Shown: one piece after another, positions 1 through 64,000 of the stretch | Numbering within the stretch: position 1 is the stretch's first letter | Layout of the letters: every line of letters starts with the position of its first letter | From: Chelativorans sp. YIM 93263 | Lineage (GTDB): Bacteria; Pseudomonadota; Alphaproteobacteria; Rhizobiales; Rhizobiaceae | Length of the DNA stretch: 64,000 nt | Assembly (NCBI RefSeq): GCF_028767125.1 | Contig: NZ_JAKCWP010000002.1 | Span: 499,930-563,929 of the forward strand | Reading direction: 5' to 3' | Made by a program: the position numbers and the translations under genes | Notes under the pieces: model-generated | The model's input: the letters and a program-made list of their open reading frames with translations, nothing else | Databases searched by the model: none | What the model was told of the DNA's origin: nothing

Positions 1-138
1 CTGTTCGAAGAAGCGTGCAAAGAGGCCGGTATTCCGCTGACGCTCAATATGCGCGAAGGCTATGACCACTCCTATTTTTTCATTTCTACCTTCATGGAAG
101 ACCATCTTGCCTGGCACGCCGCCCGCATGAGCCGCTGA
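1..138 (+). CDS. fghA: S-formylglutathione hydrolase, C-terminal fragment
   Basis: Only the last 45 codons are in the window; the start lies upstream of base 1. The tail contains GYDHSYFFISTFMEDHLAWH, the signature end of the esterase D / S-formylglutathione hydrolase family, with the catalytic histidine in the GYDHSY motif. The enzyme hydrolyses S-formylglutathione to formate and glutathione in cytosolic formaldehyde detoxification. The reading frame is open from the first base to a TGA. The identification rests on this tail only, but the motif is distinctive. Confidence 0.85.
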   Translation: MFEEACKEAGIPLTLNMREGYDHSYFFISTFMEDHLAWHAARMSR

Positions 139-293
139 TAAGACGTTTAAGAAACCAGGATAAAGTACTGCTCAAATTTTCCTTTTCCCTCCCAATAGAA
201 AACAAACCTGCCGCCGGAGCTTGTTATCCTGCGGCGTGTCCTGCATTCTTCATGTCTAACACTTAAAAAGCTTCAGACAGGAGATGTATCCCG

Positions 294-677
294 GTGCAGA
301 ACACCGCGCACATTTATTCCGAGCTTCCCGACCGTGATACAATGGGCGGGCGGCTCTCTCGTGCCCGCGATTCCGCGGGGTTGACCATTGCAGAGTTGGC
401 ACGCCGCCTCGGCGTAAAGGCCTCCACCATTCAAGCCTGGGAAAGCGACCGCTCTCAGCCGCGCGCCAATCGGCTTGCCATGCTGGCCGGCGTCTTGAAC
501 GTCAGTCTGTCCTGGCTGCTCCATGGCGTTGGCGCATCGCCAGCGGACGAAAGCCGCTCCGATCTCGTCCAGGCCGTTTCCACCAATCTGCAGCGCCTGC
601 AGCGCCTTCACGAGGAAACGGCAAGCATTATCGCTCAGATCGAGCGGGATCTGGCGCGCGCAGCAAATTTGGAGTAA
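294..677 (+). CDS. XRE-family transcriptional regulator
   Basis: A 127-residue protein with a helix-turn-helix at about residues 30-77 (AELARRLGVKASTIQAWESD is the turn region). Its C-terminal 40 residues are heptad-like and probably form a dimerising coiled coil. The start is taken as GTG at 294, with an AGGAG-like site about 10 bases upstream; the nearby ATG at 284 is out of frame. It lies just ahead of the glycine riboswitch and gcvTHP in the same direction, but the riboswitch separates it from that operon, so a role in glycine control is only a guess. Its target is unknown. Confidence 0.8.
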   Translation: MQNTAHIYSELPDRDTMGGRLSRARDSAGLTIAELARRLGVKASTIQAWESDRSQPRANRLAMLAGVLNVSLSWLLHGVGASPADESRSDLVQAVSTNLQRLQRLHEETASIIAQIERDLARAANLE

Positions 678-775
678 CGACCATTCGGTTGTGAATGGTG
701 AGCCTCAATGCAGGGTGTGGAGGTGACAACACACTTCGCCTGCGCTAGGTTCAAAATTGTCGTGGGTCAAATTGC

Positions 776-962
776 CCGCCTGTTTGTGGGAGAGAGCAGC
801 CTCGCTGCCGCCGAAGGGGAAATCGCCCGAAATCTCTCAGGCAAATGAACCGCAAACGGGTTAGACACTCTGGAAAGTCGGGGCTTGCGCCCCGCGCCGA
901 AGGTGTAAGCGCTGCCGACAGGGTTCCGGTCGCGCGAGTCTCTCAGGCTTCCGACAGAGGGG
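776..962 (+). ncRNA. Tandem glycine riboswitch upstream of gcvT
   Basis: Two consecutive copies of the conserved glycine aptamer core lie directly upstream of gcvT. The first has GGGAGAGA near 788, GCCGCCGAAGGGG near 807, ATCTCTCAGGCAAA near 832 and GACACTCTGGA near 864. The second has GCGCCGAAGGTG near 894, GTCTCTCAGGCTTC near 938 and GACAGAGG near 953. This is the arrangement known for glycine riboswitches, which switch on glycine cleavage genes when glycine is plentiful. No intrinsic terminator is obvious between the second aptamer and the gcvT ribosome site at about 1000, so control of translation initiation is a reasonable inference. Edges are approximate. Confidence 0.93.
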
Positions 963-1008
963 CACGGACACGTTGCATGGGCAGCGTGCGTGCAGCTTTG
1001 GAGGAATG

Positions 1009-2112
1009 ATGAGCGACGAGAAAACCCTGAGACATCTGCCGCTGGAGGCGATGCATGAGGAAGCCGGGGCGCGTTTCGGCGCCTTTGCCGGCTGGCGCAT
1101 GCCGTTGACCTATCCTGCCGGCGTGATGAAGGAGCACCTCCATACGCGAGAAAAGGCCGGCCTGTTCGACATCTCGCACATGCAGCTTTTTGCGGTGGAA
1201 GGCCCAGGTGCTGCCTCTTTCCTCGAGCGTGCCTGCCCGATCGAAGCGGCGGGCCTTGGGTCAGGCAAGTCCAAATACACGGTGCTGCTGGACGAAGACG
1301 CCGGTATTATCGATGACCTGATTATCACGCGCTTGGGCAACGACCGCTTCATGATCGTGGCAAATGCCGGCAATGCGGCAAGGGACGAAGCCCACCTTAG
1401 CGCCATTGCCCAAGGCCTCGACGTGCAGATCGAACCATTGGAGCTCGCTTTGCTGGCCCTGCAGGGGCCGGAAGCAGAAAGCGTTCTCATCGGTGCCGGT
1501 CTGGACTTGAGCGACCTTACATTCATGACGGCCGTAGAGCCGCACGAAAGGTGGTTTGTCTCACGGTCGGGCTATACGGGCGAAGACGGATTCGAGATCG
1601 CGCTGCCCCCTGACGAAGCGCCGGGATTGGCAGAGAAGATCCTGGCGGACGACCGCGTCCAGTGGATTGGCCTTGCAGCGCGGGACAGCTTGCGGCTGGA
1701 AGCCGGCCTCTGCCTGCACGGACAGGATCTGACCGAGAAGACCGACCCCGCCAGCGCGACGCTTCTTTGGGCCATCCCCAAGCAATTGCGGGAGGAAGGC
1801 GCGTTCGTCGGCGCCGAGGCGCTGCGGCGCATCCGTGCCGAAGGCATCAAGGAAAAGCGCGTCGGGCTAAAGCCGGAAGGACGCCAGCCCGTACGCACCG
1901 GTACTCCCCTCGTCGATGAGACCGGGAATGCTGTCGGCCGCGTAACCTCCGGCGGGTTTGGCCCCTCGGTCGGTCACCCGGTCGCCATGGGTTATGTCGC
2001 AAGGAACCTTTCCGACCCGGATACACCGCTGTTCGCGGAGGTCCGCGGAAACCGCCTCCCCCTGCGCGTTCATCCGCTCCCCTTCACGCCACACCGTTAT
2101 CGCAAAGGATAA
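1009..2112 (+). CDS. gcvT: Aminomethyltransferase, glycine cleavage T-protein
   Basis: A 367-residue T-protein. It takes the aminomethyl group from lipoyl GcvH and passes the one-carbon unit to tetrahydrofolate, releasing ammonia. The N-terminal folate-binding fold and the C-terminal barrel (ending near [19 protein letters not shown] and onwards) are intact and the length is normal. Two adjacent ATGs occur at 1006 and 1009; GGAGG at 1000-1004 is better spaced for 1009. It is the first gene of gcvTHP and is controlled by the riboswitch just upstream. Only 5 bases separate it from gcvH. Confidence 0.95.
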
Positions 2113-2117
2113 TCAGC

Positions 2118-2486
2118 ATGAGCACGACTTACTTTACCGAGGACCACGAGTGGATCCACGTCGAGAACGGAATGGCGACGGTCGGCATCACCAACTATGC
2201 GCAGGAGCAGCTCGGCGATCTGGTTTTCGTGGAGCTTCCCGAAAAGGGTGGCAGCTTGACCAAGGGTGACACCGCCGTCGTCGTCGAATCCGTGAAGGCT
2301 GCCTCGGATGTCTATGCGCCGGCCGACGGCGAGGTAACGGAGGTGAACGATGCGCTGAGCAGCGATCCTTCCCTCGTCAACACCGCACCCACGGGCGACG
2401 GCTGGCTTTGGAAGATGAAGCTGTCCGAGGAATCCCAGCTCGAAGGTCTCATGGACGAAGAAGCCTACAAGGCGAAGATCGCCTAG
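2118..2486 (+). CDS. gcvH: Glycine cleavage system H-protein
   Basis: A 122-residue lipoyl carrier protein, the normal family length. The lipoylated lysine is K60 in the motif [15 protein letters not shown]. It shuttles the aminomethyl intermediate between the P, T and L proteins. It is the second gene of the operon, with a short gap after gcvT and 8 bases before gcvP. The L-protein (dihydrolipoyl dehydrogenase) is not in the window and is presumably shared with other 2-oxoacid dehydrogenases. Confidence 0.96.
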
Positions 2487-2494
2487 GAGTTTGC

Positions 2495-5296
2495 ATGCCC
2501 GATAAAAACGACACTTTTGCCACCCGCCACATCGGCCTGGGGGCGGATGCAACGAAAGCTATGCTGACAGCACTCGGCGTAACCTCGCTCGAGACGCTGA
2601 TCAGCCAGGCGGTACCGAACTCGATACGGCTTGACCACCCGCTCGACCTGCCGAAGGCCGCAAGCGAGGCCGAGGCGCTGGGCGAGCTTCAAAGCCGAAT
2701 GCGCGAGAACAAGGTGCTGAAGAGCTTCATCGGCGCTGGCTATCATGGATGCCATGTGCCGCCGGTCATCCAGCGCAACATGTTCGAGAACCCGGCATGG
2801 TACACCGCTTACACGCCCTACCAGTCGGAAATCAGCCAAGGCCGGCTGGAAATGCTCTTTCATTTCCAGACGCTGGTGACAGAGCTTACCGGCCTGCCCA
2901 TTGCCTCCGCTTCGCTGCTCGACGAGGCCTCGGCGGTTGCCGAAGCTGTCGGCATCGCGTGGCGTCACCATCGCGGCAAGCGCAATCGGCTCGCCATCGC
3001 CGCCCCCCTTCACCCGCAGACGCAAGACGTGGTGGAAACGCGCGCCGAACCGCTGGGCATGGAGATCGACGGCACAACGGTCGATGACGACACCTTCGCG
3101 CTCATCGTTCCCTGGCCGGATACACGTGGTGTCTACGGCGTCCATGCGGACATCATTGCCAGGGCACAGGCGAAGGACGCGATCGTCGTATTTGTTGCCG
3201 ATCCTCTGGGCCTGCTTGTCAGCGAGACGCCGGCGGCGCTCGGCGCGGAGATCGCTGTCGGCTCCATGCAGCGCTTTGGCGTACCAATGGGCTTCGGCGG
3301 GCCGCATGCGGCCTATTGCGCGGTTTCGGACCGGCTGACGCGGCTTATGCCCGGCCGCCTTGTCGGCCAGTCAACCGATGCTCACGGCCGCCCCGGCTAC
3401 CGTCTTGCGCTGCAAACGCGCGAGCAGCACATCCGCCGCGACAAGGCGACTTCGAACATCTGCACCGCCCAGGCGCTACTCGCCAACATGGCGGCCGCCT
3501 ATGCGGTCTGGCATGGCCCGGAAGGGCTTCGCGCCATCGCAGATCATGTGCATGGCCTGGCCGCGCGCCTTCATGCGGGGCTGAAATCCACCGGGCTTGA
3601 AATGGCCGGCGACTCGATCTTCGACACGGTCACCGTCTCGGTGCCGGGCAAGGCCGAAGAGATCGCTGCCAGGGCCGAGAAGGAGGGCCGCCTGCTGCGC
3701 GTCATTGACGCCGACCGCGTCAGCGTCGCCTTCGACGAGACCTCGACGGAAGCGGACCTGAACGCGCTTGCGGCGCTCTTCGACGCTTCTATTCCGGAAA
3801 GCGCCAAGCCGATTGCCCCGGCAGCGCCGCGCGGCTCCACGTTCCTCACCCAGCCGGTTTTTCATGAAAACCGGTCCGAGACCGAGATGATGCGCTTTCT
3901 GCGCAAGTTGGGTGATAAGGACCTGGCGCTCGACCGCGCTATGATCCCGCTCGGCTCCTGCACGATGAAGCTGAATGCTGCGGCGGAGATGATGCCGGTA
4001 AGCTGGCAGGAGGTGAACGGGCTTCACCCCTTCGCGCCGGAGGTACATACGGCGGGTTACCGCCGCATGATCGAAGATCTGGACCGTTGGCTTTCGGAGA
4101 TCACCGGCTTTGATTCCGTTTCCCTTCAGCCCAACGCCGGTAGCCAGGGTGAATATGCCGGGCTGATCGCCATCCGCCGTTATCATCGAGAGCGCGGCGA
4201 GAGTGAGCGCGATGTCTGCCTTATCCCCTCCTCCGCTCACGGCACCAATCCGGCTTCCGCTTCGATGGCCGGGATGCGAGTCGTGGTCGTGCGCTGCACG
4301 GAAAGCGGGGACATCGACGTGGAAGATCTGAAAGCCAAGGCGTCGGATCATTCAGATCGGCTTGCTGCCCTGATGCTCACCTATCCCTCAACCCATGGCG
4401 TCTTCGAAGAAGGCGTGCGAGATATGTGTGCCGTCATCCACGAGCACGGGGGGCAGGTCTATCTTGACGGCGCGAACCTCAATGCGCTGGTCGGCCTTGC
4501 GCGGCCGGGCGATCTGGGCGCGGACGTCTGCCATATGAATCTGCACAAGACCTTCTGCATTCCCCATGGCGGCGGCGGACCCGGAATCGGCCCGATTGGC
4601 GTTAAAAAGCATCTCGAGCCTTTCCTGCCCGGCCACGTCGCGCAGGGCGGCAGTCATGCGGTCGCGGCCGCTCCGTTCGGCAGCGCCTCCATCCTGCCCA
4701 TCACCTGGATGTATATCCGTATGATGGGCCCCGACGGGCTCACCCGGGCGACCGAAATGGCGATCCTCAACGCAAACTATATCGCCGAGCGCCTGAAGGA
4801 GCATTATCCCGTGCTCTACAGGGGCCGCAACGACCGCGTGGCGCATGAATGCATCCTCGACACCCGCGTGTTGAAGGAGCGCGCCGGCATCACCGTAGAG
4901 GATGTCGCAAAACGTCTCATCGACTACGGCTTCCACGCGCCTACCATGTCCTGGCCCGTGGCGGGAACGCTCATGGTGGAGCCGACCGAATCCGAGCCGA
5001 AAGCCGAGCTCGACCGCTTTTGCGACGCGATGATCTCGATTGCTGAGGAAACCGCGCGTGTGGAAAAAGGCGAGTGGCCCAAGGACGACAATCCGCTTGT
5101 CAACGCGCCCCACACGGCGATGGAACTGATGGCCGAGGAATGGTCCCACCCCTACTCGCGCGCGGAAGCCGCCTTCCCGTCCGGCAGTATGGAGGCAGCT
5201 TCGAAATTCTGGCCGCCCGTTTCCCGCGTGGACAACGTCACCGGCGACCGCAATCTCGTCTGCTCCTGCCCGCCCATGGAAGCGTTGGCGAGTTAG
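2495..5296 (+). CDS. gcvP: Glycine dehydrogenase (decarboxylating), P-protein
   Basis: A 933-residue P-protein of the long fused type, with both the N- and C-terminal PLP folds in one chain. The PLP-binding lysine is K685 in [18 protein letters not shown]. It decarboxylates glycine and loads the aminomethyl group onto GcvH. The frame is open further upstream inside gcvH, but ATG 2495 has AGGAG at 2485-2489 and begins [14 protein letters not shown], the usual N-terminus of the family. It is the last gene of the riboswitch-controlled operon. Confidence 0.96.
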
Positions 5297-5319
5297 CTGG
5301 ATCAGAAATTGTTAACCAA

Positions 5320-5351
5320 GCCGGTGTGCTCCTGTTAAGGAGTACGCCGGC
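5320..5351. terminator. 14-bp hairpin between gcvP and parE
   Basis: An uninterrupted 14-base-pair stem (5320-5333 with 5338-5351, two G-T pairs) closes a GTTA loop 24 bases after the gcvP stop. There is no T-tract on either side, so it is not a classical intrinsic terminator. It could protect the 3' end of the gcvTHP message, act in factor-dependent termination, or be a dispersed palindromic repeat. Confidence 0.55.
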
Positions 5352-5488
5352 ATAATGCCGTTGGCGAAAGACCGCTCTTCTTGTAAGCCGGTTCGCAACT
5401 GCCGAACGGAACCGGAACGGCCTTCGCTTCACCATGAAATTCATGGCAAACTCACCACTGATTCGTGGGGCTAGAAAGTACACTCTGA

Positions 5489-7555
5489 ATGGACGACACC
5501 AACGACCTTTTCTCCGGACTGCCCCCGACCGAGCGCGTAAAGCAGCCGGAAGCGCCTTCCGCGCCCGAGCGAAAAGCACCGCGGCCGGCTCAGAAGCGCC
5601 CGACGGAAGCAGATGATACCGGCGGCGGGTATAGCGCGGCCGATATCGAGGTTCTGGAGGGGCTTGAGCCCGTGCGGCGGCGCCCTGGCATGTATATCGG
5701 CGGCACCGACAGCAAGGCGCTGCACCACCTTTTCGCCGAGGTCATCGATAACTCCATGGACGAGGCGGTGGCCGGCCATGCAAGCTTCATCGAGGTCGAA
5801 CTCAGCGAGGATGGGTTTCTGACCGTCACGGACAATGGCCGAGGCATTCCTGTCGACCCGCATCCCAAGTTCAAGAACAGGTCAGCCCTCGAAATCATCA
5901 TGACCACACTGCATGCGGGCGGCAAGTTCGATTCGAAGGCCTATGAGACCTCCGGCGGCCTGCACGGCGTCGGCGTGTCCGTGGTCAACGCCCTGTCGGA
6001 AAATCTCGAGGTGGAGGTCGCGCGCAACCGCCAGCTTTACCGCCAGCGCTTCGTGCGCGGCAAGCCTCAAGGCGGAGTTGAATCCCTGGGCGACATCCAC
6101 AACCGCCGCGGGACACGCGTGCGCTTCAAGCCGGATGCGGAGATTTTCGGCGCAAATGCGAAGTTCGATCCCGCTCGCCTTTACAAGATGGCGCGCTCAA
6201 AAGCCTATCTCTTTGGCGGCGTTGAAATTCGCTGGTCCTGCGCCCCTGCCCTACTGAAGGAGAAGGATGAGACGCCGGAAAAGGCCTCTTTCCATTTCCC
6301 TGGCGGCCTGAAGGATTTCCTCGAAGCCTCTCTGGATGGTGAGTTCCAGGTCACCAGTGGCCTCTTTGCCGGGCGCAGCGAAAAGCGCGGCGGCCACGGC
6401 GCGGTCGAATGGGCCGTCACTTGGTATGGCGGTGACGCATTCCTCGATTCTTATTGTAACACGGTGCCCACCCCCGAAGGCGGCACGCACGAGGCCGGTT
6501 TTCGCAGCGCGCTGTTAAAGGGCCTGCGCGGCTATGCGGATCTGACGGGCAATAACAAGCGCGCCTCCGTTATCACCGCCGAGGACGTTATGATTTCGGC
6601 TGCGGGCATGCTCTCCGTCTTTGTGCGTGAGCCCGAGTTCGTCGGTCAGACGAAGGACAGGCTCGCAACGGCTGCCGCAAGCCGGATGGTGGAAAACGCG
6701 GTGCGTGATCCGTTCGATCACTGGCTTGCCGACAATCCGGCCGAAGCTTCCAAGCTGCTGGAATGGGTGATCGCGCGCGCCGACGAGCGCCTGCGCCGCC
6801 GCAAGGAACGGGAAGTGAACCGCAAGAGCGCGGTTCGCAAATTGCGCCTGCCCGGCAAGCTCGCCGACTGTACCATGACCGCGGCAGCCGGCGCCGAAAT
6901 CTTTATCGTCGAGGGTGACTCGGCCGGCGGCTCGGCCAAGCAGGCCCGCAGTCGCGCTTCACAGGCCGTGCTCCCCCTGCGCGGTAAAATCCTCAACGTC
7001 GCGAGCGCTGCCTCCGGCAAGCTCGCATCCAACCAGCAGATTGCCGACATCATCCAGGCATTGGGTTGTGGCACGCGCTCGAAATACCGCGAGCAGGATC
7101 TGCGCTATGAGCGCATCATCATCATGACCGACGCCGACGTCGACGGCGCGCACATCGCTTCCCTGCTCATCACCTTTTTCTATCAGGAAATGCCGCAACT
7201 CATTTCCGGCGGGCATCTTTTTCTTGCCGTGCCTCCGCTCTACCGCCTCACCCAGGGCGGCAAGACGATGTACGCCCGCGACGACGCGCACAAGGAGGAG
7301 CTTCTGAGCACGGAGTTCACTGGCCGCGGAAAAGTCGAGGTCAGCCGCTTCAAAGGCTTGGGCGAGATGATGCCGGCGCAGCTCAAGGAAACGACCATGG
7401 ATCCCGAGCACAGGACCCTTCTGCGGGTCGATGTGCTGGAGGAAGAGGCCGAGGCCACGAAGCTGGCCGTCGAAGCGCTGATGGGCACCAAGCCCGAAGC
7501 GCGCTTCCGCTTTATCCAGGAGAACGCGGAGTTCGTTGAGGAGCTGGATATCTAG
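5489..7555 (+). CDS. parE: DNA topoisomerase IV subunit B
   Basis: A 688-residue GyrB/ParE-type ATPase subunit that works with ParC to decatenate daughter chromosomes. The GHKL ATPase segment (RRRPGMYIGGTD, DNGRGIPVD) comes first, then the transducer, then the TOPRIM domain with EGDSAGGSAKQARSR and the acidic DADVDGAHIASL motif. The C-terminus ends in the short ParE form and lacks the GyrB insertion. The first 50 residues are polar, Pro/Ala-rich and probably disordered, as is common in rhizobial ParE. The gene is transcribed alone after a 190-base gap that contains a strong hairpin. Confidence 0.94.
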   Translation: MDDTNDLFSGLPPTERVKQPEAPSAPERKAPRPAQKRPTEADDTGGGYSAADIEVLEGLEPVRRRPGMYIGGTDSKALHHLFAEVIDNSMDEAVAGHASFIEVELSEDGFLTVTDNGRGIPVDPHPKFKNRSALEIIMTTLHAGGKFDSKAYETSGGLHGVGVSVVNALSENLEVEVARNRQLYRQRFVRGKPQGGVESLGDIHNRRGTRVRFKPDAEIFGANAKFDPARLYKMARSKAYLFGGVEIRWSCAPALLKEKDETPEKASFHFPGGLKDFLEASLDGEFQVTSGLFAGRSEKRGGHGAVEWAVTWYGGDAFLDSYCNTVPTPEGGTHEAGFRSALLKGLRGYADLTGNNKRASVITAEDVMISAAGMLSVFVREPEFVGQTKDRLATAAASRMVENAVRDPFDHWLADNPAEASKLLEWVIARADERLRRRKEREVNRKSAVRKLRLPGKLADCTMTAAAGAEIFIVEGDSAGGSAKQARSRASQAVLPLRGKILNVASAASGKLASNQQIADIIQALGCGTRSKYREQDLRYERIIIMTDADVDGAHIASLLITFFYQEMPQLISGGHLFLAVPPLYRLTQGGKTMYARDDAHKEELLSTEFTGRGKVEVSRFKGLGEMMPAQLKETTMDPEHRTLLRVDVLEEEAEATKLAVEALMGTKPEARFRFIQENAEFVEELDI

Positions 7556-7612
7556 TCGGCCTAGCGCGCCTGTGCGGTGCCAGCCATCTTGAATGCCAGG
7601 TCGCAGTGTAAA

Positions 7613-8749
7613 TTAGGCAGCAGCCAGCGCGAGCGCGTGCGCACGCGCGTTTTCACGCCGCATCTCCAGATGAATGCGCTTCAGAAGATTGGCCAGCCGC
7701 GCCTCGCCGGAGGTGTCCGCGCCGTCATTATCGATCGTCTGCAGCATGCGCCAGGAAACCTCCTGCGGCCCGGCTATTTCGCGACCGGCATTCACCTTGC
7801 GCCACGTCTCCAGTGCCATGAGGATCGGCTTGTGTGTGCATCCGGCCAACCCGGCCTTTGTAAGCAACACAGCCGGAGTTGCCCTCCTACCGCCCGAAAT
7901 CAGGGTGTGGACGCGCTCTGAACTCTGCCCGGTCAACGCTGCGAGCGCGGCGGCAAAGAAGTCGACGTGACCATAGGCGAGCACCCGAACGAGGAAACCG
8001 GACGTCAGTTCGCCGCGCAGGCGCAGGTGCTCGACGAGCGCGGGATACTCGCCTTTTTCCATTTTCCTGATGAGCGTGATGGATGCCCGCGTACAGGTCT
8101 CACGCGCGATCTTTTCCGCCCTCGTTGACCCCATGGCCGCTCGGACAAGCGGAGCCTGCGAAAGTGCCGTGGCAACGGAAGCCGCCAGCGCGTGACGGCA
8201 GTCAGCCGGAAGGTGTGGATCGCCCGTAAGCGCCCCACGCACCCTCGCCTCGTCACCATGGCGCTCAATTATGCGGCGGAAGCTGATCGGCGCGATCTTT
8301 GCACCGTCGTTGCGGATCAGCGCCATGCAGGCTTCCGCACAGGCCACTTCCGCAATGGAAGCCGACAAGCCCGCGGAAACGCGCGGCCGGGACGCGATCA
8401 GAAGCTGAATTTCCGGCGCGCCGGTCGCCACCCGATCAACGAGATCACTATCGCTCAAAAGCGGCGAGCGAACGATGACGGGCGCGGCAACCTGCGGCTG
8501 GTCGTCCGCCAGCGCCGCGACCACCTGCATGGGCGCCCGGTCGCTCAGCGAGAGCGTCTCCGACAAGGCAAGCCGTACCTTCGGCGACGGATCGTCCAGG
8601 AGCAGCGCCAACGCTGCCTCTGCCGCTAACCGATCGTCAAAGGCCAACTCCTCCTGGATGTAAGCCCGCGCCAGTCCAGAGGCTGCAGCGGCCCGCTCGC
8701 GTACGCTCGCCGTCTCGCTCCACTGCAAGAAATCTTGGATCGCACTCAC
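7613..8749 (-). CDS. DUF2336 domain protein
   Basis: A 378-residue, Ala/Leu-rich, all-helical cytosolic protein of the DUF2336 type found in alphaproteobacteria. The N-terminal half reads as HEAT-like helical repeats (AEAALALLLDDPSPKVRLAL, then a similar segment at VVAALADDQPQVAAPVIVRS). There is no signal peptide or membrane segment. No catalytic motif is visible and the function is unknown. It stands alone, convergent with parE and divergent from the MaoC gene. Confidence 0.8.
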   Translation of the reverse strand: MSAIQDFLQWSETASVRERAAAASGLARAYIQEELAFDDRLAAEAALALLLDDPSPKVRLALSETLSLSDRAPMQVVAALADDQPQVAAPVIVRSPLLSDSDLVDRVATGAPEIQLLIASRPRVSAGLSASIAEVACAEACMALIRNDGAKIAPISFRRIIERHGDEARVRGALTGDPHLPADCRHALAASVATALSQAPLVRAAMGSTRAEKIARETCTRASITLIRKMEKGEYPALVEHLRLRGELTSGFLVRVLAYGHVDFFAAALAALTGQSSERVHTLISGGRRATPAVLLTKAGLAGCTHKPILMALETWRKVNAGREIAGPQEVSWRMLQTIDNDGADTSGEARLANLLKRIHLEMRRENARAHALALAAA

Positions 8750-8866
8750 CTGCCGCCCCCCGGTTATCGACGCGAGGCTAGCAGCAACTCGTATAGAAAT
8801 GGTTTACCATAACCGCTTGCCTACCGGCCTGCGTGCGCCTATCACAAGGCAACGAGGAGGGGAGCC

Positions 8867-9319
8867 ATGCCTGGGCTTTATCTGGAGGATCTGAAGCCGG
8901 GACTAGTCGTCCAGCACACGCTGCGCAAGACTGTCACCGAGAGCGACAATGTGCTCTTTTCCACAATGACGCTGAACCCGCAGCCGCTTCACATTGACTT
9001 TGATTTCGCGGAAAAGTCCGAGTGGGGCAAGCCGCTTGTCAATTCCCTGTTCACACTCGGATTGATGATCGGCATATCCGTGCACGACACGACGCTCGGC
9101 ACCACCCTCGCCAATCTTGGGATGACCGAAACCAGTTTCCCGCATCCGCTCTTCCACGGTGATACGATCCGCGTGGAAACGGAGGTCAAAAGCGCTCGCG
9201 AGTCCCGCTCCAAGCCGGATCGCGGGATCGTGGAATTCGAGCATCGTGCCTATAATCAGGACGATGTTCTGGTCGCCCGCTGCCTCCGGCAGGCAATGAT
9301 ACTGAAGAGGCCGGCCTGA
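8867..9319 (+). CDS. MaoC-like acyl-CoA hydratase
   Basis: A 150-residue hot-dog fold protein. The hydratase signature appears as TLNPQPLHIDFDFAEKSEWG; the aspartate that usually precedes NP is replaced by a threonine-leucine context, so the substrate may differ from that of R-specific enoyl-CoA hydratases. ATG 8867 follows a strong GAGGAGGGG ribosome site. Its stop overlaps the start of the next gene by one base (TGATG), so the hydratase and the CitE-like lyase are translationally coupled and probably act in sequence on a CoA ester. The exact substrate cannot be read from the sequence. Confidence 0.82.
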   Translation: MPGLYLEDLKPGLVVQHTLRKTVTESDNVLFSTMTLNPQPLHIDFDFAEKSEWGKPLVNSLFTLGLMIGISVHDTTLGTTLANLGMTETSFPHPLFHGDTIRVETEVKSARESRSKPDRGIVEFEHRAYNQDDVLVARCLRQAMILKRPA

Positions 9320-10197
9320 TGCGTTCTCTTCTGTTCGTCCCGGCCGATTCCGAACGAAAACTGGAGAAGGCGCTCTCCTCGGGAGCCGACATTCTGCTGC
9401 TCGACCTCGAAGATTCGGTGGCACCAGGCCGAAAGGAAGAGGCCCGCCGCATCGCAGCCGATTTCATAGCCGAACATAAGGGAAGCTCCCCCACCCTGCT
9501 CTATGTGCGCGTAAACGCGCTTTCCACAAGTCTCACCGACGACGACCTGGAAGCCGTCATGCCCGCCAGTCCGGACGGCATAATGATACCCAAATCATCC
9601 GGCGGTCAGGATGTAACCCTGCTCTCGGTAAAACTGCGGGTGCACGAAGCCGAAAACGGCCTGGAGGATGGGGGGACACGCATCCTGCCGATCATCACGG
9701 AAACGGCAGGCGCGGTCTTCGCCACCGGCACCTATGCCGGCGCGAGCGAACGGCTTTCAGGCCTCACCTGGGGCGCGGAGGATCTGTCAGCCGAAATCGG
9801 CGCGCGCACGACGCGGGACGAGGTGGGCAACTTGACTGAGCCCTTCCGTCTTGCCCGCTCGATCACTCTCTTCGCTGCCAGCCATGCCCACGTGCCGGCC
9901 GTCGACACGGTATTTCCGAATTTCCGCGACGAGCCCGGCTTCGAGAAGGAATGCATCGAGGCCGAGCGCGACGGTTTTACGGCAAAAATGGCCATCCATC
10001 CCGCTCAAGTGCCGATCATCAATGCCGCCTTCACCCCATCCAAGGAAGCGGTGGAGGAATCGCACCGGGTTATCGCCGCGTTCCAGGAAGCGGGTGAGAC
10101 AGGCGTGGCCAGTGTGGATGGGCAGATGGTGGACCGACCGCATCTGCGCCGCGCGGAGCGCATACTCGCACGCGCCAGATTGGCGGGACTCGATTAA
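9319..10197 (+). CDS. CitE/HpcH-family acyl-CoA lyase
   Basis: A 292-residue TIM-barrel lyase of the HpcH/HpaI/CitE family. Typical landmarks are LLFVPADSERKLEKAL at the N-terminus, the metal-binding segment DLEDSVAP, the arginine of YVRVNAL, and PIITETAGAVF. Relatives cleave malyl-CoA, beta-methylmalyl-CoA or citramalyl-CoA to an acyl-CoA and glyoxylate or pyruvate. The length matches CitE-like lyases better than the longer Mcl1 type. It is coupled to the MaoC gene upstream, which suggests hydration of an unsaturated dicarboxylyl-CoA followed by cleavage. Confidence 0.85.
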   Translation: MRSLLFVPADSERKLEKALSSGADILLLDLEDSVAPGRKEEARRIAADFIAEHKGSSPTLLYVRVNALSTSLTDDDLEAVMPASPDGIMIPKSSGGQDVTLLSVKLRVHEAENGLEDGGTRILPIITETAGAVFATGTYAGASERLSGLTWGAEDLSAEIGARTTRDEVGNLTEPFRLARSITLFAASHAHVPAVDTVFPNFRDEPGFEKECIEAERDGFTAKMAIHPAQVPIINAAFTPSKEAVEESHRVIAAFQEAGETGVASVDGQMVDRPHLRRAERILARARLAGLD

Positions 10198-10205
10198 CGA
10201 CCTGT

Positions 10206-10820
10206 TTAGCCCTGCCGGTCCTTCCAGCGCGGGCGGCGCATGGCGAAGGTTTCCATCACTGAGGTGTAATCCATGTAGCCGAGCCGGGCGAGATTTCGTG
10301 CCTTGCGAATATCGAACAGGCCGTCGACCAACATGGCGTCGTCAATGTGAACGCCCACGACTTCGCCCAGGACCACGAAGACGCCGGTGCGATTGCCCGC
10401 AAGATCGCGCGGCTCCTGCACCTCCGTGACCTTGCATTCAAGCGCTGCCGGCGCCTCTGCGACCCGCGGACAGGAAACATGCCGGCAGGCAGCCGGCGTG
10501 AGCCCCGCCAGTTCGAATTCGTTGACGCCTGGCGGCGCATCGATGGCGCTTTCATTCATCTGTTCGGCAAGGTCGTGCCCGACCAGATTGACGGTAAACT
10601 CGCCGGTCTCCCGTGCGATCGAGGCGCTGTCCTTTTCACCCTCGGAGGAGAACCACACAAGCGGCGGACGCGAAGAGATCGCGTTGAAGAAGGAATAAGG
10701 TGCAAGGTTGAACCTACCATCGGCACCGCGCGTCGAGATCCATCCGATCGGCCGCGGCGCGACAATGGCCTTGAATGGATCATGCGGCAAGCCGTGGCCC
10801 TGTCGAGGCTCGTAAAACAT
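10206..10820 (-). CDS. Flavin reductase-like FMN-binding protein
   Basis: A 204-residue split-barrel flavoprotein of the flavin reductase / DIM6-NTAB type (KAIVAPRPIGWISTRGADG, NLAPYSFFNAISSRPPLV). Such proteins bind FMN and reduce flavins or act as flavin oxidoreductases; the true substrate is unknown. The start is set at ATG 10820, giving MFYEPRQGHGLPHDP, rather than six codons upstream. It lies 5 bases after the nitroreductase gene on the same strand, so the two flavoproteins form an operon. It converges on the CitE-like gene with only 8 bases between the stops. Confidence 0.83.
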   Translation of the reverse strand: MFYEPRQGHGLPHDPFKAIVAPRPIGWISTRGADGRFNLAPYSFFNAISSRPPLVWFSSEGEKDSASIARETGEFTVNLVGHDLAEQMNESAIDAPPGVNEFELAGLTPAACRHVSCPRVAEAPAALECKVTEVQEPRDLAGNRTGVFVVLGEVVGVHIDDAMLVDGLFDIRKARNLARLGYMDYTSVMETFAMRRPRWKDRQG

Positions 10821-10825
10821 GCGCT

Positions 10826-11410
10826 TCAGCCTTCCCACGGTCCGCTGTAATCGCTTACCAGCGGTTCGACTTCCGGCCGGGGCCGGTCCGGCGTGCCGCC
10901 GGGATGCCTGCCGATATGGATAAAGCCTATTACCCGCTCATGCGGCGCGATACCGAGAATGCGCCGCCCCTCTTCCATGTCGGAGTACCAATTCGTGATA
11001 ATGTTCGTTTGGTATCCAAGAGCATTCGCGGCGATCATGAAATTCATGGCAGCCATCCCGCCAGAAAGAAACATCTCCCATTGCGGAATCTTCGCACTTT
11101 CCTTGGGACTGGAAACAACGCCGACCACCAACGGCGCGCGCGAAAAGCGGGTTAATTCCTTCGTCCGCTGCGCTTCGTTCAATGGCCCTTCACGCTGTTC
11201 CAGAAGATCAGCGAGCAGTTGTCCGACCCGCTCGCGCGTCTCACCGCGATAAAGGATGAAACGCCAAGGCGTAAGCATGCCATGATCGGGAACACGGATC
11301 GCCGTCCGAAGCATCGTCTCCAACTCGCTTTGGGACGGCTCCGGGCCGGTCAATTCGTGGATCGGAGCCGATCGGCGGGCAAGCAAAAGGTCGATGACGG
11401 GTGAACTCAA
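10826..11410 (-). CDS. Nitroreductase-family flavoprotein (TTG start)
   Basis: A 194-residue nitroreductase-fold protein (IDLLLARRSAP at the N-terminus, RVPDHGMLTPWRFIL, GYQTNIITNWYSD). Family members are FMN-dependent NAD(P)H oxidoreductases. No ATG or GTG fits the expected N-terminus. TTG at 11410 does, with ACAGGAG six bases upstream, giving a protein that begins SSPVIDLLLARRSAP. The frame is open a further 300 bases upstream but that stretch does not resemble the family. It is the first gene of a two-gene flavoprotein operon. Confidence 0.8.
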   Translation of the reverse strand: MSSPVIDLLLARRSAPIHELTGPEPSQSELETMLRTAIRVPDHGMLTPWRFILYRGETRERVGQLLADLLEQREGPLNEAQRTKELTRFSRAPLVVGVVSSPKESAKIPQWEMFLSGGMAAMNFMIAANALGYQTNIITNWYSDMEEGRRILGIAPHERVIGFIHIGRHPGGTPDRPRPEVEPLVSDYSGPWEG

Positions 11411-11498
11411 CGGAAACTCCTGTGGGATTGGCGGCCGAACCGACCTTAAAAGAAGCTTGGCCTTGAAATTGCCACCAGCTTCGGGTTCAACGCAAGGC

Positions 11499-12476
11499 AT
11501 GAGATTTATAGTCAAATCATTCTCGACGATCACTGTCCTTTTTCTTCTGGCGCTTTTTCCGTCCGCCGCACAGGATACGATGATCGGCTTGGAAGATTTG
11601 CGCCTGCCGGGATTGACCGAGTATGCCAGCCCCGAAAACCGCCGTCCGCTCGCTCTTGGCGAAGTCACCGACATCACCCTTTCTGCACGCCTGACGAACG
11701 AGTCGGACACAATCCAGGATGGGATCGTCTGGCGGGTTTTTGCGCCGGAGCCTGACGCGGACGGTAAGTTGCCGCTGGTGGCGACCGCCGAGGGCGGAAC
11801 CAGCGGCCTTTCACTGCCTCCCGGAAGCTATCTTGTTCACGCAGCGTTCGGCCGCGCAGGCGCGACAAAGCGCATAACAGTGAACGGTGGTCCCCAGGTC
11901 GAACAGCTTGTCCTCGACGCGGGCGGGCTGAAGCTTAATGCCGTATTGCCCGACGGTGTGCCGATCCCCGCCGAACGCCTTCGCTTCTCGATCTACGAGG
12001 ACAAAGCCGACGAGAGGGGCGGGCGAGCGTTGATCATCCCCGACGTGCGCCCCGACACTGTGGTGCGACTCAACGCCGGAACGTATCACGTCGTTTCCAC
12101 CTATGGCTCGGTCAACGCGGTGATCCGTTCCGACATCCGTGTCGAATCCGGCGAACTGACCGAAGCAACAGTTGAGCATCGCGCAGCTCAACTTACGCTT
12201 AAGCTGGTGCGCGAACCCGGCGGCGAGGCTATCGCCGATACGGCATGGTCGGTTCTAACCGAAACGGGCGAGATCGTCCGCGAGACTGTCGGCGCCTTTG
12301 CCTCCATGGTTCTGGCGGAAGGCCAATACACCGTGGTCGCCAAGAACCGCGACCGGATTTATCAGCGCGATTTCATCGTGGCTCCCGGGCTCAACCAGGT
12401 TGTCGAGATCCTGCCGGAGGATCTCCTGATGCCGGGCGAAGACGAGTTGGCGAACCACCAGGCAAGCCTCGACTGA
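11499..12476 (+). CDS. Secreted protein with three repeated beta modules
   Basis: A 325-residue protein with a signal peptide (hydrophobic residues 10-22, likely cleavage after SAAQ or nearby). The rest is made of three modules of about 80-86 residues. Each contains a L-x-x-G-x-Y-x-V turn: SLPPGSYLV at 105, LNAGTYHVV at 191 and LAEGQYTVV at 272. The spacing and hydrophobic pattern resemble carboxypeptidase-regulatory or transthyretin-like beta sandwiches. It is probably periplasmic. No catalytic residues are evident and the function is unknown. ATG 11499 was chosen because it begins the signal peptide; an upstream extension in the same frame overlaps the nitroreductase start and looks non-coding. 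Confidence 0.75.
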   Translation: MRFIVKSFSTITVLFLLALFPSAAQDTMIGLEDLRLPGLTEYASPENRRPLALGEVTDITLSARLTNESDTIQDGIVWRVFAPEPDADGKLPLVATAEGGTSGLSLPPGSYLVHAAFGRAGATKRITVNGGPQVEQLVLDAGGLKLNAVLPDGVPIPAERLRFSIYEDKADERGGRALIIPDVRPDTVVRLNAGTYHVVSTYGSVNAVIRSDIRVESGELTEATVEHRAAQLTLKLVREPGGEAIADTAWSVLTETGEIVRETVGAFASMVLAEGQYTVVAKNRDRIYQRDFIVAPGLNQVVEILPEDLLMPGEDELANHQASLD

Positions 12477-12502
12477 ACAGTCGTTCCTCTCCGCATCCAA
12501 TG

Positions 12503-12532
12503 AAAAAAGGCGGGCGAAGTGACATGCCCGCC
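12503..12532 (-). terminator. Intrinsic terminator of thrS
   Basis: Read on the minus strand, a 7-bp GGCGGGC/GCCCGCC stem with a 10-base loop is followed by six T residues, just after the thrS stop codon. Confidence 0.85.
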
Positions 12533-12537
12533 CAATC

Positions 12538-14508
12538 TCAGCCGCGCCGGCGACGAAGGTCCGGCGGGGTCGCCTCTTCGGCCAGGCTGGTAACCGCTTC
12601 CTCGAGCGAAAGCGAGTTCTGCTCACGGCTGCCGAGCCGGCGGATATTCACTGTACCTTCCTCCGCCTCGCGCTTGCCGCAAACGAGAATGACCGGAACC
12701 TTCGCATGGCTGTGCTCGCGCACCTTGTAATTGATCTTTTCGTTGCGCAGATCCAACTCGGCGACAAGACCAGCAGCTTTCAAGCGATCTGCCACCTTCG
12801 CGGCATACTCGTCGGCATCCGAGGTGATCGTGGTCACGACCACCTGCGTCGGCGCGAACCAGAGCGGAAATTGGCCCGCATAGTTCTCGATCAGGATGCC
12901 CAGGAACCGCTCCATTGAGCCGCAGATCGCCCGATGGATCATCACCGGCTGCTTCTTCTCCGAGTCCTTATCGATGTAGAAGGCGCCGAAGCGCTCCGGC
13001 ATGTTGAAGTCGAGCTGCGTCGTGCCGCACTGCCACTCGCGACCGATAGCATCCCTGAGATAATAATCGAACTTCGGGCCGTAGAAGGCGCCGTCACCCG
13101 GGTTGATCGCCGTCTTGATGCGCCCGCCGGAACGTTCGGCAATCTGTTCCAGCACCCGGTGCATGATTTTCTCGGCGTGATCCCAGAGCGCCTCGTCACC
13201 CACTCGCTTTTCCGGCCGGGTGGAAAGACACACGGTGATCTGGTCAAAGCCGAAATCGGCATACGCGGACAGGATCAGGTCGTTGATCTTGAGGCACTCC
13301 TCGGCCAACTGATCCTCGACACAGAAGATGTGCGCGTCGTCTTGAGTGAAGCCGCGCACGCGCATCAACCCGTGCAATGCGCCCGAAGGTTCGTAGCGGT
13401 GCACGGCGCCGAACTCTGCAAGCCGGATAGGAAGATCGCGGTATGACTTCAGGCCGTGCTTGAATATCTGGACGTGGCCCGGACAGTTCATGGGCTTCAA
13501 GGCAAAAGTGCGTTTATCCTCCGCCTCTTCGTCAGCGCACTCGACCTTGAACATGTTCTCCTTGTACCAGCCCCAGTGTCCGGAGGTCTGCCAAAGCGAA
13601 TGGTCCAGGACCTGCGGTGCATTTACCTCTTCGTATTCACCCTGGAGCCTGCGGCGCATGTAGGAAACAAGGTTCTGGAACATGCGCCAGCCCTTGGAAT
13701 GCCAGAAGACGACACCCGGACCTTCTTCCTGAAAATGGAAAAGATCCATTTCCCGGCCAAGCCGACGGTGGTCGCGTTTCTCCGCTTCCTCCAGCATGTG
13801 GAGGTAGGCTTCGAGCTGCTCCTGATTGGCCCAGGCAGTGCCGTAGATTCGGGTCAGCATCGGGTTGTTGGCATCACCCCGCCAATACGCGCCCGCCACC
13901 TTCATCAGCTTGAAGGCTTTTCCGATCTGCCCCGTGGAGACCATGTGCGGGCCCCGGCAGAGATCGAACCAATCGCCCTGCGCGTAAATTTTGACGTCGT
14001 CGCCTTCGGGAATGGCGTCGATCAATTCGACCTTGTACCGCTCGCCCTTCTCCGCGAAGACCTGCTTGGCCTTCTCGCGCGACCACACGTCCTTGGTGAA
14101 GGGCTTATTCCGGTCGATGATCTCGCGCATCTTCTTCTCGATCCCCGGGAAATCCTCCGGCGTGAAAGGCTCATTGCGCGCAAAATCGTAGTAAAACCCG
14201 TTCTCGATCACCGGGCCGATGGTTACCTGGGTTCCAGGCCACAATTCCTGCACGGCCTCGGCCAGCACGTGGGCGCAGTCGTGCCGGATCAGTTCAAGGG
14301 CGCGAGGATCGTCCCGCGTGATGAGTTCGATGCTTCCGTCGCGCTTCACTGGATCGGACAGGTCGCGCAGAACGCCGTCCATTGCGTATGCAACGGCTTT
14401 CTTGGACAGCGACTTGGAAATGGAGGCGGCGATATCCGCTCCGCTCGTCGCGTTGTCGACCTCGCGAACGGAGCCATCTGGAAATGTTAGGGAAACGGTT
14501 TCAGCCAT
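12538..14508 (-). CDS. thrS: Threonyl-tRNA synthetase
   Basis: A 656-residue class II synthetase. It has the N-terminal TGS domain ([19 protein letters not shown]), the editing domain with [11 protein letters not shown], the catalytic core with [10 protein letters not shown] and [23 protein letters not shown], and the C-terminal anticodon-binding domain ([11 protein letters not shown]). The editing histidines of the HxxxH motif are present. ATG 14508 gives [12 protein letters not shown] and has AGGAG about 9 bases upstream; an upstream ATG in frame is rejected. A clear intrinsic terminator follows, so the gene ends its own transcript. Confidence 0.96.
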
Positions 14509-14616
14509 CAGGCAATTCTCCTTTATCCAGTCCCGCCAACGAGCGCGGGTGGTGAACGTCAATGTGAGCGGCCCGCATCTAGCCGTATTAGGCTGGAAGG
14601 TAAAGTCCCCGAGCCC

Positions 14617-14940
14617 TTACAGCCGCCAGAAACGCCATGGCGCCCACCATTGGTGACGCGGAGCCAACATCTCCGGAACTGGATCGACACCGTGGCTGCC
14701 GCAGGGGCCGCAGCGCGCGACACGGAACAAAGCCATCCAGCCTCCGGCCCACAAACCGTGCCGGGCGATCGCCTCATAGGCATATTCTGAGCAGGTTGGG
14801 AAATGCCGGCAGGAATTGCCGATGAAGGCAGAAAGCGTGAGCTGATAAAACCTTACGAAAGCCGTCCCGAAAAGCCTTCCGGGCGTTTTCGACCAACGCC
14901 CTTGCCAGTTGCGGGAATATTGCGCTGACAGTCCCGGCAT
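14617..14940 (-). CDS. yidD: Membrane protein insertion efficiency factor YidD
   Basis: A 107-residue YidD-family protein with the hallmark cysteine-rich segment CRHFPTCSEYAYEAIARHG and CGPCGSHGVDPVPE. A short amphipathic hydrophobic segment (VRFYQLTLSAFIG) precedes it. YidD is thought to assist YidC-dependent insertion of inner-membrane proteins. Here it is not with rnpA/yidC but follows the Fe-S scaffold gene by three bases and shares its transcript, an arrangement known in rhizobia. Confidence 0.92.
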   Translation of the reverse strand: MPGLSAQYSRNWQGRWSKTPGRLFGTAFVRFYQLTLSAFIGNSCRHFPTCSEYAYEAIARHGLWAGGWMALFRVARCGPCGSHGVDPVPEMLAPRHQWWAPWRFWRL

Positions 14941-14943
14941 ATC

Positions 14944-15390
14944 TCAGGCGACCTGCCCCGCCTTCTTCTTTTCGATCTGGTCGATGCAGTCGACGACCGC
15001 GTCGAAGGTCAGCATTGTGGAGGCGTGCCGTGCCTTGTAATCGCGAACAGGCTCCAGATATTTAAGATCGGCAAAGCGTCCATTCGGCGGTGGCCCGTTT
15101 TCCTTCAGCATGCCCAGCATGGCTTGACGCACAGCCCGCAAATCCTCGGCCGATGCACCGATCACATTCTGTGCCATTATCGAGGAGGAAGCCTGACCGA
15201 GTGCGCAAGCGCGAACGTCGTGCGCGAAATCGGTCACGACGCCGTCTGCCATTTTAAGATCGACGATGACGGTCGATCCACAAAGTCGGGAATGCGCCTT
15301 GGCCGTCGCATCCGCATCCTCCAGACGGCCGATGCGCGCAATATTACCGGCAAAGCCAAGAATTTTTTCATTATAGACGTCATCGATCAT
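14944..15390 (-). CDS. IscU/SufU-like Fe-S cluster scaffold protein
   Basis: A 148-residue member of the IscU/NifU N-terminal family (IDDVYNEKILGFAGN, then SRLCGSTVIVDLKMADG, VRACALGQASSSIMAQ, VVDCIDQI). The three cysteine positions match an Fe-S or zinc site on a U-type scaffold, closer to SufU than to IscU because the third cysteine lies near the C-terminus. ATG 15390 has AAGGCGG upstream; longer in-frame extensions run through a low-quality sequence and are rejected. It is co-transcribed with yidD and diverges from folE. Confidence 0.83.
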   Translation of the reverse strand: MIDDVYNEKILGFAGNIARIGRLEDADATAKAHSRLCGSTVIVDLKMADGVVTDFAHDVRACALGQASSSIMAQNVIGASAEDLRAVRQAMLGMLKENGPPPNGRFADLKYLEPVRDYKARHASTMLTFDAVVDCIDQIEKKKAGQVA

Positions 15391-15632
15391 GAATTTTCCG
15401 CCTTGGAGCACCCTCAGGGTAAAGCGTGTTACCCCAATCACTTTCATTCCCCGGTTACACAAGCTATATAAGAACGGTACCCGGTTGAGGGCAAGAAGGG
15501 GGCAACATAGGGCCTGCTCTGCCGGCGCCGCACGCTGCTTTCGGGTGGGACTGCAGTTCCCGAAGGGCCCGCTAGGCTGTGTACCGTTCAACTCGTCCCT
15601 GCTGAGACAGGGACTACGGGAGATGCCTGATT

Positions 15633-16301
15633 ATGGATGCAATCGTCAAAAGCTTTCCGAACCGCCCGGAAAAGGGTGCAGAATCCGCCGACAAGCCCGC
15701 CTATCTGGACAAGCCGGTTGTCGAACGTCCGAGCCGTGAGGAGGCTGAGGCGGCCGTACGTACGCTTTTGCGCTGGGCCGGCGACGATCCGGACCGCGAG
15801 GGCCTGAAGGAAACGCCTGCGCGCGTGGCGAAGGCTTACCAGGAGATGTTCGCCGGCTACGAACAGCACCCGGCCGAAGTCCTTGGCCGGACCTTTGAGG
15901 AAGTGGCCGGATACGATGAGCTTGTATTGGTCAAGGACATTACCTTCCACTCCCATTGCGAACACCACATGGTGCCGATCATCGGTAAGGCTCACGTCGG
16001 CTATCTGCCGGAAGGCCGCGTTGTTGGCCTTTCGAAGATCGCTCGCGTGGTGGATATGTTCGCTTATCGTCTTCAGACCCAGGAGACGATGACGGCCCAG
16101 ATCGCCGGCTCCATTCAGGAAATCCTGCGGCCGCGTGGTGTCGCCGTGCTGATCGAAGCGGAGCATATGTGCATGGCCATGCGCGGCATCCGCAAACAGG
16201 GCTCCACGACATTGACGAGCACCTTCACCGGCGCGTTCAAGGAGCACCCGGAGGAGCAGGCGCGCTTCATGTCGATGGTACGCGACCACCGCGCCGGCTA
16301 A
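15633..16301 (+). CDS. folE: GTP cyclohydrolase I
   Basis: A 222-residue FolE type I enzyme that converts GTP to 7,8-dihydroneopterin triphosphate in folate biosynthesis. The zinc ligands are C109, H112 ([10 protein letters not shown]) and C180 ([10 protein letters not shown]). The N-terminal 30 residues are variable and typical of rhizobial homologues. It is followed by hisI after 14 bases, so both may share a transcript. Confidence 0.95.
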
Positions 16302-16315
16302 AATCGGAAAACACC

Positions 16316-16729
16316 GTGTCAACAATCAGTTTTGAAGCGCCTTCCTCCGACAAGCATGTCCTGGAGGAAGGCTCTGAATTCATGCCGCGCTTCGATGCAA
16401 ACGGACTGGTGACCGCTGTCGTGACCGACGCGGATGACGGCGCGCTTCTCATGCTTGCGCATATGAATGCGGAGGCGCTGGCGAAGACGCTGGAAACCGG
16501 CATTGCGCATTACTGGTCCCGCTCACGCGAAACGCTTTGGAAGAAGGGCGAGACTTCCGGCAACGTTCAGCACGTGAAGCAAATCGCGATCGATTGCGAC
16601 CAGGACGCTGTGCATCTGCGCGTGAACGTCGCGGGCGACGGCGTAACCTGCCATACGGGCCGACGCTCCTGCTTTTACCGGGAAGTCAGGCTGGAAGACG
16701 GCCGCCCGGTTCTCGTCGAGCGCCGGTAG
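16316..16729 (+). CDS. hisI: Phosphoribosyl-AMP cyclohydrolase (GTG start)
   Basis: A 137-residue HisI that opens the purine ring of phosphoribosyl-AMP in histidine biosynthesis. The catalytic zinc cysteines are C94 (IDCDQD), C112 and C119 ([10 protein letters not shown]), and the magnesium-binding aspartates lie around C94. The best start is GTG 16316, giving [14 protein letters not shown] 16382 would remove residues usually present in homologues. Its last 44 bases overlap the 3' end of recJ on the other strand. Confidence 0.92.
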
Positions 16730-18581
16730 GCGCGCACTCGAAACAGTCCTTTGCCGCGTCGGTGATGCGAAATTGCACGGTGCGCGAGCCGTTCCAATGG
16801 TTTACGGCGAGCGTTCCGGCGACGTGTATCTGCGCGCCGCGATGGGCGAACAGGAACTGACCCAAGTCGGTCTCCGCGGCCCGGAATGCGATGCATTGAA
16901 GCTTGCCCCCGGAATGGGTTTTCAATTCGGCGCGAACATGACCGTTTCCCACGACGCGAGCGTCGGCCAAGCGATGGCGCGGCAGGGCGAGAATCGGAGC
17001 CGGATGCCCGGAGCCGTAAGGCCCGGCGGCTTCAAGGGTTTCGAGCAGATCCAACGTGGCACCGTCGGCCGACAGCGCGGCATCGATCTTCAGGTTTTCC
17101 GCCTCACGCAGCGCCGCCACGACGCCCGCGGCCTTCTCCTCGAAGAATGCGCGCAATGCGCCAAGGTTCTTTCGCTCCACGGTAATACCGGCCGCCATGG
17201 CATGGCCGCCGCCTTTAACCAATAGGCCTTCCGAGACCGCGTCGCGCACCAGGCGTCCGAGATCGAAGCCGGCAATGGATCGGCCGGAGCCTGTTCCCTT
17301 ACCATTTCCATCAAAAGCGATAGCGAAAGTGGGCCGGCGGGCATAATCTTTTAGCCGCGAAGCGATGAGGCCGACAATGCCCGGATGCCAAGTCTCGCTC
17401 GCTGTGACCAGCACGGCAGGCCCCTCGCCCGTCATAAGCTCCGCATCGGCCTCCGCGCGCGCTTCGGCAAGCATCGTGGTTTCCATGTCCTGGCGCTCGC
17501 GGTTGAGGCGGTCGAGCGTGGCGGCGATTTCGTCAGCCTCACCGGCCTCGACGGCGGCAAGGAGGTTGCTGCCGAGCGCAGCATTGCCGATCCGGCCGCC
17601 GGCATTGATGCGCGGCCCGATCATAAAGCCCAAATGATACGGGTTGAGCGGCTCCCCGATGCGCGAAACACGCGCCAACGCGGCAAGCCCTGGCGTGTTC
17701 ATCTGGCGCGCCGCCAACAAACCCTTGACCACGAAGGCGCGGTTGACGCCGACGAGTGGCACGACATCACAAACGGTGGCGAGCGCCACGAGATCGAGCA
17801 GCGACAGAAGATCGAAGGCGGGTGTGGCCGGCTTTCTGTCTTTCAAGAGCCGCGCCGCGCGCACCAGCGCCAAAAAAACCACGCCTGCGGCACACAGATG
17901 CCCCTGCCCTGACAAATCGTCTTCCCGGTTGGGATTGACGACCGCAACGCCTTCCGGCAGCTCACCACTGACCTGATGGTGATCGAGCACGACAACATCC
18001 GCCCCAGCCTCTCTGGCGGCCGCGATGGCTTCCGCGCTGTTGGTGCCGCAATCGACGGTCACGATCAGACCCGCCTGCCGGGCGAGCTCCCGCATGGCAT
18101 CCGGATTGGGGCCATAGCCTTCGAAGATGCGGTCGGGGATGTAGATTTCCGAGACCACGCCGTAATGGGCGAAAAAGCGCTTCATCATGGCCGAGGAAAC
18201 GGCGCCGTCGACGTCATAGTCGCCGAAGATCGCCACGCGCTCGCCACGCACGACTGCATCCGCGATTCGCGAGGCGGCCTTGTCCATATCGGTCAGGCTG
18301 GCGGGATCGGGCAGCAGATCACGAATGGACGGCGTCAGGAACCGCGCAGCATCGTCCTGGCCCACCCCGCGGCCGGCCAGAACGCGGGCAACGATCTCCG
18401 GGATTCCATGACTTTGCGCCATGCCGAGCGCCAGGTTTTCGCCGCGCAGGTCCAGCCTGTGCCGCCAGGCCACCCCACGCGCCGACTTTCTGACGTCGAG
18501 GAAATATCTTTGCTGTTCTCCGCTCAACCCGTACTCCCGTTCCGCCCCGGAACGATAGACGTTTGATGGCAGGGTTTGCAA
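16686..18581 (-). CDS. recJ: Single-stranded-DNA-specific exonuclease RecJ (TTG start)
   Basis: A 631-residue RecJ nuclease that degrades single-stranded DNA 5' to 3' in RecF recombination and mismatch repair. Motif I is GDYDVDG (D121, D123, D125). The DHH motif is at 200-202 (VVLDHHQ), and the DHHA1 GGGHAMAAG segment follows. TTG 18581 is the only start that keeps the [18 protein letters not shown]-terminus seen in rhizobial RecJ. The C-terminus overlaps hisI by 44 bases, and the start is 5 bases from the glpX stop. Confidence 0.93.
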
Positions 18582-18586
18582 AGAAT

Positions 18587-19573
18587 TCAGAACTTATCCA
18601 AATCCTGATGCCGCGCCTTGATTTCACGAACCGTGCGCGAGGACGAACGCATGACGATGGTGTGCGTCTGGACAGACTCGCGCGCGAATTTGACGCCCGC
18701 AAGAAGATTTCCGTCGGTCACGCCGGTTGCGGCGAACAGCACGTCGCCGCGCGCCATCTCATCCATGCGGTAAACCTTGGCGGGGTCGGTGATGCCCATA
18801 TTCTCCGCGCGCGCCACCTTCTCGTCGGTGTTGAGTTGGAGCCGGCCCTGCATCTGCCCGCCAATGCAGCGCAGCGCGGCTGCGGCGAGCACACCTTCCG
18901 GGGCCCCGCCGATGCCCATATAAATGTCGATCCCGGTCTCCTCCGGATCCGTGGTGTGGATGACACCGGCCACGTCGCCGTCCCCGATCAGGCGGATGGC
19001 CGCGCCCGTCGCGCGCACTTCCTCCACCAGACGCGCATGACGCGGGCGATCGAGAATACAGGCGGTGATATCGGAAGGCTGCACGCCCTTGGCCTTGGCC
19101 AGATTCTCGATGTTCTCTGCCGCCGGCGCATCGAGATCGACGATACCTTCAGGATAGCCGGGTCCGACCGCGATCTTTTCCATGTAGACGTCCGGCGCGT
19201 AAAGCAGGCTGCCGCGCTCCGCGATCGCGATGACCGCCAGCGCGTTTGGCAGGTTTTTTGCGCAGATTGTCGTACCTTCCAGCGGATCGAGCGCGATATC
19301 CACCTCCGGCCCGTCGCCGACGCCGACCTCTTCGCCAATGTAGAGCATCGGCGCCTCGTCACGCTCGCCCTCGCCGATGACGACGGTGCCCTGGATGGGC
19401 AAGCAATTCAACTCCGTACGCATGGCATCGACGGCCGCCTGATCGGCGTCTTTTTCATCGCCGCGTCCACGCAGCCGCGCGGCTGCGACCGCCGCGCGTT
19501 CCGTCACGCGAACAAGCTCAAGCGTGAGAATGCGGTCCAGGCCGGCTTGGGGGCTCTTTGGCATGAAAGTCAT
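18587..19573 (-). CDS. glpX: Class II fructose-1,6-bisphosphatase
   Basis: A 328-residue GlpX-type phosphatase of the lithium-sensitive phosphatase superfamily, catalysing the gluconeogenic step from fructose-1,6-bisphosphate to fructose-6-phosphate. Metal-binding motifs are visible at VVIGEGERDEAPMLYIGEE and DIALDPLEGTT. GGAGA lies upstream of ATG 19573. In many Rhizobiales glpX directly follows hom and precedes recJ; here recJ is in place but hom is 5.8 kb upstream. Confidence 0.94.
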   Translation of the reverse strand: MTFMPKSPQAGLDRILTLELVRVTERAAVAAARLRGRGDEKDADQAAVDAMRTELNCLPIQGTVVIGEGERDEAPMLYIGEEVGVGDGPEVDIALDPLEGTTICAKNLPNALAVIAIAERGSLLYAPDVYMEKIAVGPGYPEGIVDLDAPAAENIENLAKAKGVQPSDITACILDRPRHARLVEEVRATGAAIRLIGDGDVAGVIHTTDPEETGIDIYMGIGGAPEGVLAAAALRCIGGQMQGRLQLNTDEKVARAENMGITDPAKVYRMDEMARGDVLFAATGVTDGNLLAGVKFARESVQTHTIVMRSSSRTVREIKARHQDLDKF

Positions 19574-20420
19574 CCCTGTTCTCCGGAAGTAGGCGCGGCA
19601 ATCGAATGCCCCGCGAGCGTTTCATGGAACTCTTGTGGCAAAGAGAAAGGTGGACGGCAAGAGCCGCCAAGCTCCCCTACAAACATGAATCGATTGAATA
19701 ATTGTGACAGGCCAAGGCATCATCTCGTTCCATGCATATTCGTTCCCGCGCGGTGGTCCACCGGGGTTTGCTTGGTGATCGGGAAACGGGGCGCGTGGTC
19801 CGAGCCTCTCTGTTAGTTTCGGTGGCGCGTTCCACGCGCCCAGCCGGCCGCTGGCGCTGGGGTGGCCGGTCTCTCGGGCTTCCGTCTCCGGGCCGGCGGC
19901 ACCGAGTTGGGGGGTGGTCTTGGCCGGGCCGAATTAGAATTCCTAGCGGCTTCTCCGCAGCTGACCGAAACCGTATCTCACCCGGTGACCGGTTTTTCCT
20001 GATATGCTGTATGTCACCCAGCACCCCGGCGCCGCCGGCCTGTTGCGGGCCCTCCCATGCCTCCAGGTACCGGACCCCTGGAGGGGGAGGCTGCCGCCGC
20101 CCTCCCTGATCCCCGGTCCGGACCCGGTTCCCGCGAGGGCGATGCATGCAGAATAAGGGTGGCCGAGAGGGCGGGGATAAAATTCGTAAAAAAATTTTGA
20201 ATGCCGAAAAAGCTGACGAACTGCGGGAGGAAGTGAATGAAAACACGCGTTTGCGGCGCGGAGAGACGCATTTTCCAGGTAAAGCCCTAGGAGAACAAAC
20301 TGATGGTCTGCAGCTTGGTGGTAAGCTTCCGGTCCGCTTTGATGCCGACCACGATTAAAGCTGACATAGCTTCTCCCTTCAGCGATCAGCTCACCGTCGT
20401 TACGCACCTGACTTCTACAC
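19574..20420. other. Gene-poor stretch with GC-rich structured segment
   Basis: No convincing gene is seen in these 847 bases. The part from about 19785 to 20150 is unusually rich in self-complementary GC sequence. There is a 10-bp pairing GGGCGCGTGG / CCACGCGCCC that competes with a local GGCGCG/CGCGCC hairpin. Others are CCAGC/GCTGG around CGGCC, CCTCCAGG/CCTGGAGG with a 9-11 base loop, and CGCCCTC/GAGGGCG enclosing the palindrome GGTCCGGACC. From 20160 on, the DNA becomes A-rich. On the minus strand a strong ribosome site (AGGGAGA) at about 20374 precedes a 26-codon ORF starting MSALIVVGIKADR, perhaps the remains of a gene. Its strand and role are undetermined. Confidence 0.5.
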
Positions 20421-20787
20421 CTAGGCAGCGCAAATGCCCTCTACCTCAACCTTGCGGAACAGATGGGGGCTTGCCGTCGCGCTATCTGGATAGGCCCCAA
20501 GCTGCGCCTGGAACTCGGGATTGCTGAACGCCGCGCGAAAGTGTGCGACCGACTGCCAGACGGCATAATTCAGAAACACACCGCTCCCAGCAATCCCCCT
20601 GTGAAGCTGGGTCGAGATAAAGCCAGGCTGGCGCTTCATCACGGCGGCATCACTGGCCCTCAAGCAGCTTGTCGGCATCCTCTGGTGGAACGACGAACGT
20701 ATTTATCAAGATTACAGGCTCGCCGCCTTCCTCGCCCAATTGAGCGCCAAGCGTTACGGTCGGGTCCATTTCTACGAACTTTGGCAA
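20421..20787 (-). pseudogene. Frameshifted antibiotic biosynthesis monooxygenase-like gene
   Basis: Two adjacent frames on the minus strand together make one ABM-fold protein of about 120 residues. The first part starts at TTG 20787 (or ATG 20769) and reads EPVILINTFVVPPEDADKLL before a TGA at 20650-20652. The second part, in the next frame, reads AAVMKRQPGFISTQLHRG and continues to GVFLNYAVWQSVAHFRAAF and a stop at 20421. ABM proteins are small heme- or cofactor-free monooxygenases. The break falls at about 20650-20665. It is either a real frameshift or a sequencing error. The gene follows the membrane protein gene by 17 bases. Confidence 0.7.
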
Positions 20788-20804
20788 GTGAGAGTCCTTT
20801 CTGC

Positions 20805-21260
20805 TTACCGAGTAGAGGCATGCCTACGCCTAAATCGGCCAGTGATTCTGAGGCCATCCCGCATATTGCGGCCGAGAAGGACGAGGTTTGCCGCCCCTGC
20901 GATCAGTTCGAGCGCCTGCACCACATAGAACGCTGGATCGAACTCCCCCGCCTTGGCCTTGGAGGCGAGGAACAGAGCGGAAGGGATTAAAACCAACAAT
21001 CCGTTGGCAGCGATGAGAGGCATGCGCTTTAGCTTGGCGCCGATCAGTCCCGCTTTCCGGCCCTTTGCCAGTGAAAAGCCTGTGCCGCCCGTGACGGCGA
21101 GAGCGGGAATGAGCAGCAGGAACCCCCACGGGATCGCCGTTTTGACGGCGACGACCACTTCATGAGAGCCGCTCAACTCGCTGAAAGCGGTTGAGAGCCA
21201 GAACGTCGCTATCGTCAGGATCGCGACCGCGCCCGCTATGGGATGGATCAGCTTTTTCAT
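20805..21260 (-). CDS. Small integral membrane protein, unknown function
   Basis: A 151-residue protein with four predicted membrane segments: IAGAVAILTIATFWLSTAF, IPWGFLLLIPALAVTGGTGF, LIAANGLLVLIPSALFLAS, and a C-terminal VVQALELIAGAANLVLLGRN. No enzymatic motif is visible. It diverges from a MarR-family gene across a short gap with a perfect palindrome, and the broken monooxygenase gene lies downstream on the same strand. This suggests a MarR-controlled pair responding to a small aromatic or oxidant. Confidence 0.72.
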   Translation of the reverse strand: MKKLIHPIAGAVAILTIATFWLSTAFSELSGSHEVVVAVKTAIPWGFLLLIPALAVTGGTGFSLAKGRKAGLIGAKLKRMPLIAANGLLVLIPSALFLASKAKAGEFDPAFYVVQALELIAGAANLVLLGRNMRDGLRITGRFRRRHASTR

Positions 21261-21303
21261 GGTCAGGGGTCCTTAGCTGCGGTATTGTCACCAAGAACCA
21301 CAT

Positions 21304-21321
21304 TTGACATCATGATGTCAA
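21304..21321. promoter_or_regulatory. Perfect 18-bp palindrome, likely MarR operator
   Basis: TTGACATCATGATGTCAA is a perfect inverted repeat in the gap between the divergent MarR and membrane protein genes. Each arm contains TTGACA, a possible -35 element reading outward on both strands. A MarR dimer bound here would block both promoters. A half-match (TGTCAT) occurs at the MarR start. Confidence 0.75.
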
Positions 21322-21340
21322 TAAAAATGTAAGGTGTCAT

Positions 21341-21808
21341 ATGGCAAGACCGACCGGAAAGGCAAAAGCCGAAGCGTTGACCGAATTGCTCCTGACCATG
21401 TTTCGAGCGAATAATTTGACGCTCGCATGGGGCGACCGCCTTGTGTCGCCGCTCGGCCTCACGAGCGCCCGTTGGCAGATTTTAGGGGCAATCGTTCAGG
21501 CCGACCGGCCTCAGCCGGTGGCGTGGTTGGCGCGCGACCTTGGAGCGAACCGGCAGAACGTACAGCGGATCATCAACGACCTAAAAAATGATGAGCTGGT
21601 TTCCTTTGAGCCAAATCCGCACCACAAGCGGGCGCAGCTTGTCGTTCTGACCCCCAAGGGGCAGCAGACCTATGAGGCCGCTATCAACCTTTATAATCCG
21701 CTTGTGGAGACATTGGCGGAGGGCTTGCCTGCGGAGGACATTGGGGCCGCGCAGCGGGTCCTGTCCGCACTACGTACCAAGCTCGAAACATTCGCCGCTG
21801 ACGACTAG
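21341..21808 (+). CDS. MarR-family transcriptional regulator
   Basis: A 155-residue winged-helix regulator. The DNA-binding part is at about residues 45-100 (LTSARWQILGAIVQ, VAWLARDLGANRQNVQRIINDL, then the wing EPNPHHKRAQLVVLTPKG). Flanking helices for dimerisation are present at both ends. It diverges from the small membrane protein gene, and the palindrome centred at 21312 is its probable autoregulatory operator. The ligand is unknown. Confidence 0.88.
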   Translation: MARPTGKAKAEALTELLLTMFRANNLTLAWGDRLVSPLGLTSARWQILGAIVQADRPQPVAWLARDLGANRQNVQRIINDLKNDELVSFEPNPHHKRAQLVVLTPKGQQTYEAAINLYNPLVETLAEGLPAEDIGAAQRVLSALRTKLETFAADD

Positions 21809-22086
21809 TGCCGTGCGGTTGTTCCAGAATGGCTTCTTACGCGATCTCGGCGCTGCGAGCTGCATCGATGGCACCGTCTGCTTTGAAGCGGGGTGGAGAG
21901 TCTTGCGAGCGTCGGAAAAGGGGTCGGTTACCGCTGGGCCGTTCTGAAGGTCTGTCCGCGATGCCATAAGATGGCCGGCGTGGGATGGTTTGCGGACTGG
22001 CGGCTTTCGGCAAATCGACCTGCGTCAGCGGACATTGCCCGCATGTCAGAGTAGGCCCGGAACGTTATGTCCCGAGCCCAGGGAGT

Positions 22087-22878
22087 TCAGACCTCCATCC
22101 CAATGGCCTCGCGGATGGCTATCTGCACCGGAGAAGGTGGCAGCGATGGGTCAAATTCACCCTTCGGCAGCAGCGGGGGTTGGGCTATGAAACGCGGCTT
22201 GGCTCCACGATGCGGTTGCGCAGAGTGGACCAGAAAGGGATGGCAGAGATAGACCGTCCCGGCTTGTCCGGTGGCCAACACTTCTTCGCAGTCGGCAGTC
22301 GATGCGAAGCCGTCAGCTGCGAGTTCGCCGAGCGTAAGGCCATCCTCTCCATGGGGCAGCAATTGCTTGGCGATCGCGCCGTGCGAGCCTTTCCGGATTT
22401 TGGTCGGCGCATCCACTTCCCCGACATCGGAGAAAAGGAACAACATAAGCAGGGCGCGGCCGCTGCTTTTCACGTTCACCCGCCACTGCATGAAGTCGGG
22501 ATTGTCGGTGCCAAAGCTGGCATCGACGTGCCATCCCGCATCGCCTGGATCGTTGGGCGACGGGAAACGGACCGGGAAAGTGCCGAGACCGTTGGGTTTC
22601 AACCACCGCCCCTCGCCGACCAGGGCATCGTACGCCCCGTGCAAAAGCGGGGTGTTGGCGGCGGCGACGAAAGGCTTGCCCGTCATGAAGCCCAACCGGA
22701 CAACCGGCTGTTTCCATGTCTCCGGCGCGTCAGGGGAAAGACCCATGGCGCTCCAAAGCTGGTCCCGCCCTTGTCGAGCCAGGTCACCACCGAAGGCACC
22801 CTCTAGCTTGATATATCCATGTTCAATGAAGTGCGCGGTCTGAGCCAGGCTCAAACCGGAATGAGAAGCTTCCGACAT
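22087..22878 (-). CDS. Phytanoyl-CoA dioxygenase (PhyH) family oxygenase
   Basis: A 263-residue Fe(II)/2-oxoglutarate oxygenase of the PhyH family. The iron triad is H117, D119 (AGWHVDASF) and a distal histidine at about 218 (CHPFLVHSAQPHRG), with an arginine nearby for 2-oxoglutarate. KIRKGSHGAI matches the conserved substrate-side segment. It is not an ectoine hydroxylase: the EctD signature sequences are absent. It stands alone in the accessory segment between glpX and hom. The substrate is unknown. Confidence 0.83.
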   Translation of the reverse strand: MSEASHSGLSLAQTAHFIEHGYIKLEGAFGGDLARQGRDQLWSAMGLSPDAPETWKQPVVRLGFMTGKPFVAAANTPLLHGAYDALVGEGRWLKPNGLGTFPVRFPSPNDPGDAGWHVDASFGTDNPDFMQWRVNVKSSGRALLMLFLFSDVGEVDAPTKIRKGSHGAIAKQLLPHGEDGLTLGELAADGFASTADCEEVLATGQAGTVYLCHPFLVHSAQPHRGAKPRFIAQPPLLPKGEFDPSLPPSPVQIAIREAIGMEV

Positions 22879-23349
22879 TCAATAAAATCTCCTCACGGCC
22901 TCCACGCGGGACAGGCCGTCTGTGATCTGAAAGGCACCTGCGTGCCGCGACGACTCTCGGTCGTCAGATCAGCGGGAAGAATGTGGACTTGAACATCATC
23001 ATGGTCTGAGGCTAGCAGCTGAACTTTTTGCGAGCAAGGACCTCTACACGAATTATCGCGAGCCAGAAAGCCAATGTCCGCTTTTCAGAAGTCTGACAAA
23101 GGACTCCAAGGACCGAGATGAGGTCGGAAGCTGAACGACCGCTTGCTGCTACGTCCGCCCGATAGTGGGCCGTCCGGTTTCGTTTCCGATCAGACGGAAG
23201 TCGGGGTCCGGTTTGCATCCCGCGGCTGAAGTAGTGCAACGTCGGAGCGTCGGTTTGGGATTCCGCTTCCGCCAGAACCACAGCGCTAGCACACGCGCAA
23301 AGCCAGCACCGGATCCGCAGCAAAACGCTCAAACACGGTGCGTGGTCTA
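22879..23349. other. Intergenic stretch without a supported gene
   Basis: In these 471 bases frames are open on both strands but none has a recognisable product, ribosome site or consistent coding bias. Several short segments (for example around 23150-23240) have the look of decayed mobile-element sequence, but no transposase motif or terminal repeat could be found. Confidence 0.4.
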
Positions 23350-23580
23350 CTAGGTTGAGAACTTCACGCTCACACCGCGCTGCCGAAAATAGGCCTGCAT
23401 CATCTTGCGTCCCGAACGGTTGTTTTGTGCCAGCTTGGTCGGATCAAAAACTGCTTCTTTGGCGCCCTCCCGGGCCAGTGCTAGCTTGAGGGTCGCTATG
23501 TGTTCATCGATGTCAGCATTGTCCGATTGGAGCGATGCATAAATCTTGTCGATTGCTTCGGCCACGGTCGGCTCGCTCAC
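23350..23580 (-). CDS. Small conserved hypothetical protein
   Basis: A 76-residue soluble, largely helical protein starting MSEPTVAEAIDKIYASLQ and ending in a basic patch (NNRSGRKMMQAYFRQRGVSVKF). The charge pattern and a start with GGAGTAC-like sequence upstream suggest a real gene; similar short proteins occur in Rhizobiales. The basic C-terminus could bind nucleic acid, but nothing more can be said. It lies alone in the accessory segment. Confidence 0.6.
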   Translation of the reverse strand: MSEPTVAEAIDKIYASLQSDNADIDEHIATLKLALAREGAKEAVFDPTKLAQNNRSGRKMMQAYFRQRGVSVKFST

Positions 23581-23887
23581 GGTTTGTACTCCTTCGCCTA
23601 TTAAACTGACCGGCTACCACAAATCGGCGGATTGACCTACCGCAGGGCCGCAAGTGATCATCAGCATATACGCACCGCAATGCCTCGATCGTCGTCGCTC
23701 TGCTTTCGGTCCCGCATAGCCGGAAATCGATTTCCGCCTTCAGCGTGCCGCTATTCTCGGAAAACGTCCCGGATTGGTCGAACGCGGACAAACGGCTTAG
23801 GGGAAGCAAGCTTTATATAGCGGACAATCGAGTAATGTGCGGATGTTTCGCTGGACTGAACTCGCATCGGCGCGCGGGACCCTGATT
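23581..23887. other. Intergenic stretch without a supported gene
   Basis: In these 307 bases, between the small hypothetical gene and the end of the histidine kinase gene, only overlapping, low-quality open frames are seen. No hairpin with a T-tract, repeat or RNA gene was found. Confidence 0.4.
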
Positions 23888-25072
23888 TCAATCGCTGTCG
23901 TCGGCGCAGCGCTTCGGCAAAACTGCGGAAAAGGTCGTCCCCCCTTCCTGTGCTGAATCCACGGAAATCTTTCCACCGTGCGCGACTACGATCTTGTGCG
24001 CGATAAAAAGTCCCAGGCCGAGGTGGGCCGATCCCGCGCCTTCGGAGCCACTATCCTTGCCACGCGTGAGGGACTCGAAAATCGTCTTCTGCCTGTCGAG
24101 AGGAATTGGGTCACCCTCGTTGTGAACGGAGATCAGGACCCGGTCCCCTTGGCCGGTGATCTTGACAGTTATGGCGCTGTCTCTGGGACTGTATTGGAGA
24201 GCGTTTCCAATAAGATTGGAAAACACCTGTCCCATTTTGGACCTGTCCCACTCGCCTTGTGTATCGCCCTCGATTTCGATCTCGATCCGCTTGCCCCCAG
24301 AAAGCGTACGCATCTCTTCAACGAGCTGCGTGCCAAGCTCCCCCATTTTCAGGGGCGTTCGGACAAGTGGCAATTCGGCACCAAAGGCAGAGCGCGTGAC
24401 TTCAAGAAGGTCGTCGAGAATGAAAATCGCCCGTTCCATTGATAACGCGATCTGGCTCGACAGCCTGCTCTCCTTGCTGTCGGCCACGCCGCGCTTGACA
24501 ATCAATCTCGCGGCCATCAAGGCGGCCCCGATCGGATTTCGCAGATCGTGCCCCAGCATGCCAAGGAACAGGTCCCGGGACTGATTGACCATTTTCGTAT
24601 ACTCGGCGACCGACTCCGTCATGGCCTGGTCGATTGCCTCATTGAAACGGGTCATATCTTCAAGATCAGTCGCGGAGATGACCTGGCTGGAGGCAGCCCA
24701 CAGCTTCACGACACTTGCCCGCAACGCACGATATTCCGAGACCATCTGGTCGATGCTGAAGCCATCTGACTGTCTGAGCGAAGCATGAATTTCTGCCGCA
24801 CTCCGGGCAAACTCGCCGCCTTCTACACCGAGGCCACGAGACTTTCGAACCTGCTCATTTTTGGATTGGGGGGATTCAAGATCGTCGGCGATGAATTCGA
24901 GAAGCTCGACGATGTGGTCCTTCAGGGCTAACTTCGTCATGCTCTCGCTGGCTGGCGTGCGCGTTTGCGCAAAGTTTACCCACTCCGCAACGATCGGGTC
25001 GACGTTTGCGCGGATAAAATCCGCGAGCCGTATAGGCCCGGTCTGGTGCTTCGCAGTGTCTGGGTCAGGCAC
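23888..25072 (-). CDS. Soluble sensor histidine kinase with RsbRD-like N-terminus
   Basis: A 394-residue kinase with no membrane segment. Residues 12-155 are all-helical and resemble the RsbRD_N sensory domain (FIRANVDPIVAEWVNFAQ, DHIVELLEFIADDLESPQS). The dimerisation box has phospho-acceptor H175 in FLGMLGHDLRNPIG, followed by the ATPase part with N290 (SNLIGNALQYSP), a degenerate G1 (VHNEGDPIP) and G2 (LGLGLFIAHKI). No response regulator lies beside it, so its partner is elsewhere. It is in the accessory segment next to hom and is transcribed alone. Confidence 0.87.
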   Translation of the reverse strand: MPDPDTAKHQTGPIRLADFIRANVDPIVAEWVNFAQTRTPASESMTKLALKDHIVELLEFIADDLESPQSKNEQVRKSRGLGVEGGEFARSAAEIHASLRQSDGFSIDQMVSEYRALRASVVKLWAASSQVISATDLEDMTRFNEAIDQAMTESVAEYTKMVNQSRDLFLGMLGHDLRNPIGAALMAARLIVKRGVADSKESRLSSQIALSMERAIFILDDLLEVTRSAFGAELPLVRTPLKMGELGTQLVEEMRTLSGGKRIEIEIEGDTQGEWDRSKMGQVFSNLIGNALQYSPRDSAITVKITGQGDRVLISVHNEGDPIPLDRQKTIFESLTRGKDSGSEGAGSAHLGLGLFIAHKIVVAHGGKISVDSAQEGGTTFSAVLPKRCADDSD

Positions 25073-25400
25073 GGTAACTCACTTCCTAAACAGATGCGCA
25101 CTTCCGCAGTTGTCATATTCCCTGCGGTTATTGCGGAGCCAGTGCAGCGAGGGCGAGTACTGGCCTGGCGTTTCGCGGGGAAGCCTAACGAAAAAAAGGG
25201 CGCGCTGCCAGTCTACCGTCCGTTGCGGTACAGGGCACCGGAGACAGGGATTGTGGCGATGCGACGCATTAAAGCATCGTCACCCGGTATGATCGGAGCA
25301 TCACGCGACGAGATCGTAGGCCTGCTTGGAAACGCAGAGACGACATCTTTGACCGACATGGGGTCAAAAATACGACGTTCGCCTCCTCAGGATCTCCAAT
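25073..25400. other. Intergenic stretch between histidine kinase and hom
   Basis: These 328 bases hold no supported gene. A short plus-strand frame beginning at ATG 25260 (RRIKASSPGMIGASRDEI and onwards) looks like the start of a small rhizobial protein but runs on into hom antisense, so at best it is a remnant. This is the right-hand edge of the segment that separates hom from glpX; no flanking direct repeat was found. Confidence 0.4.
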
Positions 25401-26711
25401 TCACTCCGCCCGCTCGATGCGGATGACCTGAGGCTTGGTCGTCAGATGGCCGTCCTCGGTGATGCCGTCCACTGCCTTGCGTACGGCGGCTTCGGTCGTT
25501 TCGTGCGTGACGAGGATGACGGTCTTGTGCGCTTCCACGGTGGCCTCGCCATGCTGGACGATGGATTCCAGCGAGATATCACTGTCGGCCATGCGCGTGG
25601 CGATCGCGGCGAAGACGCCGGTGCGGTCGTGCACGGTGAGACGGATGAAGTAGCCGCCGGCATGAGCACGCATGCGGGCGCGTTTGTAAGGCGCCAGCTC
25701 CTTCGCCGGCCAGCCGAAGACCGGACCGTGCTGGAAGCCGGGGCGGCTCTTGGCGATATCGGCAATATCGCCGATGACGGCCGAGGCAGTCGCGTCGCCC
25801 CCTGCCCCGGGCCCGGAAAGGAGCAACTCGCCCAGCATATCCGTCTCGATGGCGACAGCGTTGGTGACCCCATGGACCTGCGCTATGACGGAGCTGACCG
25901 GCACCATGGTCGGGTGCACGCGCTGTTCGATGCCGCTTTCGGTCTTCTGCGCCACGCCCAGGAGCTTGATGCGGAAACCGAGCTCGCTTGCGGCGCGGAT
26001 ATCGGCCTGGGTGATGTTGGAAATGCCTTCCATATAGATGTTGTCTGCCGAGATCTCGCAGCCGAAGGCGAGGCTCGTCAGGATGGAAAGCTTGTGTGCC
26101 GTGTCGTGTCCTTCGATGTCGAAGGTGGGATCGGCCTCGGCATACCCCAGCCGCTGCGCATCCTTCAGGCATTCCTCGAAACCGATGCCTTCGGCCTCCA
26201 TGCGCGTGAGGATGTAGTTGGCAGTGCCGTTCATGATTCCGAAGACGCGGCTGACGTGGTTGCCGGCCATGGCCTCGCGCATCGTCTTGATAACGGGAAT
26301 GCCGCCGGCCACCGCCGCCTCGTAATTGAGCAGCACGCCCTTCTCTTCGGCGATCGCGGCAAGCTCGACCCCGTGCTTGGAAAGCAGCGCCTTGTTGGCG
26401 GTGACCACGTGGCGGCCAGCCTCCAGCGCGGCGCGGACGGATGCAAGTGCGGCACCATCCTGACCACCGATCAGCTCCACGAAAACCTCGATATCACTGG
26501 ATTGGGCCAGCTCCACCGGATCGTCGAACCACTTCGCGCTGGTGAGATCCACACCGCGATTTCGGTTGCGGTCGCGCGCGGAGACGGCCACCGGCATGAT
26601 CTCGCGTCCGCATTGGCGCGTGAGCTCGGTGCCTTTGTTGTCCAGCATCTTGAGCAGACTGGACCCCACGGTTCCGAGGCCGGCAATTCCAACGCGCAAG
26701 GCTTCAGCCAT
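25401..26711 (-). CDS. hom: Homoserine dehydrogenase
   Basis: A 436-residue enzyme that reduces aspartate semialdehyde to homoserine for threonine and methionine synthesis. The NAD(P) motif GIAGLGTVGSSLL is near the N-terminus, NKALLSKHG and the catalytic segment GGIPVIKTMREAMAGN follow, and a C-terminal ACT domain (HDRTGVFAAIATRMADSDIS) probably gives threonine feedback. ATG 26711 begins MAEALRVGIAG with GGAAGG upstream. The aminotransferase gene lies 40 bases upstream on the same strand. Confidence 0.95.
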   Translation of the reverse strand: MAEALRVGIAGLGTVGSSLLKMLDNKGTELTRQCGREIMPVAVSARDRNRNRGVDLTSAKWFDDPVELAQSSDIEVFVELIGGQDGAALASVRAALEAGRHVVTANKALLSKHGVELAAIAEEKGVLLNYEAAVAGGIPVIKTMREAMAGNHVSRVFGIMNGTANYILTRMEAEGIGFEECLKDAQRLGYAEADPTFDIEGHDTAHKLSILTSLAFGCEISADNIYMEGISNITQADIRAASELGFRIKLLGVAQKTESGIEQRVHPTMVPVSSVIAQVHGVTNAVAIETDMLGELLLSGPGAGGDATASAVIGDIADIAKSRPGFQHGPVFGWPAKELAPYKRARMRAHAGGYFIRLTVHDRTGVFAAIATRMADSDISLESIVQHGEATVEAHKTVILVTHETTEAAVRKAVDGITEDGHLTTKPQVIRIERAE

Positions 26712-26751
26712 GTCTGGAGCTTCCTTCCAATTTGTGTTTGATGAATGTCGT

Positions 26752-27969
26752 TCAGCGCCGGGCGGCAAGCGCGACGACGTTGTCGGGCGTTTCGGTGCCG
26801 GATGCAAGGAAACGCTTCAGATTTCGTGCCGCCTGACGGATGCGGTGTTCATTTTCCACAAGCGCGATGCGCACATAGTCGTCGCCATGCTCGCCGAAAC
26901 CGACGCCGGGGGCTACGGCGATCTCGGCCTTTTCCACTAGCAGCTTGGAAAACTCCAGGGAGCCGATGTGACGGAAAGCCTCCGGAATCGGCGCCCAGGC
27001 AAACATGCTGGCCGGCGGCGGCGGAACCTGCCAGCCGGCGCGGCCGAAGGCTTCCACCAGAACGTCGCGCCGGCGATGATAGACGCCGCGCACCTCCTCG
27101 ATTTCCGCGCCGTCGGAGTTGAGCGCGGCGGCTGCGGCTACCTGGATCGGCGTAAAGGCGCCATAGTCAAGATAGGATTTGACGCGTGCGAGTGCCGCGA
27201 TCAGCCGCTCGTTGCCGACGGCGAAGCCCATGCGCCAGCCCGGCATGGAGAAGGTCTTGGACATTGAGGTGAACTCTACCGCCACGTCCATCGCGCCCGG
27301 CACCTGCAGCACTGAGGGCGGCGGGTTGCCGTCGAAATAGATCTCCGAATAGGCAAGATCGGAGAGAATAATGATGTCGTGCTTGCGGGCGAAAGCGACC
27401 ACGTCCTTATAGAAATCCAGCGAGGCCACACAGGCGGTGGGATTCGAGGGATAGTTGAGGATGAGCGCCAGCGGCTTGGGAATCGAGTGGCGCACGGCCC
27501 GCTCGAGTGCAGGAATGAAGCCGTCGTCCGGCTCGGCCTGCATGGAGCGGATGACACCGCCCGACATGATGAAGCCAAAGGCGTGGATCGGATAGGTGGG
27601 ATTCGGGCACAGCACCACATCGCCAGGTGCGGTGATCGCCTGCGCCATGTTGGCGAAGCCTTCCTTGGAGCCCAGCGTAGCGACGACCTGGGTTTCCGGA
27701 TCGAGCTTCACGCCGAAGCGGCGCGCATAATAGGTCGCCTGCGCGCGGCGGAGACCCGGAATGCCTCGTGATGCGGAATAGCGGTGCGTGCGCGGATCGC
27801 GCACCACCTCGCACAACTTGTCGACGATGCCCTGCGGCGTCGGCAAATCCGGGTTGCCCATGCCAAGGTCGACGATGTCGGCTCCATGTGAGCGGGCGCT
27901 GGCCTTCAGCCTGTTGACCTGCTCGAAAACATAGGGCGGAAGCCGCCGAACCTTGTGAAACTCTTCCAT
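26752..27969 (-). CDS. AlaC-like class I/II aminotransferase
   Basis: A 405-residue PLP enzyme (fold type I) of the group annotated as LL-diaminopimelate or alanine aminotransferase. The PLP lysine is in EFTSMSKTFSMPGWRMG; NYPSNPTACVA and SDLAYSEIYF are conserved. It starts MEEFHKVRRLPPYVFEQVN at ATG 27969; the long arginine-rich upstream extension is rejected. It lies just before hom on the same strand, the usual order in Rhizobiales, and probably serves aspartate-family or alanine metabolism. The exact substrate cannot be fixed from sequence. Confidence 0.88.
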   Translation of the reverse strand: MEEFHKVRRLPPYVFEQVNRLKASARSHGADIVDLGMGNPDLPTPQGIVDKLCEVVRDPRTHRYSASRGIPGLRRAQATYYARRFGVKLDPETQVVATLGSKEGFANMAQAITAPGDVVLCPNPTYPIHAFGFIMSGGVIRSMQAEPDDGFIPALERAVRHSIPKPLALILNYPSNPTACVASLDFYKDVVAFARKHDIIILSDLAYSEIYFDGNPPPSVLQVPGAMDVAVEFTSMSKTFSMPGWRMGFAVGNERLIAALARVKSYLDYGAFTPIQVAAAAALNSDGAEIEEVRGVYHRRRDVLVEAFGRAGWQVPPPPASMFAWAPIPEAFRHIGSLEFSKLLVEKAEIAVAPGVGFGEHGDDYVRIALVENEHRIRQAARNLKRFLASGTETPDNVVALAARR

Positions 27970-28051
27970 CGCGCTGCACCGGGCCTCGTCACTGCTGCTC
28001 TCATACACCGTATCGCATGATCGGTCGAGCGCCGAGACACTGAACCGTTCA

Positions 28052-28432
28052 TTACTGCTCCTGCGTCGCCTCGATGGCCCGGAGCCGCTCGCCGGCATGG
28101 GACCGGCTGAGGCGGCGCAGCGCCTCGGCCTGCGCCGCCGCCTCCGCGCGGTCGACCCCGTTTTGCTGCCGCTGCCGCGATCTGGCAAGCTCTTCGATCA
28201 ACTGCTCACGCTCGCTTTCGGTGATCTGGCTGGTCGCCGCCGGCAGGGGAATGTTGAGATTGGGATAGCCGTCCGGCTGCGTCGTCGCGCGCACCGCCGA
28301 CTGTGCGCTCGCGGGTGCGGCATCCGTGAGGGAGAGGCTCGAACAGGCCGTCAACGGCAGGATCATCAGCGTGAGACATGCAGCCGCACACCAGCTCGGC
28401 AAAAACCATCGTAAGCGGCCGGTAAATCTCAT
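28052..28432 (-). CDS. Small lipoprotein, unknown function
   Basis: A 126-residue lipoprotein. The signal peptide ends in the lipobox LPLTAC with the lipidated cysteine at C30, and the mature part begins SSLSLTDAAPAS. The C-terminal half is a charged helix (REQLIEELARSRQRQQNGVDRAEAAAQAEALRRLSR) that may form a coiled coil. It is probably anchored in the outer membrane facing the periplasm. It diverges from phaC. No family function is known to me. Confidence 0.75.
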   Translation of the reverse strand: MRFTGRLRWFLPSWCAAACLTLMILPLTACSSLSLTDAAPASAQSAVRATTQPDGYPNLNIPLPAATSQITESEREQLIEELARSRQRQQNGVDRAEAAAQAEALRRLSRSHAGERLRAIEATQEQ

Positions 28433-28507
28433 ATTCTTTTCTCGAACACGTGTTTCTAACACAATGATACGCGAAACTGACTGTCTTTGGGAGGTCCCCC
28501 GCAGGAA

Positions 28508-30325
28508 ATGAGCAGCGGCAAGGATCGGAAATCAGAATCGGACGAGGCCGAGGCTTACCGCGTTGGCGATCCCGAGCGGTTTGCGCTCAATCTTGCGCGC
28601 GCGCTCGAAGAGGCCGGCAAGGCGGCCGGCGCCTGGGCGCGCCCGCGCGAAGAAGGCGAAAACCGCGCCGCCGTCGAGCCCTTCGGCGATATGGCGAACA
28701 CGTTTTCCAAACTTGCCGAATACTGGCTGTCGGACCCCACGCGGGCGTTGGAAGCGCAGACGCGGCTCTTTTCCGGCTATATGGGCATCTGGGCGAACTC
28801 CATCCGCCGCCTGAGCGGAGAGGCGCCGGCGACCGAGCCGCTTGAGCCGAAGGCGGGCGACCGGCGCTTCAAGGATCCCGACTGGGCGCGCAACGCCTTT
28901 TTCGATTTTCTCAAACAGACCTATCTCGTCACCGCCGACTGGGCGGTGGAGCTGGTGGAGAATACGGAGGGGCTCGACGAGGGAACGCGGCAGAAGGCGC
29001 GCTTTTACGTCAAACAGGTGACGGAAGCGCTCTCGCCTTCCAATTTCGTGATGACCAATCCCGAGCTGCTGCGCGAGACGATGGAATCGAGCGGCGAGAA
29101 CCTGGTGCGCGGCATGCGCATGCTGGCCGAGGACATCACCGCCGGCGGAGGGCATCTCAGGCTGCGACAGACGGACCATGCGAAGTTCGAGCTTGGACGC
29201 AATCTCGCCACCACGCCCGGCAAGGTCGTCGCCCGCAGCGACCTGGCCGAAATCATCCAGTATGCGCCGACAACCGAGACGGTCCTGCGCCGGCCGCTCG
29301 TCATCGTGCCGCCCTGGATCAACAAGTACTACGTGCTCGACCTCACCCACGAGCGCTCCTTCATTCGCTGGGCGGTGGACCAGGGACATACGGTCTTCGT
29401 GATTTCCTGGGTGAATCCGGATGAGCGCCATTCGTCCAAGAACTGGGATGATTACATCCGCGACGGCATTGAGCTTGCCGTAAACGAGGCCACGGCCCGC
29501 ACCGGCGAAAACAAGGTGAACGCGGTCGGCTATTGCGTCGGCGGCACGATGCTGGCCGCAGCACTCGCGCTGATGGCGCGGGAGAAAGACGATCGCATCG
29601 CCTCCGCCACGTTCTTCGCCACCCAGGTCGACTTCACCCACGCGGGCGATCTGAAGGTTTTCGTGGACGAGGATTGGCTAAAGATCCTGGAAAAGGAAAT
29701 GGGGGACCGCGGCTATCTGGAGGGCAACCGGGTGGCGACCGTCTTCAACATGCTGCGCGCGCGGGATCTGCTGTGGCCCTATGTGGTCAACAACTATATG
29801 CGCGGCCGGGAGCCCTTGCCCTTCGATGTTCTGTACTGGAACGCAGATTCCACGCGGCTGGCCGCCGCCAACCAGCTCTACTATCTTCGCAACTGCTATC
29901 TGGAGAACAACCTGGCCCATGGCCGGGCAGAGCTGCGCGGCCAGCGCCTTTCACTTTCGGACGTCAACATTCCCGTCTTCAACCTGGCCACGGTGGATGA
30001 CCATATCGCGCCGGCGAAGTCGGTCTACCTCGGTTCCAAGCTCTTCGGCGGCCCCGTGGAGTTCGTGCTGTCGGGCTCCGGGCATATTGCCGGTGTGATC
30101 AACCCGCCGCATCTCGACAAATATCATCACTGGACCGGCAGCACGTCACCGGGCGATCTGGAGGAGTGGATCGCCGGGGCCGAAAAAACCACGGGCTCGT
30201 GGTGGCCACGCTGGCAGGCATGGATAGAAGAACAGGACGATCGCCGTGTGGCGGCACGAAAGCTCGGGGCGCGAGACAAGTCTCTGAAAGACGCTCCGGG
30301 CGAGTATGTTCTTACGCGATTTTGA
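28508..30325 (+). CDS. phaC: Class I poly(3-hydroxyalkanoate) synthase
   Basis: A 605-residue PhaC that polymerises (R)-3-hydroxyacyl-CoA into PHA granules. The catalytic triad is C343 in the lipase-like box GYCVGGT, D498 in VDDHIAP and H526 in SGSGHIAG. The N-terminal 180 residues are the usual variable PhaC domain. ATG 28508 is preferred over an upstream TTG at 28487. phaA/phaB and phaR are not nearby; a PhaJ-like hydratase occurs at 57.2 kb. Confidence 0.95.
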   Translation: MSSGKDRKSESDEAEAYRVGDPERFALNLARALEEAGKAAGAWARPREEGENRAAVEPFGDMANTFSKLAEYWLSDPTRALEAQTRLFSGYMGIWANSIRRLSGEAPATEPLEPKAGDRRFKDPDWARNAFFDFLKQTYLVTADWAVELVENTEGLDEGTRQKARFYVKQVTEALSPSNFVMTNPELLRETMESSGENLVRGMRMLAEDITAGGGHLRLRQTDHAKFELGRNLATTPGKVVARSDLAEIIQYAPTTETVLRRPLVIVPPWINKYYVLDLTHERSFIRWAVDQGHTVFVISWVNPDERHSSKNWDDYIRDGIELAVNEATARTGENKVNAVGYCVGGTMLAAALALMAREKDDRIASATFFATQVDFTHAGDLKVFVDEDWLKILEKEMGDRGYLEGNRVATVFNMLRARDLLWPYVVNNYMRGREPLPFDVLYWNADSTRLAAANQLYYLRNCYLENNLAHGRAELRGQRLSLSDVNIPVFNLATVDDHIAPAKSVYLGSKLFGGPVEFVLSGSGHIAGVINPPHLDKYHHWTGSTSPGDLEEWIAGAEKTTGSWWPRWQAWIEEQDDRRVAARKLGARDKSLKDAPGEYVLTRF

Positions 30326-30473
30326 TTTTTGACGCTCCAATCTGTTCAACTAATATAACACTTAAACACATTGCGATTTGCGGTTAGTCTCTTTACCAAA
30401 CGGTTAGATTTTATGCTGCTTCGGAGCAACGGGGTGGATTTGAACTAATCCGTTTTGCCGGAGAGGGAATATT

Positions 30474-31688
30474 TTGATCCGTATTAGACGGAATACGACG
30501 ACGAGAGGGAATCCCTGCCGCGTCAGCAGTGTTTTTGCCGGCGTGATTGCCGTCTTTCTGACTGCCTCCTGTTCGTCATCCCCCGATGCGCTTGGCCAGC
30601 TTGGCCTTACGCCGACCGCACTGCAAAACGCCCAAGCGGAAACGTCCAGGTCCGATGACCGCGGCGAAGTGGAAAGTGCCACTGCACCTGAAGCTGCCGA
30701 ACAGCCTGCGGCGGCAGGTGAAGACCGGAGTCCGTCCGGGGAGATCAGAGAGCAGGCCGAGCTTTCACAAGACCCGGAACAAGCAAGCGGCACTGTCGAG
30801 ACCTCGGAGAGTACGGAATTTGCCCGGCCGCAGAGGACCAATATCTTCGCCTCGTTGCTCTCCGCGCGTGATTCGAACGCAGCACAGGAGGACCGGCAGG
30901 GCCGTCCCGAAACCGCGGCCGGCGATGGCCAGCCTGCAGAACAGCCGGAATCCGATGACGCCCATATTGCGCTTGCCGCAGAATTGACGCGCACAAAATC
31001 AGGTGACGGCGTCAACCAGAACGATGCACCGGAACGGAAAAACCTGCTTTCGGCTTTTTTCGCGCCGGCAGAACAGCCTGCAAGCACGTCCAATCCCGTC
31101 GCGGAACGGGACGAAGCAGTCACTGCCATGGAGGCTGGACCGAAACAGGTAGCAGCACGTTCGTTCGGTGGTACGAGGGAAATCACTGAGCCGATTGTCG
31201 GCAGCGCTGCCCTGCCCGGCGTGCGGGACAATGACGAACTTTTCAATATCGTGCGCAGTTCCGGCAGCGGCGACAACAGTGATGTCGACCTCTATGAGCA
31301 GAGCGGTTCCTATGAGGTGGCTTCGGCTGCCGGCCTCGCGCGCTTGGCGCCCAACGGTCTATTGAAACAGCGCGACAGTGTCGATGTCTCCTGTTTCAAA
31401 CCTAAGCTGGTGCAAAAGCTCAAGAGAATCGAGCGCCACTTCGGCAAACGTGTCGTCGTTACCTCCGGCTACCGCAGTCCCGCGCATAACAAGCGCGTCC
31501 GTGGCGCGCGCAACTCCCTCCATATGTCCTGCTCGGCGGCAGACATTCACATCAAGGGTGTCGGCAAGTGGGAATTGGCCCGCTTCGCCCGCTCCATTCC
31601 CGGTCGCGGTGGCGTCGGCACCTACTGCCACACGCGCTCGGTGCATGTGGACGTCGGCCCCGAACGCGACTGGAACTGGAGTTGTTGA
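30474..31688 (+). CDS. Lipoprotein with M15/DUF882 peptidase domain (TTG start)
   Basis: A 404-residue lipoprotein. TTG 30474, preceded by GGAGAGGG, starts a basic signal peptide with lipobox LTASC (C33). Residues 34-290 are acidic, Pro/Gln/Ala-rich and almost certainly disordered. The last 105 residues are a compact YcbK/DUF882-type peptidase domain related to M15 carboxypeptidases: VTSGYRSPAHNKRVRGARNSLHMSCSAADIHI holds the His and Asp zinc ligands, and SVHVDVG holds the third ligand. It probably trims peptidoglycan stem peptides, with the long linker reaching from the membrane to the wall. Confidence 0.85.
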   Translation: MIRIRRNTTTRGNPCRVSSVFAGVIAVFLTASCSSSPDALGQLGLTPTALQNAQAETSRSDDRGEVESATAPEAAEQPAAAGEDRSPSGEIREQAELSQDPEQASGTVETSESTEFARPQRTNIFASLLSARDSNAAQEDRQGRPETAAGDGQPAEQPESDDAHIALAAELTRTKSGDGVNQNDAPERKNLLSAFFAPAEQPASTSNPVAERDEAVTAMEAGPKQVAARSFGGTREITEPIVGSAALPGVRDNDELFNIVRSSGSGDNSDVDLYEQSGSYEVASAAGLARLAPNGLLKQRDSVDVSCFKPKLVQKLKRIERHFGKRVVVTSGYRSPAHNKRVRGARNSLHMSCSAADIHIKGVGKWELARFARSIPGRGGVGTYCHTRSVHVDVGPERDWNWSC

Positions 31689-31774
31689 CCTTAGCAGGCG
31701 AAAAATCAGCGACGAATCGCCGGAACGACTTGCCCCCGAGGCCGAACGTCACTATAAGGCGCCTCGTCTTGCAC

Positions 31775-31850
31775 GCGCCCATCGTCTAGCGGTCTAGGAC
31801 GCCGCCCTTTCACGGCGGAAACACGGGTTCGAGTCCCGTTGGGCGTGCCA
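31775..31850 (+). tRNA. tRNA-Glu (anticodon TTC)
   Basis: A complete 76-base cloverleaf. The acceptor stem pairs GCGCCCA with TGGGCGT, with a terminal G-U. The anticodon stem-loop is CCGCC-CTTTCAC-GGCGG, giving TTC. The T arm is ACGGG-TTCGAGT-CCCGT and CCA is encoded. A TATAAG box lies about 20 bases upstream. Confidence 0.97.
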
Positions 31851-32091
31851 AGAAAATCAGATGCTTATGCAATGGTTTTCATGCTGGGGGCAATTCCTCC
31901 ATTTCTCCGTAGAATCCGCATCATTCACCGCCTTTCATTCGGTCGCCTTTCGTTTGCCGATTCGGAACTCCGTGGCATAGTGGCTCCATGGGAATCGAAA
32001 GATCGCGGTGGAGAATGTCGAAGTGACGCTCCTCGAGGGTTCTTCGGACCGGCAGAGGCAATCCGGGCGGGCAGCAGCAAGGAGTGAAGCC

Positions 32092-33852
32092 ATGACGAGA
32101 TGGAAGCTGATCGGCGCGGTAGCGCTCGTCGCGGGGACTGCGCTTTCGGCACCCGCTGCGGCACAGCAGGCCGCAGACGCGCTGGCCCCGGAGGCGGCCA
32201 GCCGCACGCAAGAAAATGCATTGGTCGAGGCCGAGCGCCAGATGGTGGCCGCGGCCAATCCGCTGGCGGCCGAAGCTGGGCTGGAAGTCCTGCGCGAAGG
32301 CGGAAGCGCGGCTGACGCTCTGGTCACCGTCCAGACCGTTCTGGGCCTCGTCGAACCGCAATCCTCCGGCCTCGGCGGCGGCGCTTTTCTCGTCTGGTAC
32401 GATGCCGAGAGCGGTGAAATCACTACGTTCGACGGTCGTGAAACCGCCCCGATGGCAGCATCGCCGGAGCTCTTTCTGGACGAAAGCGGCGAACCGATGG
32501 GCTTTTTCGAGGCAGTCGTGGGTGGCCGCTCGGTTGGTACACCCGGCGTTGTGCGGCTGATGGAAGAATTTCATGAGCGACATGGCAATCTCGACTGGGA
32601 GAGCCTCTTTCAGCCGGCCATCGACCTGGCCACTGACGGCTTCGAAGTCTCACCGCGGCTGCACATGCTCATCGAGGAGGACCGCGGCAGGCTCGATCAG
32701 GAAGCTGCCGCGCGGGAGTATTTCTACGACGAATCCGGTGAGCCGCTTGCAACCGGTACACTGCTAAAAAATCCGGAGTATGCCGATACCCTGCAAGCGA
32801 TCGCTCAGGGTGGCGCCGACGCTTTCTATACCGGTGAAGTTGCCGAGAAGATCGTGGCTGCCGTCCAGGGCCACGAGGAGAATCCAGGACTTCTCAGCCT
32901 CGAAGATCTGGCCGCCTATGAGGTAAAGGAGCGGCCGGCAGTATGCGCGCCCTATCGGGACCGGGATGTTTGCGGGATGGGACCGCCCTCCTCCGGCGCG
33001 CTGACGGTTGGCCAGATTCTCGGCATGGTCTCCCATTTCGATCTCGCCACCCTTGGGCCCGACGATCCGGAGAGTTGGCGCGTTATCGGCGACGCCACGC
33101 GGCTGGCCTTTGCCGATCGCGGGCTCTACATGGCCGATAGCGACTTCGTCTCCATGCCCAAGGGGCTTTTGAACCAGGATTATCTGGAAACCCGTGCCGC
33201 GCTCATTCGCCGGCAGACCGCTCTTCCGGACGAGGAGGTAAAAGCCGGCACCCCGCCCTGGGACAAGGCCGAACTGCGAGTGCCGGGCATAGAGCTCGAG
33301 CAGCCCTCCACAAGCCATTTCGTCATCGTCGACGAGGCAGGGAACATCGCATCCATAACGACCACGATAGAAAACGGCTTCGGCTCGCGGCAGATGGCCG
33401 CCGGTTTCCTGCTCAACAACGAGCTCACCGATTTTTCCTTCTCGCCGGAAAGCGATGGAGAAGCGGTTGCCAACCGGGTGGAACCGGGGAAGCGCCCCCG
33501 CTCATCCATGTCGCCGACGATCATCCTGAATGACGGTGCACCCGAATACGCGCTCGGCTCACCGGGCGGGAGCAACATCATTCCCTACGTCGCAAACACC
33601 ATCATTGCCCTGATCGACTGGGACATGAACATTCAGGAGGCGATCTCGCTTCCCCACCTGACGAATCGCTTCGGCACCTACCATCTGGAAGCCGGCACGT
33701 CCGCCGAAGATTTCGCCGACGACCTTCAGGCACTTGGTTTCGAGACCGAGATCACCGATCTCAATTCGGGCTTGCACGGCGTGGCATTCACACCCGACGG
33801 GCTGGAAGGCGCCGCCGATCCCCGCCGCGAGGGCGTGGCTGTCGGCGACTGA
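32092..33852 (+). CDS. ggt: Gamma-glutamyltranspeptidase
   Basis: A 586-residue N-terminal nucleophile hydrolase that cleaves gamma-glutamyl bonds of glutathione. The signal peptide is residues 1-25 (LIGAVALVAGTALSAPAAAQ), placing it in the periplasm. The precursor self-cleaves before T407 (EQPSTSHFVIV), which becomes the nucleophile of the small subunit; GSPGGSNIIPYV forms the oxyanion site. ATG 32092 follows AAGGAG and starts directly at the signal peptide, so the upstream in-frame extension is rejected. It probably salvages amino acids from external glutathione. Confidence 0.94.
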   Translation: MTRWKLIGAVALVAGTALSAPAAAQQAADALAPEAASRTQENALVEAERQMVAAANPLAAEAGLEVLREGGSAADALVTVQTVLGLVEPQSSGLGGGAFLVWYDAESGEITTFDGRETAPMAASPELFLDESGEPMGFFEAVVGGRSVGTPGVVRLMEEFHERHGNLDWESLFQPAIDLATDGFEVSPRLHMLIEEDRGRLDQEAAAREYFYDESGEPLATGTLLKNPEYADTLQAIAQGGADAFYTGEVAEKIVAAVQGHEENPGLLSLEDLAAYEVKERPAVCAPYRDRDVCGMGPPSSGALTVGQILGMVSHFDLATLGPDDPESWRVIGDATRLAFADRGLYMADSDFVSMPKGLLNQDYLETRAALIRRQTALPDEEVKAGTPPWDKAELRVPGIELEQPSTSHFVIVDEAGNIASITTTIENGFGSRQMAAGFLLNNELTDFSFSPESDGEAVANRVEPGKRPRSSMSPTIILNDGAPEYALGSPGGSNIIPYVANTIIALIDWDMNIQEAISLPHLTNRFGTYHLEAGTSAEDFADDLQALGFETEITDLNSGLHGVAFTPDGLEGAADPRREGVAVGD

Positions 33853-34029
33853 CAGGTGCGCTCGAAGACGATGCCGTGCGGGCCAGACCGCGCGGCTCGT
33901 TGTGGAGCATCTGGGCGGCGCCGGGATTTGACGCGGGAGATGCTGGCCCGCTAGGAAGGCACGCTCGCCGTGCGTCCGTTTGCACCGCGCGAGCTTGTTG
34001 CATGTTCTCCGACGGGTATCTGGCGCCCC

Positions 34030-34731
34030 ATGAAATTCCCCTCCCCCTTGATCGAAGCCCGACTGGTTCGCCGCTATAAGCGCTTTCTCGCCGATGTGAC
34101 GTTGGGCGACGGCACGGCGCTGACTGTCGCCGTCCCCAACACCGGGTCCATGCTCGGCCTGACGGCGCCGGGCTCGCGCATCTTCCTTTCGAAATCGGCC
34201 AACCCCAAGCGCAAATACGCCCACACGCTGGAGCTGGTCGAGGCGGACGGCACGCTGGTCGGCATCAACACCGGCCTGCCTAACCGGCTGGCGGCAGAGG
34301 CGATCCGCAGCGGCCTGGTCAGCGATCTTGCCTCCTATCCGGTCGTGAAGCCGGAGCAGCGCTACGGCGAGCGCTCGCGCATCGATTTCCTGCTGGAGCA
34401 CCCCGAGCGTCCGCCAGCCTATGTGGAGGTGAAGAACGTGCATTACATGCGCGAGACGGGACTGGCGGAATTTCCAGACACGGTGACGAACCGCGGCGCG
34501 CGCCATCTAGAAGAACTGGTGGCCATGCGCGCGGCCGGCGCGCGGGCGGTCATGGTCTATGTGGTGCAGCGCGGCGATTGCGCCCGCTTTCGTCTTTGCG
34601 CCGATCTCGATCCCGTTTATGCGGAAACATTCGCGCGAGCGCGGGCTGCCGGGGTTGAAGCTTTCGTGCTAGGGTGCCAAATCAGTGCTGAAGCAATCAT
34701 CCCCGATCGCCTGATCGAAATGGAATTCTGA
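34030..34731 (+). CDS. sfsA: SfsA family DNA/RNA nuclease-like protein
   Basis: A 233-residue SfsA protein. Conserved blocks are [12 protein letters not shown] near the N-terminus, and [10 protein letters not shown] with [16 protein letters not shown] in the restriction-endonuclease-like core. E. coli SfsA was first tied to maltose gene expression and binds DNA; its true role is unclear. It begins at ATG 34030 ([12 protein letters not shown]) and lies 4 bases before map, the usual rhizobial order sfsA-map-radC. Confidence 0.93.
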
Positions 34732-34735
34732 GGAA

Positions 34736-35563
34736 ATGGTTACATACCTTGACGCCGATACCGCGCCGCTGCGCAACACTGGCCAGATCCGCCTTTATAG
34801 CGAGCAAGATTTCGAAGGCATGCGCAAGGCATCGCAGCTTACCGCGCGCTGCCTGGACGAACTGGCCTCGATCGTAAAACCCGGGGTGACGACCGCAGAG
34901 ATCGACCGCTTCGTTTTCGAGTTCGGGCAGGACAACGGCGCCATTCCCGCCACGCTGAACTATCGTGGCTATACGCACTCCACCTGCACATCTATCAACC
35001 ATGTGGTCTGCCACGGGATACCCGATGAGAAGCCGTTGAAGAACGGCGATATCGTCAACATCGATGTGACTTATGTGATTGACGGCTGGCATGGCGATTC
35101 CAGTCGCATGTACCCGGTTGGCCAGATCAAACGCGCCGCCGAGCGGCTTCTGGAGGTCACGCACGAGTGCCTGATGTTCGGCATTGCAGCCGTCAAGCCC
35201 GGCGCACGAACCGGGGCAATCGGCGCGGCGATCCAGGACTATGCTGAAGGCCAGCGCTGCTCGGTGGTGCGTGACTTCTGCGGCCACGGGGTGGGCCGTC
35301 TTTTCCATGATGCGCCCAATATTCTCCACTATGGCAGCCCCAACGAAGGCGTGGAGATGCGGCCGGGCATGATCTTCACCATTGAGCCGATGATCAATCT
35401 GGGCCGCCCGCACGTGAAGGTGCTTTCCGACGGCTGGACGGCAGTGACGCGCGACCGCTCGCTCTCGGCGCAGTACGAGCACTCAATCGGCGTAACGGAG
35501 AATGGCTGCGAGATATTCACCCAGTCGCCGGCTGGGCTGGATCGGCCGGGCCTGAGTTCATAG
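34736..35563 (+). CDS. map: Type I methionine aminopeptidase
   Basis: A 275-residue MetAP of the pita-bread fold that removes the N-terminal methionine from nascent proteins. Metal ligands are the two aspartates of [17 protein letters not shown], the histidine of [13 protein letters not shown], and the glutamates of FTIEPMI and [11 protein letters not shown]. It has a short N-terminal extension relative to E. coli, typical of alphaproteobacteria. It is the middle gene of sfsA-map-radC. Confidence 0.95.
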
Positions 35564-35595
35564 ACTTTCGGCAGCGGCCGGCGGGGGGGCGGTTC

Positions 35596-36366
35596 ATGAC
35601 CGAAGACGACGAGCGCGGCTTTTTCGGCGAGGGCGCAGTCCAGCCGGCGGTGGAACCCGGCCGGAAAATAGGGAAGAAAGCAAGCAAAGGCGGCAAAAAG
35701 CATTATGAAGGTCACCGGGAGCGGCTGCGCCAGCGCTTCGACGAGGCCGGCAGCGACGCTCTTTCCGATTATGAGCTTCTGGAGATGCTCCTTTTCCGCT
35801 CCGTGCCGCGCGCCGATACCAAGGCACCTGCCAAGGCGCTTTTGGAGAAATTCGGCTCCATCGGCGAGGTTCTTGGCGCGCCGGAAAGCAGGCTGCGCGA
35901 GGTGCCCGGCATCGGCGAGGCCGCCGCGCGCGACCTGAAGCTCATCGCCGCCCTCACCCAGCGCATGCTGAAGGCGGAGGTGCGCGGACGACAAGTGCTC
36001 TCCTCGTGGTCGCAGGTGCTGGAATATTGCCGCGCGACCATGGCCTATGAGGACCGCGAACAGTTCCGCATTCTCTTCCTTGATAAAAAGAACGCCCTCA
36101 TCACCGACGAACGCCAGCAGGTCGGCACCGTCGACCACACGCCGGTTTACCCTCGCGAGATCGTGCGCCGCGCGCTGGAGCTTTCGGCAAGCGCCATAAT
36201 TCTGGTGCACAACCACCCTTCGGGCGACCCCACGCCCTCACGTGCCGACATCGAAATGACCAAGACCATCATCTCCACCGCCGAGCCGATGGGCATCACG
36301 ATCCATGACCATATCATTATCGGCAAGAACGGCCATGCGAGCATGAAGGGCCTGCAGCTGATTTAG
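35596..36366 (+). CDS. radC: RadC/JAMM-domain protein
   Basis: A 256-residue RadC family protein. A helix-hairpin-helix-like region ([15 protein letters not shown]) precedes the MPN/JAMM domain with metal motif [14 protein letters not shown]. The old role in DNA repair has been withdrawn for E. coli RadC and the function is uncertain. The first 35 residues are lysine-rich and disordered. An intrinsic terminator lies about 70 bases after the stop, ending the sfsA-map-radC unit. Confidence 0.93.
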
Positions 36367-36435
36367 CTGCAAACCGGCATTCAGGATAACCAGCGGCAAA
36401 ACCTAACTGTAAAGCTGACGCAAGACGTGTGGGAG

Positions 36436-36485
36436 ACCGGCCAGCCTCTCGTTAATTATGATTGGAAGGCTGACCGGCCGTTTTT
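36436..36485 (+). terminator. Intrinsic terminator after radC
   Basis: CCGGCCAGCCT pairs with AGGCTGACCGG (one C-A mismatch) across an AT-rich loop, then GTTTTT follows. It terminates the sfsA-map-radC transcript. Confidence 0.85.
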
Positions 36486-36545
36486 ATCGCGCCTCTGCCG
36501 GGCGCGCTAGTGTCCCCCCGCCCCTGCCAGATACAAGCAGGAACC

Positions 36546-36665
36546 ATGCCAGCTCCCGGCGGAAGCAGAAAGATCATCGAAAAACCAGATGCTTGGGTGG
36601 AAACCCTGAATCAAATTGGCAAGATCGCCAAAGAACCAGAGTCCCGCAGGGAAACAGACGGATAG
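36546..36665 (+). CDS. Possible small basic protein
   Basis: A 39-codon frame from ATG 36546 encodes a charged peptide (MPAPGGSRKIIEKPDAWVET, then a lysine/glutamate-rich tail). AGGA lies four bases before the start. It is located after the radC terminator, so it would need its own promoter. There is no known family; it could be chance. It was considered as an anti-sigma factor for the neighbouring ECF sigma gene, but it lacks the conserved NepR core. Confidence 0.3.
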   Translation: MPAPGGSRKIIEKPDAWVETLNQIGKIAKEPESRRETDG

Positions 36666-36730
36666 TCATATCCGGACGTGACGTGCCAAAGCGCGACACG
36701 TGAAGCAGGCCACGCAGCTATGTCGGTTGC

Positions 36731-37309
36731 TCAGGCGTAGGAAATGCCGCTGTCGCTTCCGGGGCTCGCCTCTTCGCGTTGAACGGCGGAAACGCTGGAT
36801 TGCTCGCCGAGCTCCATCAACAGCCGTAGCCGGGCTCTGTTGAGCCGGCTCTTGATCGTGCCGATCGCGCAATTGCAGATCGTGGCAGCCTCCTCGTAGC
36901 TCATCCCCAGAACCCCGATCAGCATCATGACTTCCCTCTGCTGCTCGGGCAGGCGCTGGATGGCGCTGTGGATCTCCAGACCCCGCGCTGACCATTCCTG
37001 GGTGGCCCCGACAACGGGTTTTGCCGATACGCAGTCGGCAGACCCCGGCGCCTCGCGCTTCGAAACCTTGATTTTCGTGTAGAAGGTGTTGCGCATGATA
37101 GTAAAAAGCCAGGACTTCATGCTCGTCCCGACTTCGAATTGGTGTAAGTGAGAAAGGCCTTTTGTGAGCGTCTCCTGTACCAGGTCGTCAGCATCGTTGG
37201 CGTCCCGGTAGAAGGTCCTCGCAAAGGCACGTAGCGCGGGGATAAGGTCGACGATCTCGGAGCCGGGGTGCCTCGGAGCGCTGTCTCTCAATTGGGCGGA
37301 CGGTGCCAT
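36731..37309 (-). CDS. ECF-type RNA polymerase sigma factor
   Basis: A 192-residue sigma-70 family factor of the ECF group. Region 2 is LRAFARTFYRDANDADDLVQETL with SWLFTIMRNTFYTKIK, and region 4 is LPEQQREVMMLIGVLGMSYEEAATICNCAIGTIKSRLNRARLRL. ATG 37309 has GAAGGGA about 8 bases upstream; an ATG six codons earlier lacks a site. It resembles the general-stress EcfG-like factors of rhizobia, but neither NepR nor PhyR is adjacent. No anti-sigma gene is seen here. Confidence 0.88.
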   Translation of the reverse strand: MAPSAQLRDSAPRHPGSEIVDLIPALRAFARTFYRDANDADDLVQETLTKGLSHLHQFEVGTSMKSWLFTIMRNTFYTKIKVSKREAPGSADCVSAKPVVGATQEWSARGLEIHSAIQRLPEQQREVMMLIGVLGMSYEEAATICNCAIGTIKSRLNRARLRLLMELGEQSSVSAVQREEASPGSDSGISYA

Positions 37310-37440
37310 TCCGAAATCCCTTCTCATGCGACCAGACGTTTCGGCTGCTTGCGTGGATTAATGCGCGATGGCGCGGTGAGTTCCAAAGCCGCATCGTGTG
37401 TTGCAGAGAAAGGGGCGCGAACCGCCGCAAGAATTGGGAT

Positions 37441-37474
37441 AGCCGGGAGCGACACTTGCCGCTCCCGGCTTTTA
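37441..37474 (+). terminator. Strong hairpin with T-tract upstream of the sigma gene
   Basis: AGCCGGGAGCG pairs perfectly with CGCTCCCGGCT (11 bp, 8-base loop), followed on the plus strand by TTTTAT. The copA gene ends just downstream on the minus strand, so the hairpin also caps that transcript, though without T residues in that direction. No plus-strand gene precedes it. Confidence 0.75.
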
Positions 37475-37494
37475 TGCTGCGCTGTGCAGGAAAT

Positions 37495-39981
37495 TTACAG
37501 CTTGATGTTCCGCAAGCGCAGCGAATTGCCGATGACGGACACCGAAGACAAGCTCATGGCGGCTGCAGCGACCATTGGCGAAAGCAGCACGCCGAAGACC
37601 GGATAAAGGACGCCCGCGGCGATCGGCACGCCTAGCGCGTTGTAGACGAAGGCGAAGAAGAGGTTCTGCTTGATGTTGCGGATCGACGCCTTCGCGAGCT
37701 TCCGCGCCCGGACAATGCCCGTCAGATCACCTTTCACGAGCGTGATCCCGGCGCTTTCCACAGCCACATCGGCCCCCGTACCCATGGCAATGCCGACATC
37801 GGCAGCGGCCAATGCAGGCGCGTCGTTAATACCGTCGCCCGCCATGGCCACTTTGGCCCCCTTGCCGTGCAGTTCGTCCACCAGTGTCTTCTTGTCTTCC
37901 GGCAGGACGTCGGCCCGCACATCATCGATCCCCAGCTTCTCGGCAACGGCGCGCGCGGTGCGCTCATTGTCGCCCGTTGCCATGATGATGGTGAGGTCCA
38001 GCGCATGCAGCGCCCGGATGGCATCCGCCGTCGTCTCCTTGATCGGATCGGCTACGGCGACAACACCGGCGAGCTTGCCTTCGAGCGCGACGAAGATGGC
38101 GGTCTTGCCTTCGGCCTGAAGCTTTTCGGCCTCACTGCCGAGTTCGCCTTCCTTGATGCCGAGCTCCTTCATCATGGCCGCGTTGCCGAGTGCCACGCGC
38201 TTGCCGGAAACCGTGCCGGAGACACCCTTGCCGGTTACGGCCTCGAAATCGCTCGCCGACGAAAGCTTGACGCCTTCTGCCTCCGCGCCTTCGACGATGG
38301 CTTCGGCCAGCGGATGCTCCGAGCCGCGCTCCAGGCTTGCCGTAAGCGACAAAAGCTCTGCGCGGTCGAGGCCCTGAGCAACGACCACATCGGTCAGCTT
38401 AGGACGTCCTTCGGTCAGCGTGCCAGTCTTGTCGACCACCAGCGTATCGACTCGGGCAAAGCGCTCCAGCGCCTCCGCGTCGCGGATCAGCACGCCCGCC
38501 TGCGCGCCGCGCCCGGTCGCTGTCATGATCGACATTGGTGTCGCCAGGCCCAGGGCGCAGGGACAGGCGATGATGAGAACCGATACCGCCGAGACGATAG
38601 CGAAAATCATACTGGGTGCCGGGCCGAAGATCGCCCAGACAATGAACGCGACAACGGCGACCAGCACCACGGTTGGCACGAAATAGGAGGCAACCTTATC
38701 GGCCAGCCCCTGGATCGGCGCGCGGGAGCGCTGGGCTGCCGCAACCATCTCGACGATGCGCGACAGCATCGTGTCGCTGCCGACCTTCTCCGCCCGCATG
38801 ATGAGGGTGCCGTTCTTGTTGAGTGTCCCGCCGGTAAGACCGTCCCCTCCCTGCTTTTCGACTGGTACGGCCTCGCCCGAAATCATGGATTCATCGAGTA
38901 GCGAACTCCCCTCCTCCACAACACCATCGACCGGAATGGAGTCGCCCGGTCGCACCCGCAAACGATCGCCAACCTGCACCTCTTCCAGCGGAACGTCGGC
39001 TTCCGAGCCGTCGGCACTGATCCGCCGCGCGGTCTTGGGCGAAAGGTCGAGAAGAGCGCGGATCGCGGAGCCCGTGCGGGCGCGCGCCCTGAGTTCCAGC
39101 ACCTGCCCCAGGAAAACGAGCGCGACGATGACTGCCGCTGCCTCGAAATAAACCGGCACAGCACCGCCATGGGTGCGGAAAGCCGACGGAAAGGCTTCCG
39201 GCACGAATGTCGCGACGACGCTATAACCAAACGCCGCCCCGACACCAATCGCGATCAGCGTCCACATATTGGGACTGCGGTTGACGATCGACTGCCATCC
39301 GCGTTGGAAGAAAGGTGCGGCGGCCCAAAGCACCACGGGCGTGGCCAGAACAAGTTCCACCCAGTTGGCCAGACGCTCGCCAAGCCAGCCGCGCACCGGC
39401 AGGCCGAGCATCGATCCCATCGATACTATCAAAATCGGGATCGCCAGGACCGCGCTAACCCAGAGCCGGCGCGTGAAGTCGATCAATTCCGGATTGGGCC
39501 CTTCATCGCCTGTCGGCACGCCCATCGGCTCCAGCGCCATGCCGCAAATGGGGCAGCTTCCCGGCTCGTCGGCAACGATCTCGGGATGCATTGGGCAAGT
39601 GTACTGCGTTCCCTCGGGCATGGCCGCTGGCGGCGGCTGGTCACCGAGATACGCATCGGGATCGGCGTCGAACTTGTTCTCGCATCCTTCAGAGCAGAAA
39701 TAGTAGCCCTGCCCTTCATGGCGGGAAAAATACCGCGCCGTGGCACGATCCACATTCATCCCGCAGACCGGATCCTTGGCCGTAAGAAAGACCTCGGGCT
39801 CTTTGGCGAAGCGATCCCGGCAGGACTGGCTGCAGAAGTGATAAGTGTGGTCGCCATAATCCATGCTCGGCTTATCGCTGGCCGGATCGACCGTCATGCC
39901 GCAGACGGGATCCCGGACGACCTTCTCCTGGCCCGCTGGGGGCTCCGACTGGCTGCGATGGCTGTGCGCATCATGTTTCAT
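37495..39981 (-). CDS. copA: Copper-type P1B ATPase with two YHS domains
   Basis: An 828-residue heavy-metal efflux ATPase. In place of the usual HMA domains the N-terminus has two TRASH/YHS motifs (RDPVCGMTVDPASDKPSMDY with HFCSQSCRDRF, and KDPVCGMNVDRATARYF with YFCSEGC) and a heavy-metal-binding motif YTCPMHPEIVADEPGSCPICGM. Membrane metal site IIACPCALGLATP, phosphorylation site VVDKTGTLTEG and GDGINDAPAL are intact. CPC implies Cu(I) export from the cytosol. ATG 39981 has CTGGAG upstream. Transcription probably depends on a CueR-like regulator, judging from the promoter. Confidence 0.93.
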   Translation of the reverse strand: MKHDAHSHRSQSEPPAGQEKVVRDPVCGMTVDPASDKPSMDYGDHTYHFCSQSCRDRFAKEPEVFLTAKDPVCGMNVDRATARYFSRHEGQGYYFCSEGCENKFDADPDAYLGDQPPPAAMPEGTQYTCPMHPEIVADEPGSCPICGMALEPMGVPTGDEGPNPELIDFTRRLWVSAVLAIPILIVSMGSMLGLPVRGWLGERLANWVELVLATPVVLWAAAPFFQRGWQSIVNRSPNMWTLIAIGVGAAFGYSVVATFVPEAFPSAFRTHGGAVPVYFEAAAVIVALVFLGQVLELRARARTGSAIRALLDLSPKTARRISADGSEADVPLEEVQVGDRLRVRPGDSIPVDGVVEEGSSLLDESMISGEAVPVEKQGGDGLTGGTLNKNGTLIMRAEKVGSDTMLSRIVEMVAAAQRSRAPIQGLADKVASYFVPTVVLVAVVAFIVWAIFGPAPSMIFAIVSAVSVLIIACPCALGLATPMSIMTATGRGAQAGVLIRDAEALERFARVDTLVVDKTGTLTEGRPKLTDVVVAQGLDRAELLSLTASLERGSEHPLAEAIVEGAEAEGVKLSSASDFEAVTGKGVSGTVSGKRVALGNAAMMKELGIKEGELGSEAEKLQAEGKTAIFVALEGKLAGVVAVADPIKETTADAIRALHALDLTIIMATGDNERTARAVAEKLGIDDVRADVLPEDKKTLVDELHGKGAKVAMAGDGINDAPALAAADVGIAMGTGADVAVESAGITLVKGDLTGIVRARKLAKASIRNIKQNLFFAFVYNALGVPIAAGVLYPVFGVLLSPMVAAAAMSLSSVSVIGNSLRLRNIKL

Positions 39982-40013
39982 TCGTGTGTCTCCAGAGAGT
40001 CGTGTCGCCATCT

Positions 40014-40044
40014 GAGATAGAGGTTCCAGTTACTGGAAGGTCAA
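40014..40044 (-). promoter_or_regulatory. CueR-like promoter of the copper ATPase gene
   Basis: On the minus strand a -35 TTGACC (40044-40039) and a -10 TATCTC (40019-40014) are separated by 19 bases, two more than optimal. The spacer contains a perfect dyad TTCCAGT-A-ACTGGAA. A long spacer filled by a dyad is the hallmark of promoters activated by MerR-family metal sensors, and ACCTTCC-GGAA matches CueR boxes. No cueR gene is in the window. Confidence 0.82.
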
Positions 40045-40187
40045 GTCTCCATTGCTCTCGACAATTGGTCATCGCACGCTTGTATGAAAGGCCGTGTGGT
40101 GAAATATTGGTTCCTGATGCGATGACCGACCAGACGGAGCACGGTGGCATTCCCGAACTTCATTTGATACGGTCCAAGACCTGAGCG

Positions 40188-41258
40188 ATGCCTATGAGCG
40201 GCGAGACGACGGAACCCTATTCGGCTGGTGGTGCCAGCGTACACCCCTGGCCGGGCAAAGCCGGCCCGGTGCATACGCGGGAGTCTCCGAGCTCGGCAAA
40301 CGGATCCCTTGCGCGCAATCCAGGCATGCCGCTCGACCTCGGCTGGCTGGAAGCCATGCGCCACGTCAACCGCAGTGCGCTGGAACGCCGTGCCGCGACC
40401 CTCACCAAACGCCGCTCGATCAAGAAGGATCATCAGGCAGCCTGGCTTTTGCGGGCCATTGCCGTCATGGACCTGACCACGCTTTCAAGCGACGACACAC
40501 AAGAGCGTGTGCGCCGGCTCTGCGCGAAGGCGCGCGATCCGTTGCGGGCCGATCTTGTCGTGGGGCTCAACATCGAGGAGGCAGACATTCGCCCTGCCGC
40601 CGTCTGCGTCTACCAACCTTTTGTCGCGACAGCCGTGAAGGCGCTGAAGGGCACGGATATCCACGTAGCCGCGGTCTCGACCGCTTTTCCGCACGGCCTT
40701 GCGCCGCTGGAAACGCGTATCAGTGAAATAGAGGCATCAGTCGCTGACGGCGCAGACGAGATCGACGTGGTCATCCCGCGCGGTCTGGTGCTCGGCGCAC
40801 AGTGGGAACGTCTCTATGACGAGATCACACGCTTCCGCGAAGCCTGTGGCAAGGCGCATCTGAAGGTCATTCTGGGTACGGGCGATCTCTCGACGCTGCG
40901 CAATGTCACGCTTGCCTCAATGGTGGCCATGATGGCGGGAGCCGACTTCATCAAGACCTCGACCGGCAAGGAAAGTGTGAACGCCACCCTGCCCGTGGGT
41001 CTCGCCATGGTGCGCACCATCCGCGCCTATCACGAGCGCACCGGCATCCATATCGGCTTCAAGCCGGCCGGCGGCATCTCGACGGCCAAGACAGCGCTCG
41101 AATGGCTGATCCTCATGCGCGAGGAGTTGGGCCGGCGCTGGCTGGAACCCGACCTCTTCCGCTTCGGCGCGTCCAGCCTGCTGACCGATATAGAGCGCCA
41201 GCTCGAGCATCACCTGACCGGGCGCTATTCCGCCGCCCACCGCCACGCCATGGCATAG
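40188..41258 (+). CDS. deoC: Deoxyribose-phosphate aldolase
   Basis: A 356-residue DeoC class I aldolase that splits 2-deoxyribose-5-phosphate to glyceraldehyde-3-phosphate and acetaldehyde. The Schiff-base lysine is in GADFIKTSTGKESVNATL, and GFKPAGGIST holds the second catalytic lysine. It has about 90 extra N-terminal residues compared with E. coli DeoC, as in other rhizobial versions. The start could be ATG 40188 or 40194. The ALDH gene 12 bases downstream would oxidise the acetaldehyde, so both form a deoxynucleoside catabolic unit. Confidence 0.93.
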   Translation: MPMSGETTEPYSAGGASVHPWPGKAGPVHTRESPSSANGSLARNPGMPLDLGWLEAMRHVNRSALERRAATLTKRRSIKKDHQAAWLLRAIAVMDLTTLSSDDTQERVRRLCAKARDPLRADLVVGLNIEEADIRPAAVCVYQPFVATAVKALKGTDIHVAAVSTAFPHGLAPLETRISEIEASVADGADEIDVVIPRGLVLGAQWERLYDEITRFREACGKAHLKVILGTGDLSTLRNVTLASMVAMMAGADFIKTSTGKESVNATLPVGLAMVRTIRAYHERTGIHIGFKPAGGISTAKTALEWLILMREELGRRWLEPDLFRFGASSLLTDIERQLEHHLTGRYSAAHRHAMA

Positions 41259-41270
41259 TCGGAGAAGACC

Positions 41271-43637
41271 GTGAACATCCTAGAACGATATGCGGCCATG
41301 GATTACGGCCCTGCACCGGAATCGCGTGCCGAAGCCGATGCCTGGCTGAAATCCCATAACTTTTCGAAAGCGCTTTTCATCGGCGGCGAGTGGCGGTCAG
41401 CAGCCTCCGGAGCAACCTTCTCCGTCGTAGAGCCGGCCACGGGCAAGCCTTTGGCGGATGTGTCGGATGCCGGCGCAGAGGACATCGGAGCCGCCGTCAA
41501 GGCCGCGCGCAAGGCCCTGCCCGCCTGGCAAAAGGCTTCCGGCTATGAGCGTGCTCGCATTCTCTACGCGATCGGCCGGGCCATGCAGCGCCACGCCCGT
41601 CTCTTTGCGGTGCTGGAATCCATCGATAACGGCAAGCCGATCCGCGAGAGCCGCGATATCGACGTGCCCCTCGCCGCACGCCATTTTATCCATCACGCCG
41701 GCTGGGCGCAGACCCTGGAAAAGGCCTACCCGGGCTATGAAGCGGCGGGTGTCGCCGGGCAGATCATCCCGTGGAATTTCCCGCTTCTGATGCTAGCCTG
41801 GAAGATCGCGCCCGCGCTGGCAACCGGCTGCACGGTGGTGCTGAAACCGGCGGAGTTCACGCCGTTGACGGCCATTCTCTTCGCCGAGATATGTGGCCGC
41901 GCAGGCGTGCCGAAGGGCGTCGTCAACATCGTCCAAGGCGGCGGCGAAACGGGCGCCGCCATTGTCGAGCACCCGGACATAGATAAGATCGCCTTCACCG
42001 GCTCGTCCGACGTGGGCAAGATCATTCGCAGCGCGACCGCCGGCACGGGCAAGAAACTTTCGCTGGAACTCGGCGGCAAATCGGCTTTCATGGTGTTCGA
42101 GGATGCCGATCTCGACAGCGCCGTGGAAGGGCTGGTGGACGGCATCTGGTTCAACCAGGGCCAGGTCTGCTGCGCCGGCTCTCGCCTTCTGGTGCAGGAA
42201 AGCGTGGCCGAAACCTTCATCGCCAAGGTGAAGGCGCGCATGGGCCATCTGCGTCTGGGCGATCCTCTCGACAAGAACACCGATATCGGCCCGCTGATTG
42301 CGCCAAGCCAGCTTGAGCGCGTGGAGAGCATGATAGCCGAAGGCGCGCGCCAGGGCGCTGAATGCTGGCAGCCGGCCAGCGACCTGCCACAGGAAGGCTA
42401 CTTTCACCTGCCCACACTCGCCACGGATGTTTCGCCCGCCAACATACTCGCTCAGGAAGAAGTATTCGGCCCGGTTCTGGCGACCATGACCTTCCGCACG
42501 CAGGAAGAAGGAATCGCGCTTGCCAACAACACGCGCTATGGCCTCGCCGCCTCGGTCTGGAGCGAAAACGTCAACCGCACGCTCCATGTAGCGCCGCAAC
42601 TTAAAGCTGGCGTGATCTGGATCAACGGCACGAATATGTTTGACGCGTCCGCCGGCTTCGGCGGCTACCGTGAGAGTGGGTTCGGCCGCGAAGGCGGACA
42701 TGAGGGGCTCTACGAGTATCTGAAGAAGCCGGAGAAGAAGGCCGCCTATAAATCGCTGCCGATGCCGGAGGCCGACAGCGAAGCAGGCGGAAGCGGCGTT
42801 ATCGACCGCACGCCGAAGCTCTTCATCAGCGGCAAGCAGACGCGGCCCGACGGCAACTATGCACTCGCCGTTACTGATCCCAAGGGAAAGGTTCTGGGCG
42901 AAGTGGGCGCGGGCAACCGCAAGGACATCCGCAACGCGGTGAGTTCTGCCCGCGCCAGCAAATGGGCGCAGGCCACGGCCTATAATCGGGCGCAGGTGCT
43001 CTATTATTTCGGCGAGAACCTTTCCGTTCGCGCGGAGGAGTTCGCTGGACGCCTCGCAAGCCTCACCGGGGCCAAACCGAAGGCCGCACAGGCGGAAGTC
43101 GAGCTTTCCATAGAGCGTCTGTTTGCTGCGGCCGGCATGGCAGATAAATATGAAGGTCGCGTCCACCAGCCGCCCATGCGAACTGTCACGCTGGCGCTCA
43201 ACGACCCGGTCGGCGTCATGGGTGTGGTTGCGCCGGACGAAGCCCCATTGCTGGCGCTCATCACCATGTTGGCCCCTGCCCTCGCCATGGGCAATGCGGT
43301 CGTTGCCGTGCCATCGCAGCGCTATCCGCTGATTGCGACGGACCTCTATCAAGTGATCGAGACCTCGGACTTGCCGGCCGGCAGCGTCAACATCGTCACC
43401 GGCGATAGTGCCGAGCTTGGCGCCGTGCTGGCTAAACACGACGACGTGGATGGTCTCTGGTGCATTGGCGAGGCCGAGCTTTCTGCGACGGTCGAGCGCG
43501 AATCCGCTGGCAATCTGAAGCGCGTGTGGACCAACGCCGGCCGGGCGGTGGATTGGACCGGGAATGATAAACTGGTGGACGATTTCTTGCGCCGCGCAGT
43601 GGAGATCAAAAACGTCTGGATACCGTACGGGGACTGA
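41271..43637 (+). CDS. Tandem-domain aldehyde dehydrogenase (ALDH16 type)
   Basis: A 788-residue protein with two ALDH folds in one chain. The first (about 1-480) is complete: GQIIPWNFPLLMLAWK, the NAD site AFTGSSDVGK, LELGGKSAFMVF with the general base, and catalytic C300 in NQGQVCCAGSR. The second (about 510-788) is a shortened ALDH domain (DRTPKLFISGKQTRPDGNYA, then DPVGVMGVVAPDEAPLLALI) without a recognisable catalytic cysteine. This arrangement defines the ALDH16 family. It follows deoC, so acetaldehyde is the probable substrate. Confidence 0.88.
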   Translation: MNILERYAAMDYGPAPESRAEADAWLKSHNFSKALFIGGEWRSAASGATFSVVEPATGKPLADVSDAGAEDIGAAVKAARKALPAWQKASGYERARILYAIGRAMQRHARLFAVLESIDNGKPIRESRDIDVPLAARHFIHHAGWAQTLEKAYPGYEAAGVAGQIIPWNFPLLMLAWKIAPALATGCTVVLKPAEFTPLTAILFAEICGRAGVPKGVVNIVQGGGETGAAIVEHPDIDKIAFTGSSDVGKIIRSATAGTGKKLSLELGGKSAFMVFEDADLDSAVEGLVDGIWFNQGQVCCAGSRLLVQESVAETFIAKVKARMGHLRLGDPLDKNTDIGPLIAPSQLERVESMIAEGARQGAECWQPASDLPQEGYFHLPTLATDVSPANILAQEEVFGPVLATMTFRTQEEGIALANNTRYGLAASVWSENVNRTLHVAPQLKAGVIWINGTNMFDASAGFGGYRESGFGREGGHEGLYEYLKKPEKKAAYKSLPMPEADSEAGGSGVIDRTPKLFISGKQTRPDGNYALAVTDPKGKVLGEVGAGNRKDIRNAVSSARASKWAQATAYNRAQVLYYFGENLSVRAEEFAGRLASLTGAKPKAAQAEVELSIERLFAAAGMADKYEGRVHQPPMRTVTLALNDPVGVMGVVAPDEAPLLALITMLAPALAMGNAVVAVPSQRYPLIATDLYQVIETSDLPAGSVNIVTGDSAELGAVLAKHDDVDGLWCIGEAELSATVERESAGNLKRVWTNAGRAVDWTGNDKLVDDFLRRAVEIKNVWIPYGD

Positions 43638-43722
43638 GGCGACAAAACCTTTGGGTGGGCGCCGGGCGGCCATCCATAAACGCCGGGCGCGTACCAACGC
43701 TTTAAGCTCGGGCCCGGAACCC

Positions 43723-44880
43723 TCACCTCAGCTTGGGAACCAGCCGCTCCAGCATGCCGAGGCAGGCGGAAAGCTGCTCGATGGAGACGAATTCGTCCAC
43801 CTTGTGGGCCTGCTCAATCGAACCGGGCCCGCAGATGACGGCGGAAATGCCGGCGCTCTGGAACAGCCCGGCTTCCGTGCCGAAGGCGACGACTTCGGCC
43901 TCTGAGAGGCCCGTCAGTTCCGAGACGATGCGCCCGGCTTCGGATTCGGCAACCGGCTCCAGACCCTCGACCTCTCCGACCGTATGGGTGACGACATCGG
44001 CCTCCCCCCAAACCGCTCGCATCGCGGGTTTGAGCACCTCGTCGATATAGGCCAGGATGTTTTCCTTCACGAAATCCGCATCGCTTGCCTGAACCGGGCG
44101 CATTTCCCACTCCACGGAGCAGTGGTTGGCGATGACATTGCGCGCAGCGCCCCCTTCAATCCGACCGACTTGAAGCGTCGTCCAGGGCGGCTGAAACGGA
44201 CTGCTCGCGGGTGCACGCTCCTTCAAATCCTCGGCGAGTGCCATGAGGCGGCCTATATAGCGCACCGCATATTGAATCGCGTTCACGCCACGGTCTGGGT
44301 CGGACCCGTGCCCCTCCAGCCCGCGAAACTCGGTCGTGTACTCATAGCAACCTTTGTGGCCCTCAATGATGCGCATCAGCGTCGGCTCCCCGATGATGGC
44401 AGCAGCGGGGCGGATTTCCGCCCGCGCCAGATACTCCACTAACGCACGCGCCCCGAAGCAACCCACCTCCTCGTCGTAGGTGAAGGCGAAATGAAGCGGC
44501 CGTTTCAGCGGTTGCTCGGCGAATTGCTCGGCCATGGCGAGACAGCAGGCGATATAACCTTTCATATCGCACGTCCCGCGCCCGTAGAGTCGTCCTTCCG
44601 CCTCGCGCAGGATGAACGGATCGCTCGTCCAATCCTGCTCCTCGGCGGGGACGACGTCAGTGTGGCCGGAAAGCACAATACCGCCGTCCCCCTCCGGTCC
44701 CAGTGTGGCGAACAGATTGGCCTTCGTGCCCGTCTCGTCATGATGCATGGAGAGACGGGCACCAGCCCCGCTCAGGATCTCGCCGGCATAGGCGATGAGT
44801 TCTAGGTTGCTCTCTGCCGAGACCGTGGGGAACGCCACCAAATCGGAGAGAATATTCCGGGCTCGGAGGATGTTGGACAC
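43723..44880 (-). CDS. M20 family (ArgE-like) deacetylase in ectoine cluster
   Basis: A 385-residue zinc peptidase-fold deacylase. M20 metal ligands are H73 and D75 (LSGHTDVVP), D105 (GRGTCDMKG), E137/E138 (TYDEEVGC), E165 (IGEPT) and H359 (IEQAHKVDEF); all are present. Family members remove acetyl groups from N-acetylornithine and similar amino acids. It starts at GTG 44880, five bases after the doeA stop, in the same transcript. The product of DoeA from ectoine is an N-acetyl-diaminobutyrate, so this enzyme may supply the deacetylation step in place of the usual AstE-like DoeB/EutE. That role is inferred from context. Confidence 0.85.
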   Translation of the reverse strand: MSNILRARNILSDLVAFPTVSAESNLELIAYAGEILSGAGARLSMHHDETGTKANLFATLGPEGDGGIVLSGHTDVVPAEEQDWTSDPFILREAEGRLYGRGTCDMKGYIACCLAMAEQFAEQPLKRPLHFAFTYDEEVGCFGARALVEYLARAEIRPAAAIIGEPTLMRIIEGHKGCYEYTTEFRGLEGHGSDPDRGVNAIQYAVRYIGRLMALAEDLKERAPASSPFQPPWTTLQVGRIEGGAARNVIANHCSVEWEMRPVQASDADFVKENILAYIDEVLKPAMRAVWGEADVVTHTVGEVEGLEPVAESEAGRIVSELTGLSEAEVVAFGTEAGLFQSAGISAVICGPGSIEQAHKVDEFVSIEQLSACLGMLERLVPKLR

Positions 44881-44885
44881 TGACC

Positions 44886-46076
44886 TTAATCCTTCACGAT
44901 CAGTTCGCGCGGGCGCTTGCACAAGGTCTCGGCCGGCCCTTCTTCCTTGATCAGGATGCTCTCGGTGATTTCCAGCCCCCAATCGGCCATCCACAGACCC
45001 GGCATGAAGTGAAAGGTCATGCCCGGCTCCAGTACGGTTTCATCTTCCCGGCGCAAGGAAATGGTGCGCTCGCCCCAGTCCGGCGGGTAGGAGATACCGA
45101 TGGAATAGCCGCAGCGCCCATCGCGCTTGATGCCGGCCCTCTCCAAAGCACAGTAAAGCGCATCGGCCACATCGCCGGCGCGATTGCCCGGCCGTGCGGC
45201 TTCCAGACCGGCCTCGATTCCTTCGACCAAAGCTTTCTCCGCTTCCAGCATGTACTGCGGCGGCGTACCGAGAAAGATGGTGCGGCAGAAAGGTGCATGA
45301 TAACGGCGGTAGCAGCCGGCGATTTCGAAGAAGGTAGCATGGCCCTCTTCAAAGCGGCGCCCATCCCAGGTCAGATGCGGCGCGGCCGCATCCGAACCTG
45401 TCGGCAGAAGCGGCACGATGGCCGGGTACTCACCCCAATCGTCGTCGACGCCGCGAATGGCATCGGCATAGATTTCGGCCACAAGGTCGTTCTTCTTCAC
45501 GCCCGGTTCGATACGCTCAACAATGCCGTCTATGATCTTTTCCGAGATGCGTGCCGCCCGGCGCATGAAGGCCAGTTCCTCGTCGGACTTCACGGCGCGC
45601 TGCCAGTTCACCAGGCCCGTTGCATCGATGAATTTGGCGTCCGGAAGCTCTTCTTTGAGGACCAGGTAAGCCTTGGCCGAGAAGTAATAATTCTCCAGTT
45701 CCACGCCGATCCGCTGGTTGCCGTAACCGTGCGCGCGGATGATCTCGGCAAGATTCTGCATGGGGTGAAAGGCATTCGCCTGGATATAGTGATCCGGATA
45801 GCGAAGGACCCGCTCATCATCCATGTAGCAGGTGCGGATCGCGCCGTTCCCGTCCATGGAGCGCCCCCACCAGATAGGATCGTCATCCTTGAAGACGAGC
45901 ACGCCCTGATGGACGTAGAACGACCACCCGTCATATCCGGTGAGCCAAGCCATGCTGGAAGGGTCTTCTACGAACAGAATATCCATCCCCTGGGCTTCCA
46001 TGGCCTGGCGGGTCTTTTCCAGCCGGTTCGCATACTCTTGGACAGTAAAAGGCAATTGAGACTGAGATGCTGGCAT
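44886..46076 (-). CDS. doeA: Ectoine hydrolase DoeA (EutD)
   Basis: A 396-residue creatinase-fold (M24) hydrolase. SSMAWLTGYDGWSFYVHQGV, YFSAKAYLVLKEELPDA, LLPTGSDAAAPHLTWDG and SYPPDWGERTISLRREDE are the diagnostic blocks of DoeA, which opens the ectoine ring to N-acetyl-diaminobutyrate. The residues that bind metal in true M24 peptidases are largely replaced (FEIAGCYRRYHAPF, FHFMPGLW), as expected for creatinase-like enzymes. ATG 46076 has GGAGGAAAG directly upstream. It is transcribed divergently from ehuB and followed by the ArgE-like gene. Confidence 0.93.
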   Translation of the reverse strand: MPASQSQLPFTVQEYANRLEKTRQAMEAQGMDILFVEDPSSMAWLTGYDGWSFYVHQGVLVFKDDDPIWWGRSMDGNGAIRTCYMDDERVLRYPDHYIQANAFHPMQNLAEIIRAHGYGNQRIGVELENYYFSAKAYLVLKEELPDAKFIDATGLVNWQRAVKSDEELAFMRRAARISEKIIDGIVERIEPGVKKNDLVAEIYADAIRGVDDDWGEYPAIVPLLPTGSDAAAPHLTWDGRRFEEGHATFFEIAGCYRRYHAPFCRTIFLGTPPQYMLEAEKALVEGIEAGLEAARPGNRAGDVADALYCALERAGIKRDGRCGYSIGISYPPDWGERTISLRREDETVLEPGMTFHFMPGLWMADWGLEITESILIKEEGPAETLCKRPRELIVKD

Positions 46077-46292
46077 CTTTCCTCCGGAACCGTGCTGAGT
46101 CCCGGGCGCCTCGACACACGAAACAGCGACCGATCTGTGCACAGTTGCTTGATTTTCGAGAATACTCGGGAACTTCCTCCGATTGAACGGGCTAGCAATG
46201 CCGTTGACAACCGAATGAAGCACGTGATGTTGTATATATCAGGCGCTCTTAGCCAGCAATTCGAATTTTCAGCTCCAACTTGGGAGGAAACC
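46077..46292. promoter_or_regulatory. Divergent promoter region doeA / ehuB
   Basis: This 216-base gap drives doeA leftwards and ehuBCDA-eutBC rightwards. TTGACA at 46204 and TATATA at 46233 are AT-rich candidates on the ehuB side, but their spacing is 23 bases, too long for a standard promoter, so an activator may be needed. The DoeX-like AsnC regulator at 51.7 kb is the likely binder. No clear dyad was found. Confidence 0.55.
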
Positions 46293-47150
46293 ATGAAGCA
46301 ACTGGTTCTGAAAGGAATGGTGGCGGTCGCAGCTATCGCGGCATCCTTCGGCACCACTACGACGGCTGCCAACGCCCAGAGCACTCTGGAGCGTGCCCAG
46401 GAAGAGGGCTACATCCGCGTGGGTTTTGCCAATGAAGCCCCCTTCGGCTTCGCCACACCGGATGGCACGCTGACCGGGGAATCGCCCGAAGTGGCCAAGG
46501 CCGTTCTCGGGCGAATGGGTATTGAGGAGGTCGATGGCGTATTGACCGAGTTCGGCTCGCTTATCCCCGGGCTCATGGCCGGACGCTTCGACATCATCGC
46601 CGCCGGCATGTTCATTACGCCAGAGCGTTGCGAGCAGGTGCAGTTCTCAGAACCCTCCTATGGTATTGGCCAGGCCCTGCTCGTTCAGGAAGGCAATCCG
46701 GAAAACATCGTCGACTACGGCAGCATCGCCGACAACAGCGATCTGACGCTCGCCGTCATGGCTGGCGCCGTCGAGGGCGGCTATGCCGAGGACGCCGGGA
46801 TTCCCGATGATCAAATCATCATTCTTCCGGATCAGGCGAGCCTCGTCAGTGCGGTTGGGTCGGGACGCGCCGACGCTGCAGCATTGACCGCGCTTTCCAT
46901 TCAGCGCATGGCCGAGAACAATGACGGCGTCGAATCCACCGAACCCTTCTCCGAGGTCGCCGGTCAATCGGTCATGGGCCATGGCGGCTTCGCTTTCCGG
47001 CCCGACGACACCGAGCTTTATGAAGCCTTTAACGAGCAGTTGCAGGAGTTCATAGGCACGGAGGAGCACATCGAACTCGTCTCCGAGTTCGGATTTGGCG
47101 AAGGTTACCTGCCGACGGCAACCACGGAAGAGCTTTGCGCCGGCGAATGA
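46293..47150 (+). CDS. ehuB: Ectoine/hydroxyectoine-binding periplasmic protein EhuB
   Basis: A 285-residue solute-binding protein of the polar amino acid family. The signal peptide is residues 1-28, cleaved after AANA. The mature part carries YIRVGFANEAPFGFATPDG, LTEFGSLIPGLMAGRFDIIA and AAGMFITPERCEQVQFSEPS, characteristic of EhuB. It captures ectoines with high affinity and delivers them to EhuCD. GGGAGG lies 7 bases before ATG 46293; the open frame extends far upstream through doeA antisense and is not coding there. It is first in the ehuBCDA-eutBC operon. Confidence 0.95.
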   Translation: MKQLVLKGMVAVAAIAASFGTTTTAANAQSTLERAQEEGYIRVGFANEAPFGFATPDGTLTGESPEVAKAVLGRMGIEEVDGVLTEFGSLIPGLMAGRFDIIAAGMFITPERCEQVQFSEPSYGIGQALLVQEGNPENIVDYGSIADNSDLTLAVMAGAVEGGYAEDAGIPDDQIIILPDQASLVSAVGSGRADAAALTALSIQRMAENNDGVESTEPFSEVAGQSVMGHGGFAFRPDDTELYEAFNEQLQEFIGTEEHIELVSEFGFGEGYLPTATTEELCAGE

Positions 47151-47279
47151 ACCGGCCTGGCCGGCGCCGACAAACGGCGCCGGCGCTTTAATACCGCAAT
47201 GATGCCACCTGCAGAGAATGGGGAACGATGCGGTGGTCGGCGCTTACGCTCAGCGCATCGATGAATGAGGGGAGACGCG

Positions 47280-48002
47280 ATGCAGCTTCGCCCGCTCGCG
47301 GTCTGTGCAATCATCTTCTTCACAGCGGGACTGGCCATTTCCAGTTTCGCAGGCTTCCGCGAATTCATCCCCGGACTCCTTGAAGGTGGCTTGATCACAA
47401 TTCAGATCACGCTAGGAGGCGCGGTGGTTGCGATCGTCATGGCGCTTCTCGGGGCCATGGCGAAGATGTACGGCATCGGGCCGATCCGCTGGATCGCGGT
47501 CGCTTACATCGAGGTCTTTCGCGGCACGTCGGCGCTCGTGCAGCTCTTCTGGTTGTTTTTCGTTCTCCCCCACTTCGGCATAGTTCTCGACCCGATGACG
47601 GTGGCAATCGTTGCCCTTGGTCTGAACATCGGTGCTTATGGCGCGGAGGTTATCCGCGGCGCGGTCAATTCCGTGCCGCGCGGTCAGTGGGAGGCCTCCG
47701 TCGCCCTGAACATGCCGCGGGCGCTGTCTCTGCGGCGGATCATCCTGCCGCAGGCCTTTGTCGCCATGATCCCGCCCTGGGGCAATCTGTTTATCGAGCT
47801 CCTCAAGGCAACGGCTCTGGTTTCACTGATTACGATTTCCGATCTCACCTTCAGGGCGCAGCAGATGAACCAGATCACCTTCCGCACGGTTGAAATCTTC
47901 ACCATCGTGCTGATCGTCTACCTCGCTCTTTCAGTTTTGATCACGGTGGGCATGCGCACGCTGGAAACCTTTGCCGCCCGTGGCATCGCGCGGGGGAGGT
48001 AA
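47280..48002 (+). CDS. ehuC: Ectoine ABC transporter permease EhuC
   Basis: A 240-residue inner-membrane permease of the His/Glu/polar amino acid type with five to six helices. The EAA loop contacting EhuA is [32 protein letters not shown] 47280 has GAGGGGAGA upstream and is preferred to the ATG 5 codons earlier. A 129-base gap follows ehuB, which may allow the binding protein to be made in excess. It overlaps nothing and ehuD follows directly. Confidence 0.93.
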   Translation: MQLRPLAVCAIIFFTAGLAISSFAGFREFIPGLLEGGLITIQITLGGAVVAIVMALLGAMAKMYGIGPIRWIAVAYIEVFRGTSALVQLFWLFFVLPHFGIVLDPMTVAIVALGLNIGAYGAEVIRGAVNSVPRGQWEASVALNMPRALSLRRIILPQAFVAMIPPWGNLFIELLKATALVSLITISDLTFRAQQMNQITFRTVEIFTIVLIVYLALSVLITVGMRTLETFAARGIARGR

Positions 48003-48003
48003 T

Positions 48004-48681
48004 ATGCTCTGGGACTGGAACTACGTCTGGGAGATCATGCCGGCGCTCCTGCGCGCCTCCATTGTGACCGTTCAGGCAACACTATTGGGCTTCGTCCTCG
48101 CTGCTGTTCTCGGGCTGATCTTCGCCATCCTACGCATGTCGCGGTCAAACTGGATTTCCATTCCAACGGCGGGGTTTGTGGAGTTCATCCGCTCCACACC
48201 GGTGCTGATCCAGATTTTCTTTGTCTTCTTCGTCTTTCCCGAATTCGGCATCGTACTGCCGGCCATGGTGGCAGGCGTGATCGCCCTCGGGCTGCACTAT
48301 GGCACCTATTGCTCGGAGGTTTATCGCGCCGGGCTGGAAAACATTCCAAGAGGCCAGTGGGAGGCTTCGATCGCCCTCAATCTGAGCCCCTACATCACGT
48401 TCCGTGACATTATCATTCCCCAGGCGATCCCGCCGGTTATTCCTGCGCTGGGCAATTATCTCGTGGCGCTGTTCAAGGAGACGCCGCTGCTTTCGGCCAT
48501 TGCAGTCCTGGAATTGATGCAAACTGCGAAAATTCTCGGCTCGGAGAATTTTCGCTATGTTGAGCCGATGACGCTCGTGGGCGGATTCTTCCTTGTTATG
48601 AGCATCGTGGCGGCCGCCGGCATCCGCCAGGTAGAAGCCTACCTGAACCGCACCCTGCGAAACCCCGGAGGCGCGCGATGA
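48004..48681 (+). CDS. ehuD: Ectoine ABC transporter permease EhuD
   Basis: A 225-residue second permease, a paralogue of EhuC, with the EAA loop [29 protein letters not shown]. It forms the heterodimeric channel with EhuC. ATG 48004 has GGGGGAGG four bases upstream and starts one base after the ehuC stop. Its stop overlaps the ehuA start (ATGA), so EhuD and EhuA are coupled. Confidence 0.93.
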
Positions 48682-49454
48682 CCACTCCGATGGTCAAGTT
48701 CGACAACGTCACCAAGCGCTATGGATCGCTGACCGTTCTCGATTCGCTTAATCTCGACATAGCGTCGAACGAGAAGGTCGCCATTATCGGCCCCTCGGGC
48801 TCCGGCAAGACGACCGTGCTGCGTATGCTGATGACGCTCGAGCGCATTAACGAAGGCATTATCTATGTCGACGGCGAGCCCATGACGCATATGGAGCGGA
48901 ACGGCAAGCTGGTCCCCGCCAACGAACGCCATCTGCGCCGTGTGCGCGGCAATGTCGGCATGGTGTTTCAGCACTTCAATCTTTTCCCCCACATGTCGGC
49001 AATGAAGAACTGCATGGAGGCGCCGATCCACGTCCTGGGCCTTTCCAAGCAGGAGGCGGCCGACCGCGCGGCGGAGCTTCTCGACATGGTGGGGCTCGGC
49101 GACAAGAAGGACCAGTATCCCAGCCAGCTTTCCGGCGGCCAGCAGCAACGCGTGGCGATCGCGCGGGCCCTTGCCATGCGTCCCAAGGTAATGTTGTTCG
49201 ACGAGGTGACCTCCGCGCTCGACCCGGAGCTTGTCGGCGAAGTTTTGAACGTCATCCGCAAGTTGGGCACGGAACACAACCTGACCATGTTGATGGTCAC
49301 GCACCAAATGGGTTTCGCGCGCGAATTTGCCGACCGCGTCTGCTTTTTCTATGGTGGTAAAATCGCCGAGTCGGGCAAGCCGAGTGAAATCTTCAGCAAT
49401 CCCAAAGAGGAACGCACACGGCAGTTCCTGAGCGCCGTTCTGGAGGCAAGCTGA
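48678..49454 (+). CDS. ehuA: Ectoine ABC transporter ATPase EhuA
   Basis: A 258-residue ABC ATPase that energises ectoine import. Walker A is GPSGSGKTT, the Q-loop is [11 protein letters not shown], the signature is LSGGQQQR, Walker B is [13 protein letters not shown] and the H-loop is MVTHQM. It overlaps ehuD by four bases at the start and eutB by one base at the end (TGATG), tying transport and catabolism into one operon. Confidence 0.95.
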
Positions 49455-50473
49455 TGGCGACGACCGCGCTGGCGCTAGCCGATATCCTGGACGCTCGCCG
49501 AAGGATGGAAGGTGTAGCCACCCTTGACACACCGCTCGTCCCCTCCCCCTTTCTGAGCGAGGTCGCCGGCAGGGATGTTTTCCTGAAGCTGGAGATTGCC
49601 CAGGCCACCGGCGCCTTCAAGCTGCGTGGCGCGGCAAATGCAGTTGCGCTGCTGCCGCCGGAGACGGAGGGAGTAACCTGCTGCTCCACCGGCAATCACG
49701 GACGCGGAGTGGCGTATGCCGCGGCAAAGCGAGGCCTACGTGCCGTCATCTGCATGTCCACGCTGGTACCGAAGGCAAAGGTGGAGGGCATCCGCGCGCT
49801 CGGCGCGGAAGTGTGCATCGCCGGCAAGAGCCAGGACGAGGCGCAGGCGGAAAGCGAGAGGCTGGTGCGGGAGGAAGGCCTGACGGAGATCGCGCCTTTC
49901 GATGCCCTGCCCGTTATCGCCGGCCAGGGAACTATCGGACTGGAACTGATGGAGCAGAGGCCGGATTTGGAAACAGTCCTCATTCCGCTGTCGGGCGGTG
50001 GACTGGCCGGCGGCGTCGCGTTTGCGCTGAAACGCATCAAACCATCTATCCGCGTCATCGGCATCACCATGGATCGGGGGGCCGCCATGCATGCCGCGCT
50101 GCAGGCCGGCCGGCCGGCGGAAGTGACCGAGGTGGAAAGTCTGGCCGACTCTCTGGGAGGCGGCATCGGCGTTGACAACCGCTATTCCTTCTCGTTGTGT
50201 CGCGACTGCCTGGACGACGTGGTACTCGTGACCGAGGAGGAGATCTACCGCGCCATGCAGGCCCATTATTACGAGGACCGCATCGTCTGCGAGGGCGCGA
50301 GCGCTGTCGGTGCCGCGGCCCTGATGGCCGGAAAGCTGGGGGTGGTCAAAGGTCCGCTTGCCACCATCATCACCGGACGCAATGTGGATATGGCCGTCTA
50401 CACCGACATCGTGAACGGGCGTGACGTTCAACTTGGAGATTACCTGCTCAAAGGCGCCGCCTATGTCGCATGA
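49454..50473 (+). CDS. eutB: EutB, PLP-dependent hydroxyectoine-catabolic dehydratase
   Basis: A 339-residue PLP fold-type II enzyme of the threonine dehydratase / serine racemase family. The PLP lysine is in ATGAFKLRGAANA, and the phosphate-binding loop is SGGGLAGGVAFAL. Located between ehuA and eutC, it corresponds to EutB, which with EutC (and EutA in other bacteria) is thought to convert hydroxyectoine-derived compounds into the ectoine route. The exact reaction is inferred from studied relatives. It is coupled to ehuA and overlaps eutC by 11 bases. Confidence 0.87.
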   Translation: MATTALALADILDARRRMEGVATLDTPLVPSPFLSEVAGRDVFLKLEIAQATGAFKLRGAANAVALLPPETEGVTCCSTGNHGRGVAYAAAKRGLRAVICMSTLVPKAKVEGIRALGAEVCIAGKSQDEAQAESERLVREEGLTEIAPFDALPVIAGQGTIGLELMEQRPDLETVLIPLSGGGLAGGVAFALKRIKPSIRVIGITMDRGAAMHAALQAGRPAEVTEVESLADSLGGGIGVDNRYSFSLCRDCLDDVVLVTEEEIYRAMQAHYYEDRIVCEGASAVGAAALMAGKLGVVKGPLATIITGRNVDMAVYTDIVNGRDVQLGDYLLKGAAYVA

Positions 50474-51452
50474 TATTCTTATCCTGACCGAAACCGAATT
50501 GCGCAAGGCCGTTCATCTCGACACTCAGGTGGTTGAAACGGTCGAGCAGGCATTTGCCGCGCTCGGCACCGGGAAGGTCATCATGCCGCCTATTCTTTCG
50601 ATGGCCATTGCCGAAGCGAATGGCGAGGTGGACGTGAAGACGGCCTATATTCCCGGTTTCGAAGGCTTTGCGATAAAGGTCAGCCCGGGGTTTTTCGACA
50701 ATCCGAAGATCGGACTGCCGAGCCTCAATGGCCTGATGATCCTCTTCTCGGCAAAAACCGGGCTGGTCCAGGCCGTGCTGCTCGACAACGGATACCTTAC
50801 GGACGTGCGCACGGCCGCTGCGGGCGCCGTCGCCGCCAAACATCTGGCGCCCCAGAAGGTGGAGACGGCCGGCGTTATGGGAACCGGCGTGCAGGCGCGC
50901 CTTCAGATTGAGGCTGCCCATCTGGTACGCCCGTTCGAGCGGGTCCTCGTCTGGGGCCGTAATCCGGAAAAAGCACAGGCTTGCGCCAATGATATTGCTG
51001 TGAAGCTCGGCATCGAAGCGAGCGCAGAGAGCGATCCGGCCCGGCTTGTGGCGGAAAGCCAGCTCGTTGTTACCACGACACCCGCGGAAGAGCCGATCTT
51101 CAAGGCAGAATGGCTACATCCCGGCCTGCATGTGACGGCCATGGGCTCCGACCAGGAGGGAAAGAACGAGATCGAGCCGCGAGCACTGGTCGATGCCGAT
51201 CTCTATGTGGCTGACCGTGTGAGCCAGTGCGAAAAGCTTGGGGAGTTGCGCTCTGCCGTTCACGCGGGGGTATGGACCGGGGCAAAGCCGACCGAGCTTG
51301 GCGAGATTGTCCAGGGCAAGCAAGGCCGCGTCGACGCCGATCAGGTCACCCTATGCGACTTGACGGGCACCGGCGCCCAGGATACGGCAATCGCCACCTT
51401 CGCGCTTTCTACGGCTAGGGAAGCGGGCGCCGGCTCGATCACGAAAAGTTGA
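50463..51452 (+). CDS. eutC: EutC, ornithine cyclodeaminase-like enzyme
   Basis: A 329-residue member of the ornithine cyclodeaminase / mu-crystallin family with a C-terminal Rossmann fold: TAGVMGTGVQARLQIEAA binds NAD, and DVKTAYIPGFEGFAIKVSPGF and NGYLTDVRTAAAGAVAAKH form the active site. The position after eutB identifies it as EutC of the hydroxyectoine branch. ATG 50463 lies inside the end of eutB, so the two are translationally coupled. It closes the ehuBCDA-eutBC operon. Confidence 0.88.
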   Translation: MSHDILILTETELRKAVHLDTQVVETVEQAFAALGTGKVIMPPILSMAIAEANGEVDVKTAYIPGFEGFAIKVSPGFFDNPKIGLPSLNGLMILFSAKTGLVQAVLLDNGYLTDVRTAAAGAVAAKHLAPQKVETAGVMGTGVQARLQIEAAHLVRPFERVLVWGRNPEKAQACANDIAVKLGIEASAESDPARLVAESQLVVTTTPAEEPIFKAEWLHPGLHVTAMGSDQEGKNEIEPRALVDADLYVADRVSQCEKLGELRSAVHAGVWTGAKPTELGEIVQGKQGRVDADQVTLCDLTGTGAQDTAIATFALSTAREAGAGSITKS

Positions 51453-51519
51453 TATTGGCAGCGCTGCCGCGCCCCCTTCAGCACGGAATTCCCCACAACG
51501 GAGGTGGTTGGCGGACGCA

Positions 51520-51546
51520 AAAAGCACGGCATATTCCTGCCGTGCC
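51520..51546 (-). terminator. Minus-strand intrinsic terminator between eutC and doeX
   Basis: GCACGGCA pairs perfectly with TGCCGTGC around a TATTCC loop. On the minus strand five T residues follow. It would stop antisense transcription into eutC; on the plus strand the hairpin has no T-tract. Confidence 0.75.
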
Positions 51547-51652
51547 AGCGGACGATTCCCTTGGCGAAGGGACAATTCTTCACGTTCTGGGAAAAGGTCC
51601 AATAAACCAACCTGGGGCAGGATATCCACCGCAGGGAAATACAGGAATGTGA

Positions 51653-52153
51653 ATGCTCAAGCTCGACGATCGCGACCTGAAAATTCTTTCCATTCTTCAG
51701 AAGGAAGGCCGCATATCCAAAACCGCACTCGCCGAGCGGGTAAACCTTACGCCGGCTCCCTGCTGGGAACGTCTCAAGAGGCTGGAAGAGGCTGGTATCA
51801 TCAGGGGTTATCACGCCGACATCGCGCTGAACAGGATCGTGCCGCACGTCGTTATCTTCATGGCGGCGGAGCTGGAAGGGCACCGGGCGGAAAACTTCCA
51901 GCTCTTCGAACGCTCGGTGCAGAAGATTGACGAGATCGTCGGCTGCTGGGCCGTGGGCGGCGGCTTCGATTACATTCTCCAGGTCGTCGCACGCGATATA
52001 GACGCCTACCAGCGCCTGGTGGATCAGCTCCTGGAAACCCGGCTCGGACTCGTGCGCTATTTCACCTACATCGTGACCAAGCCGGTGAAGAAGCCCTCCG
52101 GAGTTCCGCTTGAGCCGTTTTTATGGACGACCGACGAAGCGCAGAAAGAATAA
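51653..52153 (+). CDS. doeX: Lrp/AsnC-family regulator, DoeX-like
   Basis: A 166-residue Lrp/AsnC regulator: an N-terminal HTH (LDDRDLKILSILQKEGRISKTALAERVNLTPAPCWERLKRLEEAGII) and a C-terminal RAM/ligand-sensing domain. DoeX/AsnC proteins are the usual regulators of ectoine degradation genes and respond to diaminobutyrate-type intermediates, and this gene sits in the middle of the cluster. It starts a second unit downstream of eutC, with ssd, the second M24 gene and the aminotransferase gene. Confidence 0.87.
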   Translation: MLKLDDRDLKILSILQKEGRISKTALAERVNLTPAPCWERLKRLEEAGIIRGYHADIALNRIVPHVVIFMAAELEGHRAENFQLFERSVQKIDEIVGCWAVGGGFDYILQVVARDIDAYQRLVDQLLETRLGLVRYFTYIVTKPVKKPSGVPLEPFLWTTDEAQKE

Positions 52154-52269
52154 GCGGCAAAGGCCGCGATCTAAGAAAAAACGCAGGCTGCACGCTGGGG
52201 ATTTCCAGCGAATTTTTTTCTTCGGAAGCCTTATTTTATGGGCAGAATTCTCAGCCATGGAGTGAGCTG

Positions 52270-53754
52270 ATGTCTGCCCTTGCAGCCCTAGAAAAAACAG
52301 CCCTTTCCGACCTTCAGGATCCGCGGCTCTTTCGCGAATACGCCTATGTCGACGGGCGTTGGGTCGCCGCGACCTTCGACGCAAGTCTCGACGTGATCAA
52401 TCCAGCCGACGGCGCGCGCATCGGCAGCGTGCCCGCGCTTGGCGCAGCGGAGATGGACGAGGCCATCGACGCCGCACACAAGGCGTTTGCCGACTGGTCC
52501 AGGCTTCTGCCCCAGGAACGCGCCGCCTTTTTACGCCGCTGGTACGAGCTGATCGTTGATGCGAAGGAGGATCTTGCCCATCTCATGGTCCTCGAACAAG
52601 GCAAGCCTCTTTCCGAAGCCCGTGGCGAGATCGACTATGCGGCGTCCTTCATCGATTTCTATGCCGAGGAAGCCAAGCGCATGAACGTGGAAAGCGTGAC
52701 CTCGCACCTGCCGGATGCGGAGATGCGCATTTCACGCGAGCCCATCGGCGTGGCGGGGCTGGTTACGCCCTGGAACTTTCCTTCCGCCATGCTGACCCGC
52801 AAGGCGGCCGCCGCGCTTGCCGCCGGCTGCACCGTGGTTGCACACCCTTCCTCCGAAACGCCGTTCTCGGCGCTGGCCCTGGCCGAACTCGCCGAACGCG
52901 CGGGCATTCCCGCCGGCGGGTTCAACGTGCTGACCGGCAAGGCATCCGAGGTCGTCGGGGCCATGACCGCATCGGCCAAGGTTCGCGCTCTCTCATTCAC
53001 CGGCTCGACCGAGATCGGCCGCCTGCTTTATGGTCAGTCCGCCCCCACCGTCAAAAAGTTGGTGATGGAGCTCGGCGGGCATGCCCCATTCATCGCCTTC
53101 GCCGACTGCGACCTGGACCGCGCGGTGGAGAGCGCCATGATCGCAAAATTTGCGACCTCCGGCCAGGACTGCCTGGCAGCGAACCGCTTTTATATCGAGC
53201 GGGCGATCTATGACGACTTTGTGGAGGCGTTCGCCAACAAAGTGCGTGAGCTCACCGTCGGTCCCGGGCTTTCCGATCCCGATATCGGCCCGCTGATCCA
53301 TGGCCGGGCGGTTGGTAAGCAGGAAGAACATGTGACCGACGCACTGGAGAAAGGCGCACGTCTGGTCGTCGGCGGGAAACGCGCCGAAGCAGGCGAGAAT
53401 TTCTTCCAGCCCACGGTCCTGGCAGATGTTCCGGAAGATGCGCAGATCTTCCGCGAGGAGACCTTCGGCCCGGTGGCCGGCTTCACACCGTTCGATGACG
53501 AGGACGATGTGCTCGCCCGCGCGAACGACACCGAAACCGGTCTCGTGGCCTATGTCCACACGCAAAGCCCCACACGTATCGCCCGCTTCTCCAGGGAGCT
53601 GGAATTCGGCATGGTGGCTGTCAACCGCACCAAGATCACCGGCGCGCCCATACCCTTCGGCGGAATCAAGCAGGCCGGACTTGGGCGCGAAGGCTCCCGC
53701 CTCGGAATGGAAGAGTTCACCAACGTCAAGTATGTCTGCGCCGACACGCGCTAG
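52270..53754 (+). CDS. ssd: Succinate-semialdehyde-type dehydrogenase of the ectoine cluster
   Basis: A 494-residue GabD-type aldehyde dehydrogenase. VTPWNFPSAMLTRKAAAALAAGC, the NAD site SFTGSTEIGR, MELGGHAPFIAF and catalytic C301 in SGQDCLAANRFY are complete. In ectoine catabolism such an enzyme (Ssd/DoeC) oxidises aspartate semialdehyde to aspartate. ATG 52270 begins MSALAALEKT; an upstream in-frame stretch overlaps the end of doeX and is rejected. It is second in the doeX unit. Confidence 0.9.
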   Translation: MSALAALEKTALSDLQDPRLFREYAYVDGRWVAATFDASLDVINPADGARIGSVPALGAAEMDEAIDAAHKAFADWSRLLPQERAAFLRRWYELIVDAKEDLAHLMVLEQGKPLSEARGEIDYAASFIDFYAEEAKRMNVESVTSHLPDAEMRISREPIGVAGLVTPWNFPSAMLTRKAAAALAAGCTVVAHPSSETPFSALALAELAERAGIPAGGFNVLTGKASEVVGAMTASAKVRALSFTGSTEIGRLLYGQSAPTVKKLVMELGGHAPFIAFADCDLDRAVESAMIAKFATSGQDCLAANRFYIERAIYDDFVEAFANKVRELTVGPGLSDPDIGPLIHGRAVGKQEEHVTDALEKGARLVVGGKRAEAGENFFQPTVLADVPEDAQIFREETFGPVAGFTPFDDEDDVLARANDTETGLVAYVHTQSPTRIARFSRELEFGMVAVNRTKITGAPIPFGGIKQAGLGREGSRLGMEEFTNVKYVCADTR

Positions 53755-53771
53755 GCCGGAGACGAGCGGAA

Positions 53772-54986
53772 ATGTTCGCGAACCCGTTCACCGATGAGGA
53801 ACTCGGCCGAAGGCTTGAGGCGGTGCGCCGCGCAATGGAAGAGCGCGGGCTGGACATGCTGCTGTTGTCCACGCCGGAGAACATCTTCTATCTGACCGGG
53901 CTCGACCACTGGGGCTATTTTGCGCCGCATCTGCTCGTCGTCCCCATGGAGGGCGAGATGGTGCTCATCACCCGTTCGATGGAGCGCGTCTCCATTGAGC
54001 GGCAAGTGCGCAATGCCCTTTTCGAAGGCCATACAGACAACGAAACGGCCGCGGACCTGGCGGTGCGGCTTCTGAAGGACACGCGCAAAGCAAAAGACCG
54101 TTCTCGCGCTGCCCTGGAACAGGTGGTTGCCGAGATCGAGGAGCAAAGCGACGGCTCTATGCGCATCGGCGTGGAAACCTGGTCTTCCGGCCACCCATAT
54201 GGTTTCGGCTACGCTCTGCGCGCAAGCCTGTCCGACGTTCACTGGGTCGATATCACCGGGCTCGTGGACAAGCTGAGGCTCGTCAAATCACCCGCCGAAC
54301 AGAGACTGATGCGAAAGGCGGCCGGTGTTTCGGATATTGCCGCGAAAGCCGCGATTGACGCGATCGAGGATGGCGCCAGCGAGCGAGCCGTTGTAGCCGA
54401 GTGCCATGCGGCCATGATCCGCGCCGGTGGCGACACGCCCGGTTTCGGCCCGTTCATTCGGCCCGGCGCAAGGCTTGGCGAGGAGCACGCGACCTGGGGC
54501 AACGGTACCTACCGTGCGGGTGAACCGGTCTTCATCGAATTGTCTGGTTGCGTGGGCCGCTATCACTCACCGCTTGGCCGCCTGGTTCATGTCGGCTCGA
54601 TCCGGGACGAGGACGCCCGCATGGCTGAGGTGGCAAGCGACGCCTTTAACGCAGTGCTGGCGGCGCTGCGCCCCGGTGTTTTTGCCCGAGATGTTTATGC
54701 CGCCTGGCAAGCCGTCGTTGACCGGGCCGGCCTTGAACACCACCGCCGCCACCATTGCGGCTATTGTGTCGGCATCGGCTTTCCGCCTTCCTGGACCGGT
54801 GGAAACCGGGTGACGGGGCTGCGGCATGATTCCGATCTCGAAATCAACGAAGGCATGTCCTTCCACATTCTTTCCTGGCTCATGGGCACGGGGATGGGAG
54901 ACTTTTTTGTCTCGAATATCGTCCTGCTGGGGCCAAACGGGGTAGAGGTGCTGACGAAGACACCTCTCGGACCAACAATAAAATAG
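53772..54986 (+). CDS. Second creatinase-fold (M24) hydrolase of the ectoine cluster
   Basis: A 404-residue M24 family protein paralogous to doeA, with a creatinase N-terminal domain (LLLSTPENIFYLTGLDHWGYFAP) and a C-terminal pita-bread fold. As in DoeA, the canonical metal ligands are replaced (FIELSGCVGRYHSP; FHILSWLMGTGMGD), so it is probably a metal-free C-N hydrolase, not a peptidase. It lies between ssd and the aminotransferase gene in the doeX unit. It could act on 5-hydroxyectoine or a cyclic intermediate. No gene symbol is assigned because it is clearly distinct from doeA. Confidence 0.8.
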   Translation: MFANPFTDEELGRRLEAVRRAMEERGLDMLLLSTPENIFYLTGLDHWGYFAPHLLVVPMEGEMVLITRSMERVSIERQVRNALFEGHTDNETAADLAVRLLKDTRKAKDRSRAALEQVVAEIEEQSDGSMRIGVETWSSGHPYGFGYALRASLSDVHWVDITGLVDKLRLVKSPAEQRLMRKAAGVSDIAAKAAIDAIEDGASERAVVAECHAAMIRAGGDTPGFGPFIRPGARLGEEHATWGNGTYRAGEPVFIELSGCVGRYHSPLGRLVHVGSIRDEDARMAEVASDAFNAVLAALRPGVFARDVYAAWQAVVDRAGLEHHRRHHCGYCVGIGFPPSWTGGNRVTGLRHDSDLEINEGMSFHILSWLMGTGMGDFFVSNIVLLGPNGVEVLTKTPLGPTIK

Positions 54987-54995
54987 GAGACCGCC

Positions 54996-56372
54996 ATGCT
55001 GCTGAAAAATGACCAACTCGATCAATGGGACCGGGAGACTTTCTTCCACCCCTCCACCCATCTCGCCCAGCATGCCCGCGGCGAAAGCCAGAACCGGATC
55101 GTAACCGGCGGTAAAGGCGTCTATATTGAGGATCGCGACGGCAAGCGCCTGCTCGATGCCTTTGCCGGGCTCTACTGCGTCAATGTCGGCTATGGCCGCA
55201 CGGAAATCGCCGATGCCATCGCCGAGCAGGCAAAGGAACTTGCCTACTATCACGCCTATGTCGGCCACGGCACCGAGGCGTCCATCACCCTGGCCAAGAT
55301 GATCCTCGACCGGACGCCCGAATCGATGTCGAAGGTCTATTTCGGCCTCGGCGGCTCGGACGCGAACGAGACCAACGTCAAGCTGATCTGGTACTACAAC
55401 AACATTCTCGGCCGTCCCGAGAAGAAGAAGATCATCTCGCGCTGGCGCGGCTATCACGGTTCCGGCCTGATGACCGGCTCGCTCACCGGGCTTGAGCTGT
55501 TCCACAAGAAGTTCGACCTGCCGCTGGCGCAGGTTTTGCACACGGAAGCGCCGTACTATTATCGCCGCCCGGACCCCGGTATGAGCGAGGAAGCCTTCAC
55601 GGCCCATCTCGTGGCTGAGCTTGAAGCACTGATCGAGCGTGAGGGCGCCGACACCATTGCGGCCTTTATCGGTGAGCCTGTACTGGGCACCGGCGGCATC
55701 GTGCCTCCCCCGGCCGGTTACTGGCAGGAAATCCAAAAGGTGCTGAAGAAGCACGACATCCTGTTGGTTGCAGACGAGGTCGTAACCGGTTTCGGCCGCC
55801 TCGGCTCCATGACCGGCTCCAAGCACTACGACATCGAGCCCGACCTCATCACCATCGCAAAGGGACTCACCTCGGCATATGCACCGCTTTCCGGCTCCGT
55901 CGTCGGCAAGAAGATGTGGGACGTGCTGGAGCGCGGCACGGACGAGAACGGCCCTATCGGTCACGGTTGGACCTACTCCGCCCACCCCATCGGCGCGGCC
56001 GCCGGTATCGCCAATCTGAAGCTGGTCGACAGCCTCGGGCTGGTGGAGAACGCCGGCGAGACTGGTGCCTATTTCGTCCAGGCGATGAAGGATGCCCTCG
56101 GTGATCACGCCCATGTGGGCGAGGTGCGCGGTGAAGGCATGCTCTGCGCGGTTGAATTCACCGAGGACAAGGAAAGCCGCCGCGCCTTTGATCCCTCGCA
56201 GAAGATCGGCCCGCAGATGGCCGCCGCTTTGTTGAGCGAGGGCGTCATCGGCCGCGCCATGCCGCAGGGCGACATTCTCGGCTTCGCTCCGCCGCTCTGC
56301 CTGTCGCGCGAAGAGGCGGACAAGGTCGTTGAAGCGACCGCCAAGGCTGTCAAGACGGTCTTCAAGGACTGA
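54996..56372 (+). CDS. doeD: Class III aminotransferase, DoeD-like
   Basis: A 458-residue PLP aminotransferase of class III. The PLP lysine is K289 (ITIAKGLTSAYAPLSG), and LVADEVVTGFGRLGSM is the conserved strand. The large N-terminal HPSTHLAQHARGE region is typical of omega-aminotransferases. At the end of the ectoine cluster it matches DoeD/Atf, which converts diaminobutyrate to aspartate semialdehyde, the substrate of the upstream dehydrogenase. AGGAGA lies 5 bases before ATG 54996. A GC-rich hairpin follows. Confidence 0.87.
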   Translation: MLLKNDQLDQWDRETFFHPSTHLAQHARGESQNRIVTGGKGVYIEDRDGKRLLDAFAGLYCVNVGYGRTEIADAIAEQAKELAYYHAYVGHGTEASITLAKMILDRTPESMSKVYFGLGGSDANETNVKLIWYYNNILGRPEKKKIISRWRGYHGSGLMTGSLTGLELFHKKFDLPLAQVLHTEAPYYYRRPDPGMSEEAFTAHLVAELEALIEREGADTIAAFIGEPVLGTGGIVPPPAGYWQEIQKVLKKHDILLVADEVVTGFGRLGSMTGSKHYDIEPDLITIAKGLTSAYAPLSGSVVGKKMWDVLERGTDENGPIGHGWTYSAHPIGAAAGIANLKLVDSLGLVENAGETGAYFVQAMKDALGDHAHVGEVRGEGMLCAVEFTEDKESRRAFDPSQKIGPQMAAALLSEGVIGRAMPQGDILGFAPPLCLSREEADKVVEATAKAVKTVFKD

Positions 56373-56401
56373 ATAGACGTACACTCGTGCGGCGAGTAAT
56401 T

Positions 56402-56432
56402 GCGGCCCCCTACCGCTACGGCGGGGGGCCGT
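56402..56432 (+). terminator. GC-rich hairpin after the aminotransferase gene
   Basis: CGGCCCCC pairs with GGGGGCCG around a 12-base loop about 30 bases after the stop. There is no T-tract, so it may end the ectoine unit with a factor or stabilise the message. Confidence 0.55.
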
Positions 56433-56516
56433 TACGCGCAGCCCTTGCCTCGTGCCGCCTGTTCGGTCATTGCTTCTCTTTCCAAATTCAAGAGATCATG
56501 CCGAAAGCAGAGCGCC

Positions 56517-57167
56517 ATGAGCGAAATTGTCCTGCATAACTACTTCCGCTCTTCGACGTCCTATCGGGTGCGGATCGCGCTCGCCATGAAGGGTGTCGAC
56601 TACAAATACGTCGCGCATCATCTGCGCCATGGCGAACATCGCGGCGAGAACTACCTATCCGTCAATCCGCAGGGCCTCGTGCCCGCTCTCGTCTGGAACG
56701 ACGAGACGGTGGTGACGCAATCGCTGGCGATCATGGAGTTTCTAAACGAGATGGTGCCGGAGCCGCCGCTTCTGCCAGGCAATCCACACGGGCGGGCGCG
56801 TGTGCGCATGCTCTCGCAGATGATCGCGTGCGAAATTCACCCAGTGAACAATCTGCGCGTGCTGAACAGCTTGCGCAGCCGTTTCGGTGCGGATGACGAA
56901 GCAGTGGCGGAATGGTTTCGCCACTGGGTCGATGAAACCTTTCGGCCCATGGAGCAGATGCTGACCTCAGCCCCCGAAACCGGAACCTTTTGCCACGGAG
57001 AGCAGCCGGGCATGGCTGATATCTGCCTGGTAGCGCAGGTCGCCAATAATGCCCGCTTCAATGTCGATATGTCGCCTTACCCGACAATCCGACGCATTCA
57101 TGAAGCCTGCATGGCGCTGCCCGCCTTCACCGAGGCCGCGCCCAAGAACCAACCGGATGCAGAGTAG
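56517..57167 (+). CDS. maiA: Maleylacetoacetate isomerase-like glutathione S-transferase
   Basis: A 216-residue zeta-class GST. The N-terminal thioredoxin fold carries the catalytic SSTSYRVRIAL motif, VNPQGLVPAL and QSLAIMEFL; the C-terminal helical domain has IHPVNNLRVL and the zeta-class QPGMADICLVAQV. Such enzymes isomerise maleylacetoacetate to fumarylacetoacetate in tyrosine breakdown using glutathione. No hmgA or fahA is nearby, so the physiological substrate is uncertain. ATG 56517 begins MSEIVLHNYF. Confidence 0.86.
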   Translation: MSEIVLHNYFRSSTSYRVRIALAMKGVDYKYVAHHLRHGEHRGENYLSVNPQGLVPALVWNDETVVTQSLAIMEFLNEMVPEPPLLPGNPHGRARVRMLSQMIACEIHPVNNLRVLNSLRSRFGADDEAVAEWFRHWVDETFRPMEQMLTSAPETGTFCHGEQPGMADICLVAQVANNARFNVDMSPYPTIRRIHEACMALPAFTEAAPKNQPDAE

Positions 57168-57235
57168 ACTGGCGCCTCAGATGAGCACAGACGCCGGTCC
57201 AAACAGACCGTGGGCGCGAGGCTGCGAATTTCGTT

Positions 57236-57703
57236 CTAGTCGGGCATGAAAAGGACGAGGGTTTCGGCGATCATCGCCGGCTTGTCCTCACCTTCCACCT
57301 CCATTGTGGATTCGGTTTTGACCAGAAACTGCGCCTCGGAGCGCTCGTCGATGGACATTAAGCGCGAGCGCAAGCGAACGCGGGCTCCAGCCTTGACCGG
57401 CGTGATAAAGCGAACCCGGTCGAGACCGTAATTGATTATGGTTCCGATTTCCCGAGGCCACGCGCCGATCTCGTATGACAGAGAAGAGATCAGGGAGAGC
57501 GTGAGATAGCCATGCGCAATGGTTGCGCCGAGAGGGCTTTCACGGCGGGCTCTCTCCTGGTCCACATGGATCCATTGATGATCGTTGGTGGTTTCGGCAA
57601 AGCGATCGATCATGGCCTGATCGATCGTTATCCAGCTCGAGACGCCCAGTTCCTCCCCGACTAGCGCTCGTAGTGTCTCGACGCTTTCCCGCTTGTCCGT
57701 CAT
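57236..57703 (-). CDS. MaoC/PhaJ-like (R)-specific enoyl-CoA hydratase
   Basis: A 155-residue hot-dog fold hydratase with the hydratase-2 motif TTNDHQWIHVDQERA followed by IAHGYLTLSLISSL. Such enzymes hydrate enoyl-CoA to (R)-3-hydroxyacyl-CoA and can feed PHA synthase; a phaC gene is present at 28.5 kb. GGAGG lies five bases before ATG 57703. It diverges from rirA across 197 bases. Confidence 0.87.
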   Translation of the reverse strand: MTDKRESVETLRALVGEELGVSSWITIDQAMIDRFAETTNDHQWIHVDQERARRESPLGATIAHGYLTLSLISSLSYEIGAWPREIGTIINYGLDRVRFITPVKAGARVRLRSRLMSIDERSEAQFLVKTESTMEVEGEDKPAMIAETLVLFMPD

Positions 57704-57900
57704 GCTAACCTCCACGTTTTCAACTAAGCCCTTAGAACCTGGAGACGTGGTGACGGAGGGGGTAAGCTGCGTCAAGTCACGTCTCCGCCCATGCAGAGCG
57801 GTTATTCCTGAGCAATAACATCACGTTTTTCATTTCATCTCTGGAAACGTTCTAAACTATACGCCATATTGGGCCTACGATCGCGATCGAAAGGGATTCC

Positions 57901-58365
57901 ATGCGTCTCACCCGGCAGACCAACTACGCTATCCGTATTCTCATGTATTGTGCCGCCAACGAGGGACAACTGAGCCGGATTCCGGATATCGCACGGGCCT
58001 ATTCGCTTTCCGACCTCTTCCTGTTCAAGATTCTCCAGCCATTGGTCGAGAACGGGTTCGTTCAAACCGTGCGCGGTCGCAATGGCGGGGTGCGCCTGGC
58101 CAAGCCCGCCGAGGAAATCAATCTGTTCGAGGTCGTGCGGGCAACGGAAGACAGCTTTGCGATGGCCGAATGTTTTGAGAACGATTCGGCGGAGTGCCCG
58201 CTCGTCGATAGCTGCGGCCTGAACGAGGCTTTGCGCAACGCCCTGGGCGCCTTCTTTGAAGTGCTCGCTTCCTATTCGATCCGCGACCTCGTCGATGCGC
58301 GGCCGAATATGCGCGACCTGCTGGGCATCGAAACACCGGAAGAGCGCACGATAGCGGCCAGTTAG
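57901..58365 (+). CDS. rirA: Iron-responsive regulator RirA (Rrf2 family)
   Basis: A 154-residue Rrf2-family repressor. The N-terminus MRLTRQTNYAIRILMYCAAN and the winged-helix FKILQPLVENGFVQTVRGRNGG are near-identical to rhizobial RirA. The Fe-S cluster ligands C91, C99 and C105 (AECFENDSAECPLVDSCGLNEA) are conserved. RirA represses iron uptake when iron is sufficient. A small membrane protein and sco follow, which suggests a link to copper and cytochrome oxidase assembly, though rirA is usually independent. Confidence 0.93.
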   Translation: MRLTRQTNYAIRILMYCAANEGQLSRIPDIARAYSLSDLFLFKILQPLVENGFVQTVRGRNGGVRLAKPAEEINLFEVVRATEDSFAMAECFENDSAECPLVDSCGLNEALRNALGAFFEVLASYSIRDLVDARPNMRDLLGIETPEERTIAAS

Positions 58366-58442
58366 CAGCCCGTCACAACCCAACGAGCGCTTGCGACAGT
58401 TTGCATGTTTGCTTCCTCGTTCACGAGGGTTATTCTTTTGTC

Positions 58443-58595
58443 ATGAATATGCGCACCGTCCAGGCATTCTTCGCGCCGGTCGCCATAGCGCTCGCGCTGT
58501 CGGCCACGGCCGGGCTTGGATTGGCGATGTGGCTCGAGAACGGGCCAGCGCTTCTTCTTTCGCTTGCCCAGACAGGGCTTGCCTGGTGTTTCTAG
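58443..58595 (+). CDS. 50-residue membrane protein upstream of sco
   Basis: A 50-residue protein starting MNMRTVQAFFAPVAIALALS with one or two hydrophobic helices and ending SLAQTGLAWCF. It lies 11 bases before the Sco gene and looks co-translated. Short proteins of this type occur next to sco genes in rhizobia, so it may aid Sco or the oxidase. No family function is known to me. Confidence 0.65.
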   Translation: MNMRTVQAFFAPVAIALALSATAGLGLAMWLENGPALLLSLAQTGLAWCF

Positions 58596-58606
58596 GATAA
58601 TCACCC

Positions 58607-59185
58607 ATGATGCGTTACATTCTCGCCGGTATCCTTGTCCTCGTAGTCGTCGCGGTTGGGGTACTGACTTTCGAGTGGTACCGTAATCAGAATTCAGCGG
58701 TCGCCTTTGGCGCTCCCTTCGAGCTCGTCGATCATAATGGCGAAACGATCACCGAGGCGGCCTTCCAGGGCAGCCCGACGGCAGTGTTTTTCGGGTTCAC
58801 CCACTGCCCCGAAGTGTGCCCGACGACGCTTTTTGAGCTCGACGGCTGGCTGGACCAGATGGGAGAGAGCGGCGAGGAGGTGGATGCATTCTTCGTTTCC
58901 GTCGATCCTGAGCGGGACACGGCGGAGGTGATGAAGACCTATCTGGAGAATGTTTCAGATCGGATTACCGGCATCACCGGTGATCCGGAGAGTGTCGCCG
59001 CCATGATCAAGGATTTTCATGTTTTCGCCCGCAAGGTGGAATTGGAAAACGGTGACTACACCATGGACCACACCGCATCGATCATGCTGTTCGACCGGCA
59101 GGGGGATTTCTTCGGCACGATCGCCTATGAAGAAAATCCGGACACGGCTATCGCCAAGCTGCACCGGCTGGTAAACGAGGGCTGA
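58607..59185 (+). CDS. sco: SCO1/SenC family copper chaperone
   Basis: A 192-residue Sco protein with one N-terminal membrane helix (residues 4-22) and a periplasmic thioredoxin-like domain. The copper ligands are C67 and C71 (FTHCPEVCPTT) and H155 (YTMDHTASI). It delivers copper to the CuA site of cytochrome c oxidase or acts as a thiol reductase for it. The start could also be the next codon, ATG 58610. Confidence 0.93.
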   Translation: MMRYILAGILVLVVVAVGVLTFEWYRNQNSAVAFGAPFELVDHNGETITEAAFQGSPTAVFFGFTHCPEVCPTTLFELDGWLDQMGESGEEVDAFFVSVDPERDTAEVMKTYLENVSDRITGITGDPESVAAMIKDFHVFARKVELENGDYTMDHTASIMLFDRQGDFFGTIAYEENPDTAIAKLHRLVNEG

Positions 59186-59210
59186 CCGTCCCTTCGCTAG
59201 TTCCGGACCC

Positions 59211-60083
59211 ATGCCTCAGATCCGCTTTTATTTCCAGTATCAGGGCGCTCTCGCCCGTCGTGCCTATGAGATTCTCGAGTCCGAATTCGAGGACGATGGA
59301 CTCGCTATAGCCACCTTCGAGGTCGACGAAGAAAACGATGTTCACGAGATCTCGGCCTATGCGATCGAGAACTCGGAGACGATCCGCGAACGCATCGCCA
59401 ACGCCCTTGCCGCCCTGCCCGAGCAGGCGGAAATCATGGCCGAAGAACTACCGGACGTCGATTGGGTGGCGCTTTCGCTTGAAGGACTGCACGCGGTGCG
59501 CGCAGGACGTTTTCTAGTGCACGGCGCGCATGAGCGTAACCGGCGGCGCCCCGGTGAAATTGGCATCGAAATCGAGGCGGGACTCGCGTTCGGCACCGGC
59601 CATCATGGCACCACGGCGGGCTGCCTGGAAATGCTAGAGCAGGTGGTGCGCCGTGAACGGCCGCGCAACGCGCTGGACCTGGGGACCGGCAGCGCAGTGC
59701 TTGCCATCGCCATGGCGAAGCTCGCGCGCACCCCGACCCTCGCGACGGATATTGATCCCGTCGCCACGAGCATTGCAGAGGGAAACGCGCGTGTGAACGA
59801 GGTCGGCCGCTTGATCAGCGCGGCGACCGCGTCCGGTTTTCATCACCCGGCCTTTGCCACCAAAGGCCCTTTCGATCTCATCGTGGCGAACATTCTGGCT
59901 AACCCGTTGATGAAGCTGGCGCCCGGAATGGCACGCCACTTGGCGCCGCAAGGCTCTCTCATTTTATCGGGCATTCTCGACCGTCAGCGCCGCGCGGTCA
60001 TCGCCGCCTATGTCAATCAGGGCTTCCGGCATATGCAAACGCTGCATCGGGACGGCTGGGCGACCCTCCACCTGAAGCGCTGA
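59211..60083 (+). CDS. prmA: Ribosomal protein L11 methyltransferase
   Basis: A 290-residue PrmA. The N-terminal substrate-binding half precedes the SAM domain with FGTGHHGTTAGCLEML, ALDLGTGSAVLAIAMAKL and DLIVANILANPLMKLAP. It trimethylates ribosomal protein L11. It is transcribed 25 bases after sco. The terminator at 60.1 kb, which mainly serves the gene on the other strand, lies just behind it. Confidence 0.94.
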   Translation: MPQIRFYFQYQGALARRAYEILESEFEDDGLAIATFEVDEENDVHEISAYAIENSETIRERIANALAALPEQAEIMAEELPDVDWVALSLEGLHAVRAGRFLVHGAHERNRRRPGEIGIEIEAGLAFGTGHHGTTAGCLEMLEQVVRRERPRNALDLGTGSAVLAIAMAKLARTPTLATDIDPVATSIAEGNARVNEVGRLISAATASGFHHPAFATKGPFDLIVANILANPLMKLAPGMARHLAPQGSLILSGILDRQRRAVIAAYVNQGFRHMQTLHRDGWATLHLKR

Positions 60084-60091
60084 CGGCAAAG

Positions 60092-60118
60092 AAAAAGGCG
60101 GCTGTGCAAACAGCCGCC
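60092..60118 (-). terminator. Intrinsic terminator of the DUF1127 gene
   Basis: GGCGGCTGT pairs perfectly with ACAGCCGCC around a GCAA loop. On the minus strand five T residues follow the stem, about 25 bases after the DUF1127 stop. Confidence 0.9.
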
Positions 60119-60141
60119 CGGCACAAGTGATCGGCGGTAAA

Positions 60142-60318
60142 TTAGTATATCGTGGACGCGCCATTGCGGCGCAGCTCTTCACGGGTATAGCCGTGCGCCC
60201 GCAGCGTCTCATCGTCAAGCATCAGGAGTGCGCCGTTGACGTAACGCCGCACCTGCCGCTGGCGCGCGTCCATCAGAGCATCCATTGCGTTACGGAAAAA
60301 TCCTCTTTTCGCGCTCAC
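60142..60318 (-). CDS. DUF1127 small protein (GTG start)
   Basis: A 58-residue basic protein of the DUF1127 family (RRYVNGALLMLDDETLRAHG, then YTREELRRNG). Such proteins are abundant in rhizobia and in some cases affect phosphate, RNA or stress responses. It starts at GTG 60318 with AAAGGGA six bases upstream, and an intrinsic terminator follows. It was recovered directly from the sequence because it is shorter than usual gene-size cut-offs. Confidence 0.88.
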   Translation of the reverse strand: MSAKRGFFRNAMDALMDARQRQVRRYVNGALLMLDDETLRAHGYTREELRRNGASTIY

Positions 60319-60536
60319 TTGAAATCCCTTTCCTTATAGAGGTCATCCTCCACACCCGGAAAGGTAAGCATTACTGTCCGAATAACCAGCGCGGTTTATG
60401 CATGTCTGCCATTCACTCTTCGCATATGCGAAGGAAGATACTGCACTGCAGCATCAACAAGACTGAATGGTACATTGCCCGCATCGGCTCAGCAGTTTAG
60501 TTTCCGCTTATCGTCAGCCCCTAAATCGGATTTTTT

Positions 60537-62363
60537 ATGTTCCAGATTTTCAACAGCACTGCCGACCCCACCCACGCCAAGCCGCGCATAGAACGCCTGC
60601 GCAAGCTGATGGCGGAGCACGACCTTGACGGTGTGCTCGTGCCGCGCAGCGATGAGCATCAGGGCGAATATGTGGCGGTGTGCTCCGAGCGTTTGGCATG
60701 GCTGACAGGCTTCACCGGTTCCGCCGGCGCGGCGCTTATCCTGCGCGATAAAGCCATCCTGTTCGTCGACGGTCGCTATACGCTGCAAGCGAAGGAGCAG
60801 ACCGATCCGGAGCTGTTCACAATCGAAAGCCTGATCGACAATCCGCCGCGGGAGTGGATGAAGGCAAACCTGCCGAAGCGCTCGCGCGTCGGCTTCGACC
60901 CGTGGCTGCATACGATCGGCGAGATCAAGGCACTGCGAGAGGCATTGGAGGAAGCGGGCACGGAGTTAATGCCGCTCGAACGCAATCCTGTCGACGCCAT
61001 TTGGGATGATCGGCCGGCACCACCTGCCGAGCCCGTGCGCATTCACCCGCTGGAGCGTGCTGGAGAGGCCGCTGCCGACAAGCTTTCGCGGCTTGCCGAG
61101 ACGCTGAAGGAGGGAGGAGCGGACCACATGGTCCTCACCGATCCGTCCTCTATAGCCTGGAGCTTCAATATCCGCGGCAGCGATGTCCCGCATACACCGC
61201 TTGCCCTCGGGTTCGCCATTCTCTCGGCGGAAGGCAAACCACGCCTTTTTCTGGACCCGAAGAAGCTCTCCGGTGAGACGGAGCGCTATCTTCGCGACTT
61301 TGCCGAACTGCATCCGCCCGCCGAACTGGAGTCAACGCTTGCAGGCTTTTCGGAAAACGGCGCGAAGATCGGTCTCGACAGCGGCATTGCGGCGGAGCAA
61401 TTACGCCTTGTGGTGGAGGACAACGGCGGCTCAGTTGTGAGCGTGTCCGATCCGGCCGCCCTGCCCCGCGCGACGAAGAACGAAACGGAACTCCAAGGCG
61501 CGCGCGACGCACATCTGCGCGATGGCGCAGCGCTTGCCCGTTTTCTCGCCTGGCTGGATTCGCGAAAGCCGGAGGAACTGGACGAAATCACCGTCGTCAA
61601 GGAGCTTGAGGGCTTTCGCCGTCGCGCCGGCGAAGAGATGCAGATGCCGCTGCGAGACATCTCCTTCGACACGATTTCGGGCGCCGGGCCGAACGGCGCT
61701 ATCATCCATTATCGCGTAACCGAAAAGACGAACCGCCGTGCGGCGGCGGGAGAGCTTTTTCTAATCGATTCCGGCGGGCAGTATGAAGACGGCACGACGG
61801 ATGTGACGCGGACGGTTGCGCTCGGCGAACCGACAGAGGAGATGCGCCATCGCTTTACGCTCGTGCTCAAGGGCATGATCGCGCTTTCGATGCTGCGCTT
61901 TCCGGAAGGCACACGCGGGATGGACATTGATGCATTCGCACGCGTCGCGCTGTGGAAGGCCGGCCTGGATTACGGCCACGGCACGGGCCACGGCGTCGGC
62001 TCCTACCTGTCGGTGCATGAAGGCCCGCAGCGTATTGCAAAGACCGGTAAGGAGAAGCTGCGCACGGGCATGATTCTGTCCAACGAACCGGGCATTTACC
62101 GCGAAGGCCACTATGGCATACGGATCGAGAACCTGATCGTCGTCTCGCCTCCGGAAGCCATTCCGGGCGGCGAAAAGGAGATGCACGGTTTCGAGACACT
62201 GACGCTTGTACCGATCGACCGCCGCCTGATCGAAACCGCGCTCCTGAGTGACGACGAACGCACCTGGCTGAACGATTATCACCAACGTGTTTTCGACGAG
62301 ATCAGCCCGTTGGTGGATGGCAAGACGGCAGACTGGCTGAAGGAGGCGACTGCACCGCTGTAG
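60537..62363 (+). CDS. pepP: Long-form Xaa-Pro aminopeptidase (M24B)
   Basis: A 608-residue three-domain aminopeptidase P. Two creatinase-like N-terminal domains (LAWLTGFTGSAGAALIL; SIAWSFNIRGSDVPHTPLAL) are followed by the pita-bread catalytic domain with metal ligands in FLIDSGGQYEDGTTDVTRTV, GHGTGHGVGSYLSVHE, ILSNEPGIY and GIRIENLIVV. It cleaves N-terminal residues next to proline. Unlike the two M24 genes of the ectoine cluster, all metal ligands are intact. The length matches the eukaryote-like long form common in rhizobia. The gene symbol is by family and is uncertain. Confidence 0.9.
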   Translation: MFQIFNSTADPTHAKPRIERLRKLMAEHDLDGVLVPRSDEHQGEYVAVCSERLAWLTGFTGSAGAALILRDKAILFVDGRYTLQAKEQTDPELFTIESLIDNPPREWMKANLPKRSRVGFDPWLHTIGEIKALREALEEAGTELMPLERNPVDAIWDDRPAPPAEPVRIHPLERAGEAAADKLSRLAETLKEGGADHMVLTDPSSIAWSFNIRGSDVPHTPLALGFAILSAEGKPRLFLDPKKLSGETERYLRDFAELHPPAELESTLAGFSENGAKIGLDSGIAAEQLRLVVEDNGGSVVSVSDPAALPRATKNETELQGARDAHLRDGAALARFLAWLDSRKPEELDEITVVKELEGFRRRAGEEMQMPLRDISFDTISGAGPNGAIIHYRVTEKTNRRAAAGELFLIDSGGQYEDGTTDVTRTVALGEPTEEMRHRFTLVLKGMIALSMLRFPEGTRGMDIDAFARVALWKAGLDYGHGTGHGVGSYLSVHEGPQRIAKTGKEKLRTGMILSNEPGIYREGHYGIRIENLIVVSPPEAIPGGEKEMHGFETLTLVPIDRRLIETALLSDDERTWLNDYHQRVFDEISPLVDGKTADWLKEATAPL

Positions 62364-62455
62364 TCACAGCAGCCCGCGCCAAATTCGCGTTAGCCTCGGG
62401 CGTTCGCTGCTTGAAGCCAAACCGTTGGCTTCTCGTCCGCTTCGCGAACCGTTCT

Positions 62456-62755
62456 TTACCCTAGCAAATGCCGGAGGAGGATGAGAACGGCCGCCGCCGT
62501 CATGAACATGGGCAGCATACCCCAACCCGCGAGAGAAATTGCCGCGCCGACGGCAAGGGCAACCAATTCCGGCGTGCCACCATTAACGGCCGCCGGAGCG
62601 ACAAGCGTTGTCAAAACAGCAGCAGGAACGGCATTCAGGCCCGCTTCCACGCGCGGATGGATACGCTCGAACCGAGATAGGACCAGATGCCCACCGGCCC
62701 GCGTGGCGTAGGTGAGTACGGCACCGGCGATAATAACCCAGAAAGTGGTGCTCAT
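62456..62755 (-). CDS. azlD: AzlD-like branched-chain amino acid exporter subunit
   Basis: A 99-residue membrane protein with three to four helices (FWVIIAGAVLTYATRAGGHL; VEAGLNAVPAAVLTTLVAPA; LLILVAAATMFMP-like end). AzlD pairs with AzlC to export branched-chain amino acids or analogues. Its ATG overlaps the azlC stop (ATGA), so the two are coupled. Confidence 0.88.
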   Translation of the reverse strand: MSTTFWVIIAGAVLTYATRAGGHLVLSRFERIHPRVEAGLNAVPAAVLTTLVAPAAVNGGTPELVALAVGAAISLAGWGMLPMFMTAAAVLILLRHLLG

Positions 62756-63480
62756 TCATCGTCCTCCTGAAGCGGCAGGGGGGAGGGAAAAAGCGCACCG
62801 ACAAGAATACCGGCGAGCGCACCGATAGAGACATGCCAGGGTGAGCCCACCGTCCGGTATGCAATGATTGAGACAATCGCGCTCAAGCCAACGACGGGCA
62901 GCCAGAGCGGGCGCTTCCGGAAACCCATAACGAGCCCAAGGAAATAGATCGGTAGCAGAAAATCGATGCCCAGCGCATGCGGATCTGGAATAAGGCTGCC
63001 GAACAGCGCACCGAGCCAACTGTTCACGACCCAGAAAATATAGATTGGTAGGGCCATTCCCATATACCAGGAAAAGCTGATGCCCCTGCCCTGCTCCACA
63101 CGTTGCTCGGCCTCGGCAAATTGTGGGTCGACCAGAAAGAAGAAGCCAAAATAGCGCTGGAACACTGTCCAACCGGAAAGTTGACGGCCGATCGTCGCCG
63201 AGTAGAGTACATGGCGAAAATTAACCGCAAAAATAGACAGAACAATCAGCCAAGGCGCCACTTTGGTCCCGAAGAGATCGATCCCGACCATCTGGCTGGC
63301 GCCGGCATAGATCGTGGCGCTCATCAGAATCGCTTCGTAGGTGGTGAAGCCGTTCTCAACAGCCAGCGCGCCAAACAGCACGCCAAATGGAGCCGCAGCG
63401 ACAACAACGGGCGGGCTCGCGAGAAGGCCGCGCAGGAAATCGCTCCGCTGGCGTGGCGCGGCATAACTGTCAGCCGTCAT
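62752..63480 (-). CDS. azlC: AzlC-like branched-chain amino acid exporter subunit
   Basis: A 242-residue membrane protein of the AzlC family: GLLASPPVVVAAAPFGVLFGALAVENG, MSATIYAGASQMVGIDLFG, LSIFAVNFRHVLYSATIG and further hydrophobic segments give six to eight helices. With AzlD it forms an amino acid exporter related to YgaZH. It is coupled to azlD by a four-base overlap. Confidence 0.92.
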   Translation of the reverse strand: MTADSYAAPRQRSDFLRGLLASPPVVVAAAPFGVLFGALAVENGFTTYEAILMSATIYAGASQMVGIDLFGTKVAPWLIVLSIFAVNFRHVLYSATIGRQLSGWTVFQRYFGFFFLVDPQFAEAEQRVEQGRGISFSWYMGMALPIYIFWVVNSWLGALFGSLIPDPHALGIDFLLPIYFLGLVMGFRKRPLWLPVVGLSAIVSIIAYRTVGSPWHVSIGALAGILVGALFPSPLPLQEDDE

Positions 63481-63633
63481 GGGGAAACCTCCTGCCTGGG
63501 CAGCATAGGTCAGGAAGGCTGACCAGTCACATCAATTCCATTGAACCAGCCATAAGGACAAATGACCGGTAGAATCGCAATCCCGGCGCGGAACCTGTCC
63601 GCGCCGGGGCGAAATCCGCCTTGTGTGACTCCG

Positions 63634-64000
63634 TCACCGATACGGCGAGTTACAGTACCTGCGCGGGCCGTTGTATGGCTGGAAGGTATCCGTGCGCACA
63701 TCGTACGAGCGGTAACGCTGCATACACCACTGCACATGCGGATCGCTACGATAGACGGGCGCTGCGCGCGAAGGCTGATTGGACAGCAGTCCGCCAAGGA
63801 TGGCACCCGCCGCAAGCCCGCCGAGAAGCGCGCCCGTATTGTCACGCCGGCTGCGGCGGTGTCTATGACCACGATGCCTATAGCCGCGATGCCTAGAACC
63901 GCGGTGATTGTGACCACGATGTCTGGAGCGGTGGTTCACCTCCTCGACCAGGTTACTGTTCACGGGAGCCGTCTGAGGCACCTGATACATCGGAGCAGAT
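63634..64000 (-). CDS. BA14K-family protein, 5' end outside the window
   Basis: The C-terminal 120 or so residues of a BA14K-type secreted protein: HVQWCMQRYRSYDVRTDTFQ and the PRRYCNSPYR end are the family signature, preceded by a glycine-rich membrane segment (LLGGLAAGAILGGLLS) and an Arg/His-rich stretch of repeated RHRG/HRGSRHRGYR units. The frame stays open to the window edge and the first residues (SAPMYQVPQTAP) look like the end of a signal peptide, so the true start lies beyond base 64000. Related Brucella proteins are immunoreactive lectin-like proteins. Confidence 0.88.
   Translation of the reverse strand, partial: SAPMYQVPQTAPVNSNLVEEVNHRSRHRGHNHRGSRHRGYRHRGHRHRRSRRDNTGALLGGLAAGAILGGLLSNQPSRAAPVYRSDPHVQWCMQRYRSYDVRTDTFQPYNGPRRYCNSPYR

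Follow-up and report, generated by a model that had tools for sequence, protein, structure and literature searches.

In Chelativorans sp. YIM 93263, the gene directly downstream of the ectoine hydrolase gene doeA encodes an ArgE-like protein of the M20 family, which is very probably a non-orthologous replacement of DoeB/EutE, that is, a di-zinc enzyme that would deacetylate N-alpha-acetyl-diaminobutyrate. The proposed displacement is common in Rhizobiales and Rhodobacterales. In the available parts of published pathway descriptions, DoeB/EutE is the enzyme named for the acetyl-diaminobutyrate step (PMC3187862, PMC5924519, PMC8739950). A sequence-only reading of the DNA had suggested that an M20 enzyme may replace it here, and our analysis supports this, with M20 and EutE genes sharing the slot 3' of doeA in alternative genomes. 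The replacement reading is based on gene order, on a genome with no match to EutE, on the near-complete exclusion between M20 and EutE, on the co-occurrence of M20 with DoeA, and on the ArgE fold and active-site residues. From sequence data of this kind we infer the substrate, the alpha specificity and a need for the enzyme during growth on ectoine. In the proposed pathway, ectoine would be taken up via EhuABCD, and DoeA would open the ectoine ring to give N-alpha-acetyl-L-2,4-diaminobutyrate. The M20 enzyme, using two zinc ions and E137 as the general base, would then cleave off the alpha-acetyl group as acetate, and the diaminobutyrate left would be converted to aspartate by DoeD and DoeC.

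The doeA-M20 pair and its ectoine cluster

The analysed window is a stretch of 64,000 nucleotides from contig NZ_JAKCWP010000002.1, in which the doeA-M20 arrangement was confirmed. The ectoine hydrolase gene doeA/eutD (44886..46076, minus strand) encodes 396 amino acids, and its product matches the solved DoeA of H. elongata (PDB 6twj/6twk) over nearly the full length with 524 bits. Its score against TIGR02993 only exactly reaches the cut-off (613.0 bits, cut-off 613). The doeA stop codon occupies 44888-44886 and is followed, after 5 bases, by the GTG start codon of the M20 gene at 44880. The M20 open reading frame is intact (43723..44880, minus strand, 385 amino acids); its product was assigned by family models and fold as an ArgE-like amidohydrolase, the proposed N-alpha-acetyl-L-2,4-diaminobutyrate deacetylase.

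Divergent from doeA, on the plus strand, lies ehuB (46305..47150, start chosen within the open reading frame 45009-47150), which encodes an ectoine/hydroxyectoine binding protein (TIGR02995, 303.5 bits, cut-off 190.9). It is followed by the ABC permease genes ehuC and ehuD (47265..48681), whose annotated counterparts in Sinorhizobium sp. B11 match at 43% and 52% by tblastn, and by the ABC ATPase gene ehuA (48678..49454), 63% identical to the annotated ehuA of the same locus (L148). Next are eutB (49454..50473; NF005680, 448.5 bits, cut-off 413; TIGR02991, 435.2 bits, cut-off 413.35) and eutC (50466..51452, start chosen within the open reading frame 50421-51452), which passes NF006141 (488.9 bits, cut-off 408) and falls 1.55 bits under the cut-off of TIGR02992 (470.1 bits, cut-off 471.65). 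A doeX-like gene for an Lrp/AsnC regulator (51653..52153) scores 112 bits against NF008370, below the cut-off of 233, and has the matching place in related clusters. The doeC-like aldehyde dehydrogenase gene (52276..53754, start chosen within the open reading frame 52123-53754) is similar to succinate-semialdehyde dehydrogenase genes, with 611.5 bits against NF008415, below the cut-off of 828. Then come a second M24 protein, a DoeA-like paralogue (53772..54986) with 210 bits against NF038259 (DoeA_2), far below its cut-off of 575, and 141 bits against DoeA 6twk, and a doeD-like class III aminotransferase (54996..56372), which passes NF005684 (842.2 bits, cut-off 687), a family named 'hypothetical protein'; its role was assigned by position and homology.

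The cluster thus contains DoeA, the transporter, eutB and eutC, and lacks DoeB/EutE and an in-cluster EnuR. A homology search of positions 36001-60000 of the window found no homologues of EutE, EnuR or EutA, with no match to EnuR above 100 bits, in agreement with the earlier statement that no DoeB/EutE gene is in the cluster. That reading had also proposed looking for DoeB/EutE elsewhere in the genome and for a separate argE or argJ. In the draft genome (4.25 Mb, 27 contigs, 99.99% complete), no match was obtained at E<=0.001 with any of TIGR02994, PF04952 and PF24827, which cover DoeB/EutE and AstE/AspA, and the M20 protein itself does not match TIGR02994. As a control, 75 of the 199 genomes of the YIM 93263 family exceed the TIGR02994 cut-off, which indicates that the method works in this family. 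With three models tried, an EutE too distant for a single model to detect is ruled out. The M20 gene therefore has no detectable EutE as a backup in YIM 93263. ArgJ is present in the genome (399 bits), and a second ArgE-like protein (43% identical) is encoded on another contig beside a LysR-type regulator, assigned by reading. ArgJ recycles the acetyl group, and with ArgJ present, arginine synthesis should not require the M20 gene. No arginine-synthesis gene was identified beside the M20 gene in the window.

Fold and active site of the M20 protein

The M20 protein passes the family models NF005710 (481.5 bits, cut-off 412) and TIGR01892 (403 bits, cut-off 297.7) and fails the enterobacterial-type model NF003474 (275.8 bits, cut-off 460). 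Among solved structures, E. coli ArgE is closest to it in sequence (196 bits). An AlphaFold model built with 41 aligned sequences has a mean pLDDT of 95.3, and the structure that this model matches best is that of E. coli ArgE in its di-zinc form (8uw6_B; Z 42.7, rmsd 2.4, 368 aligned positions, 33% identity). The residues H73, D75, D105, E137, E138, E165 and H359 are all kept; we take these seven positions to be the metal and catalytic residues of E. coli ArgE, with E137 presumably acting as the general base by homology. The initial description of an M20 enzyme with all zinc ligands, encoded five bases after doeA, is thus borne out. The seven residues are invariant in 123 of the 123 rows of the M20 clade alignment, in which some genes were fetched twice (109 distinct sequences).

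E. coli ArgE (PDB 8uw6/7rsf) is therefore like the M20 enzyme in fold and in metal and catalytic residues, whereas the context of the M20 enzyme is ectoine and not arginine, and it has residues of its own. Compared with 14 other ArgE-like paralogues, the M20 clade is marked by E173 (all rows) and C178 (99%), which flank its GHKG strand; it is a guess that these two recognise diaminobutyrate by its shorter side chain. ArgE-type enzymes remove the N-alpha-acetyl group from a diamino acid, ornithine, which is one carbon longer than diaminobutyrate, and the M20 enzyme is proposed to do the same on the shorter compound. Since ArgE acts at the alpha position of this longer homologue, the M20 enzyme would be expected to be alpha-specific as well. 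DoeB/EutE (EC 3.5.1.125; H. elongata, R. pomeroyi) is an M14-like enzyme of the AstE/AspA type, in contrast to the ArgE fold of the M20 enzyme. The genes for both have in common the slot directly 3' of doeA/eutD on the same strand, and the reaction of the M20 enzyme would be that of DoeB/EutE.

Alternation of M20 and EutE beside doeA

We surveyed 199 genomes of the YIM 93263 family and found DoeA in 125. Directly downstream of DoeA, among the matches listed, EutE is the partner in 76 of the 125, M20 in 42, both in 0 and neither in 7; the 76 include one EutE fragment of 147 positions that is under the cut-off (G043). The cross-table was built from every DoeA row, the full set of 75 EutE rows above the cut-off together with 20 that scored lower, and 59 listed M20 rows; the left-out M20 rows (about 37-45% identity) were compared with the places of doeA by eye, and none adjoined doeA. 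The aligned stretches lie downstream of doeA on the same strand at 4-248 bases for M20 and 8-255 bases for EutE. Among the matches listed, none of the 42 M20-linked genomes has EutE over the cut-off anywhere, and 16 of the 42 have a weaker, sub-cut-off EutE-like match elsewhere, which YIM 93263 lacks. M20 of at least 55% identity occurs, among the matches listed, in 40 genomes, all with DoeA, and is adjacent to it in 38; the other four adjacent M20 proteins are 46-48% identical (G019, G121, G191, G164). Two of the seven genomes with neither partner downstream (G087 and G101) carry the M20 clade gene on another contig than DoeA.

The second survey covered 198 genomes of the family of Sediminimonas qiaohouensis (G216), with limits of E<=1e-130 for DoeA and 1e-110 for EutE, so that weaker EutE relatives are unlisted; two M20 rows below 50% identity were left out. 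DoeA is present in 122 of the 198. EutE over the cut-off occurs in 26 genomes, all with DoeA and 25 with it adjacent to DoeA, and M20 of at least 50% identity in 84, of which 83 have DoeA, 63 have the two genes adjacent, and 1 has no DoeA at E<=1e-130. The 122 DoeA genomes divide into 24 with EutE only, 81 with M20 only, 2 with both and 15 with neither (Fisher p 3.5e-13 for exclusion; because the genomes are related and species are not independent, such values are not strict probabilities). One of the two with both (G341) has doeA-eutE and an M20 gene on another contig; the other is G235. DoeA genomes with neither deacetylase thus amount to 7/125 in the first survey, among the matches listed, and 15/122 in the second; in four of these 15 (G224, G281, G409, G279), regions of about 18 kb around doeA gave no match to EutE or M20. 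Since the doeA-M20 adjacency recurs in the samples of two families, in 42 genomes (among the matches listed) and 63 genomes, a chance neighbourhood is ruled out.

Among 80 named M20 loci, doeA and M20 are adjacent in 55, with adjacent pairs in Chelativorans, Nitratireductor, Mesorhizobium, Aminobacter, Stappia, Hoeflea, Ruegeria sediminis, Litoreibacter and Aliiroseovarius. Around the 55 adjacent loci, at least two of eutB, eutC, doeX, doeC and doeD are nearby in 36 and at least one in 46, ehuBCD is nearby in 20, and 8 are without another recognised ectoine gene within up to about 8 kb on each side, one of these 8 lying on a contig of 4.2 kb. The neighbours of one pair include ehuB and ehuC (L061). 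EutE, EnuR and EutA gave no match above 100 bits in any of the 80 loci; outside the 80, a locus of the second M20 lineage has an EnuR-like gene (L140, 267-299 bits) and another M20-linked locus has a weak EutA match (L240, 114 bits). The remaining 25 named loci are non-adjacent, 17 of them from Roseovarius. For 17 of these 25 loci the genome was searched for DoeA, and all 17 genomes (12 of them Roseovarius) have it; one of them (L067) seems to duplicate genome G148, in which an adjacent copy is also present. In 5 of 6 Roseovarius doeA regions, doeA is divergent from eutB-eutC-doeX-doeC-doeD, and the sixth has doeD only; no EutE match was found in any of the six. The M20 clade thus tracks DoeA even when the two genes are unlinked.

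A quick tree of 128 DoeA rows has an M20-linked side and an EutE-linked side, and the fewest changes of deacetylase label on it are three, which means that a DoeA from one side can be found paired with either deacetylase. Seven M20-linked DoeA rows fall on the EutE side, three of them basal (G033, G131, G196) and four within it (G019, G164, L069, L090). In a tree of 45 M20 rows, the main M20 clade, composed of the linked and the Roseovarius forms, is set off by a branch with support 100/99, and the four adjacent M20 proteins of 46-48% identity fall outside it. A single clade of both M20 lineages (31 rows) against the 14 others was rejected (p-AU 0.007). The two lineages group as sisters along with three genes that are unlinked, of which two come from DoeA genomes without EutE (G184, G114). 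The idea that M20 was recruited independently more than once is weakened by this placement, since M20 may also have been recruited a single time, long ago, and have lost its linkage later.

Other readings and the meaning of the probable replacement

That the doeA-M20 pair acts on a related cyclic amidine or acetylated diamine, with the transporter and eutBC/doeCD serving that compound or both, is improbable. In G235, a classical cluster reads enuR-uehPQM-usp-eutABCDE-asnC-ssd-atf (genes named by homology, by reading and from the matching positions in R. pomeroyi), and a bare doeA-M20 pair lies far off; because this genome holds both cassettes, the pair may have another duty there. The M20-linked DoeA group is also largely separate from the EutE-linked DoeAs, and Rhodobacterales doeA regions are often near an ABC transporter of polyamine type, as judged by reading. 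DoeA homologues 64% identical to that of YIM 93263 occur in plasmid clusters without ectoine genes, so DoeA similarity alone is no proof of an ectoine substrate. In YIM 93263, however, the pair diverges from ehuBCDA-eutBC-doeX-doeC-doeD, and the conserved DoeA positions are almost alike in the two classes, with 96 near-invariant positions in common and 3 that differ by class (alignment of 99 and 51 DoeA rows, genes fetched twice included; 85 and 47 distinct). Moreover, M20 adjoins DoeAs that branch on the EutE side in several genomes, and one such case lies in a cluster with eutBC and ehuBCDA (L141).

It is very improbable that the M20 enzyme acts on hydroxylated or N-gamma-acetyl intermediates while an unlinked enzyme deacetylates N-alpha-acetyl-diaminobutyrate. 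According to the available parts of the published studies, H. elongata DoeA yields the alpha and gamma acetyl isomers at 2:1, the gamma isomer being apparently unused by DoeB (PMC5924519), and a methanotroph DoeA yields mainly the alpha isomer (PMC7192451). Against this reading, the genome has no EutE/AstE-type match, and in other genomes M20 takes exactly the EutE slot. The idea that M20 is an ordinary ArgE of the arginine pathway, beside doeA by chance, fits the two family models that it passes and its nearest solved relative, but is scarcely credible and was rejected because of ArgJ and the second ArgE-like gene, the linkage to doeA in 42/125 (among the matches listed) and 63/122 DoeA genomes, nearly always without EutE, and the presence of DoeA (E<=1e-130) in all but 1 of the 84 genomes of the second survey that have the M20 clade.

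AbgB, like the ArgE-like protein that we propose as the replacement of DoeB/EutE, is an M20-family enzyme. The available parts of a 2026 survey, which centred on genomes with EutD, EutE and EutB (PMC13188858), describe putative ectoine clusters of Bacillaceae in which eutE is absent and abgB, a putative amidohydrolase gene, is present. These clusters share with the M20 gene such an amidohydrolase in an ectoine context, and are set apart, as described there, by another gene order and another host phylum. In those parts, neither abgB as a replacement of eutE nor an ArgE-like gene is stated, and Roseovarius and Nitratireductor have EutD proteins that make up a divergent clade C, with no different deacetylase named; ectoine is described as being scavenged for nutrition in both marine and terrestrial habitats (PMC13188858).

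The EnuR study, in its available parts, reported juxtaposed eutD and eutE in 363 of 8,850 genomes, with an EnuR gene in 278 of the 363 clusters, and mentions the idea that EutE helps EutD to release its product (PMC8739950). The inducer of EnuR is the proposed substrate of the M20 enzyme. DoeA genomes without doeB were already in print in 2011, in the part of that report available. The open-licence literature searched yielded no report tying an ArgE-like enzyme to ectoine breakdown, or of growth of Roseovarius or Nitratireductor on ectoine.

Taken together, the ArgE-like enzyme is likely the main ectoine deacetylase in the marine Rhodobacterales family of G216 and in about one third of the DoeA members of the YIM 93263 family (among the matches listed), with most clusters lacking a nearby EnuR; it would represent a second form of the pathway under different regulation, overlooked because surveys take eutD-eutE pairs as the mark of an ectoine cluster. 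That the replacement extends more widely than the sequence-only reading could see appears well supported by the genome comparisons. If M20 carries out the deacetylation, published counts of ectoine degraders leave out many members of the Rhodobacterales and Rhizobiales, and the view of EutE as an aid to product release from EutD would need a test with an unrelated partner. A large group of proteins now annotated as acetylornithine deacetylase would then gain a function.

Regulators and neighbours of the M20 gene

Neither EnuR nor EutA gave a match above 100 bits near M20 in any of the 80 named loci of relatives (L044-L123). EnuR responds to the metabolite that M20 would remove, so the regulation may be different. 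Matches above 100 bits were present in two loci outside this set, L140, a locus of the second M20 lineage with an EnuR-like gene, and L240, an M20-linked locus with a weak EutA match. In the window, a deoC-like gene and the gene for a 788-aa protein, which by reading has two aldehyde dehydrogenase domains, are convergent to M20 (40188-43637, + strand), and the same two genes adjoin M20 again in 4 of the 80 named loci (L044, L045, L049 and L054).

Two M20-carrying records, L094 (genome G214) and L066, are titled Oceanobacillus and Myxococcaceae, and their M20 genes look alphaproteobacterial. Since the family survey placed G214 in the Sediminimonas family grouping, the records may be mislabelled or may come from mixed assemblies.

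A second M24 protein in the window cluster

Between doeC and doeD of the window lies a second DoeA-like M24 protein (53772-54986, + strand), which in the family-model scan falls far short of the threshold score of either ectoine hydrolase family. Relatives of this protein adjoin eutC in loci L062 and L077. Because no eutA was found in the stretch searched (36001-60000 of the window), the second M24 protein might have a role in hydroxyectoine use.

Surroundings of doeA and its relatives

In Rhodobacterales, doeA is flanked by an ABC transporter of the polyamine type by reading (L240, L243, L245-L250 and others), often accompanied by a class III aminotransferase; this transporter could be an unrecognised ectoine importer. 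DoeA relatives in L149 and L150 (both plasmids), L131 and L132 have other genes in place of a deacetylase neighbour, and these hint at another use of DoeA. In some of these loci the adjoining genes are annotated as SDR and mandelate-racemase-family genes (DoeA relatives 63-64% identical), and in others the neighbour reads as a trimethylamine-methyltransferase-like gene (58-60%).

In one genome, G235 (loci L235 and L236), a classical eutABCDE-type cluster coexists with a separate, stand-alone doeA-M20 pair, the pair adjoining a gene that reads as GntR-type. This genome offers a natural test for division of labour between the eutABCDE-type cluster and the doeA-M20 pair.
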